Positions 1-64,000 of a stretch of 64,000 nt of DNA are shown one piece after another. Positions within the stretch are counted from its first letter, which is position 1; every line of letters starts with the position of its first letter. The notes under the pieces were generated by a model. It saw only the letters and a program-made list of their open reading frames with translations, was not told where the DNA came from and searched no databases. This stretch comes from Pedobacter arcticus A12 (GTDB taxonomy: Bacteria > Bacteroidota > Bacteroidia > Sphingobacteriales > Sphingobacteriaceae). Made by a program: the position numbers and the translations under genes. Location of the stretch: positions 186,001-250,000 of the forward strand of contig NZ_JH947127.1 of NCBI RefSeq assembly GCF_000302595.1, in the 5' to 3' direction.

Positions 1-358
1 ATGAAGCAACAACTTCAGCATCTCCAATTAACTTAGCCTCTGCAAAAGCTTTTTTAGCCCAAACACCAGTCTCTAAAAATGCTGCTTTTTTACCTTCTGG
101 CAATAAGTTAAAAGCAGTCATTGCAAACTGCATACTTGCGCCACCTTGTAAAAATATAACCGAATATCCTTCTGGAACGTTTAAAAGTTCTTTCACTAAA
201 CTAATAGCTTCGTCCATTACTGCAACAAATTCAGTTGCTCTGTGCGAAATTTCTAGAATAGATAAACCAGTATCATTAAAATTTAAAACGCCTTGTGAAG
301 CTTGTTTAAATACTTCTTGTGGTAAAATGCAGGGTCCTGCACCAAAATTGTGTTTCAT
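1..358 (-). CDS. serC: Phosphoserine aminotransferase, N-terminal part (runs off the left edge)
   Basis: The reverse strand reads [13 protein letters not shown] from the ATG at 358, the usual start of the class V aminotransferase SerC. This enzyme converts 3-phosphohydroxypyruvate and glutamate to phosphoserine in serine (and pyridoxal phosphate) synthesis. Also visible are a HRA motif near residue 39 and a GGASMQF stretch near residue 76 that belongs to the cofactor phosphate-binding region. Only about 119 residues are present, and the catalytic lysine lies outside the window. The gene is separated by about 150 bases from the TonB receptor gene, which ends at 511 on the same strand. The family call is firm; the remainder cannot be judged. 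Confidence 0.93.
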
Positions 359-510
359 TTATTTAAAGTTTGGTGTAAATTATTGGGAAAACATATCGCC
401 CAAGCCATTATACTTGGAGCGTATAATTTCTTTTGTGTGATGCTGGGCGTCATTCTTTATAGAATTAAGTCGCAAATTTATGATAAACATTGGTGAAGTC
501 CTATTTTTTT

Positions 511-2934
511 TTAAAATTTCGTAATCAATCTCACATTCAGTTGCCTTGATGTTAAATAGTTTGGTATTGCATACTGGTTATTATTAACGTCTGTAACCCA
601 TAAATATGATACCGTATTATTAATATTTAACAGATTGAACACTTCTGCATAAATAATTATTGATTTAAAATACCTTGCTAAAAGCGCTGGCTTATGTAAA
701 CTTTCGGGGTCTAATATATCTTTTGAGAAGCCGATATCCAGCCTTTTATAAGCCGGGATATTATAAGTTTGCTGGTAACGTTCTGTAGCGGGCGGACCAG
801 TAGGCAATTTTGAACCATACAATAAATTTAAGTGCACTTTATAGGTTGGGCTATTGAACAGCCTATCTTGAAAAAACGCGGAAAAGTTAATCCGTTGATC
901 TGTTGGTCTTTTGATATAACCGGGGTAAATAGTTTGTGTACTTCCATCCGTATTTTTTTTGATGTAAGAATCGCCTTTGATATCTTCGGCCGTTTGCATA
1001 ATTGAAATCCTAAAAGACGATTCCAGATCTTTTACAAACTCTCCGCTAATTCTAAAATCGGCACCCATGGCATAACCCTTGGCTTCTTGGTCTGCAAAAT
1101 ATCTTATCCTTAGGTTTTCAATATCGTATGGCGTTAGGTTGTACAAACTTTTATAATAAGTTTCTGCCAAAAAATTAAGCTTGGTGCCCAAACCTTCAAA
1201 CTTACTATCAGAGGAAAGCACAAAATGAAGTGATTTTTGCGATTTGGTGTTGGGGTTTAAGCTACCATCAAAATTACGGGTTTCCCGATAGAACGGAGGT
1301 TGTGCGTAAAGTCCTGTTGCAAAACGATAAACGCTATTTTCGTGAGCCTTTGGTTTATAGGCGAAAACAACCCGTGGGCTAACAATAAACTCGTTTGTAT
1401 AATTATTATAATTGAATCGAAGTCCCCCAGTGAAAGAAAGCTGAGAACTAATATCGCTTGTATTTTGCACATAACCCGTGTACCTAAGTGTGTTTACAGT
1501 GTTTGAGGCATCCACAGACTGGCTAAGCACAAAATTATTATACGTGTTCGGAATTGCGAAACCAGCAGAATCAATCAGCTCAAACTCTTTTAGCTGATCA
1601 GCAATTTTATCGTACTGAAATCTTAATCCCGTTTCCCAAAAAGACTTTCTGGTACTGTAGTTCAGTTTCAGTTCAGAGGCATAAACATCTGCTTGAAGTT
1701 CATTTCTCCCGTAGTTCTGATAAGCTCCTATCCCTCTATTTGCTTTTACCTGACCAAAAGTTCCGCTAGCGAAATCATTCTCGATCTCGTCGAAAATATA
1801 AGTACCTAAAATATCGAAATTCTCTTTTTCAGTAATCAGGAACATGGAATTAATCCACTTAAAATTCACTTTCTCGCTCAGCGTACTGTTTAAAGTAAGC
1901 GCAGCCACCACGTTTGTATATTGATCTTGCTCCTGCCCTTCGTAATCTACATTTAGTCTTAAAATCTCGTTTAAAGTCCCAAATTCCGTACTTCGGGACT
2001 GGGGCACCAAACCAAACTTACTGCTGTTATAGGCACCAAAAAAGTTCAAACTGTTTTTTTTGCTGATCTGGTAATTCAGCAAGCCTTGTAAATCATGAAA
2101 TTGTGGCTGGTACGCACCAACAACCGGTTGTGCATTCAATATAAATTTGTTCTGCTTATTTCTGTAACCGATAGCACCACTAAACTTACCCTCTTTTACA
2201 AAGGCAGTGGCAGAAACCCCGTTTGTACCGATACCAAAAGTATATTTTACGGAATCTGTAGTTTTGTACTGCACATCCAACACAGATGAAAGCTTATCGC
2301 CATAACGGGGTGTAAATCCGCCAGCAGAAAACTTCACATTTGAAACCAGATCGGGATTAATTAAGCTTAAACCTTCCTGTTGCCCGTTGCGGACTAAATA
2401 GGGTTTGTAAATTTCAACATCGTTGATGTAAATTAAGTTTTCATCGAAATTACCTCCCCTAACAGAATACTGGGAACTTAGCTCGTTGTTAGTAGAAACG
2501 CCGGGCAACTGTTTTAAAATCGATTCGAAACTTTGAGATATATTTGGATTGGAGCTTGAAAGCTTAGCATCGACCTTAATCATTCCTGTGTTACGCACAG
2601 ATTTATCACTGATTACAACCTGTTTTAGACTTCTTAAATCTTTGATTAAAACTATATTGAGTATTTTATTAGATTCTTTATCAACCTTTAAATCAATAGT
2701 TTGGGTCTGATAACCTAAATAGGTAATCAACACCTGATAAACCCCAGCCTTTAATCTAAAATTAAACTCTCCTTGGTTATTTGAACTCGTAGAAACCTGT
2801 GTTTCTTTTACAGATAGGTTAACACCGGCAAGTTCTTCGTTTTCTGTATTACTCACTTTACCCGATATTTTATGCACAGTTTGTGCATCTAAAAACACAG
2901 GCAACAGCAATAGAAAGAAGAAAAACTTAGCCAT
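511..2934 (-). CDS. TonB-dependent outer-membrane receptor with carboxypeptidase-like N-terminal domain
   Basis: An 807-residue outer-membrane receptor. Residues 1-17 are a very hydrophobic signal peptide ending before Gln. Residues 21-100 form a carboxypeptidase-regulatory-like domain (HKISGKV, GVYQVLITYLGY). Residues 105-225 are the plug, with LPGVSTNN and SVRGGNFDEN at 158-165. The rest is a long beta-barrel ending in the aromatic residue Phe. This is the SusC/CirA type that imports a ligand using TonB energy; the ligand cannot be inferred. No SusD partner is adjacent. The gene lies 10 bases downstream of rpe on the same strand, so the two may be cotranscribed. Confidence 0.93.
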   Translation of the reverse strand: MAKFFFFLLLLPVFLDAQTVHKISGKVSNTENEELAGVNLSVKETQVSTSSNNQGEFNFRLKAGVYQVLITYLGYQTQTIDLKVDKESNKILNIVLIKDLRSLKQVVISDKSVRNTGMIKVDAKLSSSNPNISQSFESILKQLPGVSTNNELSSQYSVRGGNFDENLIYINDVEIYKPYLVRNGQQEGLSLINPDLVSNVKFSAGGFTPRYGDKLSSVLDVQYKTTDSVKYTFGIGTNGVSATAFVKEGKFSGAIGYRNKQNKFILNAQPVVGAYQPQFHDLQGLLNYQISKKNSLNFFGAYNSSKFGLVPQSRSTEFGTLNEILRLNVDYEGQEQDQYTNVVAALTLNSTLSEKVNFKWINSMFLITEKENFDILGTYIFDEIENDFASGTFGQVKANRGIGAYQNYGRNELQADVYASELKLNYSTRKSFWETGLRFQYDKIADQLKEFELIDSAGFAIPNTYNNFVLSQSVDASNTVNTLRYTGYVQNTSDISSQLSFTGGLRFNYNNYTNEFIVSPRVVFAYKPKAHENSVYRFATGLYAQPPFYRETRNFDGSLNPNTKSQKSLHFVLSSDSKFEGLGTKLNFLAETYYKSLYNLTPYDIENLRIRYFADQEAKGYAMGADFRISGEFVKDLESSFRISIMQTAEDIKGDSYIKKNTDGSTQTIYPGYIKRPTDQRINFSAFFQDRLFNSPTYKVHLNLLYGSKLPTGPPATERYQQTYNIPAYKRLDIGFSKDILDPESLHKPALLARYFKSIIIYAEVFNLLNINNTVSYLWVTDVNNNQYAIPNYLTSRQLNVRLITKF

Positions 2935-2944
2935 TTAAAAAAAA

Positions 2945-3616
2945 TCAGGCCGTTAAAATGTCTGGAGATATATTTCTTAATTCGGCAATGGTATGCGCTG
3001 GATCAGCCGAGCCAAAAACTGCGTTACCCGCTACCAAAACATTTGCGCCAGCTTTTAAAAGTGCCAAAGAATTATGGTTACTAACGCCACCGTCAACCTC
3101 AATCATTAGGTCTGGGTTCAGCTCCATAGCCATTGCTTTAAGCTCTCTTATCTTTTGGTAACTATGCTCAATAAATTTCTGCCCCCCAAAACCGGGATTA
3201 ACCGTCATAATTAACACCAAATCCAACTCTGCTAAAATATCTTTTAACAATAGCACAGGTGTATGCGGATTTAACGCCACACCAGCTTTACAACCCAATT
3301 CTTTGATGTTTTGAACTGTACGATGTAGATGCGTACAAGCCTCATAATGTACGGTAATGATATCCGCACCTACTTCTTTAAACTCTTTCAGATAACGATC
3401 TGGGTTAACAATCATTAAATGGACATCTAAAGGCTTAAGGGCAAAGTTTTTTACTGCAGCAATTACAGGGAAACCGAAAGAAATATTAGGTACAAAAACT
3501 CCGTCCATTACATCTACGTGAATCAACCCTGCTTCACTATCGTTAAGCATTAAGATATCGTCTTCGAGGTTGGCAAAATTTGCAGAAAGAATTGAAGGGG
3601 AAATAATTGGCTTCAT
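2945..3616 (-). CDS. rpe: Ribulose-phosphate 3-epimerase
   Basis: This 223-residue enzyme interconverts ribulose 5-phosphate and xylulose 5-phosphate in the pentose phosphate pathway. Family signatures are all present: PSILSANF at the start, HVDVMDG at 33-39 (metal and catalytic His33, Asp35), DVHLMI with His66, the phosphate-binding loop VNPGFGGQ at 139-145, catalytic Asp175 in EVDGGV, and AGNAVFG near 197. The open frame extends 17 codons further upstream, but the ATG at 3616 gives the family's usual MKPIISPS start, and a TAnnTTTG promoter box lies directly before it. The TonB receptor gene follows after 10 bases. Confidence 0.97.
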   Translation of the reverse strand: MKPIISPSILSANFANLEDDILMLNDSEAGLIHVDVMDGVFVPNISFGFPVIAAVKNFALKPLDVHLMIVNPDRYLKEFKEVGADIITVHYEACTHLHRTVQNIKELGCKAGVALNPHTPVLLLKDILAELDLVLIMTVNPGFGGQKFIEHSYQKIRELKAMAMELNPDLMIEVDGGVSNHNSLALLKAGANVLVAGNAVFGSADPAHTIAELRNISPDILTA

Positions 3617-3620
3617 ATGC

Positions 3621-3628
3621 CAAATATA
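3621..3628 (-). promoter_or_regulatory. Bacteroidota -7 promoter box (TATATTTG) for rpe
   Basis: The reverse strand reads TATATTTG, an exact match to the phylum's TAnnTTTG box, 4 bases before the rpe ATG. It supports the short start. It implies a very short leader. No clear -33 TTG at the expected spacing was seen. Confidence 0.55.
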
Positions 3629-3704
3629 ACAAATAAGCTTTCTTTTAGAAATTATATCTAAACACAAATAAGCCCGTTATTTTAGATATATTTATCATTA
3701 ATTT

Positions 3705-4241
3705 ATGCGGTACTTCATTCTTCCATTATTTCTTTTTATCGGATGCACATTAAAAGCACAAGTTTATAATGCTTCTGAAATGTATGTGCATTTATTTTCT
3801 CCCGCACCTATTGCAGATATTGAAGCAGTGAGCAATGCCGCAAAAGCAAAACTTAATACGGTAAAGAAAGAAGTTGAGATTGAAATCCCTGTAACAAGTT
3901 TCACTTTTAAGAAAGCTTTAATGCAGGCCCATTTTAATGAAAAGTACATCGAAAGCGCAAAATACCCCAATGCAAACTTTCATGGAAAATATACTGAAGA
4001 AATCGATTTAAGCAAAGACGGTGTTTACACACTGCATTTTAACGGAAAATTCAATATTCACGGTGTTACCAAAGCAAAATCAATAGCTTGTACGTTCACT
4101 GTTAAACAGCAAAAGATAATTTTTGACACCAACTTTAAATTACTGACTGCCGATTATAAGGTTAAAGCACCCGATGTGATCTACCGCAAAGTTGGGCAGG
4201 AAGTTACCATTGATGCAACGGGAGTTTTAACAAAAATTTGA
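3705..4241 (+). CDS. YceI family periplasmic protein
   Basis: 178 residues with an N-terminal signal peptide (about 1-18, ending KAQ). The body fits the YceI lipocalin-like fold, a beta-barrel that in some members binds isoprenoid lipids. Typical elements are FTFKKALMQAHFNEKYIESAK-like text at 46-66, the YPNANFHGKY strand, FNIHGVTK near 118, and a C-terminal strand ending in a hydrophobic residue. It is transcribed divergently from rpe with only 88 bases between starts, so the promoters may overlap. The ligand is unknown. Paralogues annotated as acid-induced or stress proteins share this fold, but nothing here shows stress control. Confidence 0.85.
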   Translation: MRYFILPLFLFIGCTLKAQVYNASEMYVHLFSPAPIADIEAVSNAAKAKLNTVKKEVEIEIPVTSFTFKKALMQAHFNEKYIESAKYPNANFHGKYTEEIDLSKDGVYTLHFNGKFNIHGVTKAKSIACTFTVKQQKIIFDTNFKLLTADYKVKAPDVIYRKVGQEVTIDATGVLTKI

Positions 4242-4377
4242 CGTCGTTCTTCGGCTAAGCTAAAAACGTAATTTTTCTCAGGTAATTCCTTTATACAATT
4301 CTTGTGGGTAATTATGCTCGCGTATTCCTATATACATTCCACCGGTTCAACATCTGGTAAAATGGAACCAAACAAAA

Positions 4378-4410
4378 AAACGCCTAGATTTTCAACAAAT
4401 CAAGGCGTTT
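4378..4410 (-). terminator. Rho-independent terminator after pnp
   Basis: AAACGCCT pairs with AGGCGTTT, and an inner GATTT/AAATC pair extends the stem around a short loop. Read on the minus strand, the stem is followed by a run of seven T. It lies about 50 bases downstream of the pnp stop codon. Confidence 0.7.
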
Positions 4411-4426
4411 CATTTATCCGTTATGC

Positions 4427-4457
4427 CTTCGGACTTCCGTCATCAGACTTCGGACTT
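4427..4457. repeat. Short direct repeat CTTCGGACTT (two copies)
   Basis: CTTCGGACTT occurs at 4427-4436 and 4448-4457, just after the pnp stop codon. It resembles the low-complexity tracts found directly after other stop codons in this window. Confidence 0.5.
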
Positions 4458-4460
4458 AAA

Positions 4461-6608
4461 TTATGCGTCAGCTTTTGGAGCTTCTTCTTTTGGTGGACGA
4501 GGCAATAAAGCTTTACGAGAAAGTTTTAATTTACCTTGCTTATCAACATCCATCAGTTTAACTTTTACTTCGTCACCTACTTGGAAAATACCATCCATAG
4601 TTTCGTAACGTTTCCAGTCAATTTCAGAAATGTGCAATAAACCATCCTTACCCGGCATAATCTCTACAAATGCACCAAATGGCATAATAGATTTCACTTT
4701 ACCTTCGTAAACTTCGCCAACTTCTGGCTTAGCTACAATGTTTTTGATACGCGTAGTTGCTTGGTCAATAGCAGCTTTGTTATCCGCAAAAATCTGAATG
4801 TGTCCTTTGTTATCTTTCTCCTCAACAGAGATTGTAGCGCCAGTTTCACGTTGCATTTCTTGAATAATTTTACCACCCGGACCTATGATTGCACCAATAA
4901 ATTCTTTATCGATAACCAAAGAAACAATACGTGGAGCGTGAGGTTTAAAGTCTTCGCGTGGTGCAGACATTGTTTTATCAATCTCGCCTAAAATATGTAA
5001 ACGACCATCTCTTGCTTGAGCTAATGCGTTAGACAAAACTTCGTAGCTTAAACCGTTCACTTTCAAGTCCATTTGACAAGCAGTAATACCGTTTTTAGTA
5101 CCAGTTACTTTAAAATCCATATCTCCTAAATGATCTTCATCACCTAAAATATCAGATAAAATAGCGTATTTTCCAGTTGCTTCGTCAGAGATTAAACCCA
5201 TAGCGATACCAGAAACCGGAGCTTTCAATTGAATACCAGCATCCATCAAAGCTAATGTACCCGCACAAACGGTAGCCATAGATGAAGAACCGTTAGATTC
5301 TAAAATATCAGAAACAATACGGATGGTGTATGGATTTTCAGCATCAGCAGGCAATACTTTTTTAATTGCTCTCATGGCTAAGTTACCATGACCAACTTCA
5401 CGACGGCCAACTCCTCTGTTCGGACGAGCCTCGCCAGTTGAGAAAGCAGGGAAATTATAGTGCAATAAAAACTTGTTGTAACCATTAATGAACGCACCAT
5501 CAATCATTTGCTCATCAGATTTTGCACCTAATGTAACCGTAGTTAATGATTGTGTTTCGCCACGAGTAAAAATTGCAGAACCGTGAGCAGAAGGCAAATA
5601 ACCTACTTCGCTCCAAATTGGTCGAATTTCAGTAGTTTTTCTTCCGTCTAAACGAATTCCTTCATTCAATAATAATGCTCTTACGGCATCATACTGTACA
5701 TCATGGAAATATTTTTTAGCTAAAAACTTATCAGATTCTGTAGCTCCTTCTGGCAAAGCATCTAAAACTTCTTTTTGGATAGCCTTAAATTGTGCAGAAC
5801 GATCGTCTTTACCTGAGTTTGATTTAGCAACTGCGTAAACTTTATCGTAAGTATCAGCAGTAATTTTTGCTTTTAATTCTAAATCGCTGTTTTCGTGAGA
5901 ATAAGTTCTTTTTTCAGTTTTACCAACTAAACGACCTAACTCAACCTGTGCAGCAACTTGTTTTTTAATGGCTTCGTGAGCAAATTGAATCGCTTCAATT
6001 AAATCAGCTTCAGCAATTTCATCAGCTTCACCTTCAACCATGTTAATGTCCTTTGCAGAACCAGCAACAATAAATTCTAAAGTAGCTCTTTCCAACTCAG
6101 AACGAAGTGGGTTAATCACCAGCTTACCGTCGATTTTTGCCACACGAACTTCAGATATTGGTCCGTTAAACGGGATATCCGAAACAGCTAAAGCCGCCGA
6201 AGCTGCCAAACCTGCCAATGCATCAGGCATAATATCTTTGTCTGATGAAATTAAAGAAATCATCACCTGCGTATCAGAATGATAATCTTCTGGAAATAAA
6301 GGACGTAAAGCCCTATCAACGATTCTCGAAATTAAAACTTCGTAATCAGATAATCTGGCTTCTCTTCTTAAGAAACCTCCAGGGATACGACCAGCTGCCG
6401 CATATTTCTCCTGGTAATCAACGGATAAAGGAAGGAAGTCGACACCTTCTTTTGCATCTTTGTTACTAACAACAGTAGCCAATAGCATGGTATCACCTTG
6501 TTTCACAACCACCGAACCATCAGCTTGTTTAGCCAATTTTCCAGTTTCGATCTCAATGATACGGCCATCGCCTAAATCAATCGACTGTTTAAACACATTT
6601 AAACTCAT
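4461..6608 (-). CDS. pnp: Polyribonucleotide nucleotidyltransferase (PNPase)
   Basis: A 715-residue phosphorolytic 3'-5' exoribonuclease that degrades mRNA to nucleoside diphosphates. Two RNase PH domains flank an alpha-helical linker; [10 protein letters not shown] and [14 protein letters not shown] sit in the first. The second has [36 protein letters not shown] in pieces, and [16 protein letters not shown] domain follows ([12 protein letters not shown], about 560-620), then an S1 domain ([16 protein letters not shown], about 625-695). Length is normal for the family. It is a single-gene unit with its own -7 box at 6629 and a terminator at 4378. The rpsO gene that commonly precedes pnp is absent here. 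Confidence 0.98.
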
Positions 6609-6628
6609 ATTTATTATTTTTATCGGTG

Positions 6629-6636
6629 CAAAAATA
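6629..6636 (-). promoter_or_regulatory. Bacteroidota -7 promoter box (TATTTTTG) for pnp
   Basis: The reverse strand reads TATTTTTG, matching TAnnTTTG, 20 bases upstream of the pnp ATG. Confidence 0.55.
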
Positions 6637-7068
6637 CAGTTTTATATCTGTTTTTCAGACGGGTTATGAAAAATGTTTGATTTTGAAGCTGAGTGTCATC
6701 CTAAGCGGAGTCGAAGGGTGGCGGAGTGGCAATCTCCGTGTTCTTTTGTATTTGCTTTATTAACCGAAAGACCAAAAAAATCATCATGTTATCCTGAGCG
6801 GAGTCGATTGTGAAAAGGTGCTGTTGTGCAAGCAATTCCCGACAGTCTTGCTTTACGCTGTACGCCGTTTGTCCGCCGACTGACGAACAATCCGGGCCGT
6901 CGCTTCAATCCAGTTTATTTAACGCGGGGTTGGTGGGGATTTACTTTGGTTTTACCTGCAATGTCCAATATTCTCATGCCGTCATCGCGAAGCCGAAGCG
7001 ATGGCTTGTGCGAAGGCGTTGTGGCGATCTGTATGTTTATTACACTAGCTTTATTAACCGATGAACCG
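6637..7068. repeat. Gene-free stretch made of degraded dispersed repeats
   Basis: No supportable gene. Two copies of a CATCCTGAGCGGAGTCGA-type repeat lie at 6694-6716 and 6787-6808; related copies form an inverted pair at 19094-19165. A GTCATCGCGAAGCCGAAGCGATGG hairpin follows near 6979-7003, with arms CATCGC/GCGATG, resembling the common 'cattgcgag' class of bacterial dispersed repeats. Local G+C is visibly higher than in neighbouring genes. Open frames here are short and are probably chance products of the repeats. Confidence 0.6.
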
Positions 7069-7137
7069 ACAATTAAAGAGTCTAAAGACTCCGTTTTATT
7101 TGTTAATCCGTAGAGACGCTTCGCTTAACTCTATACG
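7069..7137 (-). repeat. Two-hairpin island repeat, copy A
   Basis: Read on the minus strand, it has arms around TAGAG/CTCTA enclosing the loop TTAAGCGAAGCGT, then CGGATT, an A-rich spacer, and a second hairpin GAGTC-ttta-GACTC followed by TTTAATTG. It is about 80 percent identical by eye to copy B at 8368 and shares layout and loop with copies C and D. It sits directly after the stop codon of the 7146-7826 gene, so it may also act as its terminator. Confidence 0.75.
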
Positions 7138-7145
7138 TAGAGTTT

Positions 7146-7826
7146 CTATTTTCCTTTTACTTCTTGCTTTAAAATAATATTTTTCTTGCCACGACCAGTT
7201 TTAAGTGCTTCAAAATAACCTAAAGCAGAGTCAAGTGTAGAATTCGGTTTGAAAATTAAATTCCTGGTCGAATCGGACAATTCTTTAATTTCATAGTCTA
7301 AACCGAAATATTTCTTAGCTGACTGGTAAAAAAACTCGTATTCTCTGTATTTATCTGGATTATATTTCTTAACAAGTTTTTGGTAAGAGTTAGCTATTTT
7401 AGCGTTATTATTTGCCACCTTCAGATTCTCATTACTTTTATTCACTTCCACACCATACATGTTGGTAGTTTCATCCAAATTATCTTTAAATGACTTTTGA
7501 AGGCTTAAACAATTTTCAAGCTGAATTTTCAAACTTTCTTTTTCTAAATACCAAGAATTCGCTGACTTAATGATATCACTGATAGTAACCTTCTTCCCGT
7601 CAGTCGTATAAGAATTATCATTTTGAAGAACGGCTAATGAATCTATTCTTAACTTATATTCATTTTTAGTTGAATCACTAGCTTGCTGCAATTTTCCAAT
7701 GAGAATATTTTTGCTTTCTAGGTCTGCTTTAAGAAATGAATTGTTCATAAGTAACAAAGCTATTATCGTCATAGCGATAATTATTAACAAACAGCAAAAT
7801 TTGAGAACATTATTATTTCTTTTCAC
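7146..7826 (-). CDS. Unrecognised membrane-anchored coiled-coil protein
   Basis: 226 residues. A single hydrophobic segment at about 9-28 (FCCLLIIIAMTIIALLLM) follows a short basic N-terminus, so the rest is predicted to lie outside the inner membrane. Residues 30-170 are rich in Lys, Glu, Asn and Gln with heptad-like spacing, suggesting a coiled coil. The C-terminal part (YREYEFFYQSAKKYFGLDYE) is charged and mixed. I do not recognise the family. It overlaps the upstream gene (7813-8136) by 14 bases on the same strand, so the two are almost certainly translated together. Copies A and B of the two-hairpin repeat lie on either side of the pair. Confidence 0.75.
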   Translation of the reverse strand: MKRNNNVLKFCCLLIIIAMTIIALLLMNNSFLKADLESKNILIGKLQQASDSTKNEYKLRIDSLAVLQNDNSYTTDGKKVTISDIIKSANSWYLEKESLKIQLENCLSLQKSFKDNLDETTNMYGVEVNKSNENLKVANNNAKIANSYQKLVKKYNPDKYREYEFFYQSAKKYFGLDYEIKELSDSTRNLIFKPNSTLDSALGYFEALKTGRGKKNIILKQEVKGK

Positions 7827-8136
7827 TTCTAAAACTCCTTTCCACGTTCTGTTTGAAATTTTCTAAATCTTCCTTAGTTACAAGTTTATTATTATCCTCA
7901 CAGTCTTTTAACTCTGTCTTCAAATCTCGTTGCATGTTATCGAATGCTCTATCTTGTTGATGAGTTTTTTCGTTAAATTCTTGTTGTAAATAAAATTTAG
8001 TGATTTGATATGAAGCCGTGATGGTAATACCGACTAAAAAAACTATAACCGCAATAACAGTCGCTATAAACTTGTCTGGCTCAGTTATTTTTGCTCCAAA
8101 AAAAGAGTTTGAGATTCGACGTCGAGGCTGTTGCAT
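7813..8136 (-). CDS. Unrecognised small membrane protein, partner of the overlapping gene
   Basis: 107 residues. Residues 1-20 are basic (RRR at 5-7), a hydrophobic segment spans about 24-45 (FIATVIAVIVFLVGITITA), and 50-107 are highly charged and probably helical. The likely topology is one membrane anchor with an exposed helical tail. It is the first gene of a two-gene operon, with its 3' end overlapping the next start by 14 bases. No homologous family is recognised. Its conjunction with another anchored coiled-coil protein suggests a heteromeric membrane complex, but that is inference only. Confidence 0.7.
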   Translation of the reverse strand: MQQPRRRISNSFFGAKITEPDKFIATVIAVIVFLVGITITASYQITKFYLQQEFNEKTHQQDRAFDNMQRDLKTELKDCEDNNKLVTKEDLENFKQNVERSFRSEKK

Positions 8137-8206
8137 TTAAAAATAAATTCTTTTTCAAAAATACAATTATTTATTTCTTAAAAAATATTCTAATAAATTA
8201 AACCCA

Positions 8207-8356
8207 CTAGCGCAAGTCTTAGCGAGTTTGTTCAAATCAGGGGCTGACTTGTGCATAAATTATCTGTTTGTTCTATACTAACTTTTATAAGATTCCAATT
8301 ATATAAAACACAAGTCCCTTAGCGCTCTTTGCCTTCACTTGTAAGACTTGCGCTAG
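8207..8356. repeat. Nested inverted repeat, MITE-like
   Basis: Perfect 15-base outer arms CTAGCGCAAGTCTTA (8207-8221) and TAAGACTTGCGCTAG (8342-8356) enclose a second perfect pair, GACTTGTG (8246-8253) and CACAAGTC (8309-8316). The 150-base unit has no coding potential and could fold into a long hairpin or be a non-autonomous mobile element. Together with copy B it fills most of the 408-base gap between the two divergent units at 8136 and 8545. Confidence 0.7.
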
Positions 8357-8367
8357 ATAGTATATCA

Positions 8368-8434
8368 ACAATTAAAGAGTATGGAGACTCAGTTCCATTT
8401 CTTAATCCGTAGAGACGCTTAGCTTAACTCTACG
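8368..8434 (-). repeat. Two-hairpin island repeat, copy B
   Basis: On the minus strand, perfect seven-base arms CGTAGAG/CTCTACG enclose the loop TTAAGCTAAGCGT. This is followed by CGGATTAAG, an A-rich spacer and a weaker second hairpin GAGT/ACTC, then CTTTAATTG. It is a near copy of the element at 7069-7137 and has the same orientation. Confidence 0.75.
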
Positions 8435-8544
8435 ACAGTTGATAAGGCGAAGACTTTTCATTTTAATCCTAAAAGATTTCTCTTAACTCTAAGGACCAGC
8501 GGTCTGATAAAATAAAAAATCTATATCTTTAGATTGAATTGTAT

Positions 8545-9510
8545 ATGAGCAAAATATTAACAGAGAAAAACAGTGTTAGATTACTGTCATCTGGATTTAT
8601 TATTATTTTTATTGGGATAGTGCTTTTTTTATGGAAAGAGTCTTTCACAACGCATGAAGAAATTAATTCCGAAAAAGTCGCTAACTTTTCTGATTTTATA
8701 AGCGGTATTACAGGATCAATTTGGTCTCTTGCTGGGGTGATTTTATTTTACGTTGCCTTAACTGAACAAAGAAAAGACATTAAGATAAATAGAAGAACAT
8801 TATCTCTTCAAGTAGATGCTTTAAACCAACAAATTAAAGAATTTGAATTACAAAGAAACGAACTCGAAGAAACAAGAAAGGTATTTACAGAACAAAGTAT
8901 TACCTTGAAAAATCAAAGGTTTGAAAATACTTTTTTTCAATTAGTAAATTTACATCACGAATTAGTTGACAAACTAAGTTTTAGTATAACCAATAATTCA
9001 CTTACTAGATATATAGAAAAAAGAGAAGTTATTTCAAGTGCGTTTAGAAGTTTAAACCAACATATCCAATCTTTAAATGAAATTGACAATAATGATGGAG
9101 CTGGTGGGTTAATCACTTTTGATAATCCTCCAACTAATGTCAATGAAGCCCAAAGTAGGCTTAATGATGCTTATTATAAATTTTATTACGAAGACAATAA
9201 ACAAATTCTAAGTCATTATTTTAGAAACATATATCATATTTTTAAATTTATATATTTATCTAAACTTATTGAAGATAAAGAAAAACAGTTTTATGCTTCT
9301 GTTCTTAGAGCACAGCTTTCATCGGAAGAACTTTTTCTATTATTATATAACTCAACTCAGAGAGGACTTGGCTACCCTAATTTTATGTTCTTAATCCGGG
9401 AATTTGATTTAATGCAAAATTTCGATTTTACTTTAGCCTTTGAATATCCTTATCACAAAGAGATATATTTAAAATTAAAAAATTCTGCTAAACCAAAATT
9501 CAATTTTTAA
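8545..9510 (+). CDS. Putative phage abortive-infection protein (putAbiC-like)
   Basis: 321 residues. Two transmembrane segments at about 12-31 and 50-70 are followed by a coiled coil (80-130) and a cytoplasmic domain. The domain opens with QRFENTFFQLVNLHHELVD and contains HYFRNIYHIFKFI and LRAQLSSEELFLLLYNS. As I recall them, these are the hallmarks of the putAbiC family (PF16872), which is linked to phage defence by annotation and genomic context; its mechanism is not established. The ATG at 8545 is preferred to an in-frame TTG two codons earlier. Codon use is strikingly A/T-rich. It is the only gene between repeat copies B and C. Confidence 0.75.
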   Translation: MSKILTEKNSVRLLSSGFIIIFIGIVLFLWKESFTTHEEINSEKVANFSDFISGITGSIWSLAGVILFYVALTEQRKDIKINRRTLSLQVDALNQQIKEFELQRNELEETRKVFTEQSITLKNQRFENTFFQLVNLHHELVDKLSFSITNNSLTRYIEKREVISSAFRSLNQHIQSLNEIDNNDGAGGLITFDNPPTNVNEAQSRLNDAYYKFYYEDNKQILSHYFRNIYHIFKFIYLSKLIEDKEKQFYASVLRAQLSSEELFLLLYNSTQRGLGYPNFMFLIREFDLMQNFDFTLAFEYPYHKEIYLKLKNSAKPKFNF

Positions 9511-9593
9511 CCCCGACTGTCCGAAGTCTTAAGCGAAGCGTGACTTCGGATTCAATAATAGAAAAGAGTTTCCAAACTCTTTAAAAAAACCAG
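9511..9593 (+). repeat. Two-hairpin island repeat, copy C
   Basis: Starts directly after the putAbiC stop codon. Perfect arms CCGAAGTC/GACTTCGG enclose the loop TTAAGCGAAGCGT. Then come ATTCAATAATAG and a second perfect hairpin AAAGAGTTT-cc-AAACTCTTT followed by A-rich DNA. It matches copy D at 10062-10145 closely, and copies A and B in layout on the opposite strand. Confidence 0.8.
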
Positions 9594-9600
9594 TTATCCT

Positions 9601-9655
9601 ACATGTTAACGTAGCGTATGCCGAAATAAAAATAAAGCGGATTTGTAATCCGCCT
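9601..9655 (+). repeat. Possible diverged two-hairpin repeat (copy E)
   Basis: A loop-like TTAACGTAGCGT between CAT and ATG is followed by CCGAAATAAAAATAAA and a strong hairpin GCGGATT-tg-TAATCCGC. The order of parts matches copies A-D, but the first stem is only three bases, so membership is tentative. The remainder of the gap to 9770 holds a CCTCAGCATGACGAAG-type dispersed repeat near 9680 and no gene. Confidence 0.45.
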
Positions 9656-9770
9656 AAACCTATTTGTGAGATGCTTCCTTTCCTCAGCATGACGAAGTGT
9701 AACAAACCCTTAAAACTAGCTCCTTTTATACATTCATTAAAAAAATTGAAATAAAACATTAAATTTGATT

Positions 9771-10001
9771 ATGGAACTCCACCTAAATATAGACTTCAAA
9801 CAATTAGTTCAAATAGCTAAACAGCTTCCAAAACAAAAGTGGGACAAGCTTAACAGCGAAGTAGAGCAGCAAAAAGCAGTTGCTAAAACAACAAAGTCCG
9901 ATTTAGAAAACTTTCTTTTGAATGCGCCAACTTTTTCTAAAGAGCAATTAGACAAAGTTGCAAATGCAAGAATCGAAATTAATCAATGGAGAACAAGTTA
10001 A
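9771..10001 (+). CDS. VapB-like antitoxin (partner toxin truncated)
   Basis: 76 residues with no signal peptide or membrane segment. Residues 1-40 (HLNIDFKQLVQIAKQLPKQK) resemble the short helical antitoxins that precede PIN-domain toxins in Bacteroidota. The C-terminal half is helical and charged (KEQLDKVANARIEINQWRTS). An in-frame TTG two codons upstream is ignored in favour of the ATG. The PIN-toxin start codon at 9986 overlaps the last 16 bases of this gene, the coupling usual for type II toxin-antitoxin pairs. The identification rests mainly on that neighbour, since the antitoxin sequence alone is weakly diagnostic. Confidence 0.6.
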   Translation: MELHLNIDFKQLVQIAKQLPKQKWDKLNSEVEQQKAVAKTTKSDLENFLLNAPTFSKEQLDKVANARIEINQWRTS

Positions 10002-10111
10002 TACTCATCGATACCTCCATTCTCATTGAATTTTTCAGAAAAACTGATAAAGCAAATTCAACTCCCACTGTCCGAAGTCTTAAGCGAAGCGTGAATCGGA
10101 TTCAACAATAA
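9986..10111 (+). pseudogene. Truncated PIN-domain (VapC-like) toxin
   Basis: The frame opens MENKLILIDTSILIEFFRK, the classic first strand of a PIN ribonuclease with the first catalytic acidic residue at Asp9. After about 25 residues (near 10061) it enters repeat copy D and stops at 10109-10111 after 41 residues. A full PIN domain is about 130 residues, so the other acidic residues are missing and the product should be inactive. Downstream DNA to 10256 shows no recognisable PIN remainder. Repeat insertion with deletion is the simplest explanation, but deletion through a resident repeat is also possible. Confidence 0.7.
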
Positions 10112-10145
10112 TAAAGAGTTTTCAAACTCTATACATAAGCCAGGT
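10062..10145 (+). repeat. Two-hairpin island repeat, copy D
   Basis: The loop TTAAGCGAAGCGT has imperfect arms CCGAAGTC/GAATCGG, then ATTCAACAATA and a second hairpin AGAGTTT-tc-AAACTCT. The left edge coincides with the point where the PIN-toxin reading frame loses similarity to its family. Confidence 0.75.
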
Positions 10146-10296
10146 GTCCAACTTTAACTGCCCCTTGATCAAACACCTTAAACCTGAATTTATTGATCTT
10201 AAATTTAATTTCGGTAGCAATCTTTCACATTTTAAAAGATTATCTAAAAAAGCTTAGTTTGTTTGTTTTCCGTGTCGTTTACCCTCGCTTCGTTAA

Positions 10297-10935
10297 CTAA
10301 TAAATGAGCCAATCTAGTGGTTCCGGAATTCTGTGTTTCAAGCTACAGTTTTTAATAATTTCCAAGCTTTGAGCTATACTTATCTTATGGCCGGGAGAAA
10401 TATATATAGGTTTGCAATTGACTTTTGTTCTTAATACAAAACCTCTTGTTTCTTCTTGTTTTAGAAGTGGTGAAGCGGAAAAACGCTCATTTTCTAATTG
10501 ATGATAATTTCCGTAAAGTTTACTTTTAGCACAACCAATAGTAGGAATATTCGTGAGCAATCCAAAATGTGTGGTAATTCCCCTTTCATGGGCAATACCT
10601 TGATCGTCCAAAATCAACACATCTGGTTTTTGCTTGAGTTGCTCCCAAGCTTTTAGCAATGCAGGGGTTTCTCTTAAAGCTAGTAAGCCAGAAATGTTTG
10701 GGAATTTAGTGAATGCTTTTACCGTAACCTGAGAACCAATTTTCATAGAAGGATATGCCAAAACAATAATGCCAGCATAAACCTGTTCCTCGTATTTGTT
10801 AAAAGAAATATCAGCTCCGCCTATCAATTTAAAATCTTTATTTAATGGCGTGATATTAATACTTTTGCGCATTTCCATCTGTAATACGATTGCATCTTCC
10901 GGGCTTAGCTTTTCATATTCCTTTGGCAAAATCAT
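10297..10935 (-). CDS. nfi: Endonuclease V (deoxyinosine 3' endonuclease)
   Basis: 212 residues. Endonuclease V nicks DNA one base 3' of hypoxanthine (deaminated adenine) and starts its repair. The catalytic acids Asp42 (GGADISF), Glu89 (LALRET) and Asp110 (VLILD) fall at the usual family positions. DQGIAHERG (111-119), IGCAKSKLYG (133-142) and YISPGHKIS near the C-terminus are further signatures. The canonical DGQG is DDQG here. It lies alone on the minus strand at the right border of the repeat-rich island. Confidence 0.95.
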   Translation of the reverse strand: MILPKEYEKLSPEDAIVLQMEMRKSINITPLNKDFKLIGGADISFNKYEEQVYAGIIVLAYPSMKIGSQVTVKAFTKFPNISGLLALRETPALLKAWEQLKQKPDVLILDDQGIAHERGITTHFGLLTNIPTIGCAKSKLYGNYHQLENERFSASPLLKQEETRGFVLRTKVNCKPIYISPGHKISIAQSLEIIKNCSLKHRIPEPLDWLIY

Positions 10936-11107
10936 CTTGTCTTTTGGATCAAATAAGCAATCAACGCTCCAAAAAAATGTAGTAAAGCAAATATTTTCTA
11001 TCGCACATACCTCATCTAAATAAACCCTTCAAAAAAAATTAAAAAATCTGGGGTAACAAAATCAAACTCCGGTTTATATACCTACAGAAACCCTTAAAAA
11101 AACAAAT

Positions 11108-11197
11108 ATGAGCACTAGAGAAGGAACTATTATCAACACACTAGTTAACGTAGCAATGGCATTAAGCCTTTTTTTATTAATTCAGTTTTTATTTTAA
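11108..11197 (+). CDS. Possible 29-residue membrane peptide
   Basis: An ATG frame of 29 codons encodes a short polar start (MSTREGTIIN) followed by a continuous hydrophobic helix to the C-terminus (VAMALSLFLLIQFLF). The composition looks like a real small transmembrane protein rather than chance. It ends 43 bases upstream of the lipoprotein gene on the same strand. No homologue is recognised, and nothing beyond hydrophobicity supports it. Confidence 0.4.
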   Translation: MSTREGTIINTLVNVAMALSLFLLIQFLF

Positions 11198-11240
11198 AAA
11201 TTTTAACCTGGCAAATTTGATTGCCATAAATTAAGAAATC

Positions 11241-12200
11241 ATGAAAAAGTTAAATTTCACAGCAGCATTATTAATAGCGGTAATAGGATTTACGGCTTGT
11301 AAGAAAAATAGAGTTGACCCAATAAACGATGTAAAAACCACTAAAGATTTTACTCAAAAATTAGGTTCGCAACAGCAAAAATTCGAGATCAAATCATCAG
11401 AACTACCTAAAACATTAAAGTTAATTAATGGAACAGAAATCACAATACAACCAAATTCTTTCACTAGAAATGGCGAACCTGTCACTGGAAATATAACTAT
11501 AGAAGCTTACGAAATGTTAACACGTAGTGCTATTATATTGAGTGGAACCAACACCAACCATATTTCTGGAGCTCCATTGATTTCGCAAGGGTTTATTTTT
11601 GTTGATGCAAAGGTAAACGGACAAAGCGTAGACAAGTATTTACAAAAACCGTTGAACATTAAAATGCCAGCGAAGGGGCAACCTTATACTCAAATTTGGG
11701 AAGGTGTAGAACAAGTTGGCGAAGCAAATCAAATGGCGTGGCAAGCTCCAGTAGGTGCTAACGGACAAAACCAACAACGTGAGGTTAAAGCGATTGGAGA
11801 TACTTTTGGATTTGACTTTGGGATGTTAGGATGGGTTAATTGTGATATCTTTTACAATTCAAGCGCACCAAAAACAACCGTTAGAGTAACTGTACTAAAC
11901 AACCCAGGAGAAATGGCAACTTTTAGAGGATTCACCGGCGAAACTTTCGTTTTCTTTTGTGCTGATGGGGACAATGTAGTGGCACAACTTTACACGGCAG
12001 ACGGCCCAAACAAAGTTAAAAGCTATGACGATTCTATGCCAATTGGCTCGGTAGGTAAACTGATTTCTTTCTCCATCAAAGACGGAAAATACTACTTCGC
12101 TAAAAAATCAGTAACGATCTCTGCTAATATGAATGAAAGCTTAACCTTGGTACAAACTAATGAAGCAACAGTTCAAGCTGAAATAACTGCACTGAACTAA
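11241..12200 (+). CDS. Surface or periplasmic lipoprotein of unknown function
   Basis: 319 residues with a lipoprotein signal peptide: lipobox GFTAC with Cys20, followed by KK. Residues 60-120 (INGTEITIQPNSFTRNGEPVTGNITIEAYEMLTRSAIILSG in pieces) match a beta-sandwich module common in Bacteroidota lipoproteins. There, a GTxIxIPxNxF text is followed by pvtG-x-v and a 'tRsdmilsg' strand. The remaining 180 residues are beta-rich, with two Cys near 204 and 240. Asp/Glu do not follow Cys+1, so surface export signals are not obvious. It is followed by a terminator at 12226. Confidence 0.7.
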   Translation: MKKLNFTAALLIAVIGFTACKKNRVDPINDVKTTKDFTQKLGSQQQKFEIKSSELPKTLKLINGTEITIQPNSFTRNGEPVTGNITIEAYEMLTRSAIILSGTNTNHISGAPLISQGFIFVDAKVNGQSVDKYLQKPLNIKMPAKGQPYTQIWEGVEQVGEANQMAWQAPVGANGQNQQREVKAIGDTFGFDFGMLGWVNCDIFYNSSAPKTTVRVTVLNNPGEMATFRGFTGETFVFFCADGDNVVAQLYTADGPNKVKSYDDSMPIGSVGKLISFSIKDGKYYFAKKSVTISANMNESLTLVQTNEATVQAEITALN

Positions 12201-12225
12201 ACAATTTAACCCTGTGATTAACCTA

Positions 12226-12257
12226 AAAACGGGCTGTTCCGAAAGGACAGTCCGTTT
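12226..12257 (+). terminator. Terminator after the lipoprotein gene
   Basis: AAAACGG..CTGTTCC pairs with GGACAG.CCGTTTT around a GAAA loop, then TTGTTTG. It lies 26 bases after the stop codon at 12200. Confidence 0.65.
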
Positions 12258-12416
12258 TGTTTGTATTCAAAAGACTCCATCATGTAGAACGGAATGAAAA
12301 ACGTCAGTTCATCTAGGACACATCTTACTCGAAGGGTTGCCATGCTATCGGAAGATCTAATTTGTGGGATGTCTTTTTGCCTCGACATGATGACGGAAGC
12401 CTTAATTTTCTCGTGA
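12258..12416. other. Intergenic remnant without a gene
   Basis: Contains a degraded dispersed repeat near 12355-12400 (TTTGTGGGATG then CTCGACATGATGACGG), similar to the one at 9664-9700 (TTTGTGAGATGC then CTCAGCATGACGA). No open frame is supported. Confidence 0.4.
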
Positions 12417-12465
12417 ACTAAGACTAACAATCTAACCACCTGACCACCTGACTACCTAACCAAAT
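12417..12465 (-). repeat. TTAGGTTG-type low-complexity tract after valS
   Basis: On the minus strand the tract reads as repeated GGTTAGGTAGTCAGGTGGTCAGG-like units. It begins 12 bases after the valS stop codon. Related tracts follow stop codons at 23923 and 44382. Confidence 0.6.
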
Positions 12466-12476
12466 AATAATCAATT

Positions 12477-15209
12477 CTATCCCAAAGCAACCAAAGATTC
12501 CTCTAAAATTTTAATCTTAGCTTCCGCATCTGCTTTCTTGTTCTGCTCGTTTGCTACAATCTCTGGTTTTGCGTTTTGCACAAAACGTTCATTAGCCAAC
12601 TTTCCATTTACAGATTTCAAAAAGCCATGCAAGTATTCAATTTCCTTTTTGATTGTTGCTTTTTCTTCTTCTACATCGATATTTCCTTCCAAAGGCACAA
12701 AAAACTCATCTCTACCAGCCATAAAAGTAGCAGCGCAAGCAATTTTCTCATCAGTTTTGCTGATTTCAGTGATGTTGGCCAGTTTACAGATAATGTTAGT
12801 GTAAGCTAAGTAATCAATATCGGAGTTTATTTTTACTGCTAAATTCAACGCCTCTTTTGGAGAGATTTGCTTGCTGTTCCGGATATTACGTATTTCGGAA
12901 ACTACTTGCTTAATCGCCTCAATTTCTTTTAAAAGCTTATCGTTAGTTTCGGCAGACGTTGGAATTTGTGCTACAATACAACAATCCTTTTCTTCACGAT
13001 TTCCAAAAACTTCATCATGCCATAGCTCTTCAGTTAAGAAAGGCATAAACGGATGCAATACTTTCAAAATTCTTTCAAAAAATTGAATGCTTGCCTCGTA
13101 AGTGGCTCTATCGATCGGTTGCTGATATGCCGGTTTTACCATTTCTAAATACCAAGCGCAGTAATCGTCCCAAACCAATTTATAAGTCGCCATTAAAGCT
13201 TCTGATAAACGGTAGGATTTAAAGTTAGCTTCGATTTCCGCTAAAGCTTCGTTAAAACGTGACTCAAACCAAGCAATCGCAACAGCGTTTACATTTCCGT
13301 TTGATTCTCCCTCTCCTTTGGAGAGGGCTGGGGTGAGGCCTTCCCACCCCTTAATTAACCTAAAAGCATTCCAAATCTTATTGGCGAAGTTTCTTCCCTG
13401 TTCACAAGAAGATTCATCAAACATGATATCATTTCCTGCTGGCGAACAAAGCAACATCCCTACCCTAACACCATCCGCACCGTATTTCTCAATTAAATCT
13501 AAGGGATCTGGCGAATTACCTAAAGATTTAGACATTTTACGACCTAATTTATCTCTAACAATTCCAGTTAGATAAACATTTTTGAATGGCGCCTGTCCTC
13601 TAAATTCATGCCCTGCCATAATCATCCTAGCCACCCAAAAGAATAAAATTTCTGGAGCAGTAACTAAATCATTGGTCGGGTAGTAATAGTTAATATCTGC
13701 ATTTCCTTTGGCTTCCGGATTACCGCAAACTGTTGGATCAAAAACAGAAATCGGCCAAAGCCATGATGAGAACCAAGTATCTACTACGTCTTCGTCTTGT
13801 TTTAAGTCGGATGGTTGTAAGTTATAGGTTAAAGGTTTTAAATTGAATTGATCAATTGCTTCCTCCGCAGTTTTAGCAACTACAACTTCGCCATTTGGCG
13901 CATACCAAGCCGGTATTTGTTGTCCCCACCATAACTGGCGAGAGATACACCAATCCTTCACGTTTTCCATCCAATGACGGTAAGTGTTGATGAATTTATC
14001 AGGAATCAGTTTAACATCTCCATTATTCACATAATCCAAAGCGGGACCGGCCATTTCGCTCATTTTACAGAACCATTGCATAGAAAGCTTTGGTTCAATA
14101 GCCGCATCGGTTCTTTCAGAAAAACCAACTTGTGATTTATAATCCTCTACTTTTTCTAAATGCCCAGCCTCATCTAATAATTTAGCAATCCTTTTACGGG
14201 CGATGAATCGATCCTCTCCTACTAAAATCTCTGCTTTTTCATTCAACGTTCCGTTATCATTTAAGATATCGATTACTGGTAAATGGTGTTTTTGTCCGAG
14301 TTCGTAATCGTTTAAATCATGTGCTGGCGTAACTTTTAAACAGCCTGTACCAAAATCCATGGTCACATATTCATCGAGGATAACCGGAATCTCTCTATTG
14401 ATCAAAGGGACGAAAACTGATTTTCCGTGTAAATGCATGTAACGCTCATCATTCGGGTTCACACATATCGCTGCATCAGCCATAATGGTTTCTGGGCGGG
14501 TGGTAGCAATCGTTAAGTATTGAGTATCGAGTATTGAGTATTGAGACTCCTTGTCTTGTGGCTCTTGATTCTTTTTGTCTTGATTCTTGCTACTTACTAC
14601 TTGATACTTTATATAAAATAGCTTTTGGTTAACTTCTTTACGGATAACTTCTTCATCTGAAACTGCTGTTAAACCTTGCGGATCCCAATTCACCATACGT
14701 ACACCACGGTAAATCAAGCCTTTGTTATGCAGGTGAATGAACGTATCAATCACTGCTTCGGATAAAGCTGGATCCATGGTAAAAGAAGTGCGGCTCCAAT
14801 CGCAAGAAGCACCTAGTTTCTTCAACTGATCTAAAATTATTCCACCGTATTTATCTTTCCACTCGTAAGCATGAGCCAAAAATTCTGAACGGGAAATATC
14901 TTTTTTGTTGATGCCTTTTTCTTTGAGCATCGCCACTACCTTCGCTTCTGTCGCAATTGAAGCATGATCTGTACCTGGAATCCAACAAGCGTTTTTACCG
15001 CTCATTCTTGCTCGACGAACTAAAACATCTTGAATGGTGTTGTTCAACATGTGTCCCATGTGTAATACCCCGGTGACATTTGGCGGAGGAATTACAATAG
15101 TATAAGGTTCACGATCGTCTGGAGTTGATTTAAAAAAATCGTTCTCCATCCAATACTGGTACCATTTATCTTCAAAATCTTTCGGGCTGTACGTTTTGGC
15201 AATACTCAT
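12477..15209 (-). CDS. valS: Valine-tRNA ligase with two repeat-derived insertions
   Basis: About 910 residues from the ATG at 15209 (the frame continues 11 codons upstream, but MSIAKTYSPKDFE is the usual start). This class I synthetase charges tRNA-Val and edits threonine. Visible are the HIGH motif as HMGH near residue 48, the editing domain with TIATTRPETIMAD, KMSKS near 556, the anticodon-binding domain, and a C-terminal coiled-coil arm. Two in-frame insertions stand out. About 28 residues of QDKKNQEPQDKESQ type precede TIATTRPET (near 200-230), and GLTPALSKGEGES lies near 624-634. Both are encoded by intergenic-type repeats. The promoter is at 15240. Confidence 0.97.
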   Translation of the reverse strand: MSIAKTYSPKDFEDKWYQYWMENDFFKSTPDDREPYTIVIPPPNVTGVLHMGHMLNNTIQDVLVRRARMSGKNACWIPGTDHASIATEAKVVAMLKEKGINKKDISRSEFLAHAYEWKDKYGGIILDQLKKLGASCDWSRTSFTMDPALSEAVIDTFIHLHNKGLIYRGVRMVNWDPQGLTAVSDEEVIRKEVNQKLFYIKYQVVSSKNQDKKNQEPQDKESQYSILDTQYLTIATTRPETIMADAAICVNPNDERYMHLHGKSVFVPLINREIPVILDEYVTMDFGTGCLKVTPAHDLNDYELGQKHHLPVIDILNDNGTLNEKAEILVGEDRFIARKRIAKLLDEAGHLEKVEDYKSQVGFSERTDAAIEPKLSMQWFCKMSEMAGPALDYVNNGDVKLIPDKFINTYRHWMENVKDWCISRQLWWGQQIPAWYAPNGEVVVAKTAEEAIDQFNLKPLTYNLQPSDLKQDEDVVDTWFSSWLWPISVFDPTVCGNPEAKGNADINYYYPTNDLVTAPEILFFWVARMIMAGHEFRGQAPFKNVYLTGIVRDKLGRKMSKSLGNSPDPLDLIEKYGADGVRVGMLLCSPAGNDIMFDESSCEQGRNFANKIWNAFRLIKGWEGLTPALSKGEGESNGNVNAVAIAWFESRFNEALAEIEANFKSYRLSEALMATYKLVWDDYCAWYLEMVKPAYQQPIDRATYEASIQFFERILKVLHPFMPFLTEELWHDEVFGNREEKDCCIVAQIPTSAETNDKLLKEIEAIKQVVSEIRNIRNSKQISPKEALNLAVKINSDIDYLAYTNIICKLANITEISKTDEKIACAATFMAGRDEFFVPLEGNIDVEEEKATIKKEIEYLHGFLKSVNGKLANERFVQNAKPEIVANEQNKKADAEAKIKILEESLVALG
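13307..13338. repeat. CCCTCTCC-hairpin repeat inside valS
   Basis: CCCTCTCC and GGAGAGGG form a perfect hairpin, followed by CTGGGGTGAGG. The same element in opposite orientation is intergenic at 40633-40667. Here it is translated in frame as part of valyl-tRNA synthetase. Confidence 0.8.
14515..14610. repeat. TTGAGTAT/CTTGATAC low-complexity tract inside valS
   Basis: Reads AGTATTGAGTATCGAGTATT, then units of CTTGTCTTG, CTCTTGATTC, TTGTCTTGATTC and CTACTTACTACTTGATAC. This simple tract has intergenic character but is kept in frame within the editing-domain region of valS. Confidence 0.75.
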
Positions 15210-15239
15210 ATATAATAAGACTCTATTTTTTTCGAAACG

Positions 15240-15247
15240 CAAAAATA
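15240..15247 (-). promoter_or_regulatory. Bacteroidota -7 promoter box (TATTTTTG) for valS
   Basis: The minus strand reads TATTTTTG, 30 bases before the chosen valS ATG. It falls inside the longer open frame, which supports the shorter start. Confidence 0.5.
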
Positions 15248-15328
15248 GGGTTTATTAGGAAATTATCCGTTTTAAGTTTTTTTGGTTTGTAAACTACGGA
15301 GTGAGGTGTGTTATGCAACTGTTTTTTT

Positions 15329-15567
15329 AACCACAGAGGAAAGAGAGTTTTTTTTTAATGTTATGTTCTTTTGGTTATCAACCAAAGAGTGTACAAAGTT
15401 TAGCACAGAGGACACAAAAGCTATTTCTTTTAACCACGGAGGACACAGAGATCACAGAGCTAAGTGGATTATAGCATTTGAAATTATAAACAGCGAAGCC
15501 TTCTTTCTGAAGGAGCGCCTATTCAACCTATTCACCATCGACCATTGACTGAAAACTATCGACTACA
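15329..15567 (+). repeat. ACCACAGAGGACACAGAG repeats and a CGACCATTGACT tract
   Basis: Three copies of an ACCACAGAGGACACAGAG-like unit occur at 15329-15347, 15401-15416 and 15430-15463. A CATCGACCATTGACTGAAAACTATCGAC tract follows at about 15536-15563. These are dispersed low-complexity elements. The 434-base gap between valS and the M13 peptidase holds nothing else I can support. Confidence 0.65.
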
Positions 15568-15643
15568 AAGTAACAATCATATTCAAATTTTGAAACAATT
15601 GCTGTGCTATGCTTACCTTCACCACGTTGTAAACAAAAAATTT

Positions 15644-17695
15644 ATGAAACTCAAATTAAGTCACTTGGTGATGGTTGGGCTAGGAATATCAACCGCAACC
15701 ACGCCGGTTTTAGCTCAGAACAGCACAGCGCCTACACAAAAAAAATTAATAGATGTTGCCAATATGGATTTATCTGTAAAACCAGGCGACGATTTCTACA
15801 CCTACGCAAACGGAACATGGTTAAAAAACAACCCAATTCCAGCGAAAGAGGTGCGTTGGGGAAGTTTCAACGTATTAAGAGATTTTAACATCAATGCCGT
15901 AAAAAGCATCTTAGTTGATGCTAAAAACGACAAAACTGCAAAGCCCGGTTCTGTTGAAAAACGTGTTGGCGATTTTTACAGCGCTGGAATGGATAGTTTG
16001 GCTATCGAAAAGCTTGGCTATACCCCAATTAAAGCAGATTTAGCAAATATTGACGCAATTACAAATATTACCGGTGTAATAAACGCAGTTGCTACCATGC
16101 GCACCAAAGGAATTGCCTCTCCGGTTTTTGATTTTTACATCGATCAGGATTCTAAAAATCCGCAGGTGATGATGGCACAGTTAAGCCAAGGCGGCACAAC
16201 CCTACCAGACCGTGATTATTATCTAAAAAACGACGACAGGTCTAGGAAAATAAGAACCGCTTACCACGATTTTATTGTAAAGCTTTTTACATTGACAGGA
16301 AGTTCTGCACAAAGCGCTGAACTAAACGCAAAAAACATTTTTGCAATAGAAAAATCGTTCGCTGAAGCTCAAATGAGTAGAGTAGAAATGCGTGACCCTC
16401 ATAAAACCTACAATAAATTAAGTGTAATAGGTTTAAGCAAAACTACTCCCGCATTAAACTGGACAAGTTTATTGCAAAAAATGAAGGTTACTGGGCAAGA
16501 TTCTATTTTGGTAGACAATCCTGCTTTTTTTGTAAAAGCAAATGGAATGCTTAAAACCGTTCCGTTAAATCAATGGAAAGTTTATTTAAAGTGGAATATT
16601 CTTAAAAACTCAAGTAGAAATTTAAGTTCTCCTTTTGTTGATGCTGGTTTTAAGTTTTCACAAGCTTTATCGGGCCAAAAAATACAAACCCCAAGATGGC
16701 AAAGAATGTCGTCTCTAACTGATGAAACCATCGGCGAACTATTGGGCCAGCTTTATGTTAAAAAGTACTTTAAACCAGAAGCTAAAGCCCGGATGGAAGA
16801 ATTGGTAAGCAACCTTTCTAAAGCTTTTGAAATTAGAATCAATAAGCAAGATTGGATGAGTGCAGCTACCAAACAAAAAGCCTTAGATAAGCTTCACGCC
16901 TTTATGCCAAAAATCGGCTACCCAGATAAATGGGAAACTTACGATGGCTTAGCAATCAACAGCGCTACTTACTTTAAAAACTTAAAAAATGCTGATGAAT
17001 GGGATTATAACAAAATGATCAACAAATTAGGTAAACCAGTAGACAAAACTAAATGGGGAATGACTCCGCCCACTGTAAATGCTTATTACAATCCCGTTAT
17101 CAACGAAATTGTTTTCCCAGCGGGTATCTTACAGTTTCCATTTTTTGACCCTAACGCTGATGACGCCGTAAATTATGGCGGAATAGGTTCGGTAATTGGT
17201 CATGAAATGTCACATGGTTTTGATGACGAAGGAAGCCAGTACGATAAAGACGGAACTTTACGAAATTGGTGGACAGATGAAGATTTGAAAAACTTTAAAG
17301 CAAAAACCGAAAAGTTAGCAGATCAGTTTGATAAATACACTATTTTAGACACTATCCATGTAAATGGGAAGTTAACCCTGGGCGAAAACATTGGCGATTT
17401 AGGCGGTTTAAACGTGGCTTACGAAGCATTTAAAATGACTAAGCAAGGGCAAACTGAAGACAAGATTGATGGGTTTACACCAGATCAACGCTTCTTTTTA
17501 GCTTGGGCACAAGTTTGGCGAATAAATATTTTACCAGAAACTGCAGCTCAATTTATTATCGTTGATCCGCACTCACCGGGAGAATACAGAACAATAGGTC
17601 CATTGGTTAACATGGATGCTTGGTACAAAGCCTTTGACGTAAAAAAAGGCGATAAATTATATAAAGCGCCAGAAGACAGAATTAGAATTTGGTAA
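15644..17695 (+). CDS. M13 family zinc metallopeptidase (neprilysin/PepO-like)
   Basis: 683 residues from the ATG at 15644, chosen because MKLKLSHLVMVGLG starts a signal peptide ending VLAQ (about residue 25). The upstream part of the frame is repeat DNA. The protein is an exported gluzincin that cleaves peptides at hydrophobic residues. Signatures include the N-terminal DLSVKPGDDFYTYANGTW, the zinc site HEMSH with preceding G near 519-524, the third ligand in ENIGDLGG near 581, NAYYNP before it, and the C-terminal RIW ending of the family. It is a single gene with a strong terminator 8 bases after the stop. Confidence 0.95.
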   Translation: MKLKLSHLVMVGLGISTATTPVLAQNSTAPTQKKLIDVANMDLSVKPGDDFYTYANGTWLKNNPIPAKEVRWGSFNVLRDFNINAVKSILVDAKNDKTAKPGSVEKRVGDFYSAGMDSLAIEKLGYTPIKADLANIDAITNITGVINAVATMRTKGIASPVFDFYIDQDSKNPQVMMAQLSQGGTTLPDRDYYLKNDDRSRKIRTAYHDFIVKLFTLTGSSAQSAELNAKNIFAIEKSFAEAQMSRVEMRDPHKTYNKLSVIGLSKTTPALNWTSLLQKMKVTGQDSILVDNPAFFVKANGMLKTVPLNQWKVYLKWNILKNSSRNLSSPFVDAGFKFSQALSGQKIQTPRWQRMSSLTDETIGELLGQLYVKKYFKPEAKARMEELVSNLSKAFEIRINKQDWMSAATKQKALDKLHAFMPKIGYPDKWETYDGLAINSATYFKNLKNADEWDYNKMINKLGKPVDKTKWGMTPPTVNAYYNPVINEIVFPAGILQFPFFDPNADDAVNYGGIGSVIGHEMSHGFDDEGSQYDKDGTLRNWWTDEDLKNFKAKTEKLADQFDKYTILDTIHVNGKLTLGENIGDLGGLNVAYEAFKMTKQGQTEDKIDGFTPDQRFFLAWAQVWRINILPETAAQFIIVDPHSPGEYRTIGPLVNMDAWYKAFDVKKGDKLYKAPEDRIRIW

Positions 17696-17702
17696 TAATA
17701 TA

Positions 17703-17729
17703 GCCGGAGCAAAAGCTCCGGCTTTTTTT
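17703..17729 (+). terminator. Rho-independent terminator after the M13 peptidase
   Basis: A perfect GCCGGAGC-aaaa-GCTCCGGC hairpin followed by seven T. Confidence 0.9.
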
Positions 17730-17879
17730 GCGATGTTAATTTCTTTCGGTCAAAATTAAAATGATTGTTTCTATATTTATCGTGTTCTAAAAACAGCGCC
17801 CAAAACATAAAAACTTGCTTTATTTAACAAAAGCGAACCATTGCAAATAACAATTAATACTTCTACCCGTTACAATAAA

Positions 17880-18374
17880 ATGCTAAAAAACATACTGACG
17901 CTATTCTTCTTAACCTTACCGTTCGCTGTTTTATCTCAAATAAAAAATCCCGAATACAAAGAAATTCTGGATGATTTGTATCAGCATTCAGTTCCGCTTA
18001 TTTCCGTAGATTCTTTAAAACACCTTAAAAATGTTTATTTATTAGATGCCCGAGAGAAAGAAGAATACAACGTTAGTCACCTTAAAAACGCAAGAAACGT
18101 AGGTTATATTTGGTTTGATATGCGCAGGGTGGTAAATATCCCAAAAGATGCTGACGTGGTTGTTTATTGCTCTGTGGGTTATAGAAGTGAGAAAATAGCA
18201 GAGAAGCTCATTAAAAATGGCTTCCAAAAAGTACATAACCTTTACGGTGGCATCTTTGAATGGGTAAACGAACACCAGCCAGTTTACAAAACCAACGGCG
18301 TACAAACTTCTGAGATACATACCTATAACAAAAACTGGTCGAAATGGATCACCAACGGAACAAAAGTCAATTAA
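17880..18374 (+). CDS. Exported rhodanese-like domain protein
   Basis: 164 residues. The ATG at 17880 starts a signal peptide (MLKNILTLFFLTLPFAVLSQ), and an upstream TTG in frame is discarded. A single rhodanese domain follows, with LLDAREKEEYNVSHLKNA and the active-site loop VVYCSVGYRSEKIA, where the Cys near 96 would carry the persulfide. Predicted location is the periplasm or outer membrane. The substrate is unknown. It is followed after 17 bases by the tRNA methyltransferase gene, which may be cotranscribed, although a secreted protein is unlikely to feed sulfur to tRNA. Confidence 0.85.
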   Translation: MLKNILTLFFLTLPFAVLSQIKNPEYKEILDDLYQHSVPLISVDSLKHLKNVYLLDAREKEEYNVSHLKNARNVGYIWFDMRRVVNIPKDADVVVYCSVGYRSEKIAEKLIKNGFQKVHNLYGGIFEWVNEHQPVYKTNGVQTSEIHTYNKNWSKWITNGTKVN

Positions 18375-18391
18375 CAGCAATTAACCAAACG

Positions 18392-19078
18392 ATGCCAACC
18401 AATAGTCTGCAATACACCGTAGTAACTACCGCAGACGGTTCAAACACCATATTCCATCCCTTAGTAAAGGAAAATTATCATAGTAAAAACGGTGCATTGC
18501 AAGAAAGTAACCATGTATTTCTAAATTCTGGATTACGGTACTATTTGGCAGATAAAAACATTACCGAACTTACGATATTAGAAGTAGGCTTTGGTACAGG
18601 TTTAAACTTTTTACTAACGCAAGATTATTCCACAGCCAAAGAACTTAACCTAACTTATGTTGGTTTGGAGGCTTATCCGCTATCTGTGACGCTTCTTGAG
18701 CAGACCAACTATCAAGAATTGGTTTCCCGAGCTACTTGGAATACCTTTATATCAAATTATAACCAAGTCTTAAAAGAGCCTATCCAGCTCAACAGTTACT
18801 GCAATTTACAAATCGTACATGCCGATGCTCGAGTATATAAAACAGATCTTAAGTTCGATGTGATCTATTTTGACGCTTTTGCATCTTCAAATCAGCCCGA
18901 ACTGTGGACTAAAGAATTTATACAACATATTATTAACCTCTTAAAAACAGGTGGTGTTTTTGTAACGTATGCCATTACTGGCGATTTAAAACGGATTATG
19001 AAATCATTAGGAATGAAAGTAGAAAAAGCCCCTGGCGCAGCCGGAAAACGCGAAATGCTGAGAGCCGTGAAAATTTAG
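18392..19078 (+). CDS. mnmD: MnmD-like tRNA 5-methylaminomethyl-2-thiouridine methyltransferase
   Basis: 228 residues. This resembles the free-standing methyltransferase half of MnmC (DUF752, Methyltransf_30), which makes mnm5s2U at the wobble position. The N-terminus has TADGSNTIFHPLVKENYHSKNGALQES, typical of the family. The SAM-binding loop LEVGFGTGLNFLL is near 63-75, and DVIYFDAFASSNQPELWT near 160 is the characteristic active-site text. The C-terminal FAD oxidase domain of enterobacterial MnmC is absent, as usual in Bacteroidota. The frame reaches back to 18344 inside the rhodanese gene, but the ATG at 18392 is outside it. Confidence 0.88.
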   Translation: MPTNSLQYTVVTTADGSNTIFHPLVKENYHSKNGALQESNHVFLNSGLRYYLADKNITELTILEVGFGTGLNFLLTQDYSTAKELNLTYVGLEAYPLSVTLLEQTNYQELVSRATWNTFISNYNQVLKEPIQLNSYCNLQIVHADARVYKTDLKFDVIYFDAFASSNQPELWTKEFIQHIINLLKTGGVFVTYAITGDLKRIMKSLGMKVEKAPGAAGKREMLRAVKI

Positions 19079-19093
19079 AAATGTATCCCTTTT

Positions 19094-19165
19094 TGTCAGG
19101 CTGAGCGGAGTCGAAGCCTCTTCAGTGCTAATCAGGAATACATTTCGACTCCGCTCAATGTGACA
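19094..19165. repeat. Inverted repeat with TGAGCGGAGTCGAAG arms
   Basis: TGTCAGGCTGAGCGGAGTCGAAG at 19094-19116 is mirrored by TTCGACTCCGCTCA..TGACA at 19144-19165. The central 25 bases are unpaired. It follows the mnmD stop codon and could terminate transcription, although there is no U-tract. Single degraded copies lie at 6694 and 6787. Confidence 0.7.
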
Positions 19166-19199
19166 GTTCGATGTTTTTAGACAACCTCTTTTGTCTATT

Positions 19200-19490
19200 T
19201 TATTGCTCTACAATAACCACAGAAGTGGAACCCAATTTACTCATCTCCCACTTTTCGGTAAGCGCACAATGCCCAGTAACCCCACGTTGCAATAGTCCAA
19301 AACCAACCAACAGTTCGCTAGTAGCTAACATTGGGCTCGAAAAAACATTACTCAACCCTTTTAAAAAAATATAGCTTCCGCTCGCCATTGATAATATTCG
19401 TTCGGTTTTACTGATATTGGTAAAAATATCTTCTTTAAGTAAGCTCTCTTCTAAAGAGTTTTTTACTTCTTCAATTTTGTCTGTTATCAT
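19200..19490 (-). CDS. DUF2892-like small membrane protein
   Basis: 96 residues. After a charged N-terminal 28 residues, the text ERILSMASGSYIFLKGLS, then a second hydrophobic stretch and GFGLLQRGVTGHCALTEKW fit the DUF2892 (YgaP transmembrane-like) pattern of two membrane helices with RGxTGxC between or after them. Function of such stand-alone members is unknown. In YgaP a rhodanese domain precedes this module, and a rhodanese gene lies 826 bases away on the other strand. That proximity may be chance. Confidence 0.7.
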   Translation of the reverse strand: MITDKIEEVKNSLEESLLKEDIFTNISKTERILSMASGSYIFLKGLSNVFSSPMLATSELLVGFGLLQRGVTGHCALTEKWEMSKLGSTSVVIVEQ

Positions 19491-19807
19491 CTCTGTAAAT
19501 GTTTATAAATCAAACAATACAATCATCGTACCCAAAAAAAATTGTACAACAAAACAGGTCAGGTCAATTAACAAACCCTCATAACTAAACATTACTGCAC
19601 ATTAACAGCTCGAACAAAAACGGCGATTTTCACAAACCTAGGAGGTTTTAACACGCTATCCATTCATACACCACAAGGCATTAGCCACAAAGCCGGTATC
19701 CACGCCTATCGTTAACAACATCTTTTAATAAACGAAATCAATAAATTGAAAATCTTATTTTTGTATCCATAAAAATATCCTACCTTAAAAATCTTTTTAA
19801 AAGCAAT
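19491..19807. other. Intergenic region with a -7 box
   Basis: A 317-base gap between divergent genes. TATTTTTG at 19756-19763 on the plus strand matches TAnnTTTG, 45 bases upstream of the DUF2130 gene ATG. CCTAGGAGG near 19639 is a short palindrome-containing stretch. No gene or larger repeat is seen. Confidence 0.5.
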
Positions 19808-21115
19808 ATGTCAACAGAAGTAAAATGTCCTAATTGTAGTCACTCCTTCCCTATCGAAGAAGTAATGGCCGAAGAATATAAAAACAATCTGCGGAAGCAA
19901 ATGCTTGATTTTCAAAAAAAGAAAGACGAGGAAGCCCGTAAAAAAGACGAAGAGTATCAAAAAAAAGAGCAGGACTTTTTACAAAAAGAAAAACAGCAAG
20001 CGTCGTTGTTTCAACAAAAACTAGAGCAAGAAAAAGTGCAAATGCAAAAGCAAGCTGATAGTGAGAAAGCGCAATTGCAAAAACAATTAGAAGAAAACCT
20101 ACGCAAAAGCATCGCTACCGATTTTGAAAATCAACTACAGCTATTGCAAAATGCAAATAAAGAAGGTGAAGAAAAACTAAAAACGGCTAGGCTAAAAGAA
20201 CTCGACTTTTTACGTAAAGAAGCTGATTTAAAAACTAAGGAAGCCGAAATGGAACTTTCTTTACAGCGAAAACTACAGGAAGAACGCGTAACGCTATCAG
20301 AGCAGATTAGAAAGCAGGAAAATGAGAAAAGTCATTTAAAGGAAACCGAATTTCAGTTAAAACTTAAAGAATACGAACAAAAACTAGAAGCACAAAACAA
20401 ACTGGTTGACGAGATGAAGCGGAAATCCGAACAGGGCTCTATGCAAATGCAAGGCGAATCTCAGGAATTAATTGTGGAGCAATTGTTACAAAGCAATTTC
20501 CCTTTTGATGTGATTGCAGAAGTTGGCAAAGGCGTACGTGGCGCAGATTGTATTCAAACTGTTAGAAATTCGAGCGGACAAACCTGTGGTAAAATTATCT
20601 ACGAAAGTAAACGCACCAAAGATTTTGGTGGCGACTGGATAGAGAAACTTAAGAAAGATAAAATTTCTGTCGGGGCGGATGTAGCCGTTATTGTTACCCA
20701 ATGTTATCCAAAAGGGATGGATTGCTTTGGCGAAAAAGATGGAGTTTGGATTTGTTCTTTCGAAGAATTAAAAGCTGTTACCTTTGTTTTACGAGATGGA
20801 ATTGTAAAACTTTATGCAGCTACAAAATCTCAGGAAAACCGGGGAGACAAAATGCACATGCTTTACGATTATCTAACCAGCTCGGAGTTTAACAACCAGT
20901 GGAGTGCCATCAGCGAAGGTTTTATGAGCATGAAAGCCAGCATCCAAACAGAACGTAACGCCATGGAAAAACTTTGGAAGAGCAGAGAAAAACAGCTGGA
21001 AAAAGTACTATTGAATGCCGTCCACATTAGTGGATCTGTAGAAGGAATAGCAGGAAAAGACGTCGTAAAATTAAACCTAACGACCGAAGAAGACGACACT
21101 TTATTTTTAGATTAA
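19808..21115 (+). CDS. DUF2130 domain protein
   Basis: 435 residues. The N-terminus has a zinc-ribbon-like start (CPNCSHSF at 7-14; the second CxxC is missing), followed by a very long Lys/Glu/Gln coiled coil at about 20-220. The C-terminal DUF2130 domain (about 225-430) contains GVRGADCIQTVRN, KIIYESKRTKDFGGDWIEKLK and a D-V-A-V-I-V strand. This is a PD-(D/E)xK nuclease-like arrangement related in layout to RmuC. Cytosolic. The function of DUF2130 proteins is not established. The SMR transporter starts 3 bases after its stop, implying one transcript. Confidence 0.85.
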   Translation: MSTEVKCPNCSHSFPIEEVMAEEYKNNLRKQMLDFQKKKDEEARKKDEEYQKKEQDFLQKEKQQASLFQQKLEQEKVQMQKQADSEKAQLQKQLEENLRKSIATDFENQLQLLQNANKEGEEKLKTARLKELDFLRKEADLKTKEAEMELSLQRKLQEERVTLSEQIRKQENEKSHLKETEFQLKLKEYEQKLEAQNKLVDEMKRKSEQGSMQMQGESQELIVEQLLQSNFPFDVIAEVGKGVRGADCIQTVRNSSGQTCGKIIYESKRTKDFGGDWIEKLKKDKISVGADVAVIVTQCYPKGMDCFGEKDGVWICSFEELKAVTFVLRDGIVKLYAATKSQENRGDKMHMLYDYLTSSEFNNQWSAISEGFMSMKASIQTERNAMEKLWKSREKQLEKVLLNAVHISGSVEGIAGKDVVKLNLTTEEDDTLFLD

Positions 21116-21118
21116 GCA

Positions 21119-21445
21119 ATGAACTGGTTACTTTTAATTTTAGGAGGCATTTTTGAAACTGCATTTGCGATGTGTTTAGGCAAAGCAAAAGAAAGTAGCG
21201 GAACAGAAACATACCTGTGGTACGGTGGCTTTTTAGCTTGCCTTATCATCAGTATGTTACTGCTTATTAAAGCTACCCAAACACTGCCAATTGGCACTGC
21301 CTATGCAGTTTGGACAGGTATTGGAGCCGTAGGCTCGGTGATTATTGGTATCTTTATTTTTAAGGAACCGGCAACATTTTGGCGTATATTTTTCCTTTTC
21401 ACATTGGTAAGTTCTATCATTGGTTTAAAATACGTTTCTTCTTAA
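21119..21445 (+). CDS. SMR family small multidrug/guanidinium-type transporter
   Basis: 108 residues, four transmembrane helices. The essential membrane-embedded Glu13 lies in GGIFETAFA. GTAYAVWTGIGAVGS (about 60-74) is the family signature of helix 3. These proteins exchange protons for cationic compounds as dimers. GxFExxFA and the W-T-G text fit the SugE/Gdx (guanidinium exporter) side better than EmrE, but this is a fine distinction. Translationally linked to the DUF2130 gene. Confidence 0.9.
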   Translation: MNWLLLILGGIFETAFAMCLGKAKESSGTETYLWYGGFLACLIISMLLLIKATQTLPIGTAYAVWTGIGAVGSVIIGIFIFKEPATFWRIFFLFTLVSSIIGLKYVSS

Positions 21446-21539
21446 TTCCCTAACAAACACAACTAAAATAACTTTTTCAGCTTTTAAACCTATTTTAGGT
21501 ATCATATTTGTTTTTATATTAACTTATAATACAGTAATT

Positions 21540-21776
21540 ATGAACAGAATATTTGAAATTAGCATCCACATTATGGGGGATACTGAGCCAAAAGAGGTGC
21601 AAGTATTTTATTCCGCAAATAGCCAGGAGTATGAACTTGGATTTTTAAAAGAGACAGAAAACCCTAGAGTAAAATTTTCTGAGGATGGAAAAATTGTACA
21701 AACTGCGGGCACTCCGCTTGATAGCAATACCCTTCATGATGTTAGCGAGCAGATAAAAAATGTAATAAATCTCTAA
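21540..21776 (+). CDS. Small hypothetical protein
   Basis: 78 residues, acidic, no signal peptide or membrane segment. Alternating hydrophobic residues (EVQVFYSANSQEYELGF) suggest a small beta-sheet domain. I do not recognise the family. It is followed 11 bases later by another very small gene on the same strand. Confidence 0.55.
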   Translation: MNRIFEISIHIMGDTEPKEVQVFYSANSQEYELGFLKETENPRVKFSEDGKIVQTAGTPLDSNTLHDVSEQIKNVINL

Positions 21777-21787
21777 ATTCTCTAAAA

Positions 21788-21934
21788 ATGACGTTTCAAG
21801 ACAAAAGAAAAGTGGGTACAGATTGGGATAAAGTTAAAGTCAAAAGAAGCTTGATGCATACAAAAAATGATGTAGAAGCTAACGTTCCTGGTGGCGTAAT
21901 TAAGCAAACCGAACGTAAAACCGATAAAAAATAA
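21788..21934 (+). CDS. 48-residue basic hypothetical protein
   Basis: An ATG frame of 48 codons (MTFQDKRKVGTDWDKVKVKR at the start, ERKTDKK at the end). It is strongly basic and hydrophilic and contains no membrane segment. It follows the 78-residue gene with 11 bases between. The Lys/Arg-rich composition would fit a nucleic-acid or ribosome-associated peptide, but there is no motif to support that. Confidence 0.5.
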   Translation: MTFQDKRKVGTDWDKVKVKRSLMHTKNDVEANVPGGVIKQTERKTDKK

Positions 21935-21988
21935 TTCGTTTCTAATGTAATTATCCTATTGCGCTATTAATTGCTTATTCAAAATTAC

Positions 21989-21996
21989 TACCTTTG
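21989..21996 (+). promoter_or_regulatory. Bacteroidota -7 promoter box (TACCTTTG) for the ABC-F gene
   Basis: TACCTTTG matches TAnnTTTG, 7 bases before the ATG at 22004. A TTG at 21971 lies 15 bases upstream, shorter than the usual spacing. Confidence 0.6.
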
Positions 21997-22003
21997 CGCC
22001 CGA

Positions 22004-23920
22004 ATGATTTCAATAAACGACTTAACCTTCCTAATTGGCTCAAGAGCCCTATACGAAGAAGCCAACTGGCACATAAAACCCGGAGAAAGATGCGGATTAA
22101 TCGGCGCTAACGGAACCGGAAAATCAACCTTGCTTAAAATAATAGTTGGAGAATACCAGCCCTCATCCGGTTCGGTTTCTATGGCTAAAGACCTGAAGAT
22201 AGGTTATTTAAACCAAGATTTACTTTCTTACGATTCGCACCACAGCATTTTACATGTGGCCATGGAAGCTTTTGAGCGCCAGAACCAATTGCATGACGAA
22301 ATTGAGGTGCTGTTAAAAAAACTAGAGACAGATTATTCTGAAGAAGTATTAAACAAACTAAGTGACAAACAACTTGAATTTGAAGCTTTAGATGGCTATA
22401 GCATTGAGTATAGAGCAAATGAAATTCTAGCCGGTTTAGGTTTTAGTTCCGAAGATCAACATCGCCCTTTAAATACTTTTTCTGGAGGTTGGCGTATGCG
22501 GGTTATGCTTGCGAAAATCCTTTTACAAACACCAGATATTTTGTTGCTGGATGAACCTACCAACCACATGGATTTACCGTCCATTAAATGGTTAGAAACT
22601 TATCTAAATAATTTTGAGGGCGCTATCGTAATTGTATCTCACGATAGGTATTTCTTAGATAAAATTGTAAATAGAACTGTTGAATCCAGAAAAGGAAAAT
22701 TAACTATTTATTCTGGCAACTATAGCTTCTATGTAGAAGAAAAATCTTTACGCGGGGAAATCCAAAAAGGAGAATTCAAAAACCAACAGGCAAAGATAAA
22801 GCAGGAAGAGCGATTGATTGAACGTTTTAGAGCAAAAGCATCTAAAGCTAAAATGGCGCAGTCCCGTATGAAAGCTTTAGATAAAATGGATCGTGTGGAA
22901 GACGTTGACGACGACAACCCATCAGTAAATTTCCGATTTAAATTCTCTAAACCTTCTGGCCGCCATGTCATTAGAATTGAAGAAGCTTACAAAAGCTATC
23001 CAGCTATCGATATTTTAAACAATGCTGATGGTGTAATTGAAAAAGGTGATAAAATTGCTTTAATTGGTGCCAACGGAAAAGGAAAATCGACTTTGTTAAG
23101 GATGATTGCCGGAACTGAGGATTTTAAAGGAAAATGTGAAGTCGGGCATAATGTTACTACTACCTTCTTCGCTCAGCATCAGCTGGAAAGCTTACACTTG
23201 GATAACTCCATTTTAGAAGAACTACAATCTTTTGCACCAAAACACAGTGATACCGAAATCCGTTCTATTTTAGGATGCTTTTTATTTACCGGAGATGATG
23301 TTTTTAAAAAAATCAGAGTACTTTCCGGAGGTGAAAAATCAAGGGTTGCATTAGCAAAATCATTGACTACAGATTCTAATTTTTTGATTCTGGATGAGCC
23401 CACCAACCACTTGGACATCCAGTCGGTAAACATACTGATTCAGGCATTACAACAATATGAAGGTACTTTAATTGCAGTTTCTCACGATAGGTATTTCTTA
23501 GACAACGTTGCCAATAAAATTTGGTTCATCGAAGGTCAAAACATCCAAGAATACCCAGGAACTTACGAGGAATATGAAGAATGGCAGGCTAAAAGAATTA
23601 AAACCGGCGACCAAGGTGGTATAAAACCAGCTAAAGCAAACAAGCCTAAAAAAGAAGAACCAAAACCATCTGAAATAGAGGAAAAGAAAAAGCAGTTAAA
23701 AAAGCTAAACCAAAATTTACAGGCGCTTGAAGAGGATATTGCTGAAAAGGAAAAGTCGGTAAAAAACTTAGAGGAAGAAATTGCGAAAGAAGAAATTTAT
23801 AGCAACCCAACAAAATTAAAAGAGGTAAACGAGCGTTATGATAAAGCCAAAGAAACTTTAGGTGCTGCACAATTACATTGGGAAGAACTTGCAGAAGAGA
23901 TTATGGTTTTGGAGGCTTAA
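22004..23920 (+). CDS. ABC-F family ATPase (Uup/EttA-like)
   Basis: 638 residues; the ATG at 22004 is chosen because it follows a -7 box and gives MISINDLTFLIG. Two ABC cassettes without membrane domains: Walker A GANGTGKST and GANGKGKST, signature FSGGWRMR and LSGGEKSR, and Walker B with LLLDEPTNHMD and LILDEPTNHLD. The inter-domain linker carries RFRAKASKAKMAQSR. The C-terminal 90 residues are a Lys/Glu coiled coil of Uup type. Such proteins act on the ribosome or in precise-excision phenotypes; a resistance role cannot be told from sequence. Confidence 0.95.
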   Translation: MISINDLTFLIGSRALYEEANWHIKPGERCGLIGANGTGKSTLLKIIVGEYQPSSGSVSMAKDLKIGYLNQDLLSYDSHHSILHVAMEAFERQNQLHDEIEVLLKKLETDYSEEVLNKLSDKQLEFEALDGYSIEYRANEILAGLGFSSEDQHRPLNTFSGGWRMRVMLAKILLQTPDILLLDEPTNHMDLPSIKWLETYLNNFEGAIVIVSHDRYFLDKIVNRTVESRKGKLTIYSGNYSFYVEEKSLRGEIQKGEFKNQQAKIKQEERLIERFRAKASKAKMAQSRMKALDKMDRVEDVDDDNPSVNFRFKFSKPSGRHVIRIEEAYKSYPAIDILNNADGVIEKGDKIALIGANGKGKSTLLRMIAGTEDFKGKCEVGHNVTTTFFAQHQLESLHLDNSILEELQSFAPKHSDTEIRSILGCFLFTGDDVFKKIRVLSGGEKSRVALAKSLTTDSNFLILDEPTNHLDIQSVNILIQALQQYEGTLIAVSHDRYFLDNVANKIWFIEGQNIQEYPGTYEEYEEWQAKRIKTGDQGGIKPAKANKPKKEEPKPSEIEEKKKQLKKLNQNLQALEEDIAEKEKSVKNLEEEIAKEEIYSNPTKLKEVNERYDKAKETLGAAQLHWEELAEEIMVLEA

Positions 23921-23922
23921 AT

Positions 23923-23960
23923 AGGTTGTTAGGGTTTAGTTGGTAAGGTTGTTAGGCTAA
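23923..23960 (+). repeat. TTAGGTTGTTAGG-type tract after the ABC-F gene
   Basis: AGGTTGTTAGGGTTTAGTTGG then TAAGGTTGTTAGG begins 3 bases after the stop codon. It is the same class as the tracts after valS and the NamZ-like gene. Confidence 0.65.
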
Positions 23961-24035
23961 TAGAAGTTCACGCTCATTAGTTAATTAGGCTTTCCAAATC
24001 TTAAAACAACAAGTTTATTTTTATTAAAAAAATGT

Positions 24036-25430
24036 ATGGGATTAGTAAAACAAAATTGTTCGCCACAAAACCATCAACTTAAAACTTACAACTTAAAACT
24101 TACTGGGTACTATTTCCTACTTTTTACTTCATACTGTTTACTTTATACTTCCCATACTTTCGCTCAAAAAAAAGAAAAAAAACAACGTTCACAACGGGTT
24201 GAAGTTCCTTCTTCGGATTTGGTTTACGACGATATCAATTATCTTCCCGAAATTAAAACCGTTGCTTTTTACAACCTTAAAAAGGTGCAGTCTTTCCCCC
24301 TATTAAATTTAGGAGGCGGTGATGAGCTACTTTTAAGTTTTGATGATTTACGGGGTGGTAGCAGAAATCTGTATTATAGCGTTGTACATTGTAATGCAGA
24401 TTGGACTCCTTCATCCATCAGCCCTATCGAATATCTAGAAAGTTTTAGCGAAGACCGTGTCAACGATTATCGGTTTTCATACAACACTTACCAAAAGTAC
24501 ACCCATTACGAACTTAAGTTGCCTAATTTTAGCGTAATTCCTAAATTATCTGGAAATTACTTACTGAAGGTTTTTGAAGATGGCGATGCAACAAAATTAT
24601 TACTGACACGCAGGTTTTATCTGCTTAATACAAAAGTAGCTGTACAAGCCGAAATAGCACCTTCAGCCACTGTTTCAAATCGCGATAGCAATCAGAAAAT
24701 AAACTTTTCTATCTTCCACCCAAGCCTAAACATACAAAACGCTTATCAAGAAATCACGGCAGTCGTACTACAGAATGGGCGAACAGATATTTTTCAAAAC
24801 ACGCAACGCCCCTTGTTCATCAGAAACAACCAACTCATTTACGCTGACAATAGCACTACTGATTTTAAGGCTGGCAACGAGTTTCGCAGGTTTGATACCC
24901 GTAGTTTCCGGTATAAATCAGACGGGGTTTACCAGATTATCCAAGACAGTATTTATACCGTAAACCTTTTTGCAGATATCGATAAAAGCAAAAGCTCTTA
25001 TACCTATCAATTTGATGAAGACGGTAATTTCTACACCTTAAACCAAGATGGAAACGATCCGCGTTACGATGCAGATTACGGAAATGTAAACTTTGTTTTA
25101 AAGGCCGAAGCACCAGACGAACAGGGGTTTGCCTATGTGGTGGGTAAATTTACTGCTTACCAAAAAAACAACAGCAACCGCATGGTTTACAACGCCGAGC
25201 GTAAAGAATTCACCTTAACCACGCTTTTAAAGCAAGGTGTGGTGGATTATCAATATGTTTGGGTGGATAAAAACGGCAAATTGATTGACGCTAACGCTTT
25301 CGAAGGTTCCTACTACCAAACAGAAAACGACTATCAAATACTAATTTACTACCGAGCACCCGGCGCCAGATTTGATCAGTTGGTTTCTTTTACCGAACTG
25401 AACAGCACAAAAAATCCTCGGAATTTTTAA
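24036..25430 (+). CDS. Type IX secretion system plug protein (DUF5103)
   Basis: 464 residues. The DUF5103/T9SS plug first domain is clear: YLPEIKTVAFYNLKK, LLLSFDDLRGG, NLYYSVVHCNADWTPS, then IEYLESF, YRFSYNTYQKYTHYELKLPN. The C-terminal half (about 290-460) is the second beta-rich domain. Plug proteins close the lateral opening of the SprA translocon in the outer membrane. The signal peptide (cleavage after FAQ at about 44) is unusual, because most of it is encoded by simple TTAAAACTTACAAC and TACTTTTTAC repeat tracts. The only ATG available is at 24036. Confidence 0.88.
   Translation: MGLVKQNCSPQNHQLKTYNLKLTGYYFLLFTSYCLLYTSHTFAQKKEKKQRSQRVEVPSSDLVYDDINYLPEIKTVAFYNLKKVQSFPLLNLGGGDELLLSFDDLRGGSRNLYYSVVHCNADWTPSSISPIEYLESFSEDRVNDYRFSYNTYQKYTHYELKLPNFSVIPKLSGNYLLKVFEDGDATKLLLTRRFYLLNTKVAVQAEIAPSATVSNRDSNQKINFSIFHPSLNIQNAYQEITAVVLQNGRTDIFQNTQRPLFIRNNQLIYADNSTTDFKAGNEFRRFDTRSFRYKSDGVYQIIQDSIYTVNLFADIDKSKSSYTYQFDEDGNFYTLNQDGNDPRYDADYGNVNFVLKAEAPDEQGFAYVVGKFTAYQKNNSNRMVYNAERKEFTLTTLLKQGVVDYQYVWVDKNGKLIDANAFEGSYYQTENDYQILIYYRAPGARFDQLVSFTELNSTKNPRNF
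24073..24158 (+). repeat. AACTTAAAACTTAC and TACTTTTTACTT tracts inside the plug gene
   Basis: Two copies of CAACTTAAAACTTA are followed by TACTTTTTACTTCATACTG and TTTACTTTATACTT. This kind of low-complexity DNA is otherwise intergenic, but here it codes for residues 13-41, including the hydrophobic core of the signal peptide. Confidence 0.7.
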
Positions 25431-25773
25431 TTTCACTCCTAACGAAAAAGGAAACACTAGTCTGAGGCCAAACTTTTGAAGAAATCAGCTCCCTAAAAAG
25501 CGTTTCAAATTTTTGAAAGAACAAAAGTAATTGCTTTCTAGATTAGCATGTCCCAGCTATCCACTACAAATCCTCGCTCCGTTGCGCTCGCTGTGGGTTT
25601 TCCGTTTCTATCTGGCTTAAACAACATAGGCTTTGGCTACTCATTTTCTTAAATTATTCGTACTTATAAAAAATTCACCAAAAAGAAATATATTTATAAA
25701 ATATAAAGCAATTGAATTACTTACCTCCTGACACATAGAAGTTTTATTGCACAATTACAAACGATAACGCAAT
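25431..25773. other. Intergenic region without a supported gene
   Basis: 343 bases. Contains TTTCAAATTTTTGAAA (a near-perfect palindrome near 25504) and a GC-richer remnant CCTCGCTCCGTTGCGCTCGCTGTGGG near 25571-25597 that looks like a dispersed repeat. Its right end is very AT-rich and precedes the serine hydrolase gene. Confidence 0.45.
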
Positions 25774-27093
25774 ATGAAATTAAAACTTATCACCTCAGTA
25801 ATAACCATTTTATTCGGCTTTCAAGTTTTTGCTCAAAACATTGACGTTCAAAAAATTGACAACTTTATTAGCCACATTGAAAACAACAACAGAGGAATTG
25901 GAAGCGTTTCCATTTTCAAAAACGGAAAAGAAGTTTACAACAAACACTTCGGAAAATCAAACCTTGAAAATGTTCAATATAATTCTGAAACAAAGTATCA
26001 AATTGGGTCAATAACCAAAGTAATTACGGCTACTTTAATTTTTGAACTTATTGAAAATAATAAATTGCGTTTAGAAGATAAATTATCAAAGTTTTATCCC
26101 AAAATTCCAAATTCTGATAAAATTACAATCAAAAACTTATTAGAACATTCCAGTGGTTTAGGAGATTTTACGGCAAAAAAAGACAGCATAACTTGGCTAA
26201 CAATAAAAGTAAGCGAAAATAAAATTTTTGAAGAAATCATTAAACAAGGCGTTTCATTTCAACCAAATGAAAAAGTTGCTTATTCCAATTCGGGTTATTA
26301 TCTATTGGCAAAAATTACAGAAAAACTATTGAACAAAAATTACGCTACAATCGTTGCAGAAAAAATTACCATACCGCTAAATCTTAAAAATCTGACATCG
26401 ATAACCGAAGGAACAAAAAACATTTCCCCATCATACAGCTACACTCATAAATGGGAAAAAGTTACAGACTTTGAGTTTTCAAATATAATAGGAGTTGGAG
26501 ACATTGTTTCTACAACGAACGACCTAAACATTTTTCTGTCTAGTTTATTTCAATATAAAATCCTGAAAAAGGAAACTATTGAGCAAATGAAACCCGACTA
26601 TACAAAAAAAGAACCTTTTGGGAGAGGCTTAATGTTCATTCCTTTTTATGAGCGTTCTTTTTATGGACATGGCGGAGATACTTACGGTACACACTGTATG
26701 GTTGCCTACAACGAGCAGGACCATTTAGGATTAGCTTTTGCTATCAACGGAGAGCGTTTTCCGCACAACGATTTTGCCATCGGAATTTTAAGTATTATCT
26801 ACGGCAAAGATTATGAATTTCCTGCTTTCAAATCAATTACTCTTAAATCAGAAGACTTAGATGAATTTCTGGGAACTTATTCAAGCCCAAATTTTCCATT
26901 AAAATTGACGATTACAAAAGAAGGAAATATACTAAAAGGGCAAGCAACAGGCCAGCCAAAATTTTCTTTGGAGGCTTATGAGACAACCAAATTTAAACTT
27001 GACCAAGCAGGTTTAAAACTTGAATTTCTTCCCGAAGAAAAAGAAATGATATTAAATCAAAACGGAAAGAAAGTTAAAATGAGGAAAGAATAA
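25774..27093 (+). CDS. Exported serine hydrolase of the class C beta-lactamase fold
   Basis: 439 residues with a signal peptide (about 1-20, ending VFAQ). The catalytic SxxK is in GSITKV (Ser near 76), the YxN equivalent is YSNSGY (near 170), and the third motif is HGG in YGHGGDTYGTH (near 298). A DUF3471-like C-terminal beta domain follows (DEFLGTYSSPNF onward). Members include D-aminopeptidases, esterases and PBP4-like proteins; true beta-lactamase activity should not be assumed. The gene is more AT-rich than its neighbours and is flanked by two gene-free stretches with repeats, so it may be an acquired unit. Confidence 0.88.
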   Translation: MKLKLITSVITILFGFQVFAQNIDVQKIDNFISHIENNNRGIGSVSIFKNGKEVYNKHFGKSNLENVQYNSETKYQIGSITKVITATLIFELIENNKLRLEDKLSKFYPKIPNSDKITIKNLLEHSSGLGDFTAKKDSITWLTIKVSENKIFEEIIKQGVSFQPNEKVAYSNSGYYLLAKITEKLLNKNYATIVAEKITIPLNLKNLTSITEGTKNISPSYSYTHKWEKVTDFEFSNIIGVGDIVSTTNDLNIFLSSLFQYKILKKETIEQMKPDYTKKEPFGRGLMFIPFYERSFYGHGGDTYGTHCMVAYNEQDHLGLAFAINGERFPHNDFAIGILSIIYGKDYEFPAFKSITLKSEDLDEFLGTYSSPNFPLKLTITKEGNILKGQATGQPKFSLEAYETTKFKLDQAGLKLEFLPEEKEMILNQNGKKVKMRKE

Positions 27094-27431
27094 CACCTGT
27101 GGTTTCTTGTTCGCTTTTTCAGTGGTCACTGAAATCTAAACCCTTACATGTGAACGATCAATTTAGTCAGGTCTTACGCTAATATTCCGGACGCAGTCCT
27201 CGGCTTTCTAAGTTAGATTTCAGTGATCCTGCGGAATAATGAAATCAGATAGAGGCTTTACAGCAAGTTTATTCTAGATGCACTATTTCATCAATTCGAA
27301 AAATCACAGCTAGTCGCAAAAAAAAGTAACGAGTCTGCTGTTATTCACACTAAGTACTTTGGAGCAGTGGCGTTAAGCAGACTTCCTTTTTCCCGATGTA
27401 GATACCTGAATCATAAAAAAGCTTAAACAAA
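27094..27431. repeat. Intergenic region with a perfect 13-base inverted repeat
   Basis: CACTGAAATCTAA at 27127-27139 is mirrored by TTAGATTTCAGTG at 27213-27225. Just inside and outside these, ATTCCG and CGGAAT are also mirrored. The enclosed 73 bases have no coding potential. The rest of the gap shows no gene. Confidence 0.5.
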
Positions 27432-27470
27432 AAAAGGCTTGAAAACCGCAGTTTCCAAGCCTCTTCTTAT
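27432..27470 (-). terminator. Terminator after the M48 peptidase gene
   Basis: AGGCTTG-AAAAC and GTTTCC-AAGCCT form a long stem. On the minus strand it is followed by a T-rich run (TTTTTTTG). It lies 11 bases downstream of the M48 stop codon. Confidence 0.75.
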
Positions 27471-27480
27471 TGAAAAAAAT

Positions 27481-28278
27481 CTATTTCTTATAATATTTGT
27501 TTGCTTCTGGAAGATACTTTTGAATATCATTGATCCTTGTTGCATCGCTTGGGTGCGTACTTAAAAATTCTGGTGGTGCTTGTCCGTTACTCTTTGCGGC
27601 CATACGTTGCCAAAAACCGACTGCACTTTGCGGATTATATCCGGCCATAGCCATAAAAGTTAGCCCTAACCTGTCTGCTTCCGATTCTTGTTTTCTTGAA
27701 TTAGGTAAAAGTACACCAGTTTGTGCACCGATACCAAAAACCTGGTTAAAAACGCTTGCTCCAGCTTCTGTTTTGGTTACTGCCGAACCTACAATAGCAC
27801 CTAAACCCTGTGCAATCATCTCTTGAGAATAACGCTCATTACTGTGTTTTGCTATGGCATGTGCAATCTCATGACCCATAACCGTAGCTAAACCTGCTTC
27901 GTTTTGTGTAATGGGTAAAATACCAGTATAAACGGCCACTTTCCCTCCTGGCATACACCAAGCGTTAACTTCTGGGCTTTCAATTAAATTAAATTCCCAA
28001 TTAAAGCCTGCAATTTGATCTGCATAACCGTTTTCATTCATAAACTTGGTAACTGCCGCCTGAATTTTAGCGCCTACCGCTTTTACCTGTCTGCTCTGTG
28101 CATTATTAAGCACTTTTGTTTTTGGACTCGATAAAAGCTCTCTATAACTTGTAGCGGCCATTTGCTGCATTTCGCCATCGCTCACTAAGTTTGCTTGTCT
28201 TCTACCAGTAAGTGGCACTGTTGAACAAGCCATCATTAGGGTACTCAACCCTACTACTGCCAATACTTTAATTTTCAT
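27481..28278 (-). CDS. M48 family metallopeptidase lipoprotein
   Basis: 265 residues. Lipobox LMMAC with Cys18 gives a lipid-anchored periplasmic enzyme. The zinc site is HEIAH at 136-140, with the third ligand Glu near 200 in ESEADRLG. AWCMPGGKVAVYTGIL (106-121) is typical of the LoiP/BepA-like branch, which takes part in outer-membrane protein quality control. There is no TPR domain, so it is closer to LoiP/YggG than BepA. The downstream gene plsY lies upstream on the same strand with 16 bases between, so the two may share a transcript. Confidence 0.92.
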   Translation of the reverse strand: MKIKVLAVVGLSTLMMACSTVPLTGRRQANLVSDGEMQQMAATSYRELLSSPKTKVLNNAQSRQVKAVGAKIQAAVTKFMNENGYADQIAGFNWEFNLIESPEVNAWCMPGGKVAVYTGILPITQNEAGLATVMGHEIAHAIAKHSNERYSQEMIAQGLGAIVGSAVTKTEAGASVFNQVFGIGAQTGVLLPNSRKQESEADRLGLTFMAMAGYNPQSAVGFWQRMAAKSNGQAPPEFLSTHPSDATRINDIQKYLPEANKYYKK

Positions 28279-28294
28279 GAATTTTGATTTAATA

Positions 28295-28939
28295 TTACTG
28301 TTTCTTTTTAAACAGATTTACCTTTGGTTCCTTACCTCTGAGTAGCCTTTCTATGTTTTTTTGGTGCGTGACCAAAATTAATATGCAAATGCACATTCCA
28401 TAAATTACTATTGCTTTAACAGAAACCTGATAAATAAATATCACGCTTAATGTAAATGTAAAGCCGGCGCAAATACTACTCAACGATACATACTTTGTTA
28501 GCAATAAAACCACTACAAATACCAGAACGCAGATTAAAGCTGATGGAAGGTGCACTGCTAATATCATACCAAATAAGGTAGCAATTCCTTTACCTCCTCT
28601 AAATCCCGCGAAAACGGGAAAGAGATGTCCCATAACCGCAACAATACCTAAAGCTAACTGATAATTCACGAACTGAACAGAATGTTCGGGCCCGGTCACA
28701 GATAGACCTATGAAAGAAACGAGATTAGTCGCAGTCCAACCTTTGAGGATATCTAAAAGCATCACAGGAATCCCTGCTTTTTTGCCTAATACTCTAAAAG
28801 TATTTGTTGCACCAGCGTTTCCGCTACCGTATTCTCTTACGTCGATTCCGTAAAAAGCCTGACCTATCCAAACGGCTGTAGGGATAGAGCCAAACAAGTA
28901 AGCTAATAATAATGCTCCGATAGAATAAATCGAAATCAT
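28295..28939 (-). CDS. plsY: Glycerol-3-phosphate acyltransferase PlsY
   Basis: 214 residues, five transmembrane helices. The enzyme transfers acyl groups from acyl phosphate to glycerol 3-phosphate, the first step of phospholipid synthesis. Motifs: GSIPTAVWIG (17-26), YGSGNAGATNTFRVLGKKAG (37-56) and FRGGKGIATLFG (about 113-124), the acyl-phosphate and G3P binding loops. A Lys-rich C-terminal tail is cytosolic. It lies between nadC (47 bases upstream) and the M48 gene (16 bases downstream) on one strand. Confidence 0.96.
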   Translation of the reverse strand: MISIYSIGALLLAYLFGSIPTAVWIGQAFYGIDVREYGSGNAGATNTFRVLGKKAGIPVMLLDILKGWTATNLVSFIGLSVTGPEHSVQFVNYQLALGIVAVMGHLFPVFAGFRGGKGIATLFGMILAVHLPSALICVLVFVVVLLLTKYVSLSSICAGFTFTLSVIFIYQVSVKAIVIYGMCICILILVTHQKNIERLLRGKEPKVNLFKKKQ

Positions 28940-28986
28940 AAAGCTTTTATATTAATATTTAAAGTTCTCAAATGTCTTATTTTTAT

Positions 28987-29832
28987 TTAAACAACCGCTT
29001 TTAAGCTCATATCTAAGCTTTTCACAGAATGGGTTAGCGCACCCATAGATACATAGTTTACGCCACATTTTGCATAATCTAAAACTGTTTCTTCGGTAAT
29101 TCCTCCAGAAGCCTCAGTAATATATTTACCATTTATCAAAGCAACTGCTTCTTTTAATCCGTCGAAACTAAAATTATCTAACAAAATCCTGTCCACAGTA
29201 CCGGTATTCATTACGTCGGTTAATTCTTTGATGTTTCTAACCTCAACTTCAATAGGGATATTGATATTTTTTTCTTTCAGATATTTTTTTGCTGCATTGA
29301 TTGCTTGCGGAATTCCACCGGCGTAATCAACATGATTGTCTTTGATCAAAATCATATCGTACAAGCCAAAACGATGGTTTACACCTCCACCAATTTTTAC
29401 GGCTTCTTTTTCTAAAAACCTAATATTGGGTGTGGTTTTTCTAGTGTCCAAAACTTTGGTACCTGTTGTCTCAATCAACTTTACAATTTTGTTGGTGGTT
29501 GTAGCAATACCGCTCATCCTTTGCATTGTATTTAGCACCAAACGTTCTGCGGTTAAAATTGAGCGTGAACTACCAGTTACGTACAACACAATGTCCCCGT
29601 ATTTAACAGCTTTACCATCCTCAATCAAAACCTCAATTTTTAGGTTTTGATCTACGGTTTTAAATATTGCTAAAGCTACTTCAACGCCAGCAATTATCCC
29701 ATCATCCTTAATTAAAAGCTTAGCTTTTCCTTTTGCATCTTCTGGAATAGTGGATAAAGAGGTATGATCTCCGTCCGCAACGTCCTCAATTAGAGCGTTA
29801 TCTATAAATTGTTGTAATAGTCGATTGTCCAA
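28987..29832 (-). CDS. nadC: Nicotinate-nucleotide pyrophosphorylase (carboxylating)
   Basis: 281 residues. NadC makes nicotinate mononucleotide from quinolinate and PRPP in NAD synthesis. Recognisable text: EDVADGDHTSLSTIP near the start, AERLVLNTMQRMSGIATTT (about 95-113), DTRKTTPNIRFLEKEAVKIGGG in pieces (about 134-155), HRFGLYDMILIKDNH (157-171), then EVEVRN and LLDNFS, and the phosphate loop EASGGIT near 240. No nadA or nadB lies nearby. A -7 box is present at 29852. Confidence 0.96.
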   Translation of the reverse strand: MDNRLLQQFIDNALIEDVADGDHTSLSTIPEDAKGKAKLLIKDDGIIAGVEVALAIFKTVDQNLKIEVLIEDGKAVKYGDIVLYVTGSSRSILTAERLVLNTMQRMSGIATTTNKIVKLIETTGTKVLDTRKTTPNIRFLEKEAVKIGGGVNHRFGLYDMILIKDNHVDYAGGIPQAINAAKKYLKEKNINIPIEVEVRNIKELTDVMNTGTVDRILLDNFSFDGLKEAVALINGKYITEASGGITEETVLDYAKCGVNYVSMGALTHSVKSLDMSLKAVV

Positions 29833-29851
29833 AATGTATAAATTTTGCTCC

Positions 29852-29859
29852 CAAAAATA
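29852..29859 (-). promoter_or_regulatory. Bacteroidota -7 promoter box (TATTTTTG) for nadC
   Basis: The minus strand reads TATTTTTG, an exact TAnnTTTG match, 19 bases before the nadC ATG. It may drive nadC-plsY-M48. Confidence 0.55.
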
Positions 29860-29876
29860 GAAATTTTATGTTTGGG

Positions 29877-30263
29877 TTATTCTTTATTTTCTTCAATTCT
29901 GATTTGAGACAGTAAAAATTTTGATGAATTGCTCTTCAATTCAAAACTTACCCTATAATTAGCGTTTGCCGTAACAAGCAAAATAACACCAAATTTATAG
30001 CTAGGGTTTGAGGTTACCTTATGGATAATTTTTGTACTGATGGGTGGGTGTTTCGCAAAAAAGTCTTTCAAAATAAAACCTGCCTGATTGCTAGAATAAA
30101 TATCCTCTTTATCAATAATCGAAAGCTCTATGGTTGAGGAAAAGTATTTTGAGATTTCTTTTGCATCGCCACTTTTAAATGTTGCGGCAACATCATCAAT
30201 AATATCAAAAGCAAAAGTGCTTTTAACCATAATTAAAAAAAGTAGTGTGTAAGCGTATTTCAT
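29877..30263 (-). CDS. DUF4783 exported protein
   Basis: 128 residues from MKYAYTLLFL, chosen over an upstream in-frame start because it begins the signal peptide (to about residue 20). The text DDVAATFKSGDAKEISKYFSSTIEL followed by an NTF2-like alternation of helix and strands fits DUF4783, a small secreted family of Bacteroidota of unknown role. It is next to nadC on the same strand (44 bases) and divergent from gpmI. This nadC/DUF4783/gpmI arrangement looks ordinary for the group. Confidence 0.75.
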   Translation of the reverse strand: MKYAYTLLFLIMVKSTFAFDIIDDVAATFKSGDAKEISKYFSSTIELSIIDKEDIYSSNQAGFILKDFFAKHPPISTKIIHKVTSNPSYKFGVILLVTANANYRVSFELKSNSSKFLLSQIRIEENKE

Positions 30264-30344
30264 ATAGTACGGTGTTAATGTAAAAATCCACAAATAGTGC
30301 CATAATTTAGCAAATTGTTCGCTAATGTTGTTAAGTATTAGTTT

Positions 30345-30352
30345 TATATTTG
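30345..30352 (+). promoter_or_regulatory. Bacteroidota -7 promoter box (TATATTTG) for gpmI
   Basis: TATATTTG matches TAnnTTTG and ends 4 bases before the GTG start codon of gpmI, implying a leaderless or nearly leaderless mRNA. Confidence 0.55.
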
Positions 30353-30356
30353 CATC

Positions 30357-31877
30357 GTGAAAGATAAAAAAGTTGCACTCCTAATCCTAGATGGCTGGGG
30401 ATACGGAAAAAACGACTCATCAAACGCCATCATCGCTGCAAATACACCATTTTTTGACCATTGCATCAAACAGTATCCAAACTCTAGATTAGAAGCTTCT
30501 GGTGAAGCGGTTGGTTTACCGGCCGGTCAAATGGGAAACTCTGAGGTTGGGCACATGAATTTAGGTGCTGGAAGAGTAGTTTACCAAGAACTGGGAAGAA
30601 TAAATAAGGCTGTAAAAGATGGAGATTTTAAAACAAATCCGGTTTTAAAAGAAGCATTTGAATACGCGAAAAAAGAAAATAAGAAAGTCCATTTTATAGG
30701 GCTACTTTCTGACGGGGGCGTTCACTCACATACTTTACATTTAAAAGGACTGTGCGACGCTGCAAAATCGTTTGATTTAGAAAAAGTTTATATCCATGCT
30801 TTTAGCGATGGTAGAGATACTGATCCAAATGCGGGATTAGGCTATATCAATAACCTAAACGACTATTTAAAAAATTCTGCTGGTGAAATAGTTAGTGTAA
30901 TTGGAAGATATTACGCAATGGACAGAGACAACCGTTGGGAAAGGGTAAAGCTTGCTTACGATTTATTGGTTAACGGCCAAGGAGAAAAAGTAACTGATTT
31001 TTCTGCACCAATTAGCAAGTCTTACGCTGATGGCGTTACGGATGAATTTATTAAGCCTTTAGTAAAGACTGATGCGAGCGGTAACCCAATTGCTGTAATT
31101 GAAAACGGAGACGTAGTAATTTGTTTTAATTTTAGAACAGATAGAGGTAGGGAAATTACAGTTGCGCTTACCCAAAAAGAATTTCCAGAGCAAGGAATGA
31201 AGCCTTTGAATTTGGACTATATCACCATGACAACCTACGATGAGACTTTCAAAGGTGTTAAAGTGGTATTTACAAAAGCTGATTTAGTAAATACTTTGGG
31301 CGAAGTTTTAGAGCATAACCATAAAAATCAGATTAGAATTGCGGAAACGGAAAAATATCCTCACGTAACTTTCTTCTTTTCTGGAGGTCGCGAGAAAGAA
31401 TTCGAGAATGAAAAACGACTGATGATTCCGTCTCCAAAAGTTGCCACTTATGATTTGCAACCAGAAATGAGTGCAAATGGAATTAAGGATGCTATTATCC
31501 CCGAGATTGAAAAAGGCTGGGCAGATTTCATCTGTCTGAACTTTGCAAACCCAGATATGGTTGGGCATACAGGGGTTTTTGAAGCTGTTGTAAAAGCTGT
31601 TGAAACGGTTGATCAATGTGCAGAAGCTGTTGTTGAAGCTGGTTTAAAAAATGGCTATTCGTTTATCATCATTGCCGACCATGGTAATGCTGACTATATG
31701 ATTAATGAAGATGGTTCTGTAAATACAGCGCATACCACAAACTTGGTTCCGTGTATCTTGATTGATCCGGATTATAAAACCATTAAGGATGGTAAGCTGG
31801 GAGACATTGCTCCTACAATTCTAAAACTACTAGGTGTTGATGCCCCACAGGAAATGAGTGGAGAAATATTAGTTTAA
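30357..31877 (+). CDS. gpmI: 2,3-bisphosphoglycerate-independent phosphoglycerate mutase
   Basis: 506 residues, starting with GTG. It interconverts 3- and 2-phosphoglycerate in glycolysis using two manganese ions. Asp12 (LILDGWG) and the nucleophile Ser62 (GQMGNSEVGHMNLG) are in place. HSHTLHL, FSDGRDTDP (near 144-152), YYAMDRDNRWER and the C-terminal metal ligands ADHGNAD and NTAHTTNLVP are all present. The start is fixed by MKDKKVALLILDGWG and the adjacent -7 box. The next gene's ATG overlaps the stop codon by one base. Confidence 0.97.
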   Translation: MKDKKVALLILDGWGYGKNDSSNAIIAANTPFFDHCIKQYPNSRLEASGEAVGLPAGQMGNSEVGHMNLGAGRVVYQELGRINKAVKDGDFKTNPVLKEAFEYAKKENKKVHFIGLLSDGGVHSHTLHLKGLCDAAKSFDLEKVYIHAFSDGRDTDPNAGLGYINNLNDYLKNSAGEIVSVIGRYYAMDRDNRWERVKLAYDLLVNGQGEKVTDFSAPISKSYADGVTDEFIKPLVKTDASGNPIAVIENGDVVICFNFRTDRGREITVALTQKEFPEQGMKPLNLDYITMTTYDETFKGVKVVFTKADLVNTLGEVLEHNHKNQIRIAETEKYPHVTFFFSGGREKEFENEKRLMIPSPKVATYDLQPEMSANGIKDAIIPEIEKGWADFICLNFANPDMVGHTGVFEAVVKAVETVDQCAEAVVEAGLKNGYSFIIIADHGNADYMINEDGSVNTAHTTNLVPCILIDPDYKTIKDGKLGDIAPTILKLLGVDAPQEMSGEILV

Positions 31878-32401
31878 TGATTAAGCTTTTAAAATTTACG
31901 ATTATTTTATTTTTGTTTTCGAGCTGTTCGTCCTCCCCGGAGGAACAGGCTCCGGAACAGAAATATTTTTTTGGTGTTGCTGGTTACTTTAAGCAACAAG
32001 CATCCACGCTTACTAATAAACAAGTTGTAAAAACCGTAAGTAAAAATAAAGAGACTGAAACTAAAACACTGGTTATAAAAAACTGGGATCAGGAGTTACA
32101 GCTATTTTCTGAGTGCGACATTAACAAGGCCGCTTGGAAAGACAGCTATAAAAAGGACTCCATTGCAAACACAGTTACTTACTCCGCTACAGATCCTGAC
32201 CTACGCGTAAAATCCATTAAAATAAGCTTTGCAGGAATTACGCCTACAAAGATAGAGATGAACACCCAAAGCAAGAATTTGCTTTACCACACCACAGAAA
32301 ACTTGGTTTTTATTCCGGATTCTTTGTATCAAATTACCAAACACCAAAAGGTTATTTTATTAGGCTTAAACGATTACGAAATCTCAGGTTTAATTAAGTA
32401 A
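31877..32401 (+). CDS. Lipoprotein of unknown function, coupled to gpmI
   Basis: 174 residues. Lipobox LFSSC with Cys17 followed by SSSPEE. The ATG overlaps the gpmI stop (taATG), so translation is coupled. The mature part is beta-rich, with no recognised domain. The text KNWDQELQLFSECDINKAAWKDSYK recurs, as I recall, in small lipoproteins found beside gpmI in Sphingobacteriaceae, but no activity is known. Confidence 0.75.
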   Translation: MIKLLKFTIILFLFSSCSSSPEEQAPEQKYFFGVAGYFKQQASTLTNKQVVKTVSKNKETETKTLVIKNWDQELQLFSECDINKAAWKDSYKKDSIANTVTYSATDPDLRVKSIKISFAGITPTKIEMNTQSKNLLYHTTENLVFIPDSLYQITKHQKVILLGLNDYEISGLIK

Positions 32402-32506
32402 ATTGAATTCTAAAAATAAGTTGGTATTTTAAACCCTTGGCTGGTTAAGAGTTTAGTATAAAACTGTATCTTTTTTTGAGCCACAGCTATTTGTTTAAAG
32501 CATTTT

Positions 32507-33115
32507 ATGAATAAAGAAGCCATCATTATTTTTTTAAAATATCCTGAGTTGGGCAGGTCAAAAACTCGCCTAGCCTCTACCGTTGGAAACAAGAACGCAC
32601 TTAAAGTTTACCAAGAACTACTAAACCATACAAATCTCATTACCAAAAACTTAAACGCAGACAAGTTTTTGTTTTACGATAAAGTTTCTGAAAATAAAAT
32701 GCCTTGGGGCGATGAGATTTATTTTAGCGCTTACCAAAAAGAAAGTGATTTGGGTGGCAGAATGCAGGACGCCTTTACTCAGGTTTTATCCAAAGGTTAC
32801 GAGCGTGTTTTAATTATTGGATCTGATTGTTACGAGCTAAGTCAGCGTGATATTGAAGATTCATTTCAGTCGCTCAAAACCAAGGACGCGGTGATTGGCC
32901 CGGCAAAGGACGGTGGCTATTATTTGTTAGGCTTAAACAAGATGATTCCCCAATTGTTTAGCGACATAGCTTGGAGCACCAACGAAGTATATCGCACTAC
33001 CGTTAACGTTTTAGAAAATTTACGAATAAGCTACCACGTGGGCATAACATTATCAGACATAGATACCATTGATGATTTGCCAGATGAGTTAAAAAATATT
33101 TTAGACGATTATTAA
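32507..33115 (+). CDS. TIGR04282/DUF2064 family glycosyltransferase-like protein
   Basis: 202 residues, GT-A nucleotide-diphospho-sugar transferase fold. Diagnostic text: FLKYPELGRSKTRLA (8-22; K-x-x-x-x-G-x-x-K-T-R-L nucleotide loop), DLGGRMQDAF near 85, IIGSDCYELS with the metal-binding D-x-D variant near 102, IGPAKDGGYYLLG near 130, and LSDIDTIDDL near the C-terminus. TIGR04282 members are annotated in arsenosugar synthesis in some organisms; there are no arsenic genes here, so only the fold is supported. Its 3' end overlaps the convergent fRMsr gene by 4 bases. Confidence 0.85.
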   Translation: MNKEAIIIFLKYPELGRSKTRLASTVGNKNALKVYQELLNHTNLITKNLNADKFLFYDKVSENKMPWGDEIYFSAYQKESDLGGRMQDAFTQVLSKGYERVLIIGSDCYELSQRDIEDSFQSLKTKDAVIGPAKDGGYYLLGLNKMIPQLFSDIAWSTNEVYRTTVNVLENLRISYHVGITLSDIDTIDDLPDELKNILDDY

Positions 33116-33585
33116 AACTCAATCAAGTCTATTATTCTTTGCAGTCCTTCCTGATCATCCTTATCGAAAAAACTCAGGTGTTCGCTATCAACATCTAAAA
33201 CACCTATAATTACATCATTGCTATAAATAGGAATTACTATTTCCGACTTGGACAAACTACTGCAAGCAATGTGACCCTCGAACGCATCAACATCATCAAC
33301 TATCAGTGTTTTTGCATTTTGCCAAGCTGCACCACAAACACCCTTACCTTTTTGTATACGCGTACAGGCAACTGGCCCCTGAAAAGCATTCAGAACCAAT
33401 TGATCACCTTTAATCAGGTAAAAACCAACCCAAAACCAGTTAAACTGTTCTTTTAATGCCGCACAAACATTTCCTAAGTTTGCTGTTAAATCGGTTTCTC
33501 CAGTAATTAAAGCCTCAATTTGTGGTGTTAGTAATTGATACTGCTCTTTTTTAGTTCCACTGTTAATCGTTAAATCTTCTGCCAT
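33112..33585 (-). CDS. msrC: Free methionine-(R)-sulfoxide reductase (GAF domain)
   Basis: 157 residues, a single GAF domain. The enzyme reduces free methionine-R-sulfoxide. Three cysteines at 74 (VACTRI), 84 (GVCGAAW) and 108 (HIACSS) have the same 10- and 24-residue spacings as the known redox cysteines of E. coli fRMsr. The substrate-pocket text QGPVACTRI and the acid pair in VLDVDSEH also match. It is convergent with the TIGR04282 gene. Length and motifs are normal. Confidence 0.93.
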   Translation of the reverse strand: MAEDLTINSGTKKEQYQLLTPQIEALITGETDLTANLGNVCAALKEQFNWFWVGFYLIKGDQLVLNAFQGPVACTRIQKGKGVCGAAWQNAKTLIVDDVDAFEGHIACSSLSKSEIVIPIYSNDVIIGVLDVDSEHLSFFDKDDQEGLQRIIDLIEF

Positions 33586-34045
33586 TTTCTTTTGCTATTC
33601 TGTTCAAATATCATCAATTAAAACCCAACAAAGAAGATTTACATTTTAATGTAACGTGGGTTTTTGATATAACAAACCGATTATCAATTTATTTATAATA
33701 AATCATATCAGAATAATGCAGATTACGGCTGTTTCTCATTCAGTCCAGCCGAAGCACAGACTAAAGTTCACATTATCTTCGACATGAGAACTTTGCGGTA
33801 CAGGTGAACTGAGTAAAAGCACCGCCTTCTTAGCAAAGGGCGTAGTCGAGAGTTTTTTGTTTACTTTTTGCGGAAAAAATTGCGAAGCACTCTTGAATGC
33901 CGAACAAAGAAATAAACAAATAATGAAAAAAGTAAATGCCATTGCCCGGCATGAGGGCAGAAAAGGCTGTGCTGAAAAGGCATTAGCGACAGAATTCACG
34001 TTAATGTAGATTATTTAGAGAGCGTTATAAGAGGTGTCTTTTCAT
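33586..34045. other. Repeat-rich intergenic region
   Basis: 460 bases without a supportable gene. TTTTTTGTTTACTTTTTGCGG at about 33852-33872 is loosely mirrored by AAAAAAGTAAATGCC near 33927, a pattern common to dispersed repeats of this phylum. Flanking text (CATTATCTTCGACATGAG, GGGCGTAGTCGAGAG) looks like degraded GTCGA-type repeats. A minus-strand open frame across it is a shadow of this repeat DNA. Confidence 0.5.
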
Positions 34046-34774
34046 CTAATTCGCCAATAAATCAACATACCAAAACCCCGAGTTTTCTGATTGCGTAATA
34101 GCTATATCTCCACAAGTATCAGTCGAATTTTTAGGAGCTTTAAAAGCTTTGAAAACCTTCTCTCCTAGCGTATATTTTATGGGCTTGCTAAATATCGGTC
34201 CATCAAAAGCGAAAGTATGGAATTCTCCATTTTCTCCGCAAACATCCATATCTTCAGAAAAAGTTCGAATAAGCTCTTGGTTTATCTCCTCTCCCAACAA
34301 ATTGCCGTACTTCTCTTGGGTACAAACGATAACAGTTTTAAACCCAAACGCTAAAAACTCATCTACAACGGCTCGCGTATCACGTTTCCATAATGGGAAT
34401 AAGGCCGTTAAACCAACTTCCGCCAACTTATCTTCTCTATACTTACGTAAATCCTCCAAAAGAATATCTCCAAAAATGGAATGTATAATTCCTTCGAACT
34501 TAAATTTACGCAGATGTACACGCATAGTTTCATCGTAAGTCTGCATATCGGGCATTCCTGGTAAACGAATCTCGTAGAGCTCAATCCCTATCTCTTCTGC
34601 TTGCTGTTTTAACAACTCGTAACTAACGCCATGCATGGATATGCGGTTCACGCTATCGTTGATAGTGGTAACTAAGTAACGAATATCTAAATTGGGATCT
34701 TGCAAGCAATGATACAATGCCAATGCCGAGCCTTTGCCGCCGCTCCAATTAAAAACACATTTAAGCTTATTCAT
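34046..34774 (-). CDS. Dph6-related ATP pyrophosphatase
   Basis: 242 residues of the adenine nucleotide alpha-hydrolase (PP-loop) fold; the loop SGGKGSALAL is at 11-20. Text such as HGVSYELLKQQAEEIGI, IHSIFGDILLEDLRKYREDK, FPLWKRDT and GENGEFHTFAFDGP belongs to the diphthine-ammonia ligase (DUF71/COG2102) family. Bacteria do not make diphthamide, so its ATP-dependent amidation or ligation target here is unknown. It overlaps the sirtuin gene by 8 bases, and coexpression is very likely. Confidence 0.9.
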   Translation of the reverse strand: MNKLKCVFNWSGGKGSALALYHCLQDPNLDIRYLVTTINDSVNRISMHGVSYELLKQQAEEIGIELYEIRLPGMPDMQTYDETMRVHLRKFKFEGIIHSIFGDILLEDLRKYREDKLAEVGLTALFPLWKRDTRAVVDEFLAFGFKTVIVCTQEKYGNLLGEEINQELIRTFSEDMDVCGENGEFHTFAFDGPIFSKPIKYTLGEKVFKAFKAPKNSTDTCGDIAITQSENSGFWYVDLLAN

Positions 34775-35459
34775 TTTTAATTAGTTCAGATACCAGTACA
34801 GGCACACCAACACTAGCCTTTTCTTCGATTTTAACGATGTTTTTTGGTAGGTTAACATTGGGAATCTTTGGGTCGATGATGTAAACTGGTGTACCGGGTT
34901 TTGCCAATTCCAATAAACCAGATGCAGGGTAAACCGCCAAAGAACTCCCCACTAAAATTACAATATCAGCTTGTGGCATTTCATGCATTGCCTTGCTAAT
35001 CATGGGCACAGCTTCACCAAACCAAACTACATGCGGACGCAATTGAGACCCTAATTCACACAACTCACCCATTTCTATGGTTGGCTTCTGTAATTTATAA
35101 AGAAGCGCTGCATTTTTTGAGGAACGGGAATAAACAATTTCTCCATGTAAATGCATCACTACCTTTGACCCTGCTTTTTCGTGTAAATCATCGATGTTCT
35201 GCGTAATAATTAGCGTACCGAAATGCTTTTCGAGCTCGGCCAAAGCTAAATGTGCCGCGTTTGGCTTTGCTTCTAAAACCGCCTTCCTTCGCTCATTATA
35301 AAAGTTTTGTACTAAAACAGGATTACGAGCCCAAGCCTCTGGTGTAGCAACATCTTCTACGTTATAACCTTCCCAAAGGCCATCTGCATCTCTAAAAGTT
35401 TGCAAACCACTTTCAGCAGAAATCCCAGCCCCGGTTAAAATGATAATTTTCTTTTTCAT
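34767..35459 (-). CDS. cobB: NAD-dependent protein deacylase (sirtuin) lacking the zinc cysteines
   Basis: 230 residues from MKKKIIILTGAG at 35459; the frame continues upstream without support. Sir2 motifs: GAGISAESG (10-18), TQNIDDLHEKAG (86-97) with catalytic His105 in HLHG, FGE near 150, VGSSLAVYPASGL near 178. Tyr54 and Arg57 in FYNERR match the residues that select succinyl or malonyl groups in SIRT5/CobB. The zinc ribbon is degenerate: the first CxxC is replaced by SRSS, and only one Cys (ELCELG) remains. It overlaps the Dph6-like gene by 8 bases. Confidence 0.92.
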   Translation of the reverse strand: MKKKIIILTGAGISAESGLQTFRDADGLWEGYNVEDVATPEAWARNPVLVQNFYNERRKAVLEAKPNAAHLALAELEKHFGTLIITQNIDDLHEKAGSKVVMHLHGEIVYSRSSKNAALLYKLQKPTIEMGELCELGSQLRPHVVWFGEAVPMISKAMHEMPQADIVILVGSSLAVYPASGLLELAKPGTPVYIIDPKIPNVNLPKNIVKIEEKASVGVPVLVSELIKNE

Positions 35460-35478
35460 TCGTCGAATTCCTAAAACA

Positions 35479-35486
35479 CAAATATA
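35479..35486 (-). promoter_or_regulatory. Bacteroidota -7 promoter box (TATATTTG) for cobB-dph6 unit
   Basis: The minus strand reads TATATTTG, 19 bases before the cobB ATG at 35459. It lies within the longer open frame, so it favours the shorter start. Confidence 0.5.
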
Positions 35487-35545
35487 AACATCCATAGCTC
35501 ACAAGCTCGGCAAAATGTCCCTCTTTAAAATCCAGCTCATAAAAA

Positions 35546-35574
35546 AACTGCCTTAAATCATCTTTAAGGCAGTT
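35546..35574 (-). terminator. Rho-independent terminator after the PNPOx-like gene
   Basis: Perfect 12-base arms AACTGCCTTAAA/TTTAAGGCAGTT with a five-base loop. On the minus strand they are followed by a run of T. It separates the PNPOx-like gene from cobB. Confidence 0.85.
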
Positions 35575-35596
35575 GATAAAAAATTTGTTGAAAGTT

Positions 35597-36151
35597 TTAA
35601 ATATCCAATTTACCTTCTACACTATCATCCATCTGCTTACCAATAACCAAAGAAGTGACCATTTTAGCAAACGAAACCAATTCGCCATGTTTGGTATCCC
35701 AATAATAAACGCTAGTTGGTGTAACTTTTAAAAGACAGATATTCGGATCTTCCTTTCCTCCTGGAAACCAAACATTTAATAATGGATTCCAAAGCTCGTC
35801 AATCTTAGCTTGGTCTTCAACAATATCTGTAATTCCATAAATGTTTAAAAAGCCAGAGTTTTTGTTTTCCTGGAAAAACAAGTGTGTAAACGGGTCTGCT
35901 TCAATCTCCTCTTTCTTATGGCTGTCCTTTCCGCTCATAAACCACAAACTTCCTTCGTCGTCTACTTGCAGTACAGACATTGGCCTTACAGACATAGGAA
36001 CCCCAGTTTTAATACTGGTACAGAAAAAACAATTTTCCGCACTTTTAGCAATATCTTTTAATTTATCAATTGCCTCTTTTCCATGAAGATTTTTCTCGTG
36101 TTCTTTTTTATCCGCCTCAGAACTTCCAGCGTTATGATGTGTGTGTGACAT
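35597..36151 (-). CDS. Pyridoxamine 5'-phosphate oxidase-like general stress protein
   Basis: 184 residues. The flavin-binding split-barrel fold is shown by FFCTSIKTGVPMSVRPMSVLQVDDEGSLWFMSGKDSHK (in pieces, about 42-78) and LFFQENKNSGFLNIYG. It matches the 'general stress protein 26' branch, which binds FMN or a deazaflavin; substrates are unknown. The N-terminus is His/Lys/Glu-rich and probably disordered. It is a monocistronic unit with its own terminator at 35546. Confidence 0.88.
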   Translation of the reverse strand: MSHTHHNAGSSEADKKEHEKNLHGKEAIDKLKDIAKSAENCFFCTSIKTGVPMSVRPMSVLQVDDEGSLWFMSGKDSHKKEEIEADPFTHLFFQENKNSGFLNIYGITDIVEDQAKIDELWNPLLNVWFPGGKEDPNICLLKVTPTSVYYWDTKHGELVSFAKMVTSLVIGKQMDDSVEGKLDI

Positions 36152-36303
36152 AGGTTATATTTTTAAATTAACTGATACCCTATAAAAGCAAATAACAAAC
36201 CAAGTTTGCCCTTGGGTGCTTAAAAAAACACTTTAGCTTTTTAAATAAAACAGTTACTTTAGCTCATATTGTTATAAAACAACTATAAACAACACTGTAA
36301 AAA

Positions 36304-37293
36304 ATGACTTATTTAGCTAAAGCCGACAGATATACGGATATGATTTACCGCCGTTGCGGAAACAGTGGACTCAAGCTTTCTGCCCTTTCTTTAGGGCTGT
36401 GGCACAACTTCGGAGGCGTAGATGTTTACGAAAATTACCGGGCTATTTTACAATTAGCTTTTGATCGCGGTATTACACATTTTGATTTAGCCAATAATTA
36501 TGGTCCGCCTCCAGGATCTGCCGAAGAAAATTTTGGGCGTATTCTACATCAAGACTTCAAAAACTACCGCGACGAGCTCATTATCTCTACAAAAGCTGGA
36601 TACACGATGTGGGACGGACCTTACGGAGATTGGGGTTCTAAGAAATATTTAGTTTCCAGCTTAGATCAGAGCTTAAAACGTATGAATCTCGACTACGTAG
36701 ATATTTTTTATCATCATCGTCCCGATCCGGAAACACCTTTGGAAGAAACTATGGGAGCGCTAGATTTAATTGTGCGACAAGGGAAAGCTTTATATATAGG
36801 CTTAAGTAATTACGAAACACCCGAATTTGAAAAAGCGATAAGCATACTGGATGATTTAGGAACGCCTTGTATAATTCACCAGCCTAAGTATTCGATGTTT
36901 GAGCGATGGGTGGAAGATAGCTTATTAGATTCTTTGGAAAAAAACCAAGTTGGTTGCATACCATTTTCGCCTTTAGCGCAAGGTTTATTAACCAATAAAT
37001 ACTTAAATGGCATACCAAGTGACAGCCGCTTGGCAAAAGAACACGGTTTTTTAAACGAGCAATATGCCACAGCGGAAAAAATTGAAAAGGTAAAACAGCT
37101 AAATGAAATTGCTGAAGAAAGAGGTCAAACCTTAGCACAGATGGCAATTGCTTGGTTATTAAAAGATGATAGGGTAACCTCTGTTTTGGTAGGTGCAAGT
37201 AAACCTACGCAACTTGCCGACTCCTTAAAAGCACTAGACAATATTATTTTTGAGGAAAACGAATTGAGAGCTATTGAAGGAATTTTAGCTTAA
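36304..37293 (+). CDS. Aldo/keto reductase, L-glyceraldehyde 3-phosphate reductase-like (YghZ)
   Basis: 329 residues, TIM barrel. The start MTYLAKADRYTDMIYRRCGNSGLKLS, the catalytic Asp/Tyr in HFDLANNYGPPPGSAEENFG (about 60-79), Lys in STKAGY, and His in YHHRPDPETPLEET all match the AKR14 group of E. coli YghZ. Members reduce L-glyceraldehyde 3-phosphate and methylglyoxal with NADPH. The C-terminal SVLVGASKPTQLADSLKAL is the NADP-binding end. A single gene with a terminator at 37315. Confidence 0.94.
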   Translation: MTYLAKADRYTDMIYRRCGNSGLKLSALSLGLWHNFGGVDVYENYRAILQLAFDRGITHFDLANNYGPPPGSAEENFGRILHQDFKNYRDELIISTKAGYTMWDGPYGDWGSKKYLVSSLDQSLKRMNLDYVDIFYHHRPDPETPLEETMGALDLIVRQGKALYIGLSNYETPEFEKAISILDDLGTPCIIHQPKYSMFERWVEDSLLDSLEKNQVGCIPFSPLAQGLLTNKYLNGIPSDSRLAKEHGFLNEQYATAEKIEKVKQLNEIAEERGQTLAQMAIAWLLKDDRVTSVLVGASKPTQLADSLKALDNIIFEENELRAIEGILA

Positions 37294-37314
37294 AATATTT
37301 CGGAAATTATTCAG

Positions 37315-37346
37315 AAAACCTACGGCAAACCGTAGGTTTTTTGTTT
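37315..37346 (+). terminator. Rho-independent terminator after the aldo/keto reductase
   Basis: AAAACCTACGG-caaa-CCGTAGGTTTT followed by TTGTTTTG. Confidence 0.88.
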
Positions 37347-37411
37347 TGTCATAAATCTATCCTAAACCTAAAAACAGCACCCACTAAATATGGTTTAAAC
37401 TTTAACATCCT

Positions 37412-37419
37412 TACCTTTG
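37412..37419 (+). promoter_or_regulatory. Bacteroidota -7 promoter box (TACCTTTG) for mazG
   Basis: TACCTTTG matches TAnnTTTG, 16 bases before the mazG ATG. Confidence 0.6.
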
Positions 37420-37435
37420 GGCAAAACCACAATCA

Positions 37436-38233
37436 ATGAATGTTTTTGAACAACAACACCAACCTGCAAAAGCCTTTGAACGTCTTTTAGCCATCATGGA
37501 TGATTTAAGGACGCAATGTCCGTGGGATAAAAAGCAGACCATGGAAACTTTGCGTCACCTCACTATTGAAGAAACATACGAGCTTTCTGATGCGATTTTA
37601 GAAGGCGACATGACCGAGATCAGAAAAGAGTTGGGTGATTTGATGTTGCATTTGGTTTTTTACGCTAAAATTGGCTCAGAAACGAATGATTTTAATATTT
37701 CGGATGTTTTAAACGGCATCTGCGAAAAGCTAATCAACCGCCATCCACATATTTACAGCGACACCATTGCAGAAACGGAAGAACAGGTAAAGCAAAACTG
37801 GGAACAAATTAAACTAAAAGAAGGTAATAAATCGGTTCTCGCGGGAGTTCCCTCTTCCCTACCTGCTTTGGTAAAAGCTTCCAGAATACAAGAAAAAGCA
37901 AGAGGTGTAGGATTTGATTGGGAAGAAAAAGAACAAGTTTGGGCTAAAGTTGAAGAGGAACTGCAAGAGTTTAAAGACGAGTTTAACGTGGTTGACAATC
38001 AAGAGATTGATAAAGAAAAAGCCGAAGGTGAATTTGGAGATTTGTTGTTCTCGCTGATCAATTACGCCCGTTTCATCAACATTAACCCAGAAGACGCTTT
38101 AGAAAAAACCAACCGCAAGTTTATCAAACGCTTTCAGTACTTAGAATCTAAAGCAAGTGGAATGGGTAAAGATTTAAAAGACATGAGTTTAACAGAGATG
38201 GACGTTTTCTGGAACGAAGCAAAAAAAATGTAA
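37436..38233 (+). CDS. mazG: Nucleoside triphosphate pyrophosphohydrolase MazG
   Basis: 265 residues with two MazG domains. The enzyme hydrolyses NTPs and dNTPs to monophosphates, cleaning damaged nucleotides. The first domain has CPWDKKQTMETLRHLTIEETYE with the metal-binding EExxE near 43-47, then ELGDLMLHLVFYAKI (about 67-81). The second has VEEELQEFKDEF and EFGDLLFSLINYARF. Length is typical. The downstream lipoprotein starts 53 bases later. Confidence 0.96.
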   Translation: MNVFEQQHQPAKAFERLLAIMDDLRTQCPWDKKQTMETLRHLTIEETYELSDAILEGDMTEIRKELGDLMLHLVFYAKIGSETNDFNISDVLNGICEKLINRHPHIYSDTIAETEEQVKQNWEQIKLKEGNKSVLAGVPSSLPALVKASRIQEKARGVGFDWEEKEQVWAKVEEELQEFKDEFNVVDNQEIDKEKAEGEFGDLLFSLINYARFININPEDALEKTNRKFIKRFQYLESKASGMGKDLKDMSLTEMDVFWNEAKKM

Positions 38234-38286
38234 CAACTGTATCAGTTACCTTGTCTATAACGTATTTGTATTTAAAAGGGGGAATT

Positions 38287-38739
38287 ATGTATTTAAACAA
38301 TTATCAATCTTCTATTTTTGGGATAGCAATCTTAGGATTACTGTCTTTTATTGCATGCGAGCAAACTATCGAAACTAATAAAGTTGTTGATTTCGGCGCT
38401 AAAGCAACACTTTATCAAGCTAAGAGTGTGTGGTTTGGTACTGATACTTTAACGGGGATGCATGTTACCGTTGAAGAGATTGCGGATAGCAGATGTGCTG
38501 AAGATGTTCAATGTGTATGGGCTGGCGAGGCGAAAGTAAAACTACTAGCTACAAGTAAAACTGATACCGTAGCATTAGATTTAATCATTTCCCCAGAAAA
38601 AAACTCAAAAACCGACACACTAAGTTTTGGTTTAAATGATAAAAACTATAAAGCCTTACTTTATTCAGTCGATCCCTATCCGAATACCAAAATTAAGGGT
38701 GTAAAATCTGCTACGTTCACTATTTTAAAATCAGATTAA
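38287..38739 (+). CDS. Small lipoprotein of unknown function
   Basis: 150 residues from the ATG at 38287; an earlier in-frame TTG is rejected because MYLNNYQSSIFGIAILGLLSFIAC gives a clean lipobox. An AAAAGGGGG stretch 3-11 bases upstream is one of the few Shine-Dalgarno-like sites here. The mature protein contains DSRCAEDVQCVWAGEAKVKL, a pattern with two Cys that recurs in small Bacteroidota proteins of unknown function. It precedes the sigma factor gene by 16 bases. Confidence 0.75.
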   Translation: MYLNNYQSSIFGIAILGLLSFIACEQTIETNKVVDFGAKATLYQAKSVWFGTDTLTGMHVTVEEIADSRCAEDVQCVWAGEAKVKLLATSKTDTVALDLIISPEKNSKTDTLSFGLNDKNYKALLYSVDPYPNTKIKGVKSATFTILKSD

Positions 38740-38755
38740 CAATATAAATAGCTGA

Positions 38756-39325
38756 ATGCGGAAACCTTATAGCGATTATAGCGAGCAGGAATTAATTGAC
38801 CGATGCAGAAAAGATGACAGTAAAGCTCAAGAAATGCTTTACAAACGCTTTTACGCATACGCTATAGCTATTTGCATGCGCTATTGTATCAATAGAGACG
38901 ATGCTTTAGAAGCTGTAAACGATGCTTTTATCAAACTTTTTAAAACCATAAAAACGTTTGAACACAATCGTTTAATAAAACCTTGGTTTAGGCAAATTGT
39001 TGTAAACTCGGCAATTGACAATAGGCGGAAAAATTTGAAACATGCCAACGTTTTAGATATTGAGGATGCGGATGAGCCCATTACCAACCACAACATCATC
39101 AGTAAAATAAACGCCGAAGAAATTTTAGGATTGTTAAAAGATTTACCAGAAATGCACAGGGTTGTTTTTAACCTTTACGAGATTGACGGTTACACACATG
39201 AAGAAATTGCTGATATATTAGAAATGCCTTCCAGCAGTTCTAGGGTGTATTTATCAAGAGCAAAAGAGAAATTAAGAAAATTAGTAAATGCTCATTTTTA
39301 TTTGAATTATGAACGAGCAATTTGA
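38756..39325 (+). CDS. ECF-type RNA polymerase sigma factor
   Basis: 189 residues. Region 2 (QELIDRCRKDDSKAQEMLYKRF, then DALEAVNDAFIKLFKTIKTF) recognises the -10-like element. Region 4 (LPEMHRVVFNLYEIDGYTHEEIADILEMPSSSSRVYLSRAKEKLR, in pieces) has the helix-turn-helix. It belongs to the sigma-70 family common in Bacteroidota, related to the groups that pair with membrane anti-sigma proteins. The next gene starts 17 bases inside it and probably encodes its membrane partner. Confidence 0.94.
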   Translation: MRKPYSDYSEQELIDRCRKDDSKAQEMLYKRFYAYAIAICMRYCINRDDALEAVNDAFIKLFKTIKTFEHNRLIKPWFRQIVVNSAIDNRRKNLKHANVLDIEDADEPITNHNIISKINAEEILGLLKDLPEMHRVVFNLYEIDGYTHEEIADILEMPSSSSRVYLSRAKEKLRKLVNAHFYLNYERAI

Positions 39326-40628
39326 TAGAACTTTAAGAAACCACATTAGAGATACATTTGATCATTACGATGATTTAATGGCGGATGATGGGTGGAATAA
39401 ATTCCAGAAACAGAAAAACAGAAAAAAACGCGGTTTGATTCTTTGGTATGCCTTACCAAGCGGTATTGCGGCAGCTTTGACTTTATTGTGGATTTTCAAT
39501 ATCGCCACCAATAATGCTGTACAACCAACGGGTAAAAATATTGCTCAACATAAAGCTTCAAAACCGATAGAGACGATTTCAAAAGGTTCAAACGAAACAG
39601 TTGAAAGTTCCAGCGCTTTTGGAAAGCAAGCACACACCCCAACAACGGCATTAAAAAAAGAAATTAAGCCTACTATAAATCAGAACAAATCTGTTGAAAA
39701 CATTGTTAGTATTTCGGCTACTAACAGCAGAGCCAAGCTTAGTTTAGTTAGCACACATCAAATAAACTTTAACAGTTTTAAAGCTGATGATACAGCGCAG
39801 GGATTATTGCTAGATGAGTATAGTTTTAAAAACAGGGATGCTCAAAAAATTGACAATCGAACGTATTTAGCTTTTAAAACAGATTTATTAAAAAACACGG
39901 ATATTTATCCAAAATCGGCTACTTCACCAAATAAAAAAGAAGAAAAAAAGAAAAACAACAGCTTAAATTTCGCAGTTGACGCAAACACTTTTTATAGTTT
40001 CACTTCTACGGGCCTTAACAATGATCTAAACTTAGGAATAGGTGTTTTATCAGAATTAAAGTTGAGTAAATATTTAAGTATTAACTCTGGTATCAGTATA
40101 AACAGACAAAGTGCTGTTTACCAAAACTCAGAACAGAGCGGGGGTTCACAGGGTTTTGCCAGTCCTCCGGAATCGCCAAATGCTTCTATATCACAGATAG
40201 GAAAACAAAGTATTTCTGTAAGTGAAGGTGTAAGAACCAACGCTAAGCTGGTGGGTTTTGATATTCCTATAAATTTAAAATACAACATCCCCTTGGGGAA
40301 AGTAAAAACGTTCATCTCAACTGGAGTTAGCTCATACAGTTTGCTTAACCAAAGTTACGTTAACGACCTGTCTGTGATAAACTATTCGTTAACCAGCGCT
40401 CCCACAACAACGGTTTTAAGAAGCGTTGAGGAAGAACAAGATCCTGCTTTTAGTAACTTTCAATTTGCCCGTACTGTTAATTTTTCTTTTGGAGTTTTAT
40501 ATCCTGTTAGTAGTAAAAACAGTATTTCTGTAGAGCCTTTTGTAAAATATCCAATTGCGGGTTTTGGCAATAGAGATTTAGAGATTGGATCTGGAGGAAT
40601 TAGCTTTAAGCTGAATTTTGGGAAATAG
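39309..40628 (+). CDS. Inner-membrane-anchored protein with beta-barrel-like C-terminus; likely anti-sigma partner
   Basis: 439 residues. Residues 1-40 are charged and predicted cytosolic (NEQFDRTLRNHIRDTFDHYD, then DDGWNKFQKQ). One hydrophobic segment spans about 44-63 (LWYALPSGIAAALTLLWIF). Residues 70-215 are a low-complexity Ser/Thr/Asn/Lys linker. From about 220 to the end (SLNFAVDANTFYSF to GGISFKLNFGK) the alternating pattern and terminal Phe-Gly-Lys look like an outer-membrane beta-barrel. The gene overlaps the sigma factor by 17 bases. An anti-sigma role is inferred from position and topology. Confidence 0.7.
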   Translation: MNEQFDRTLRNHIRDTFDHYDDLMADDGWNKFQKQKNRKKRGLILWYALPSGIAAALTLLWIFNIATNNAVQPTGKNIAQHKASKPIETISKGSNETVESSSAFGKQAHTPTTALKKEIKPTINQNKSVENIVSISATNSRAKLSLVSTHQINFNSFKADDTAQGLLLDEYSFKNRDAQKIDNRTYLAFKTDLLKNTDIYPKSATSPNKKEEKKKNNSLNFAVDANTFYSFTSTGLNNDLNLGIGVLSELKLSKYLSINSGISINRQSAVYQNSEQSGGSQGFASPPESPNASISQIGKQSISVSEGVRTNAKLVGFDIPINLKYNIPLGKVKTFISTGVSSYSLLNQSYVNDLSVINYSLTSAPTTTVLRSVEEEQDPAFSNFQFARTVNFSFGVLYPVSSKNSISVEPFVKYPIAGFGNRDLEIGSGGISFKLNFGK

Positions 40629-40632
40629 AGAG

Positions 40633-40667
40633 AGCCTCACCCCCAACGCTCTCCGAAAGAGAGGGAG
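40633..40667. repeat. CTCTCC-hairpin repeat (same family as in valS)
   Basis: GCCTCACCCCCAACGCTCTCC-gaaa-GAGAGGGAG is the reverse of the element at 13307-13338. It follows the stop codon at 40628 by 4 bases and may serve as a terminator here. Confidence 0.75.
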
Positions 40668-40695
40668 CTGATTTTGTTAAAGGATATATTTAAGT

Positions 40696-40708
40696 GTTAG
40701 CGGGCATT
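40696..40708 (+). repeat. GTTAGCGGGCATT, first copy
   Basis: A 13-base sequence present identically at 41198-41210. It lies 16 bases upstream of the lipoprotein ATG at 40725. Confidence 0.6.
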
Positions 40709-40724
40709 TTAAAAGGACGACAAT

Positions 40725-41093
40725 ATGAAAAATCAAATTAAACTTTTAGCAATTTTCACCTTGACACTGATGTTGTCAGTTGGGATTTCAAGTTGTAAAA
40801 AAGATAACTTTGAAAACAAACAGACTCTAAAAAAACTCTACAACACCTACAAAAACGGAGAAATTAGTGAATGTAAACACAACGGACAGACGGTTTACAT
40901 TGCAGGATTGAACGCTTATGACGCGGGAGGGGCAATTTACGACAAAGATGGAAAACAAGTCGGAACTTGTAACTACGCTTGGGGAAAACCAGACGCTATA
41001 TGCGGACAATTAACAGATTGTAAAACGATTTACAGAGTTAAAGACAACATATGGGGACAACCAGCAGTTAACAAATATGGACTTGGTAAATAA
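40725..41093 (+). CDS. Small Cys-containing lipoprotein, unknown function
   Basis: 122 residues. Lipobox GISSC with Cys24, then KKDN. The mature part carries five further-spaced Cys (SECKHN, GTCNYA, AICGQ, DCKTIY) and Gly/Tyr-rich text NAYDAGGAIYDKDGKQVGTCNYAWG. Disulfide-bonded, exported. No family recognised. It stands between two copies of GTTAGCGGGCATT, an arrangement that looks like a small exchangeable cassette. Confidence 0.7.
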   Translation: MKNQIKLLAIFTLTLMLSVGISSCKKDNFENKQTLKKLYNTYKNGEISECKHNGQTVYIAGLNAYDAGGAIYDKDGKQVGTCNYAWGKPDAICGQLTDCKTIYRVKDNIWGQPAVNKYGLGK

Positions 41094-41197
41094 TTTACAG
41101 AAGTTTAAAGCAAAACTATTTCTATAGACCAAAATAGATAAAAACCGGCATTATATCATGACCAAGAAACACATCAGACACGCTACTGAGAACTGTC

Positions 41198-41210
41198 GTT
41201 AGCGGGCATT
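41198..41210 (+). repeat. GTTAGCGGGCATT, second copy
   Basis: Identical to 40696-40708 and continues into GCTAATG. It lies in the 186-base gap between the two lipoprotein genes. Confidence 0.6.
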
Positions 41211-41279
41211 GCTAATGAAAACATATAATGGTTTACAAAAATATCTACTGACCAGAAAAAACATAAACTTTTTTAAAAT

Positions 41280-41702
41280 ATGCAAACAAGGAAATTAAAA
41301 TTGAGGAATATTATCGCAATAGCAATCTGTCTCGTAGGCTTAACAGTATTTTCGGGTTGTAAAAAAGAAACCGCAGTAGAGTCGTCGATTATCGGGAAGT
41401 GGGTCACTTCTAGCCCGAATTTAAATCATAACGACACAATACACTTTACGTCAGGTATGAGGATAGAAGATTATTTTGTATTTGCACATATAACTTTATA
41501 CTCTTCAAATTCTTATTACTTCACCTATTCTTTAACAGAAAGTAATATTAAAATAACAAGCCATCAACCCGGAAGTGCGGAATTTAGCGAAACGTTTGAA
41601 TATACTATAAATGGTAATTCACTTACAATTAGAGGATTTAATAATCCTTTCTCTCTTACGAATGAAGCGAGAACAGATGTCCATTTTACAAAAGTTGAGT
41701 AA
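41280..41702 (+). CDS. Lipocalin-like small lipoprotein
   Basis: 140 residues. Lipobox VFSGC with Cys27, then KKET. SSIIGKWVTSS followed by repeated beta-strands (HITLYSSNSYYFTYSLTESNI, then FEYTINGNSLTIRG) matches the general plan of small lipocalin-like lipoproteins of this phylum (IxGkW start, then antiparallel strands). No ligand is known. Preceded by the second GTTAGCGGGCATT copy and followed by a small CACCT/AGGTG hairpin. Confidence 0.65.
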   Translation: MQTRKLKLRNIIAIAICLVGLTVFSGCKKETAVESSIIGKWVTSSPNLNHNDTIHFTSGMRIEDYFVFAHITLYSSNSYYFTYSLTESNIKITSHQPGSAEFSETFEYTINGNSLTIRGFNNPFSLTNEARTDVHFTKVE

Positions 41703-41716
41703 AAAACCTTAATAAA

Positions 41717-41734
41717 AACACCTAACAAGGTGTT
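41717..41734. other. Hairpin AACACCT-aaca-AGGTGTT
   Basis: A seven-base perfect stem 14 bases after the lipoprotein stop codon, without a U-tract. It may be the other boundary element of the cassette-like arrangement or a weak terminator between convergent genes. Confidence 0.45.
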
Positions 41735-41856
41735 GCCAAAATGGAGGAGAAATTGGCTCTGTGGAACTCACAAATTTTCAAACCGAAGTATAATATCTAT
41801 TACGTAGATAAATATCAATCTTTTACATTTTTGGATTTACAGAACTTCACAAAAAC

Positions 41857-43077
41857 TCACTTAAAAGCTATTGCTTTTACCGGAGAAATACGAGTGACTA
41901 ATAACGACGGAATCAATAGCACCAAAAGGCAAATCAGCAGTGTACCTGCGTTGATCATGAGTATATCTGCAAACTCAAGCTGTACCGGAATAAACTTCAT
42001 GTAATAGGAAGCTTCATCTAAAGTAAAAAAGTGCGTTTGTTGCTGTAAAACCCCTAATCCTATACCAAAAACATTCCCAAGCAACATGCCAATACCTACT
42101 AAGTAAAGCGCATTATAAAGAAATATTTTACGGATGCCCCAATTGGTTTCTCCTAAAGCTTTTAAAAGTCCGATCATATTGGTGCGCTCCAAAATCATAA
42201 TCAATAGTGCAGAAATCATATTGATAACAGCTACAATCAGCATCAAAAATAAAATCACCTGAGCGTTAACATCTAACAAAGAAAGCCAGTCGAAAATTAT
42301 TGGATAATTGTCCTTAACGTTTACTGTTTTTATTTCGGGTGGTAAAAAATCACTCAAAGTATAGGTAAACTGATCTAATTTAGAGAAATCGTTAACCCGC
42401 ACTTCGTAGCCTCCAACCTCGTCATCAGCCCAGTTGTTCAGCTTCCTAATCAGTGCCATATCACCAATTACATACGTTTTATCAACTTCTTCTACACCGG
42501 TGTTGTAAATACCAACAATATCAAATTTCCTTTTACGTAAAGATTCCTGTACAAAATACATCAGAAAATCGTCACCCACTTTAAGGTTTAGGCGCTTTGC
42601 CAATACATCGGAAATGATGATCTGTTTGCTGGCATTTATGGAATCGGAAAAATCAATTGTTTTACCTGCAATCAGGATATTTTTAAAGTAATTCCAATCG
42701 TAGGTATGGTCAATACCTTTTAAAATTACACCTTCTACTTCGCTATTTGCTTTAATAATCCCAGGCTTGTTAGCAAATGGCACCACATGCATTACGCCGT
42801 TTAAACTTTTGGCCTTATTTAAGTTGCTGTTTGGCAGCGTAAATGGTGAGTTCTCAAACGAGGAATTTAAATCGTACTTAACAAACTGAATATCTCCGTT
42901 AAAGCCTCTAACTTTTTCTCTAATTTCTGATTTAAAGCCCTTTACAATTGCAACGGATAAAATCATCACGCCCAAGCCCAACATAATCCCTACAATTGCA
43001 ATACGCACAATTAGTTTAGAAAAAGTCCGTTCAGCTTGTAAAGAGATGCGTTTAGCTATAAATAATCCTAAATTCAA
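41857..43077 (-). CDS. LolC/LolE-type ABC transporter permease (FtsX/MacB fold)
   Basis: About 406 residues. N-terminal helix, then a large periplasmic domain (about 70-260), then three helices near the C-terminus (VILFLMLIVAVINMISALLI; FLYNALYLVGIGMLLGNVFG; ILMINAGTLLICLLVLLIP). AKRISLQAERTFSKLIVRIAIVGIMLGLGVMIL in pieces is the LolC/E start. These permeases extract lipoproteins from the inner membrane together with an ATPase (LolD), which is not next to it. No ATG fits. TTG at 43077 gives the expected short (M)NLGLFIAKRI start. An earlier TTG at 43113 overlaps a CATATTTG box and is less likely. Confidence 0.88.
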   Translation of the reverse strand: MNLGLFIAKRISLQAERTFSKLIVRIAIVGIMLGLGVMILSVAIVKGFKSEIREKVRGFNGDIQFVKYDLNSSFENSPFTLPNSNLNKAKSLNGVMHVVPFANKPGIIKANSEVEGVILKGIDHTYDWNYFKNILIAGKTIDFSDSINASKQIIISDVLAKRLNLKVGDDFLMYFVQESLRKRKFDIVGIYNTGVEEVDKTYVIGDMALIRKLNNWADDEVGGYEVRVNDFSKLDQFTYTLSDFLPPEIKTVNVKDNYPIIFDWLSLLDVNAQVILFLMLIVAVINMISALLIMILERTNMIGLLKALGETNWGIRKIFLYNALYLVGIGMLLGNVFGIGLGVLQQQTHFFTLDEASYYMKFIPVQLEFADILMINAGTLLICLLVLLIPSLLVTRISPVKAIAFK

Positions 43078-43136
43078 GGGCTTTTGTTTATTTTTATAAT
43101 CGCAAATATGCAACCATTAAAATAAAAACAGAAAAT

Positions 43137-44381
43137 ATGTTAGGTTTAAAAAACAGGACTACTTACTTTTTACTTTTTCCACTCATCACTTTGCTAAGCT
43201 GCAATTCTTGTAGCGCTGGCGTTTTAACTCAAACACAACCTAAAACAACAAGTATATCCGGTGAAACCATAAATGGAAAAATATTGACCGGTGCTGACCA
43301 AACTAGCAAATATTTACCGCTACTAAAAGGTAAACGGGTAGGTTTGGTGATTAACCAAACTGCAGAAATTAATGGCGTAGCTTTGGTTGACACGTTAAAA
43401 AGTATGGGCATTGCTATTAAAGCTATTTTTGGTCCCGAACACGGTTTTAGAGGTACTGCAGATGCAGGAGAAAAAGTAGGCAATTACATCGACAAAAAGA
43501 CTGGGTTTCCGGTTATTTCTTTATACGGCGCTAAAAGTGCTCCTTCAAAAGAAGATCTAAAAAATATTGACATCATGGTTTTCGACATTCAAGATGTGGG
43601 TGCCCGTTTTTATACCTACACCATTACCATGGCGGCCGTAATGCAAGCTTGTGCAGACAGTAAAGTGCCATTAATTATCCTTGATCGGCCGAACCCAAAC
43701 GGTGGCTTGATCGATGGACCTATTTTAGACCCGAAATTTAAATCGGGTGTAGGAATGCATGCTATACCAATTGCACACGGTTTAACCAATGGCGAATTTG
43801 CCCAAATGGTTAACGGACAAGGTTGGTTAAAGAATGGTGTTAAATGTGATTTAACCGTAATCAAAAACGAGAATTACAACCATAACATGACTTATATTTT
43901 ACCAGTAAAACCATCACCCAACCTTCCGAACAACCGTTCTATTTATTTATACCCAAGCTTATGCCTATTTGAAGGGACAAACATTAGCCAAGGACGAGGC
44001 ACAGAATTCCCTTTCCAAGTGTTAGGAAGCCCTTTGCTAAAAGGAAAGTACAAATTTAGCTTTACACCAAAAAGCATTGATGGGATGAGCAAAAACCCAC
44101 CGCTAGAAAACCAGGTTTGTTATGGTATAGATTTTAGAACGGTGGACGAACAAAAGTTAAAAGATGCAAAAGAGCTGGATCTTAAATTATTGATTGATTT
44201 ATACCAGGCATATTCGGATAAACCTAACTTTTTTAATTCCTTTTTTAATAAATTGGCAGGCAACAATGTTTTAATGCAACAAATTAAATCGGGAAAAACA
44301 GAAGCCGAAATTAGAGCAAGCTGGAAAACAGATTTGGACGCTTATAAGCTGATGCGGAAAAAGTATTTATTGTACAATTAA
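43137..44381 (+). CDS. DUF1343 exo-beta-N-acetylmuramidase (NamZ-like)
   Basis: 414 residues with a signal peptide or lipobox-like start (ITLLSCNSC). The DUF1343 domain spans most of the protein: GKRVGLVINQTAEINGV, IKAIFGPEHGFRGTADAGEKV (in pieces, catalytic Glu in PEHG), LYGAKSAPSKEDLKNID, DIQDVGARFYTYTITM, ILDRPNPNGG, LPNNRSIYLYPSLCLFEGTN and SQGRGTEFPF. NamZ enzymes release terminal N-acetylmuramic acid from peptidoglycan fragments in cell-wall recycling. No muramate transport or MurQ gene is adjacent. Divergent from the permease gene. Confidence 0.93.
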   Translation: MLGLKNRTTYFLLFPLITLLSCNSCSAGVLTQTQPKTTSISGETINGKILTGADQTSKYLPLLKGKRVGLVINQTAEINGVALVDTLKSMGIAIKAIFGPEHGFRGTADAGEKVGNYIDKKTGFPVISLYGAKSAPSKEDLKNIDIMVFDIQDVGARFYTYTITMAAVMQACADSKVPLIILDRPNPNGGLIDGPILDPKFKSGVGMHAIPIAHGLTNGEFAQMVNGQGWLKNGVKCDLTVIKNENYNHNMTYILPVKPSPNLPNNRSIYLYPSLCLFEGTNISQGRGTEFPFQVLGSPLLKGKYKFSFTPKSIDGMSKNPPLENQVCYGIDFRTVDEQKLKDAKELDLKLLIDLYQAYSDKPNFFNSFFNKLAGNNVLMQQIKSGKTEAEIRASWKTDLDAYKLMRKKYLLYN

Positions 44382-44418
44382 GTTAGGTTGTTAGTTGGTT
44401 AGGGGTTAGATTGTTGGG
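44382..44418 (+). repeat. TTAGGTTGTTAGTTGG-type tract after the NamZ-like gene
   Basis: Begins at the base after the stop codon and reads AGTTAGGTTGTTAGTTGGTT then AGGGGTTAGATTGTTGG. Same class as 23923-23960 and 12417-12465. Confidence 0.65.
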
Positions 44419-44451
44419 GGAAAGCATCTCTTTTAAGAAATAAAAAACACG

Positions 44452-45366
44452 ATGAGAATTATATTTATGGGCACACCCGATTTTGCGGTGGCCTCTTTAA
44501 AAGCATTATTAGAAGCCGGAGAAAATATTGTAGGTGTAATTACGGCGCCTGATAAACCGGCTGGTCGCGGACAAAAAATCAACGAATCTGCGGTAAAAAA
44601 ATTCGCGGTAGAGCATCACTTAAATGTTTTACAACCAGAAAAACTTAAAAACCCCGAATTTTTAGAACAGCTAAAAGCTTTAAAAGCGGATTTACAAGTG
44701 GTAGTAGCTTTTAGAATGTTACCTGAGGTAGTTTGGGCGATGCCGAAATACGGAACCATCAATTTACATGCTTCGTTATTGCCACAATACCGTGGCGCCG
44801 CTCCTATTAATTGGGCAATTATCAATGGCGAAAAAGAAAGCGGTGTGACTACATTTTTTTTAAAACACGAAATTGATACTGGTGATGTACTGCTTTCTGA
44901 AAAAGTGAGCATTACGCAGGAGATGACTGCTGGAGATTTACACGACGCATTAATGGAAACAGGCGCAGGCTTGTTAACAAAAACTGTTTCAGCGATTGCT
45001 AAAAACGAATACCAAGAAAAACCACAAGCTACTTTTAATGAAAAAACGTTAAAACACGCACCTAAAATATTTAAAGAAGATTGTAAAATTGATTGGAACA
45101 ACAGCAACGAACAGGTTTATAATTTGATTAGAGGTTTAAGCCCTTATCCTTCGGCCTATACTACTTTTTTAGATAAAGGACTAAAGATTTATATCGCCGA
45201 ACAGGAGAATACTAAACCTGAGATTACTGCTGGTGAATTCGTGAGCGACGGCAAAACGTTTTTAAAATTTGCCACGCAAAATGGTTTTATATCCGTTAAG
45301 GAAATTCAGCAAGAAGGCAAAAAGAAAATGCTAATAGGAGATTTTTTACGCGGTATTAGGATGTAG
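44452..45366 (+). CDS. fmt: Methionyl-tRNA formyltransferase
   Basis: 304 residues. It formylates initiator Met-tRNA with 10-formyl-tetrahydrofolate. MRIIFMGTPDFAVASLKAL at the start, the SLLP folate motif in NLHASLLPQYRGAAPINWAI (about 103-122), and the catalytic Asp in EIDTGDVL near 144 are all present. The C-terminal domain (FKEDCKIDWNNSNEQVYNLIRGLSPYPSA in pieces) is intact. The usual neighbour def is absent. Length is normal. Confidence 0.97.
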   Translation: MRIIFMGTPDFAVASLKALLEAGENIVGVITAPDKPAGRGQKINESAVKKFAVEHHLNVLQPEKLKNPEFLEQLKALKADLQVVVAFRMLPEVVWAMPKYGTINLHASLLPQYRGAAPINWAIINGEKESGVTTFFLKHEIDTGDVLLSEKVSITQEMTAGDLHDALMETGAGLLTKTVSAIAKNEYQEKPQATFNEKTLKHAPKIFKEDCKIDWNNSNEQVYNLIRGLSPYPSAYTTFLDKGLKIYIAEQENTKPEITAGEFVSDGKTFLKFATQNGFISVKEIQQEGKKKMLIGDFLRGIRM

Positions 45367-45456
45367 AAACCTTCTGATGGTTAAAGGGTAAAAGATATAG
45401 CTGTATCAGATTACAAATCCTGGTCGTATATAACTAAAAACCAAAAAATCATTTAA

Positions 45457-46098
45457 ATGAAGAAACTAAGCCTATTCCTAAGCATCGCTGTTATTAGCGT
45501 ACTATTATTGAGCTGTACTAAAAATCAGGGCGACAAGGAGAAAATTGTGGAGATGACCATTTACCCAGAAACAGGGCATGGAGCATCGATTATGAGTGAT
45601 ATCTGGACCGAACCATTGGTGTTTTCAGATTCTGATGACCCTCAAAAATCTAATTTAAGTAGTATAATTATCGAAAACTTTGATTTCGATTATGAAAGAG
45701 GCTACGAGTATAAATATAAAGTAAAAAAGATTTGGTTGAAGAATCCTCCACAGGATGTATCGTCCATTAAGTACATTTTTATCAAACAACTTTCAAAAAC
45801 AAAAGTAATTATAACAGATAGCGAAAAAAACATACAACTTTTGGTATCGCCAGAAACTGTAAAGTTTACCCCGAAATTTCCAAAAGAGTTAGAAAGCGAT
45901 GGAAGCCTAAAGATTTATAATGCACTGCGTGTAAACGAAGTAAATACCAATAACTGGATGGCGCTTAAAACTATAGAGGGGTTTGACTTTGAAGCAGGTT
46001 TTACATATACACTAAACGTAAAAAAGACAACCACGGCTGAGCCTTATGCTGTAAAATATGTGTTGGTGAGTGTTTTATCAAAAGAGAAAAAGAATTAA
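45457..46098 (+). CDS. DUF4377 lipoprotein with two repeats
   Basis: 213 residues. Lipobox VLLLSC with Cys20. Two similar halves: FDFDYERGYEYKYKVKKIWLKNPPQD..SSIKYIFIKQLSK (about 69-110) and FDFEAGFTYTLNVKKTTTAEPYAVKYVLVSVLSK (about 175-210). Each matches the DUF4377 pattern IxGFxyexGyxYxLkV. The duplication gives an internal pseudo-symmetry. Function unknown. Not obviously linked to fmt, 90 bases upstream. Confidence 0.75.
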   Translation: MKKLSLFLSIAVISVLLLSCTKNQGDKEKIVEMTIYPETGHGASIMSDIWTEPLVFSDSDDPQKSNLSSIIIENFDFDYERGYEYKYKVKKIWLKNPPQDVSSIKYIFIKQLSKTKVIITDSEKNIQLLVSPETVKFTPKFPKELESDGSLKIYNALRVNEVNTNNWMALKTIEGFDFEAGFTYTLNVKKTTTAEPYAVKYVLVSVLSKEKKN

Positions 46099-46181
46099 AA
46101 CACGACATTATTTAGCAGAGTACTTTAAATACCTATTGTGTTCTGCTAATTAAAAGTAAAAACGAACTATGCGATATAATC

Positions 46182-47030
46182 CTAGCCCTTAACCTTCTTG
46201 TTCAGCTTATCAATCAAAAGCCTCGAAACTTCATTAAAATAGCGTTTACGGTTAAAACCCATTACCCACTGTATGCCCATTGCAGCATTGGTAATAAACA
46301 CTTCTTCCACCTCATCTAAAATTTCTGAGTTTATTTGAGCCTCAATCATATTTAAATTGTTGTCTGTGGCCAATTGCATAACCACATTGCGCATTACACC
46401 AGCAACACAACCTTCGCTTAGTGCGGGTGTGTAAATTTGCCCTTTGTAAACCAGAAATACATTTGCGCTAATGGTTTCGCATAAAAACCCATTCTGGTTT
46501 AAAATAAACACCTCATCTAAACGCATCTGTTGTTTATAAATACCTGCCATTACGTAAGGCAAAGCATTACAGGTTTTTATGTTCGAAAGTTTGTTTACGG
46601 ATTTTGGAATATCCTCGTAAATATCCATAATCAATCCTTTACCGTTGATCTCGTAAAACGGAGAATCTAAAGCAACAAGTTCTATGGTATAGGCGCTTTT
46701 GTTTTGGGTTGGTGTGTATAAACCGTCCGAATCGCGAAAAACGTTAAATCGTATGCGGGCATTTTTTAAATTCTTATTCCTTTTACAGATTTCGTCTACC
46801 TTTTCACGTAAAAAATAGCTATCGAAATTCGAATATCCTTCCAGCTTTAAAGTCTTCATACCTAACTGAAGTCTGTCGGCATGTAAATCGGCAAAATTCA
46901 ACCGCCCGTTTGCAACACGCATTGTTTCAAACAGACCGTCACCGTACTTAAAACCACGATTGGCAATTGTAAAAATCTTATCGTCCTCTTCTAAAATCTC
47001 TCCGTTAAAATTGATAAAGTTTTTTTGCAT
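46182..47030 (-). CDS. Class IV aminotransferase (PabC/BCAT/D-amino-acid transaminase family)
   Basis: 282 residues from MQKNFINFNGE at 47030. PLP-dependent fold type IV: NRGFKYGDGLFETMRVANGRL (about 26-46), the catalytic Lys in SNIKTCNALPYVMAG (about 152-166), and the E..SANVF phosphate-binding text ETISANVFLVYKG. The sequence is closest in style to aminodeoxychorismate lyase or D-alanine transaminase. Without a neighbour such as pabB, the substrate cannot be assigned. A -7 box lies at 47037. Confidence 0.85.
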   Translation of the reverse strand: MQKNFINFNGEILEEDDKIFTIANRGFKYGDGLFETMRVANGRLNFADLHADRLQLGMKTLKLEGYSNFDSYFLREKVDEICKRNKNLKNARIRFNVFRDSDGLYTPTQNKSAYTIELVALDSPFYEINGKGLIMDIYEDIPKSVNKLSNIKTCNALPYVMAGIYKQQMRLDEVFILNQNGFLCETISANVFLVYKGQIYTPALSEGCVAGVMRNVVMQLATDNNLNMIEAQINSEILDEVEEVFITNAAMGIQWVMGFNRKRYFNEVSRLLIDKLNKKVKG

Positions 47031-47036
47031 AAGGCA

Positions 47037-47044
47037 CAAATTTA
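47037..47044 (-). promoter_or_regulatory. Bacteroidota -7 promoter box (TAAATTTG)
   Basis: The minus strand reads TAAATTTG, matching TAnnTTTG, 6 bases before the aminotransferase ATG. It lies between this gene and the upstream rluD-like gene. Confidence 0.5.
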
Positions 47045-47068
47045 AGCTTTGGATTTCTTTTTCTACTG

Positions 47069-48100
47069 TTAAACCTGATTATTTACATAATTTCTCCACT
47101 TATCCAAAACTGCAACAAAATCTTCGGGCAACGGAGCCTCAAAGTGAACGTGTTCTTTTTTTGTGGGATGCATAAAGCCCAAGGTTCTGGCGTGTAAAGC
47201 CTGCCTAGGTATAATCGCAAAACAGTTTTCTACAAAACTTTTATATTTAGCAAATAGTGTTCCTTTACGGATTTTATCACCACCATAAGCAGCATCACTA
47301 AACAATGGATGTCCAATGTGTTTCATGTGCGCCCTAATCTGATGGGTTCGTCCGGTTTCCAATTCACACTGCACCAGCGTTACATAATTAAACCTTTCAA
47401 TCACCTTATAATGTGTTATAGACCATTTTCCTTTTTCGGGATCATCATAAACATCCATTACCTTACGGTCTTTTGCGCTTCTACCGATATAACCTTCAAT
47501 AGTCCCATCGTTCTCCAAATCACCCCAAACCAATGCTAAATATTGGCGAGTAATACTGTGGTCGTAAAACTGTTTCGCTAAATACGTCATTGCCCGTTCG
47601 TTTTTACTGATGAGCAATAAACCCGATGTGTCTTTATCTATACGATGTACCAAACCAGGACGGCCATCATTACCTGGCAATTGTGGCAACTGTTTAAAAT
47701 GAAAAACCAATGCATTTACCAAGGTGCCATTCCAATTCCCATAACCCGGATGCACCACCATACCCGCTTCTTTATTCACCAGAACAACATCATCATCCTC
47801 ATAAGTGATGTTTAAAGGAATATCTTCTGCATAAACCTCCGTATCTCTAGGCGGGTGTGGCAATACAATACTTATTTCATCAAAAGGCTTTACCTTATAG
47901 CTAGATTTTATTGGCTTTTTGTTAACCAACACATTTTCTGCATCTATGGCGTTCTGAATTCTGTTGCGTGAAGCATTTTCTATCCGAAGCATCAGAAATT
48001 TATCAATCCGTAATAAAGACTGTCCTTTATCTACAACAATCTTAAAATGCTCAAATAAATCGTTGTCCTCCTGCTCTTCCACGCTGTTTTCAAAATCCAT
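47069..48100 (-). CDS. RluA-family pseudouridine synthase (RluD-like)
   Basis: 343 residues. An N-terminal S4 RNA-binding domain (LRIDKFLMLRIENASRNRIQNAI, about 30-52) is followed by the catalytic domain with GMVVHPGYGNWNGTLVNAL, the catalytic Asp in GLVHRIDKDTSGLLLISKN (about 150-168) and ETGRTHQIRAHMKHIGHPLFSD. S4 plus RluA domain is the RluD layout, which modifies helix 69 of 23S rRNA. RluC-type specificity cannot be excluded. The acidic N-terminal 18 residues are an extension. Confidence 0.93.
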   Translation of the reverse strand: MDFENSVEEQEDNDLFEHFKIVVDKGQSLLRIDKFLMLRIENASRNRIQNAIDAENVLVNKKPIKSSYKVKPFDEISIVLPHPPRDTEVYAEDIPLNITYEDDDVVLVNKEAGMVVHPGYGNWNGTLVNALVFHFKQLPQLPGNDGRPGLVHRIDKDTSGLLLISKNERAMTYLAKQFYDHSITRQYLALVWGDLENDGTIEGYIGRSAKDRKVMDVYDDPEKGKWSITHYKVIERFNYVTLVQCELETGRTHQIRAHMKHIGHPLFSDAAYGGDKIRKGTLFAKYKSFVENCFAIIPRQALHARTLGFMHPTKKEHVHFEAPLPEDFVAVLDKWRNYVNNQV

Positions 48101-48104
48101 TTGG

Positions 48105-48112
48105 CAAAATTA
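48105..48112 (-). promoter_or_regulatory. Bacteroidota -7 promoter box (TAATTTTG) for the rluD-like gene
   Basis: The minus strand reads TAATTTTG, matching TAnnTTTG, 4 bases before the ATG at 48100. Confidence 0.5.
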
Positions 48113-48300
48113 AACCTTTTATATAAAAGTCAATCATAATAAAGCCCTTGGTATCATTTTTGATTCAATACGCGTACTATTAATAACAACAATAGCATTA
48201 CCGATGAAAGACTTTACTAAAAACCTGACCATTGTATTAAATTTTTTTCCGTTTCTGATTAGAAAGATTTACTTTCGAGAATAATTTATTCTCAAAGAAA

Positions 48301-49383
48301 ATGAAAAAAAAATTACGCTTATCCTTTTTAACATGTGCAACCTTATTGGTTTCTAGTAGTTTAAGCCTACATGCGCAAGACGTCTCCGAACTGATTAAAT
48401 CAGGTCCTGAGGACGCAACTAAATTAGCTCAAGCATACTTCTCTCCCGCTTTCAAAGGATTTGGATTTGGTATGAATAGCGGGTGGTACAACTCTGCTAA
48501 AGCTAAAAATCTAGGCAAATTTGATCTTAAAATACAATTTTCTGGCGCCTTGGTGCCAACCAAAGATCGATCGATAACGCTAAGCAGTTTAGGACTTTCC
48601 TCAAACGTAAAATATGATGCGGGAGCTACCACACCAACCCTTTTTGGTAAAGATGAAACTGGTGCATTGGTAAAATTATACGATGACGATGGCAATAAAC
48701 TAAGCGAATTCAACATGCCTAACGGACTTGGTTTCAGCGTTGTTCCTTCGCCACAAATTGAGCTTACCGTTGGCTTAATAAAAAATACTGATGTTACCCT
48801 TAGGTATACTCCAAAAATAAAAAACGAAGATTTTGGTTCTGTACAGGTTTTAGGTTTCGGTGTAAAACATGAAATCACCAAATATCTTTTCCCAGGGAAA
48901 ACAGCTAAAATAATTCCTTTCGATTTAGCAGTTGCATTTGGTTACAACCATTTAAAATACGATTATAACGTAAAAGTTGCTGACCAGCTAAATGACCAAA
49001 ACCCTGGGACCGATTTAAAACAAAGAGTTGCTGTAAACCTATCTGGCTATACATTTGACGCTATATTTTCAAAGAAATTTGCTGTTTTCACACCTTTTAT
49101 TTCTGTTGGATATAATACTGCAAAAACTGAACTGGGCATTTTAGGTACCTATAACTTTAAATCGGGTTACAATAATGTACCAGGTACTACTACTCCAGAT
49201 TTAACCAGTCCGAAATATGAAAACATTACAGATCCAGTCAAAATAAACCAGAAAGATATAGATGGTATGAGAGCTAATCTTGGATTCTCTTTACACCTAG
49301 CATTTTTTAGACTATATGGTGCCTACAGCATTGGCGAATACCAAGCTGTTACAGCTGGTATCGGCTTTGGAATAGGTAAATAA
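48301..49383 (+). CDS. DUF6588-like outer-membrane beta-barrel protein
   Basis: 360 residues with a signal peptide (about 1-25, ending LHAQ). The text DATKLAQAYFSPAFKGFGFGMNSGWYNSAKAK followed by alternating strands (FDLKIQFSGALVP, LGLSSNVKYD, PSPQIELTVGLIKNTDVTLRYTP) is characteristic of DUF6588. The predicted fold is an outer-membrane barrel; the ligand or channel function is unknown. It is a single gene with a strong terminator 20 bases after its stop codon. Confidence 0.8.
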   Translation: MKKKLRLSFLTCATLLVSSSLSLHAQDVSELIKSGPEDATKLAQAYFSPAFKGFGFGMNSGWYNSAKAKNLGKFDLKIQFSGALVPTKDRSITLSSLGLSSNVKYDAGATTPTLFGKDETGALVKLYDDDGNKLSEFNMPNGLGFSVVPSPQIELTVGLIKNTDVTLRYTPKIKNEDFGSVQVLGFGVKHEITKYLFPGKTAKIIPFDLAVAFGYNHLKYDYNVKVADQLNDQNPGTDLKQRVAVNLSGYTFDAIFSKKFAVFTPFISVGYNTAKTELGILGTYNFKSGYNNVPGTTTPDLTSPKYENITDPVKINQKDIDGMRANLGFSLHLAFFRLYGAYSIGEYQAVTAGIGFGIGK

Positions 49384-49403
49384 GCTTATTTAAACATTTG
49401 TAA

Positions 49404-49438
49404 ATCCTGACTAACTTTATTGGTCAGGATTTTTTTTT
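49404..49438 (+). terminator. Rho-independent terminator after the DUF6588 gene
   Basis: ATCCTGAC and GTCAGGAT form the stem with an 11-base loop, followed by nine T. Confidence 0.9.
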
Positions 49439-49442
49439 ATTT

Positions 49443-50333
49443 ATGATGATTGATTTAGTTTTTAATAGCCCGGAGGAAGAAGTTGATTTTGAACCAATCA
49501 ATAAACACCAGTTAACGTTGTTTTTTAAACGAGATGATTTGATTCATCCTTTTATCTCGGGCAATAAATGGCGTAAACTAAAATACAACTTACTCAAAGC
49601 AAAGGCTGCTAAAAAAACACATTTGGTAACCTTTGGGGGCGCTTTCTCTAACCATATTTTGGCAACTGCGGCCGCTGGCGCAAAGTTCAATTTTAAAACA
49701 ACAGCCTTGATCAGAGGCGAAGAAGCCGATAACCAAATATTGGGTTTATGCCGAATTTTTGGAATGCATTTGATTTTTGTGAGTAGAGAAGCGTATAAAA
49801 ACAAAGAGCGTTTATACCAACAATATTTTAAAAACGAAAGTCAGACGTTTTTTATCGACGAAGGCGGTTACGGTGAAGATGCCGAAAAAGGTTGTCGGGA
49901 AATTATATCAGAATTAGAAAACAGCTACGATTATTTGTTTTGTGCTGCTGGCACTGGGGCAACTGCTGCAGGGATAATAAATGGTGCTAACACAACTAAC
50001 GTCAATACAGAAATAAACATCGTACCTGCTTTAAAAGGAGGCGATTTTTTAAAACCAGAGATCGATAAATTGCTGATTACTCCTCATCCCTACAATTTAC
50101 ATACCGAATATCACTTTGGCGGTTATGCAAAAACCAAACCTGCACTAATTGATTTTATTAAAGATTTTAGCCAGAAAACAGGCATTTTATTAGACCCCGT
50201 TTATACCGGAAAGGTTTTATTTGCAATTAACGACTTAGCTAATCAAAACTATTTCAAACCCCAATCAAAAATTCTGATGATACATACAGGAGGCTTATTT
50301 GGCATTTTAGGAATGTTGGAAAAATTCAGATAA
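49443..50333 (+). CDS. D-cysteine desulfhydrase / ACC deaminase family enzyme
   Basis: 296 residues, PLP fold type II. The cofactor lysine lies in HPFISGNKWRKLKYNL (about 36-51), with TFGGAFSNHILATAAAGAKF (about 62-81) as the substrate and cofactor loop. CAAGTGATAAGIINGA (near 165-180) is the phosphate-binding Gly-rich loop. Members degrade D-cysteine to pyruvate, ammonia and sulfide, or 1-aminocyclopropane-1-carboxylate to ketobutyrate. Sequence alone does not separate them, and Bacteroidota members are more often desulfhydrases. ATG at 49443 or 49446 are both possible. Confidence 0.88.
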   Translation: MMIDLVFNSPEEEVDFEPINKHQLTLFFKRDDLIHPFISGNKWRKLKYNLLKAKAAKKTHLVTFGGAFSNHILATAAAGAKFNFKTTALIRGEEADNQILGLCRIFGMHLIFVSREAYKNKERLYQQYFKNESQTFFIDEGGYGEDAEKGCREIISELENSYDYLFCAAGTGATAAGIINGANTTNVNTEINIVPALKGGDFLKPEIDKLLITPHPYNLHTEYHFGGYAKTKPALIDFIKDFSQKTGILLDPVYTGKVLFAINDLANQNYFKPQSKILMIHTGGLFGILGMLEKFR

Positions 50334-50434
50334 ATTGAACTAATTTCCGTCAAACCGAAGCTACGGCTTTTGTCCAAAACGCATCAATTTGTCAATACAA
50401 GCGTTTTTTGATAGCTTTGACCAAAGTAAAATTT

Positions 50435-51766
50435 ATGTATAATTTATCGGTAACGCCAGATCAGGTTAAAGAAACTTTAAGTAAACACTTATTAACAGAC
50501 GGTTACGATTTAACTTTCGATTTAGAGAAAAGCCAAGGTGTACGGATGTATGATTCTAAATACAAGCGCTCTTTACTTGATTTTTTCACCTGTTTTGCTT
50601 CTGTACCATTAGGCTATAATCATCCGAAAATGATGGAAGATGAAACCTTCAAAAAGAACCTTCTTTTAGCCGCAATCGCCAATCCGTCCAACTCCGATAT
50701 TTATACCACGCAATACGCTCAGTTTGTTGATACGTTTTCTAAAATTGGCATTCCAGATTATTTGCCCCATGCTTTTTTTGTAGCTGGTGGCGGTTTAGCG
50801 ATAGAAAATGCTTTAAAAGCCGCAATGGATTGGAAAGTGCAGAAAAACTTCGCCCAAGGCTACCAACAAGAAAAAGGAACACAGGTTTTGCATTTTGAAC
50901 AAGCTTTTCATGGTAGAACAGGCTACACATTGAGCCTAACCAACACTTTACCCAATAAAACAAAATGGTTTGCAAAGTTTGACTGGCCTAGGGTAAGTAT
51001 CCCAAAAATAAAATTTCCGCTAGAAGGCGAAAACCTTAAAGATGTTATTACAAGAGAAGCACTATCTATCAAACAAATCAAAAATGCTTTTGCTACCAAT
51101 AAAGACGAAATCTGTGCGATTATTATTGAACCTATCCAATCTGAGGGTGGCGACAACCATGTAAGAAAAGAGTTTTTAGAACAGCTGAGAAAAATTTGCG
51201 ACGAAAACGAAGCTTTATTGATTTATGACGAAGTACAAACCGGTGTAGGTTTAACAGGTAAATTTTGGTGTCACGAGCATTTTGGAGAAAACGCCCGCCC
51301 GGATATTATTGCTTTTGGTAAAAAAATGCAGGTCTGTGGTATTTTGGCTGGTAGAAAGTTGGACGAAATTGCCGAAAACGTTTTTACTGTTCCCTCCCGT
51401 ATCAACTCAACTTGGGGTGGTAATCTGGTAGATATGGTGCGTTCAAGCAAGATATTGGAGATTATTACCGAAGACAAACTATGCGACAATGCTTCACAAG
51501 TAGGCGGTTATTTGCAGCAACAATTACATAAAATCGCTAAAGAAGACAGCAGAATTGAAAATGTTAGAGGACTTGGGCTTTTAAGTGCTTTTGATTTCTC
51601 AACGAGCGAGTTACGCAACGATTTCCTTAAAAAAGGAATGGAACAAAATGTGATGTTTTTAGGTTGTGGAACGCGAAGCATAAGGTTTAGGCCCGCGTTG
51701 ATTATAGAAAACCATCATATTGATGAAGGTTTAGCTGTGATGAAAAAAATATTGGGAGAACTTTAA
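50435..51766 (+). CDS. lat: L-lysine 6-transaminase
   Basis: 443 residues from MYNLSVTPDQVKETLSKH, chosen over a start nine codons upstream. Class III PLP aminotransferase: DFFTCFASVPLGYNHPKM (about 47-64), AGGGLAIENALKAAMDWK, QAFHGRTGYTLSLTNT (about 156-171), YDEVQTGVGLTGKFWCHEHFG (about 266-286), catalytic Lys in AFGKKMQVCG (near 299). It converts lysine to allysine (piperideine carboxylate), using 2-oxoglutarate. In Bacteroidota it supports lysine breakdown; there is no antibiotic cluster here. Confidence 0.95.
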   Translation: MYNLSVTPDQVKETLSKHLLTDGYDLTFDLEKSQGVRMYDSKYKRSLLDFFTCFASVPLGYNHPKMMEDETFKKNLLLAAIANPSNSDIYTTQYAQFVDTFSKIGIPDYLPHAFFVAGGGLAIENALKAAMDWKVQKNFAQGYQQEKGTQVLHFEQAFHGRTGYTLSLTNTLPNKTKWFAKFDWPRVSIPKIKFPLEGENLKDVITREALSIKQIKNAFATNKDEICAIIIEPIQSEGGDNHVRKEFLEQLRKICDENEALLIYDEVQTGVGLTGKFWCHEHFGENARPDIIAFGKKMQVCGILAGRKLDEIAENVFTVPSRINSTWGGNLVDMVRSSKILEIITEDKLCDNASQVGGYLQQQLHKIAKEDSRIENVRGLGLLSAFDFSTSELRNDFLKKGMEQNVMFLGCGTRSIRFRPALIIENHHIDEGLAVMKKILGEL

Positions 51767-51786
51767 TATCTGGAGTAAATTGTAAA

Positions 51787-51818
51787 AAGACTTGCGACAT
51801 TAAAATACCGCAAGTCTT
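51787..51818. terminator. Bidirectional hairpin between convergent genes
   Basis: AAGACTTGCG and CGCAAGTCTT form a perfect ten-base stem. The ten bases AAGACTTGCG are also the core of the outer arms of the MITE-like element at 8207-8356. T-rich DNA follows within 15 bases on the plus side. Confidence 0.65.
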
Positions 51819-51825
51819 GAATTAC

Positions 51826-52050
51826 TTAAACTTTTTTTGGAGGCAAATCAAAAGCGATTGCTTCATGCTCAAAATGGTTTTTGTGTGCACCATCGCAAAA
51901 TGGTTTATTTTGTGATAATCCGCATCGGCAAAAAGAAATAATATCTCTTCCTTGTAGATTATATACATTTCCTTCTTTATCAACTACTTCAAAATCGCCT
52001 TGCACTTTTAACGATCCGTTGCTATTTACTGTAATTTTTGTTTTAGACAT
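51826..52050 (-). CDS. CDGSH iron-sulfur domain protein
   Basis: 74 residues. Ligands Cys41, Cys43, Cys52 and His56 in FCRCGLSQNKPFCDGAH form the 3Cys-1His [2Fe-2S] site of MitoNEET-like proteins. The N-terminus TKITVNSNGSLKVQGDFEVVD forms a small beta-cap found in bacterial single-CDGSH proteins. Presumed cytosolic electron or cluster carrier. Convergent with lat. Confidence 0.93.
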   Translation of the reverse strand: MSKTKITVNSNGSLKVQGDFEVVDKEGNVYNLQGRDIISFCRCGLSQNKPFCDGAHKNHFEHEAIAFDLPPKKV

Positions 52051-52128
52051 CTTAATGGATTTTACATCGAAACTACCAAAATTTGCTCGTTGAAAAAGGA
52101 ATAGCTTTAATATAGAACAATTCTAAAA

Positions 52129-53016
52129 CTAAGATTGCTTCTGATTTTGGATTCTTAACGTAAACGCTTCGATAGATTCCGTAGGTTTTCCAAGCTCATC
52201 CCAAGTAAACTGTGCTTTAAACTTTTCGTCGTAATTATTTTTTGCTTTCAGTAATCGGTAGGCGTAGTTAAGTTTGGAAGAAAATCTACTCATTAAAAAC
52301 AGTCCAAGCGCCGGTATTTTTACAATATTGAGTTTTTTTAAATGGTAATGCTTTCTAAAAATATTCAGTGCCTCTTCGGTAGTGTGGCTCTGTGGTCCTT
52401 GTATAAAATACTCCCGATTTTCGTCTGTTAATAGTTCGAAAGATTTACTAACCTGCTTGGCATAATCAGTTGCACTAATCCAATACAGCTTTACGTTTGA
52501 TTTACCCACCATATTTAGGTTGTTGGCATTCATAAAGCCCCCATCTTTAGTAAAATTTTCCATAAAACTGGTGGAAACAAAAATGGTATATGGCAAACCT
52601 GCTCCCTTAATCAACTGTACAGCTTTAAACTTCGCATCAAAAACCCACCATTTAAATAAGCTTTCGCATTGGTAGTCCTTAACCATAGATGATAGGTATG
52701 CAATCCGCTTAATCCCCACCTGATGGGCAACTTCCAAAAAATTCATCAATCCATCTGTTTCGGGTATAAAATCTTTGCAGCCAACACTTGGGTTGATATG
52801 CAGATTTAGATATACAATTTCTTGCCCTTGTAATGCTTTTATTAAGGATGCTTTATCTGCTAAATCGCCGTAAAGAACCGGAGCGTTCGGAAAAATAGTT
52901 TTGGCTTTTTTAACATTTCTGGTAATTACCGTAACATTAAACCCATCGGCAATCAGCTGATGGGTAACTGGTTTTCCTAGCAATCCCGTAGCACCAATAA
53001 CTGCGATGTTTTTCAT
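52129..53016 (-). CDS. NAD(P)-binding NmrA/atypical SDR protein
   Basis: 295 residues. The Rossmann loop GATGLLGKPVTHQL at 8-21 and a strand-helix alternation follow. SSMVKDYQC (near 108) occupies the usual catalytic Ser/Tyr region, with the YxxxK only weakly represented. This suggests an NmrA-like sensor or oxidoreductase rather than a classic dehydrogenase. Its start codon overlaps the stop of the DsbA-like gene by one base, so the two are one operon. Substrate unknown. Confidence 0.85.
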   Translation of the reverse strand: MKNIAVIGATGLLGKPVTHQLIADGFNVTVITRNVKKAKTIFPNAPVLYGDLADKASLIKALQGQEIVYLNLHINPSVGCKDFIPETDGLMNFLEVAHQVGIKRIAYLSSMVKDYQCESLFKWWVFDAKFKAVQLIKGAGLPYTIFVSTSFMENFTKDGGFMNANNLNMVGKSNVKLYWISATDYAKQVSKSFELLTDENREYFIQGPQSHTTEEALNIFRKHYHLKKLNIVKIPALGLFLMSRFSSKLNYAYRLLKAKNNYDEKFKAQFTWDELGKPTESIEAFTLRIQNQKQS

Positions 53017-53663
53017 TATGATACTTCCTTTAAAACATTTGAAATCCTCAGTTCCATTGTCTCATAATCTGCATAGCCTTTAGCAATCATATGAAAATTT
53101 CGATCATCCACTTTTATAAAAGCAGCAGGATAACCGCTTACCTGTAATTGCTTTGCAAGTGCAAACTCATAATAAGCCGCTTTTTTAAATTCTTCGCTAT
53201 TCAATTTCTGTAAGAAATCCTCAGTGGCTATTCCGTATTGTTCGATGATCGGCAAATACGATTCATCGAGCGATAAATCAACACCATTTGTATACTTAGC
53301 TTTTTGTAAATCTGCTGCAAAAAGCACTGCTTGTTCTGGAAAAAACGACTTGAATACAGCTAACGCGATAGCTGGTTTTTCAGAGCTTTGAAACTGAGTT
53401 CCTTCTTCCAAAACTTTCCAAAACCCCTCTCCAAACACAACGCCTGTTGTCTCTTGTAATCTGGGCGTATGTGTTTTAATCAGTTCGGCCGAATCAGAAA
53501 TTGGCCCTTCCCTATCGCCTAAAATCATCCCACCAGAAAGAACCTCAAAATCAAACTCATTCTTATATTGCTGATAAAGTTTCGACATTACTCCGCTAAA
53601 GCCGTAACACCAGCCACAAAGTGCATCATAAACGTAGATAATTTCCAATTTTCTTTTTACCAT
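53016..53663 (-). CDS. DsbA-family thiol oxidoreductase (FrnE-like)
   Basis: 215 residues with no signal peptide, so cytosolic. Active site CGWC at 16-19 in VYDALCGWCYGFSG, with a thioredoxin fold and alpha-helical insertion. The cis-Pro loop is in SGYPAAFIKVDDRN near 172-185. FrnE/COG3531 proteins are thiol-disulfide enzymes of uncertain substrate. First gene of the pair with the SDR gene. Confidence 0.9.
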   Translation of the reverse strand: MVKRKLEIIYVYDALCGWCYGFSGVMSKLYQQYKNEFDFEVLSGGMILGDREGPISDSAELIKTHTPRLQETTGVVFGEGFWKVLEEGTQFQSSEKPAIALAVFKSFFPEQAVLFAADLQKAKYTNGVDLSLDESYLPIIEQYGIATEDFLQKLNSEEFKKAAYYEFALAKQLQVSGYPAAFIKVDDRNFHMIAKGYADYETMELRISNVLKEVS

Positions 53664-53829
53664 GGTGCAAAGCTAAATCAAAAAACAGATTCAAATGTTT
53701 GAGGATGGTCAAATGTGCCTTAACGATGCCTTGAATGGATAGGTTTTTGTCTGGTAAATATCATCAAATCAGTTATGCCTTGTAAATAGCTCTAGGGAGA
53801 TTAAATATTTATTAAGTTTAACCATCAAC

Positions 53830-54399
53830 ATGAAAGAACTGTTAAATCAGATTAAAGCTTGTAGACTCTGCGAACAATATTTACCATTTGGCGCAAATCC
53901 GGTTATGCTTGCTGGCGAAAAAAGCAAAATCATTATTGTGGGCCAAGCGCCTGGCAGAAAAGTGCATGAAACTCATATTCCGTGGAATGATAAAAGCGGG
54001 GACAATTTACGTCTTTGGCTAGGTGTGGATAAAGAACTTTTTTACGATACCGACTATTTTGCATTAATGCCAATGGGGTTTTGTTATCCCGGAACAGGAA
54101 AAAATGGAGATTTTCCACCAAGAAAAGAATGTGCGCCCACTTGGCACCAAAAACTGACAGATTTGATGCCCGAGCGAAAGATTTTTCTCCTGGTTGGGCA
54201 ATACGCTCAAAAATATTATCTGGGAAAATCAGTTAAAGAGAATTTGACAGAAACTGTTAAAAATTATGCAACCTACCTTCCCTTATATTTTCCATTACCA
54301 CACCCATCCGGAAGAAATAACATCTGGCAAGCTAAAAACCCTTGGTTTAAGCAAGATGTTTTACCTGCTTTAAAGGAAATAATAACGGAGATTATTTAA
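53830..54399 (+). CDS. Uracil-DNA glycosylase superfamily protein
   Basis: 189 residues. CRLCEQYLPFGANPV (11-25) at the start, the active-site loop VGQAPGRKVHETHIPWNDKSGDNLRLWL in pieces (about 39-66), and HPSGRNNIW near 157 match the UDG-like superfamily members with an N-terminal Cys pair. Only two Cys are seen near the N-terminus, and a third near 87, so a 4Fe-4S cluster of the UDGa/b type is not assured. Repair of uracil or a related base is likely but unproven. Confidence 0.85.
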   Translation: MKELLNQIKACRLCEQYLPFGANPVMLAGEKSKIIIVGQAPGRKVHETHIPWNDKSGDNLRLWLGVDKELFYDTDYFALMPMGFCYPGTGKNGDFPPRKECAPTWHQKLTDLMPERKIFLLVGQYAQKYYLGKSVKENLTETVKNYATYLPLYFPLPHPSGRNNIWQAKNPWFKQDVLPALKEIITEII

Positions 54400-54471
54400 T
54401 TACGAGTTTTAGCTCACTTTTTAGGTGATTTATTTTATCAAACTTTATACCATCATCAAAAGACAATAATT

Positions 54472-54960
54472 ATGCTTGTAAAGCCATTAGAACAACAGCA
54501 CTGGGAAGCAGTTAAAAAAATATACGAATTAGGAATTGCCACAAAAACAGCAACATTTGAAACTGAAGCACCGGATTGGGAAGAATGGAATGCCAAACAT
54601 TTGCCTCACTCCCGCTTAATTTGCCAAATGGATGAACGAGTTGCCGCTTGGGTTGCGCTACGACCAGTTAACAATGAGGGAATTGAAAATGGCGTGGCGG
54701 AAATCAGTATTTATGGACACCCGGCATCCAAAGGTTTAGGATTAGGTTATGTATTAATGGAGCACTTAATTAGACACAGTGAAGAAAATGGTATTTGGAC
54801 CCTGCAAGCGCAAATTTTTGAAGAAAACAAAGCTACAATACGCTTGCATGAAAAATCCGGTTTCAGAAGAATAGGTTACCGTGAAAAATTAGGAGCTTTA
54901 GATGGCGTTTGGCACAATATCATTTTATTTGAACGAAGAAGTAAATATGTTGGGCAATAA
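54472..54960 (+). CDS. GNAT N-acetyltransferase (phosphinothricin acetyltransferase-like)
   Basis: 162 residues. The GNAT core has the acetyl-CoA loop GHPASKGLGLGYVLMEHLI (about 82-100). The PAT/MddA-like features are GIATKTATFETEAPDWEEW near the N-terminus and GFRRIGYREKLGALDGVWHN near the C-terminus. Such enzymes acetylate phosphinothricin, methionine sulfone or sulfoximine; the natural substrate is unknown. Confidence 0.9.
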   Translation: MLVKPLEQQHWEAVKKIYELGIATKTATFETEAPDWEEWNAKHLPHSRLICQMDERVAAWVALRPVNNEGIENGVAEISIYGHPASKGLGLGYVLMEHLIRHSEENGIWTLQAQIFEENKATIRLHEKSGFRRIGYREKLGALDGVWHNIILFERRSKYVGQ

Positions 54961-55175
54961 ATTAAGCATTTTAATTCGCATTAAAAACCGATCTAATAAG
55001 CTTATACCTGTTTAAAGAACAACAATTTAGCTAAACTATCTTAAATCTATCCATACTCGTAGAGATTCAAAAGTCTATAGCAATCCCTCGCACTTTTTAA
55101 GTAATCTATAAAGCAAATACACAACTAATCGAGGCTTAAAGCGTTTCTCTGTTGTCTACTTTAGTATAATTTAAC
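54961..55175. other. Intergenic gap, nothing recognised
   Basis: 215 AT-rich bases between two plus-strand genes, with no repeat or open frame that I can support. Confidence 0.4.
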
Positions 55176-56195
55176 ATGAGAAACAAAAAAAACGTACTAT
55201 TAACAGGTGCTTCGGGAACTGTTGGTGCAGAGGTACTCAAACAGCTATTCGCTAAAAACACATATGCAATTACGGTTTTTGATATCGAGAGTAAAAAATC
55301 GAAAAGTATTTTTGCAAAGTATAAAAATAAAATTGAGATTGTTTACGGGGATATCAGCAACGAGAATGACGTTATAAAGATAGCTAGCGATAAAGACGTA
55401 GTAATCCATTTAGCTTCTATTATCCCTCCTTTGGCAGACGAGCAACCAGAACTCACCTATCGGGTGAACACTTTAGGCACAAAGATTTTGGTGAATTGCT
55501 TAGAGAAATATTCACCGAATTGCTTCTTTTTATACAGTTCTTCTATCTCTGTTTACGGCGATCGGTTGCACAACCCTTTAATTAAAACTAGCGACGAATT
55601 AAAACCAAGTGAAGGTGATAAATATGCGGAGACCAAAATCCAGGCGGAGCAACTAATTACTTCAAGCATGCTAAGTTGGAGCATTTTTAGGTTATGCGCT
55701 ATAATGGGCGGACATAAAATTTCTAAACTCATGTTTCACCAGCCATTAGCCACTAGTTTGGAAATAGCAACGCCAGAGGATACAGCCAGAGCATTTGTAA
55801 ACGCTATTGAAAAGCAAGAAATGCTAGCAGGTAAAATATTTGACCTTGGCGGAGGCAAAAACTGCAGAATCAAATACGAAGATTTCTTGGCTAAATCATT
55901 TGATATTTATGGTTTAGGAAAGCTAGCATTCCCGCCAAAGAGTTTTGCAGAGAAAAATTTCCATTGTGGTTATTACAGCGATGGCGATATATTGGAAAAT
56001 ATCTTAAAGTTCAGAAGAAATGATTTAGATGACTATTTTGAAAAGGAAAAACAGAAGGTATCTACTTTACAGAAAGTAGCTACAACAATACTCCGGGTTC
56101 CTATTAAGAGTTACCTACTTAAACAATCAGAACCTTTGGAAGCTTATAAAAACAAGAACAAGCAGTTAACCGATTTCTTCTTTGAAAAAAACTAA
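55176..56195 (+). CDS. NAD-dependent epimerase/dehydratase family protein
   Basis: 339 residues. The Rossmann loop GASGTVGAEVLKQL is at 9-22, VIHLASIIPPLAD near 82, and the SDR-extended catalytic SS...YAETK text at about 118-155 (SSSISVYGD, KYAETKIQAE). This layout fits sugar-nucleotide epimerases or reductases; the C-terminal substrate domain is not diagnostic. The next gene starts 4 bases after its stop. Confidence 0.88.
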   Translation: MRNKKNVLLTGASGTVGAEVLKQLFAKNTYAITVFDIESKKSKSIFAKYKNKIEIVYGDISNENDVIKIASDKDVVIHLASIIPPLADEQPELTYRVNTLGTKILVNCLEKYSPNCFFLYSSSISVYGDRLHNPLIKTSDELKPSEGDKYAETKIQAEQLITSSMLSWSIFRLCAIMGGHKISKLMFHQPLATSLEIATPEDTARAFVNAIEKQEMLAGKIFDLGGGKNCRIKYEDFLAKSFDIYGLGKLAFPPKSFAEKNFHCGYYSDGDILENILKFRRNDLDDYFEKEKQKVSTLQKVATTILRVPIKSYLLKQSEPLEAYKNKNKQLTDFFFEKN

Positions 56196-56199
56196 AATC

Positions 56200-56628
56200 A
56201 TGAAACTTACCCTCTCTATATTATTCAGTTTTTTGGCTTTGCATATTTATGCACAGAACCCTAACACTCACGATTTAAAAATCACAGTAACCAATATTAA
56301 AAAGCTGAAAGGCAATATTAAACTCGGTATTTTCAATACTGAAAATTCTTTTTTAATAGCGGGCAAAGAGTACAAATCTGTATCAAAAAAAGTAACGGAC
56401 AATGAAGTAATCCTTACACTAACAGACTTACCTAAAGGCGCTTATGCTATTTCTCTTTTTCAGGATGTAAATACCGACAATACTTGCAATTTAAATTTCT
56501 TGGGAATTCCAATAGAACCCTATGCTTTTTCAAATAATTTTAAGCCTAAGTTCTCTAAACCAAAATTTAACGATTGTGATATTTACTTGGCTAAAGATCA
56601 AGCTATCAGCATTAAATTAATCAATTAA
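56200..56628 (+). CDS. DUF2141 secreted protein
   Basis: 142 residues from MKLTLSILFSF, with a signal peptide ending IYAQ (about 19). The DUF2141 pattern is LKITVTNIKKLKGNIKLGIFN, then LTDLPKGAYAISLFQDVNTDN and FGIPIEP-like FLGIPIEPYAFSNN. It has an immunoglobulin-like beta fold and unknown function. It starts 4 bases after the epimerase gene and is followed by a long bidirectional hairpin. Confidence 0.88.
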   Translation: MKLTLSILFSFLALHIYAQNPNTHDLKITVTNIKKLKGNIKLGIFNTENSFLIAGKEYKSVSKKVTDNEVILTLTDLPKGAYAISLFQDVNTDNTCNLNFLGIPIEPYAFSNNFKPKFSKPKFNDCDIYLAKDQAISIKLIN

Positions 56629-56646
56629 AAATCTTCACTAAAACAT

Positions 56647-56681
56647 CAAAGCCTCCTGTTTCAGTGAAACAGGAGGCTTTG
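56647..56681. terminator. Bidirectional terminator-like hairpin
   Basis: Perfect 16-base arms CAAAGCCTCCTGTTTC/GAAACAGGAGGCTTTG around AGT, placed between convergent genes. There is no long U-tract on either side. Confidence 0.8.
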
Positions 56682-56703
56682 AATTTATATCATCAATTGA
56701 AAA

Positions 56704-57195
56704 TTACTTGTTTTTATCCGCAGCAATATTAATTGTTTTATTGATGGTTTCAATAAGCTCTAAAGCAGCGCCTTTAACTTTCATATCTCCGTTATAGGCC
56801 GCATCAATTTCTACAATTTTCTTTTTCCTTTGGTAATCATACTCAATAAAATAGCGTGGAGATTTACCACTTGTATCTGCAATCATATCTTTAGACATGT
56901 TCCAAAAGCCTAAATCAACGGCTTTACGGTGTAGGTAAAGCAAATCATCTTTAGAAAGCTTTACCTTTTGTTTAACCAAAGAATCCTGATTATTGATATA
57001 CTCATAATCTCCAGTTTTAGAGGAAAATATTTTATCGAAATACCCGCCAGATCCTGCTTTTATGGTAATGTTTTCAAACTCTGCAAACTTGAACGGTGCG
57101 TTTTTAATCATGATAGAATAATAATAAACGCAGTACAGTAAAAAAGGAACAGTAATACATATAATCAAAAAAATCTTCTTGCCTTTGTCGCTCAT
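56704..57195 (-). CDS. Unrecognised membrane-anchored protein
   Basis: 163 residues. One hydrophobic segment at 8-27 (IFLIICITVPFLLYCVYYY), then an exported domain with FENITIKAGSGGYFDKIFSSKTGDYEYI and YFIEYDYQRKKKIVEIDAAY. It has a mixed alpha/beta appearance with no cysteine in the mature part. No family recognised. It is separated by one base from the symporter gene on the same strand, so both are likely cotranscribed. Confidence 0.7.
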   Translation of the reverse strand: MSDKGKKIFLIICITVPFLLYCVYYYSIMIKNAPFKFAEFENITIKAGSGGYFDKIFSSKTGDYEYINNQDSLVKQKVKLSKDDLLYLHRKAVDLGFWNMSKDMIADTSGKSPRYFIEYDYQRKKKIVEIDAAYNGDMKVKGAALELIETINKTINIAADKNK

Positions 57196-57196
57196 G

Positions 57197-58576
57197 TTAT
57201 AATTCTAATAATTCGTTATGGTTTGCATTTTCATCAAATTCTTTCTCCCACTTTGCAATTACTACAGTTGCTAAGCAGTTCCCCAACACATTTACAGATG
57301 TACGGGCCATGTCCATCAGTTCATCAATACCTAGAATGATAAAAATTGGCCAAACCGGCAAATCAAATGATGCAGCCGTTCCTAAAAGGATCACTAAAGA
57401 TGCCCTTGGAACTCCGGCAACGCCTTTGCTGGTCAACATCAAAGTAAAAACAATAACCAATTGATGCCCAAAAGTCATTTCGATACCAGCTGCTTGGGCC
57501 ACAAAGATAGCAGCTAAAGATAAATAAAGCGTGGTTCCGTCTAAATTAAAACTATAACCCGTGGGTATTACAAAAGCCACAATTTTACGAGGTACGCCAA
57601 TGCGCTCCATAGCTTCCATTGCCCGTGGTAAAGCTGCCTCGGAACTTGTAGTGGCAAAGGCAATAGAAACGGGTTCGGCCACTGCCTTTAAAAACTTTTT
57701 AATAGGTACGCCAAAGAATAACGCAATTGGAAACAGAACTAGCAACACAAAAGCTATAAGTGCAACATACAGTGTTGCCAGCAACTGAAAAAGATTGACC
57801 AAAATGCCCAAGCCCATGTGCCCTACTGTAAAAGCAATGGCTGCACCAACACCAATTGGCGCAAAATACATAACAATGTTGGTAAACTTAAACATCACTT
57901 CCGAGAGGCTTTCTGCCGCTTTTAGCATGGGCCGGCGTTTATCTTCGCGTACCATGGCTAGGGCAATACCAAATACAATACTAAAAACCACCACTTGTAA
58001 AACCTGCCCTTCGGCCATAGATTTAGCAATGTTTTCTGGGAAAGCATGGAGTATAACTTCTGTAGCACTTTGCGCTGGCACAGACTCTAAAGTTTCGTTG
58101 ATCGCTGGAGGCGGATTAATCCCTACTCCTGCTTTGGAGATATTAATTGCTGCCAAACCTATAAAAAGTGCAAGGGTGGTTACTACTTCAAAATAAACCA
58201 ATGATTTCCAACCCATTCTACCTACCTGTTTCAAGTCGGAGTGCCCTGCAATACCATAAACCAAAGTACCAAAGAGTAAAGGCGCAACAATGGTTTTAAT
58301 CATCTTTAAAAAGATTTTACTCAACACCTGTAAGTTAATGGCTATGGCAGGAAAATCGTTCCCGATCTCGGCACCAATGACCATGGAAATTAAAATCCAA
58401 GCGGTCAATGTTTTTTTAGTGAAGCCAAATGCGATTAGGGATGCAATAGCCAACCATCTGACTATAAGCAAAACAGGTTCTGCAATGGTGATTATTTGGT
58501 AATGATTGCTAATGGTCAATAGCGCTGCTATAAAAATAGTAATCAGCGTGATGAGGGGGATTGCCTTAAATTTCAT
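57197..58576 (-). CDS. Dicarboxylate/amino acid:cation symporter (DAACS family)
   Basis: 459 residues with about eight transmembrane helices and two re-entrant loops. SFNLDGTTLYLSLAAIF (near 325-341) holds the NMD-like sodium-site text, the Ser-rich hairpin is in ATTSSEAALPRAME, and the second hairpin in TSKGVAGVPRASLVIL. The transported substrate is probably a C4-dicarboxylate or glutamate/aspartate, driven by sodium or protons. An unusual first 60 residues include an extra hydrophobic segment. Confidence 0.94.
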   Translation of the reverse strand: MKFKAIPLITLITIFIAALLTISNHYQIITIAEPVLLIVRWLAIASLIAFGFTKKTLTAWILISMVIGAEIGNDFPAIAINLQVLSKIFLKMIKTIVAPLLFGTLVYGIAGHSDLKQVGRMGWKSLVYFEVVTTLALFIGLAAINISKAGVGINPPPAINETLESVPAQSATEVILHAFPENIAKSMAEGQVLQVVVFSIVFGIALAMVREDKRRPMLKAAESLSEVMFKFTNIVMYFAPIGVGAAIAFTVGHMGLGILVNLFQLLATLYVALIAFVLLVLFPIALFFGVPIKKFLKAVAEPVSIAFATTSSEAALPRAMEAMERIGVPRKIVAFVIPTGYSFNLDGTTLYLSLAAIFVAQAAGIEMTFGHQLVIVFTLMLTSKGVAGVPRASLVILLGTAASFDLPVWPIFIILGIDELMDMARTSVNVLGNCLATVVIAKWEKEFDENANHNELLEL

Positions 58577-58733
58577 TAATTTAGTTTCAAATTTTATGAA
58601 CTCCTGTATATATTGATATCATAATTGGCGTATAATTTCCCGATTGTAAATCGAAAAAGGATATTTGTAAATTGGGTTGCAATATATATTTAAACAAGCT
58701 ATAACAAAAGTAAATATTTTACTGTTTGACCAA

Positions 58734-59255
58734 ATGATTAATAGCCCGAAATTAGCCGAATTAAAAAAAGAACTTAACCATCTGCAGGCGGCAGAACTTA
58801 AAGAACTGTGTTTAAGATTGGCCAAACATAAAACAGAGAACAAAGAGTTATTAAATTTTTTGTTGTTTTATCCTGATAAAAAAGAGGCTTATATGGAAGA
58901 GGTTAAAACATTGATAATCAACGAATTTAACAACCTGCACCCCAGCATTTACTTAGCAACCAAACAAATCAGGAAACTGCTTAGGCTAACAAATAAACAT
59001 ATTAAATTTATAGCCACCAAGCATTTAGAAGCCGAGCTTGCATTGGCTTTTTGCAAGGAATTTATCACCCATCCAATTATTACGATCAACCAAAAAGCAA
59101 CCATCGCGATTTTGATTAGTCAGCTAAAACGCCTTAACAGAGTAATTCCTAAACTGGAAGATGATTTTCAGTTTGATTACCAAAAGGAGTTTGATGGTTT
59201 GATTGAGCTGTTGAAACAAAAACGGAAAGATTTCTCGGAAAGAGATCTGCAGTAA
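58734..59255 (+). CDS. Hypothetical alpha-helical protein
   Basis: 173 residues from MINSPKLAELKKELNHL; the frame begins 19 codons earlier, but that leader looks random. Almost entirely helical with Leu/Lys/Glu heptads, no membrane segment or Cys cluster. NEFNNLHPSIYLATKQIRKLLRLTNKHIKFIATKHLEAELAL suggests HEAT-like paired helices. I do not recognise the family, although similar proteins of this size occur in Sphingobacteriaceae. Confidence 0.65.
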   Translation: MINSPKLAELKKELNHLQAAELKELCLRLAKHKTENKELLNFLLFYPDKKEAYMEEVKTLIINEFNNLHPSIYLATKQIRKLLRLTNKHIKFIATKHLEAELALAFCKEFITHPIITINQKATIAILISQLKRLNRVIPKLEDDFQFDYQKEFDGLIELLKQKRKDFSERDLQ

Positions 59256-59305
59256 CCTGTAACAATTTCACCTATCCATCATCTAAACCTAAAATTACAG
59301 CGTCA

Positions 59306-59803
59306 ATGTCGGAAAAAGAGCAAGCCTTTCAGGAGATTTTCAAGGCTAATTCTAAAAAGATATATCACTTATGTTTAGGTTATACATGCGATAGCGACGT
59401 GGCTAATGACCTGTTGCAGGAAACTTTTTTAAAGGTTTGGCAAAACTTGGATAAATTCAGAAACCAATCCATGATTTCTACCTGGATTTACAGAATTGCC
59501 GTAAATACCTGCCTTACCTACCTTAAAAAAGAGAAAAGAGCTGGCAAAGATGAGCTTACACCAAACATCATCGAAAACAGAGCTGAAGAGGTCTCCGAGA
59601 AAAATGAACAGGTAGAAACATTGTATAAATGTATTGCCCAACTTGACGAGAATGAAAGAATCATCATTACCATGGTGATGGATGAAATTCCCTACCCAGA
59701 AATTGCAGAAGTTTCGGGAATATCAGAAGGAAATTTAAGGGTTAAAATACACAGAATTAAACACAAGCTTACCGAATTATATAATCAGCATGAAAGACTT
59801 TGA
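59306..59803 (+). CDS. ECF-type sigma factor, second in the window
   Basis: 165 residues. Region 2: FKANSKKIYHLCLGYTCDSDVANDLLQETFLKVWQNLDKF in pieces. Region 4: ITMVMDEIPYPEIAEVSGISEGNLRVKIHRIKHKL in pieces, with the helix-turn-helix. It fits the Bacteroidota ECF sigma factors that pair with a membrane protein. The next gene overlaps its 3' end by 14 bases. Confidence 0.93.
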   Translation: MSEKEQAFQEIFKANSKKIYHLCLGYTCDSDVANDLLQETFLKVWQNLDKFRNQSMISTWIYRIAVNTCLTYLKKEKRAGKDELTPNIIENRAEEVSEKNEQVETLYKCIAQLDENERIIITMVMDEIPYPEIAEVSGISEGNLRVKIHRIKHKLTELYNQHERL

Positions 59804-60395
59804 TTCATTAGTTGGCATCTGGAACGCACAAAAGACTACTCCCAAGCTTGATTATAAAGAGATCATTACTCAATATAAAACAAGCCGGAATAAGTTGAGT
59901 ATTAAAATTACCAGAGAACTTTTAGCTATGGCAATTGCTATGGCAATAATTGCCTACCTAGCTTTAAAAGTTGAGTTTAGCTTGTGGACGTCGCAACTTG
60001 GCTTGTTAATTATCTTTAGCTGTGGAGTTTATTTTATTACTATTCAAATGATCAATTTAAAAAGAATTGCTCACAGTAATACGCTTTTTGATAAACCACA
60101 AGACCATATCAGGTTTATCAAAAAATTTAGAGCGCAAAGGCATACCCAGCATACTACAAACTATAAAATTTATTCGGCAACGTTAACTTTAGGTACGGCA
60201 TTATACTTTATTGAATTAGCATATCACTTAGGCACCGTATACGTTCTACTTGCCGGCGTAATTACGCTTTTTTGGTTCTCTATTTATTATTTCTACTTTC
60301 TTAAAAAGTATGTAGCAACAGAAAACGAAAAGTTTGAGGAAATGATCGCTGATTTAGAACGTTTAGATTTGCAGTTTAGAGACATTGAAGAATAG
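59790..60395 (+). CDS. Multi-pass membrane protein, likely partner of the sigma factor
   Basis: 201 residues. A charged N-terminal 45 residues (DFDSLVGIWNAQKTTPKLDYK, then TRNKLSIKI), two to four hydrophobic segments (about 50-66, 73-89, 130-145, 150-167) and a charged C-terminus. The N-terminal 'Wxxqk...ld...i' style is common in membrane proteins encoded after ECF sigma genes in this phylum. The overlap with the sigma gene supports a regulatory partnership, but anti-sigma activity is unproven. Confidence 0.8.
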   Translation: MKDFDSLVGIWNAQKTTPKLDYKEIITQYKTSRNKLSIKITRELLAMAIAMAIIAYLALKVEFSLWTSQLGLLIIFSCGVYFITIQMINLKRIAHSNTLFDKPQDHIRFIKKFRAQRHTQHTTNYKIYSATLTLGTALYFIELAYHLGTVYVLLAGVITLFWFSIYYFYFLKKYVATENEKFEEMIADLERLDLQFRDIEE

Positions 60396-60955
60396 TTTTA
60401 AAAAACAATCACACACAGCACACATATCGCTTCCGTAAATGGAGGTTAGCAATCCTTTTTCCAGTTATTAGTAAAAACCTATTCTGATTTTCTTCTATAA
60501 ATACGACCTAAAAAAGGTTCGTAATTAGTTTAAATAATACATAATAATATTTCCTATAAAGTAGATAACTTACAATATTTCTCTCTTTTCACCCTCATTC
60601 CATAACACCAAGGGTTCTCATACAACAACTTATTGCGGCACCTGCTTTGTCATAGTACATTATACAGATAAACAAAAAAAATCTTTATTCGCAGGGTGGC
60701 AATAAAGTCTAGGTGTAAAACCTCAGGATAAAAACCTTTAAATAATCAAGCGTATACGCTGAACTATTAAAGAAGATTACAACTACTTCACATAGCTTAG
60801 GGAGCATCACTCTCCCAAAAACTTCATCTAATGGTCAGTTGGCCTGGAGGTATGTGATTTCTCTCTTTTACCATTTGCTATAAAAGAAAACAGGCAAATG
60901 CGATCTCAAAATCTTCTTCTCAGAAGATAAATAACCATCATTAAACTTTTCTATT
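60396..60955. promoter_or_regulatory. Long upstream region of the ice-binding gene
   Basis: 560 gene-free bases. AGCGTATACGCT at 60749-60760 is a perfect 12-base palindrome and a candidate operator. GGGAG-catcact-CTCCC near 60800-60816 forms a short hairpin. TCACATAG..CTATGTGA-like text and a stretch GGCAATAAAGTCTAGGTG near 60698 look structured by eye. No small open frame is convincing. The region plausibly carries promoter and leader functions for the ice-binding gene, but there is no experimental or motif proof. Confidence 0.4.
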
Positions 60956-62581
60956 ATGAACAATAAACTTTCCTCATCAGGGAATAGTACTGCCGCCTTT
61001 ATTGGCCGGGGCTATTTAAAACTTAACGCTTTTCTCTTTCTAACCTTTATCGGGCTTGCACTTGTGCTTAATAGTTGCAAGAAAGACGATTATACCGGCG
61101 AAGTTTCCGGTGTTTGCCCGACCGTAACCTCTGACCCTTTAAACGCAGCAGTAGATGTTGCTGTCAATAAAGTAATTGGGCTAACATTTAATACACCTAT
61201 GAAAGGGGCTACCATCAACAGTGCTAATATAAGCCTAAAACAAGGCACCGCCGTTGTAACAGGAACATTGAGCCCTACTGGTGATTCTAAAACATATACA
61301 TTTACACCTACTACCCCTTTACAACCTTCTACCACTTATACAGGTACAGTAAAAAAAGATGTGCAAGATACCTTGCGAAGCTTTATGGTAGAAGATTATG
61401 TTTGGAGTTTTAAAACAATGCCACGTATTACGCTATCAGTGAATCCTTTGGCACCAGCTGTTTCAGGAATAGTTACTGGTGCTGGCGATTTTAATCAAGG
61501 TTCAAATGTTACTGTAAATGCAGTTGCAAACCCAGGTTTTGCATTTACCAATTGGAGCAAAGCAGGTCTTTCAGTTTCAACTGATGCTAATTACTTATTT
61601 AAAATGGACGGAAATGTAGACTTGGTAGCTAATTTTGCGCCTTTAGCTTCTGTCCGTACGGTAATTATTACCCCATACCTAAATGGTTCACCATCTGTTT
61701 TAGGTGGTACTACAACTGGCTCTGGAAGTTATACTAATGGAAGCGCTGTAACGATCAGAGCATTTGCAAATAGCACTTATTCGTTTACTGGCTTTACGCA
61801 AGATATTATCACTACAGTAAATCCATACACTTTTGCAATTAGTGCTAACGTAAACATTAGAGCAAACTTTGCTTCTGGCGGCCCTGTAATTGGTACAGCT
61901 GTTGGCCCATTGTTACCCAGTTTAGGCGGTGCTGCTAATTATTCAGTACTTACAAAATCGGGTATATCTACAACTGGCGTAACGCTAATTACTGGTAACA
62001 TTGGCGTTAGTCCAGCGGCGGCAACTGCAATCACAGGCTTTGGATTAATTATGGATGCTAGTGGAGAGTTTTCTCGTACGCCACTTGTTGTCGGAAACGT
62101 GTATGCTTCAAACTATGCCGCTCCTACACCTTCAAATCTTACCACTGCAATTAGCAATATGGAAACGGCTTATACCACGGCAAACAACCTGGTTACACCA
62201 GCGCCTGTTGTTGGTTTAGGTGCAGGAAATATTTCTGGACTAAACTTAGCGCCAGGCTTATATAAATGGAGTACGGGAGTTCTAATAGATCCAAATACAA
62301 CCGTTACCTTAACAGGTGGTGCAAATGATACTTGGGTACTTCAAATAGCAGGTGACTTAACCGTGAGCAATAATGCAAAAGTACAATTGGCGGGTGGTGC
62401 GCAAGCTAAAAACATTATATGGGTGGTTGCTATAAAAGCTATGCTTGGTACACAGGCAAATTTTAATGGAAATATCCTCTCCAAAGAACTTATTTCATTA
62501 AACAACGGCGCTGTAGTAAACGGTAGGTTATTAGCTCAAACTGCTGTAACCCTAATCGGAAGTACTGTTATACAACCATAA
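60956..62581 (+). CDS. Ice-binding-like lipoprotein (Big_5, two repeat domains, DUF3494)
   Basis: 541 residues. A long basic N-region, then a hydrophobic stretch ending in lipobox LVLNSC with Cys41. Residues about 55-155 form an SbsA/Big_5 Ig-like domain (VAVNKVIGLTFNTPMKGATI, then PLQPSTTYTGTV). Two divergent InlB-type 'bacterial repeat' domains follow (about 157-228 and 230-305, each ending VxLxANFA). DUF3494 closes the protein (about 315-541): GNIGVSPAAATAITGFG, LAPGLYKWSTGVLI, DTWVLQIAGDLTVSNNAKV and the C-terminal beta-helix. DUF3494 proteins bind ice; here the activity is inferred. Confidence 0.9.
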   Translation: MNNKLSSSGNSTAAFIGRGYLKLNAFLFLTFIGLALVLNSCKKDDYTGEVSGVCPTVTSDPLNAAVDVAVNKVIGLTFNTPMKGATINSANISLKQGTAVVTGTLSPTGDSKTYTFTPTTPLQPSTTYTGTVKKDVQDTLRSFMVEDYVWSFKTMPRITLSVNPLAPAVSGIVTGAGDFNQGSNVTVNAVANPGFAFTNWSKAGLSVSTDANYLFKMDGNVDLVANFAPLASVRTVIITPYLNGSPSVLGGTTTGSGSYTNGSAVTIRAFANSTYSFTGFTQDIITTVNPYTFAISANVNIRANFASGGPVIGTAVGPLLPSLGGAANYSVLTKSGISTTGVTLITGNIGVSPAAATAITGFGLIMDASGEFSRTPLVVGNVYASNYAAPTPSNLTTAISNMETAYTTANNLVTPAPVVGLGAGNISGLNLAPGLYKWSTGVLIDPNTTVTLTGGANDTWVLQIAGDLTVSNNAKVQLAGGAQAKNIIWVVAIKAMLGTQANFNGNILSKELISLNNGAVVNGRLLAQTAVTLIGSTVIQP

Positions 62582-62643
62582 TTAATTTATCCCCGCCAAC
62601 AAGCGGGGATATTGTTTTAACAACGATTTTAAAAAGATAGAAT

Positions 62644-64000
62644 ATGTTAACTTTAAATAAATCCATAAAAAGTCTCATCGTCTGTACGCTGATGATCTTT
62701 ACAAACAATGTTTTACAAGCCCAAACTGCGCCAACATGGTGGTTTGGTGTATCAAGTGCGGCAAATATGAACTTTTACACTGGAACCACTCAGCGTTTAA
62801 ACAACTCGTTAGTAGCGCCAACGGCTTTCCACAACGGAAATGGTGTTCGCCCGTACGGATCTGTTTTATTAGAATACCGCCCTGCCAGCGTATTTGGCTT
62901 TATGCTGAATGTTGGTTACGACGGTCGAGGTGGAAAATTTGATGATGTTATTGCGCCCTGTAATTGCCCAGCCACATTAAAAACCAATTTAGACTATATT
63001 ACTGTAGAACCTAGCTTGCGTTTTGCCGTACCTACCACAAACATCTATTTATTTGCCGGTCCAAGAATTGCGTTTGGCATGCAGAAAGAATTTAATTATA
63101 CGCAACTAACCCAACCGAATACCGATGGTGATTTTAGCGATATGAATTCAACTATTTTTTCTGGTCAGGTTGGTATCGGTTACGAAATACCACTTTCTTC
63201 AGCAAAAAGCATGACTAAGGTTTCCTTGTCTCCTTTTATATCTTATCACCCTTACTTTGGACAAGATGCCCGCGATATAGAAAGCTGGTCGGTATCTACA
63301 GTTAGGGCTGGTATTGCTTTGAAATTCGGTAAAGCCGGAAAAAAAGTAATTATTCCCGACGATGAAACTCCACTAAACGACGTTACTTTCAGCGTTCGTG
63401 AGCCTAAGAATATCCGCACAACACGAATGGTAAGCGAAACCCTACCTCTACTTAATGCTGTTTTCTTTAACAAGGGTTCAGTGGCAATTCCAGAGCGTTA
63501 TGTTTTATTGAATAAAGAAGATGCTAAAAGCTTTAAAGAAAGTTCTTTAGAAAACGCACAATCTAGCGGAATGAACGGTCGTTCATCTAGGCAGTTATAC
63601 GCTTACCACAATATCCTGAATATTATTGGAGACCGCATGCGGGCAAATACCTCTAGTAGCATTTCGGTAAGTGGAGCATCAGAAAATGGCGCTAAAGAAG
63701 GAAAGCAATTTGCCGAAACTATTCAACAATACTTAGTAAACACATTCGGAATCAACCCCTCAAGAATTGCTGTTGAAGGTAGGATAAAACCCGTAATCCC
63801 ATCAGAACAACCAGGTGGAACAAAAGAGCTAGCATTGCTTAGAGAAGGCGATACAAGAGCTGATATTACCAGTACTTCGCCAGAATTATTGATGGAAGTT
63901 GGTGGGAGCATGATGAAACCATTGCAAATTACCTCTACGCAAATTGATCCTTTAGACAGTTGCGTGGTATTAAATGTTGATGGTGCTACAAAAAACCTTA
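62644..64000 (+). CDS. Outer-membrane barrel plus OmpA-like domain (runs off the right edge)
   Basis: At least 452 residues from the ATG at 62644. Signal peptide ends VLQAQ (about 27). An eight-strand-like barrel covers about 30-235 (WWFGVSSAANMNFYTG, SPFISYHPYFG, VRAGIALKFG). From about 300 the text has the OmpA-like fold: YHNILNIIGDRMRANTSSS, SGASENGAKEGKQFAETIQQYL, FGINPSRIAVEGR. The glycan-binding Asp/Arg text is only partly conserved (REGDTRADITS). The gene continues past 64000. It follows the ice-binding gene by 62 bases on the same strand and may be its outer-membrane partner. Confidence 0.85.
   Translation, partial: MLTLNKSIKSLIVCTLMIFTNNVLQAQTAPTWWFGVSSAANMNFYTGTTQRLNNSLVAPTAFHNGNGVRPYGSVLLEYRPASVFGFMLNVGYDGRGGKFDDVIAPCNCPATLKTNLDYITVEPSLRFAVPTTNIYLFAGPRIAFGMQKEFNYTQLTQPNTDGDFSDMNSTIFSGQVGIGYEIPLSSAKSMTKVSLSPFISYHPYFGQDARDIESWSVSTVRAGIALKFGKAGKKVIIPDDETPLNDVTFSVREPKNIRTTRMVSETLPLLNAVFFNKGSVAIPERYVLLNKEDAKSFKESSLENAQSSGMNGRSSRQLYAYHNILNIIGDRMRANTSSSISVSGASENGAKEGKQFAETIQQYLVNTFGINPSRIAVEGRIKPVIPSEQPGGTKELALLREGDTRADITSTSPELLMEVGGSMMKPLQITSTQIDPLDSCVVLNVDGATKNL

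Follow-up and report, generated by a model that had tools for sequence, protein, structure and literature searches.

Dispersed palindromic DNA that is translated in frame within unrelated genes was described under the name of Rickettsia palindromic elements, RPEs (Ogata et al. 2000, 2002, as reviewed in PMC10969869). According to the review, RPEs are about 150 bp long and encode a conserved peptide. Direct repeats of the heptamer TAACTGA were described in Beggiatoaceae, Cyanobacteria and some Bacteroidetes (MacGregor 2015, PMC4679880). In that account the heptamers are mostly intergenic and other heptamers occur nearby in Bacteroidetes; their translation is considered, and one pair lies inside purC. 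The BrickBuilt MITE of Porphyromonas gingivalis (PMC4596501) is presented as tandem 23-nt units with small inverted-repeat ends and an always intergenic location.

The locus studied here is the valS gene of Pedobacter arcticus A12. The window (the whole stretch of 64,000 nucleotides that was analysed) belongs to a genome of 4.23 Mb, further referred to as G000, and the nearest named relatives of its valS are those of P. cryophilus and P. psychrophilus. The relevant features are as follows.

12477..15209, minus strand: valS, valyl-tRNA synthetase, 910 aa (Pfam tRNA-synt_1, E = 4.5e-123; match to the structure 1gax, E = 1.9e-188)
14508..14603, minus strand: site 1, hypervariable loop QVVSSKNQDKKNQEPQDKESQYSILDTQYLTI, residues 203-234, between KLFYIKY and ATTRPET
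14578..14613, minus strand: 5' arm of the site-1 repeat, AAGTANN-type heptads in mRNA sense; a lag-7 segment with further copies genome-wide
14513..14545, minus strand: 3' arm of the site-1 repeat, NNTACTN-type heptads in mRNA sense; a lag-7 segment (TRF 14516-14545)
13800..13856, minus strand: site 2, heptad-repeat loop IDQFNLKPLTYNLQPSDLK, residues 452-470, before QDEDVVDTWFSS; lag-7 score 11, p = 0.0014; heptads also in relatives
13302..13343, minus strand: site 3, translated GC-rich dispersed palindrome EGLTPALSKGEGES; its DNA is CTCTCCTTTGGAGAGGGCTGGGGTGAGG at 13311-13338 on the plus strand

The likeness to RPEs, as the review describes them, is that a palindromic repeat lies in frame inside protein-coding genes, here ValS site 1 and the GC-rich palindrome. 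In contrast to RPEs, the repeat at site 1 is a 7- or 8-nt periodic tract, its sequence varies between species, and the same codon site is hit repeatedly. Moreover, long site-1 loops span 57–165 nt and encode varied peptides, as against about 150 bp and a conserved peptide. By description, site 3, where the GC-rich palindrome encodes recurrent peptides, is closer to RPEs than site 1. Tandem 7-nt units, mostly intergenic, are shared with the TAACTGA repeats; however, the latter are described as direct arrays of one fixed heptamer, whereas here the units are degenerate (AAGTNNN and others), the arms are often inverted, and recurrent entry into one enzyme site belongs to the ValS repeats. BrickBuilt likewise is a Bacteroidota element combining tandem repeats with inverted repeats, but its 23-nt units are reported as always intergenic, while the 7/8-nt tracts studied here are also translated in ValS. 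Unlike in REP/RAYT systems, no GC palindrome, by the pattern used, is adjacent to the Y1 (IS200-like) transposase genes at the 10 such loci of the P. arcticus genome.

A full-text literature search, with most subscription papers outside its coverage, showed among the results listed no report of repeat inserts in ValRS, of DUF559 inside LeuRS, or of a single site in an essential enzyme being rewritten time and again by heptad hairpins. As far as these sources go, in-frame palindromic repeats (in Rickettsia) and intergenic heptamers are already known, and what is new is their combination at one site of an essential enzyme.

Sequence and predicted structure of the site-1 insert

The 910-aa valS frame is uninterrupted by stops, and the 7-nt-periodic tract (approximately 14513–14613) is in frame with it. 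A period-7 array was detected by TRF at 14516–14545, and the DNA of the site-1 loop scores 21 at lag 7 (p = 0.0002 relative to codon shuffles). These results bear out the original prediction that a repeat tract lies within ValS and is translated there. The predicted size of the insert, about 28 residues, was too large: the loop contains 32 aa compared with 11–12 aa in short-loop relatives, a net gain of about 20 residues. As an inverted repeat, the two arms of the insert are weak (stem score 10; p = 0.02 and 0.01). An Rfam scan of the whole window gave no matches.

The match of ValS to 1gax, the ValRS of T. thermophilus, is interrupted between residues 205 and 209 of the latter, with about 25 residues in place of a tight turn. 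Site 1 lies at the N-terminal edge of the editing domain. This domain (residues 184–358) was modelled with AlphaFold2 using an alignment with 41 relatives. The mean pLDDT of the model is 79.9, and strands are found at domain positions 12–21 and 48–53 (block means 87 and 91). At positions 26 to 47, occupied by the insert, the model has no secondary structure, and two segments have pLDDT below 50. The model of the whole ValS is poor (mean pLDDT 61.5), yet in it the insert residues 208–228 also fall under 50. As modelled, the insert is a loop lacking secondary structure between two beta strands, as had been anticipated, and the reading we prefer is that of a disordered loop at the base of the editing domain.

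Recurrence and turnover of the loop among relatives

A ValS frame was obtained from 97 of the 103 first loci; after deleting six duplicates (L001, L024–L028) the set contained 91 distinct proteins, the window included. The loop is at most 14 aa long in 44 of them, at least 19 aa long in 37, and intermediate in 10. The genus of the window is represented by 18 genomes, two of them without a whole valS gene; among the 16 full-length ValS, 11 have loops of 21–32 aa and five have loops of 11–12 aa. The original prediction asked whether all relatives carry a similar insert. They do not, given the 44 short loops and the fact that the long ones differ. Its suggestion that intergenic repeat DNA had entered a housekeeping protein stands in so far as the tract belongs to a dispersed family and is translated, while the suggestion that the case is a singular oddity does not, since relatives carry inserts at the same turn. 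We also reject an assembly artefact as unlikely: separately assembled relatives show repeat loops at this turn.

Of the 37 long loops, whose peptides differ from each other, 34 are periodic: 30 have lag-7 p ≤ 0.01, and four more have lag-8 p of 0.001. Three (L047, L062 and L100) show no periodicity. Since neither 7 nor 8 nt is a multiple of the codon, the repeat resides in DNA, and repetition at the protein level was rejected on the same ground for the period of 7 nt. Repeat units vary among the loops (AAGTATC, AAGTCCG, CAACCTG, CAGACAA, CTCACAA). In 33 ValS inserts the arm pairs better with its own opposite arm than with arms from other species (mean stem scores 10.9 vs 7.2, permutation p = 5e-5). 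The stem score is 7 or less in 11 of these 33. For the window insert the stem is modest (score 10), and its own 3' arm ranks sixth of 33 as a pairing partner.

Loop turnover was compared in 15 pairs picked by hand. The loops align at only 0.44–0.50 in the pairs L039/L056, L034/L042, L010/L012, L057/L068 and L057/L065, while the 600-bp flanks are 0.85–0.91 identical. In two control pairs with short loops the corresponding values are 0.75 and 0.91. Other pairs with long loops still align: L013/L014 (0.94), L015/L016 (0.89), L057/L064 (0.83), L067/L072 (0.78), L030/L036 (0.76), L006/L007 (0.64) and L014/L015 (0.58). These data show an in-frame repeat that recurs at one site and whose sequence turns over in several close pairs. 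A ValS tree constructed from the sequence outside the loop requires at least 17 changes between long and short states, gains and losses being indistinguishable from such counts.

Repeats concentrate in valS. Among 81 valS-centred loci, the window included, 38 of the 40 coding 7/8-nt tracts are located in this gene, which by our estimate makes up about one third of the coding DNA of these loci. Site 2, the second heptad site of the gene, could be extracted from 70 of the 91 ValS and is heptad-periodic in 26 of them, being 17–20 aa long there. Many Pedobacter have a non-repeat stretch of about 30 aa at this site, and Sphingobacterium has about 14 aa. In many relatives site 2 seems to have been rewritten while its length stayed nearly constant.

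The wider survey of the class comprised 69 loci. The 30 best matches contributed 29 that were new, and the other 40 were hand-picked among those of the 194 matching genomes that were listed. Site 1 was extracted from 59 of these and site 2 from 42. Site 2 is heptad-periodic in 11 of the 42, with differing units. At site 1, among the 52 sequences extracted outside the family of the window, GC-rich palindromes were recognised by eye in L202, L204, L206, L225, L235 and L242.

Dispersed repeat families and other translated copies

A search of the P. arcticus genome with the window insert gave 66 matches at E ≤ 10, a total that includes the valS tract and several units from a single array; many of those inspected are intergenic. 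The tract is thus a member of a dispersed repeat family of the genome, as originally predicted.

Lag-7 tracts were counted in 400-kb samples of three genomes. We found five in P. arcticus (four noncoding, one coding), 39 in Daejeonella G060 (29 noncoding, eight at gene edges, two coding), and 11 in M. endophyticus G027 (nine noncoding, two coding). Per sample, the control periods of 6, 9 and 10 nt gave 0–2 tracts, shuffled sequences 0–1, and the period of 8 nt 0–4. In most of the intergenic copies inspected, the arms consist of degenerate 7-nt, in some genomes 8-nt, units of the AAGTNNN type on the 5' side and the NNNACTT type on the 3' side. Eighteen of the 20 intergenic copies selected proved to be long inverted repeats whose pairing exceeds that in all 20 shuffles; the rate is biased, as the copies were chosen by hand from the matches of the four-insert searches described below, many of them for having two close matches in opposite orientation. 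Their arms are 17–42 nt long and their loops 11–210 nt, and the interiors of the inspected copies are mutually dissimilar, as judged by eye.

Four inserts were searched against a panel of 14 genomes, both chosen by hand; the counts include the insert itself, and some are lower bounds. The insert of M. gilvus has at least 21 matches at home vs one listed in the sister species M. pankratovii, and the insert of the latter has at least 28 at home vs two listed in M. gilvus. The L051 insert has at least 15 matches at home and at most three listed in any other genome of the panel. Home genomes are rich in matches to their own inserts, and the sister pair is one clear contrast. The window insert has at least 22 matches at home, and at least 26 and 23 in two Mucilaginibacter genomes, G043 and G023, respectively. 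For the M. gilvus insert the home count is exceeded in G023 (at least 35), G043 (at least 34), G047 (at least 24) and G031 (at least 22) and tied in G000 (at least 21); at least 11 matches, weak ones, are found even in the short-loop Sphingobacterium G061. The M. pankratovii insert has at least 51 matches in G043, more than at home. Among the matches listed, the home genome ranks fifth (tied), second, first and third of 14 for the M. gilvus, M. pankratovii, L051 and window inserts, respectively; therefore the repeat families are widely shared across genomes. In L058 the two arms of the insert represent two families, both frequent in its genome (at least 34 and at least 51 matches). A k-mer comparison of inserts with 1–62 kb of non-coding DNA per genome, which has low power, placed the home genome first in 3 of 23 cases (summed p = 0.0045).

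We tested how the repeat content of a genome is related to the loop length. Within the genus, a four-unit AAGTNNN pattern has 3–100 matches in the 11 long-loop genomes and 0–1 in four of the five short-loop genomes; the fifth, G008, has 22 matches and no insert. For 66 genomes, the median repeat load is 16 with long loops vs 2 with others (Mann–Whitney p = 8e-5). This sample covered the 37 long loops in full and 29 of the remaining 54, with G014 and G015 omitted; 50 of the 75 named loci were taken with loop lengths already known, and the loads include the counts of the control pattern. On 10 independent pairs the relation between repeat load and loop length is not significant.

Translated heptads are not restricted to ValS. 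In P. arcticus they also occur next to the domain matched in a polysaccharide deacetylase, within a glycosyltransferase and at the end of HisD; in relatives they occur in IspG (GcpE) and galactokinase. The pattern of the site-3 palindrome has 22 exact matches in the genome, site 3 among them, and its reversed control has none. From 52 matches in the genus we made 30 loci, five of them from the 22 matches of the window genome (four of these five are intergenic). At 20 of the 30 loci the palindrome lies in an open reading frame, as defined by a simple caller, and eight genes are involved, several in more than one genome. Family models assigned LeuS, AspS, ArgC, MurD and ArgB above the cut-offs and a MetH fragment below them. 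The palindrome is internal in LeuS, AspS, ArgC and the MetH fragment. For MurD and ArgB the palindrome is situated no more than about 16 residues from the predicted start; the true start may come after it, and it may remain untranslated. In LeuS of the window genome, inverted copies of the palindrome flank a DUF559 domain (E = 3.6e-32), directly ahead of the editing motif FTTRVDT. By our reading of the motifs, this insertion point would be the LeuS counterpart of the ValS site-1 turn.

Origin of the inserts

We consider it probable that dispersed repeats of the genome itself have colonised and rewritten site 1, a permissive turn, over and over, with an outcome resembling that of RPEs. The insert would be a translated copy of a dispersed repeat, the likely sources being inverted repeats with degenerate 7-nt (sometimes 8-nt) arms. 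At the base of the ValRS editing domain, the beta-turn would accommodate a disordered loop, so that stop-free copies with length divisible by three would survive there, and a resident tract would quickly be rewritten or replaced by the current repeat families of that genome. For the copying step we infer, as the most likely route, slippage together with ectopic copying from one repeat to another, by gene conversion or template switching, since the arms are common to the intergenic copies, whereas the interiors, judged by eye, are not. This explanation has no need of an adaptive role for the loop.

Transposition of a MITE-like unit is our second choice for the copying step. Whole heptad hairpins would then be mobilised by a transposase acting in trans, with the ValS turn as one of many landing sites. 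Inverted repeats are indeed dispersed, with different dominant families in each genome, and the 18 inverted repeats among the 20 hand-chosen copies have the form of terminal inverted repeats. However, to the eye the interiors of the inspected copies look dissimilar, which counts against a mobile unit. Further, at the 10 Y1_Tnp loci of the P. arcticus genome, in about 1.5 kb on each side, there is no GC palindrome by the pattern used and only one weak heptad tract. This mode of spread is rather doubtful, and the Y1 transposase, the one kind examined, is unsupported as the mover: the repeats do not lie beside it. Growth in situ requires no outside input, as seed motifs of the turn (AAGT..., ...ACTT), which derive from common codons, would expand by slippage and hairpin-templated copying. 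Fragments such as AAGT or ACTT can occur in short loops, and both the 7-nt period and the complementary arms fit templated growth. Nevertheless, the loops of two sister species match different genome-wide families, each its own, and the arms of L058 belong to two families, each of them abundant in its genome; we regard purely local growth as unlikely.

The sharing of a loop by P. miscanthi L057 and P. petrophilus L064 (0.83), while the closer relatives of L057, L065 and L068, are short-looped, is what would be expected if valS segments were exchanged horizontally between species and the repeats were passengers. But the 60- and 600-bp flanks of L057 do not favour L064 (0.82–0.88) over L068 (0.83–0.89), and many loops are, by eye, unlike any other in the set, which makes such exchange a distinctly unlikely source of the loops. 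A selected protein feature, that is, an adaptive appendage of ValRS with incidental DNA periodicity, would agree with loops that look hydrophilic by eye and stay in frame. Yet neither the sequence nor the length of the loop is conserved, many relatives have no long loop, and the 7-nt period exceeds that in codon shuffles; we consider selection for the loop highly improbable.

Colonisation of a permissive turn by resident repeats may be part of a broader picture, which we offer tentatively and hold to be possible rather than likely. Bacteroidota would carry fast-evolving dispersed heptad and octad hairpins that undergo concerted evolution across gene borders, and the same machinery would rewrite fixed codon sites in essential enzymes, above all ValRS sites 1 and 2, so that these protein parts would be read-outs of the current repeat dialect. 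A second class, the GC-rich palindromes, including the version with a DUF559 nuclease-like domain between inverted copies inside LeuRS, would use the corresponding turn.

In-frame palindromic repeats, best known from Rickettsia, are now extended to Bacteroidota. One codon site of one essential enzyme, occupied by different repeat families in dozens of species, amounts to a natural replicate design. It allows tests of how bacterial repeats spread and convert and of how housekeeping folds tolerate foreign sequence. It is also a warning that ValRS and LeuRS alignments of Bacteroidota contain translated repeat DNA.

Heptad and octad repeats within coding sequences

Dispersed DNA tracts with a 7-nt (heptad) or 8-nt (octad) period are translated in the first three of the following proteins and, depending on the predicted start, in the fourth.

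L131:1094-1873 (C2 of the window's genome, ~806.7 kb), polysaccharide deacetylase, Pfam match
L175:4580-6649 (M. endophyticus), IspG (GcpE), 690 aa
L032:8225-8728, ORF truncated by the end of the locus
window 24036-25427, type 9 secretion plug-like protein, PF17116

In the deacetylase, heptad DNA is read as consecutive SSIKYQDDLQ-type repeats that directly follow the Pfam-matched part, and three tracts are translated inside IspG, two of them heptad and one octad. The truncated ORF, which we take to be similar to dihydroorotate dehydrogenase, contains a translated heptad tract. Provided the predicted start of the plug-like protein is correct, heptad repeats at 24076-24150 encode its signal-peptide-like N-terminal part; L153:19288 gives the same picture in another ORF.

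Intergenic copies and a degenerate palindrome

By eye, the inverted arms in several of the intergenic copies of these repeats (L301-L319) seem to lie near one gene's stop codon and the next gene's start codon, bracketing the intergenic spacer. The GC-rich dispersed palindrome translated in valS recurs in the window in degenerate form.

window 40647-40665, degenerate copy of the palindrome

DUF559 domain inside LeuS

A Pfam family-model match (E 3.6e-32) places DUF559 within LeuS of the window's genome.

L003/L005 (C5 of the window's genome, ~161.4-164.7 kb), LeuS with DUF559 domain, PF04480 match

The domain is in frame, on the N-terminal side of the editing motif, and is flanked by inverted palindromes (GCCTCATCCC..CTTCTCCGAAGGAGAAG and CTTCTCCTTCGGAGAAG..GGGATGAGGC); a further palindrome precedes KMSKS. 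The DUF559 arrangement is also observed at locus L341. The LeuS insert appears to be a nuclease-carrying element whose ends are formed by the short palindromes.
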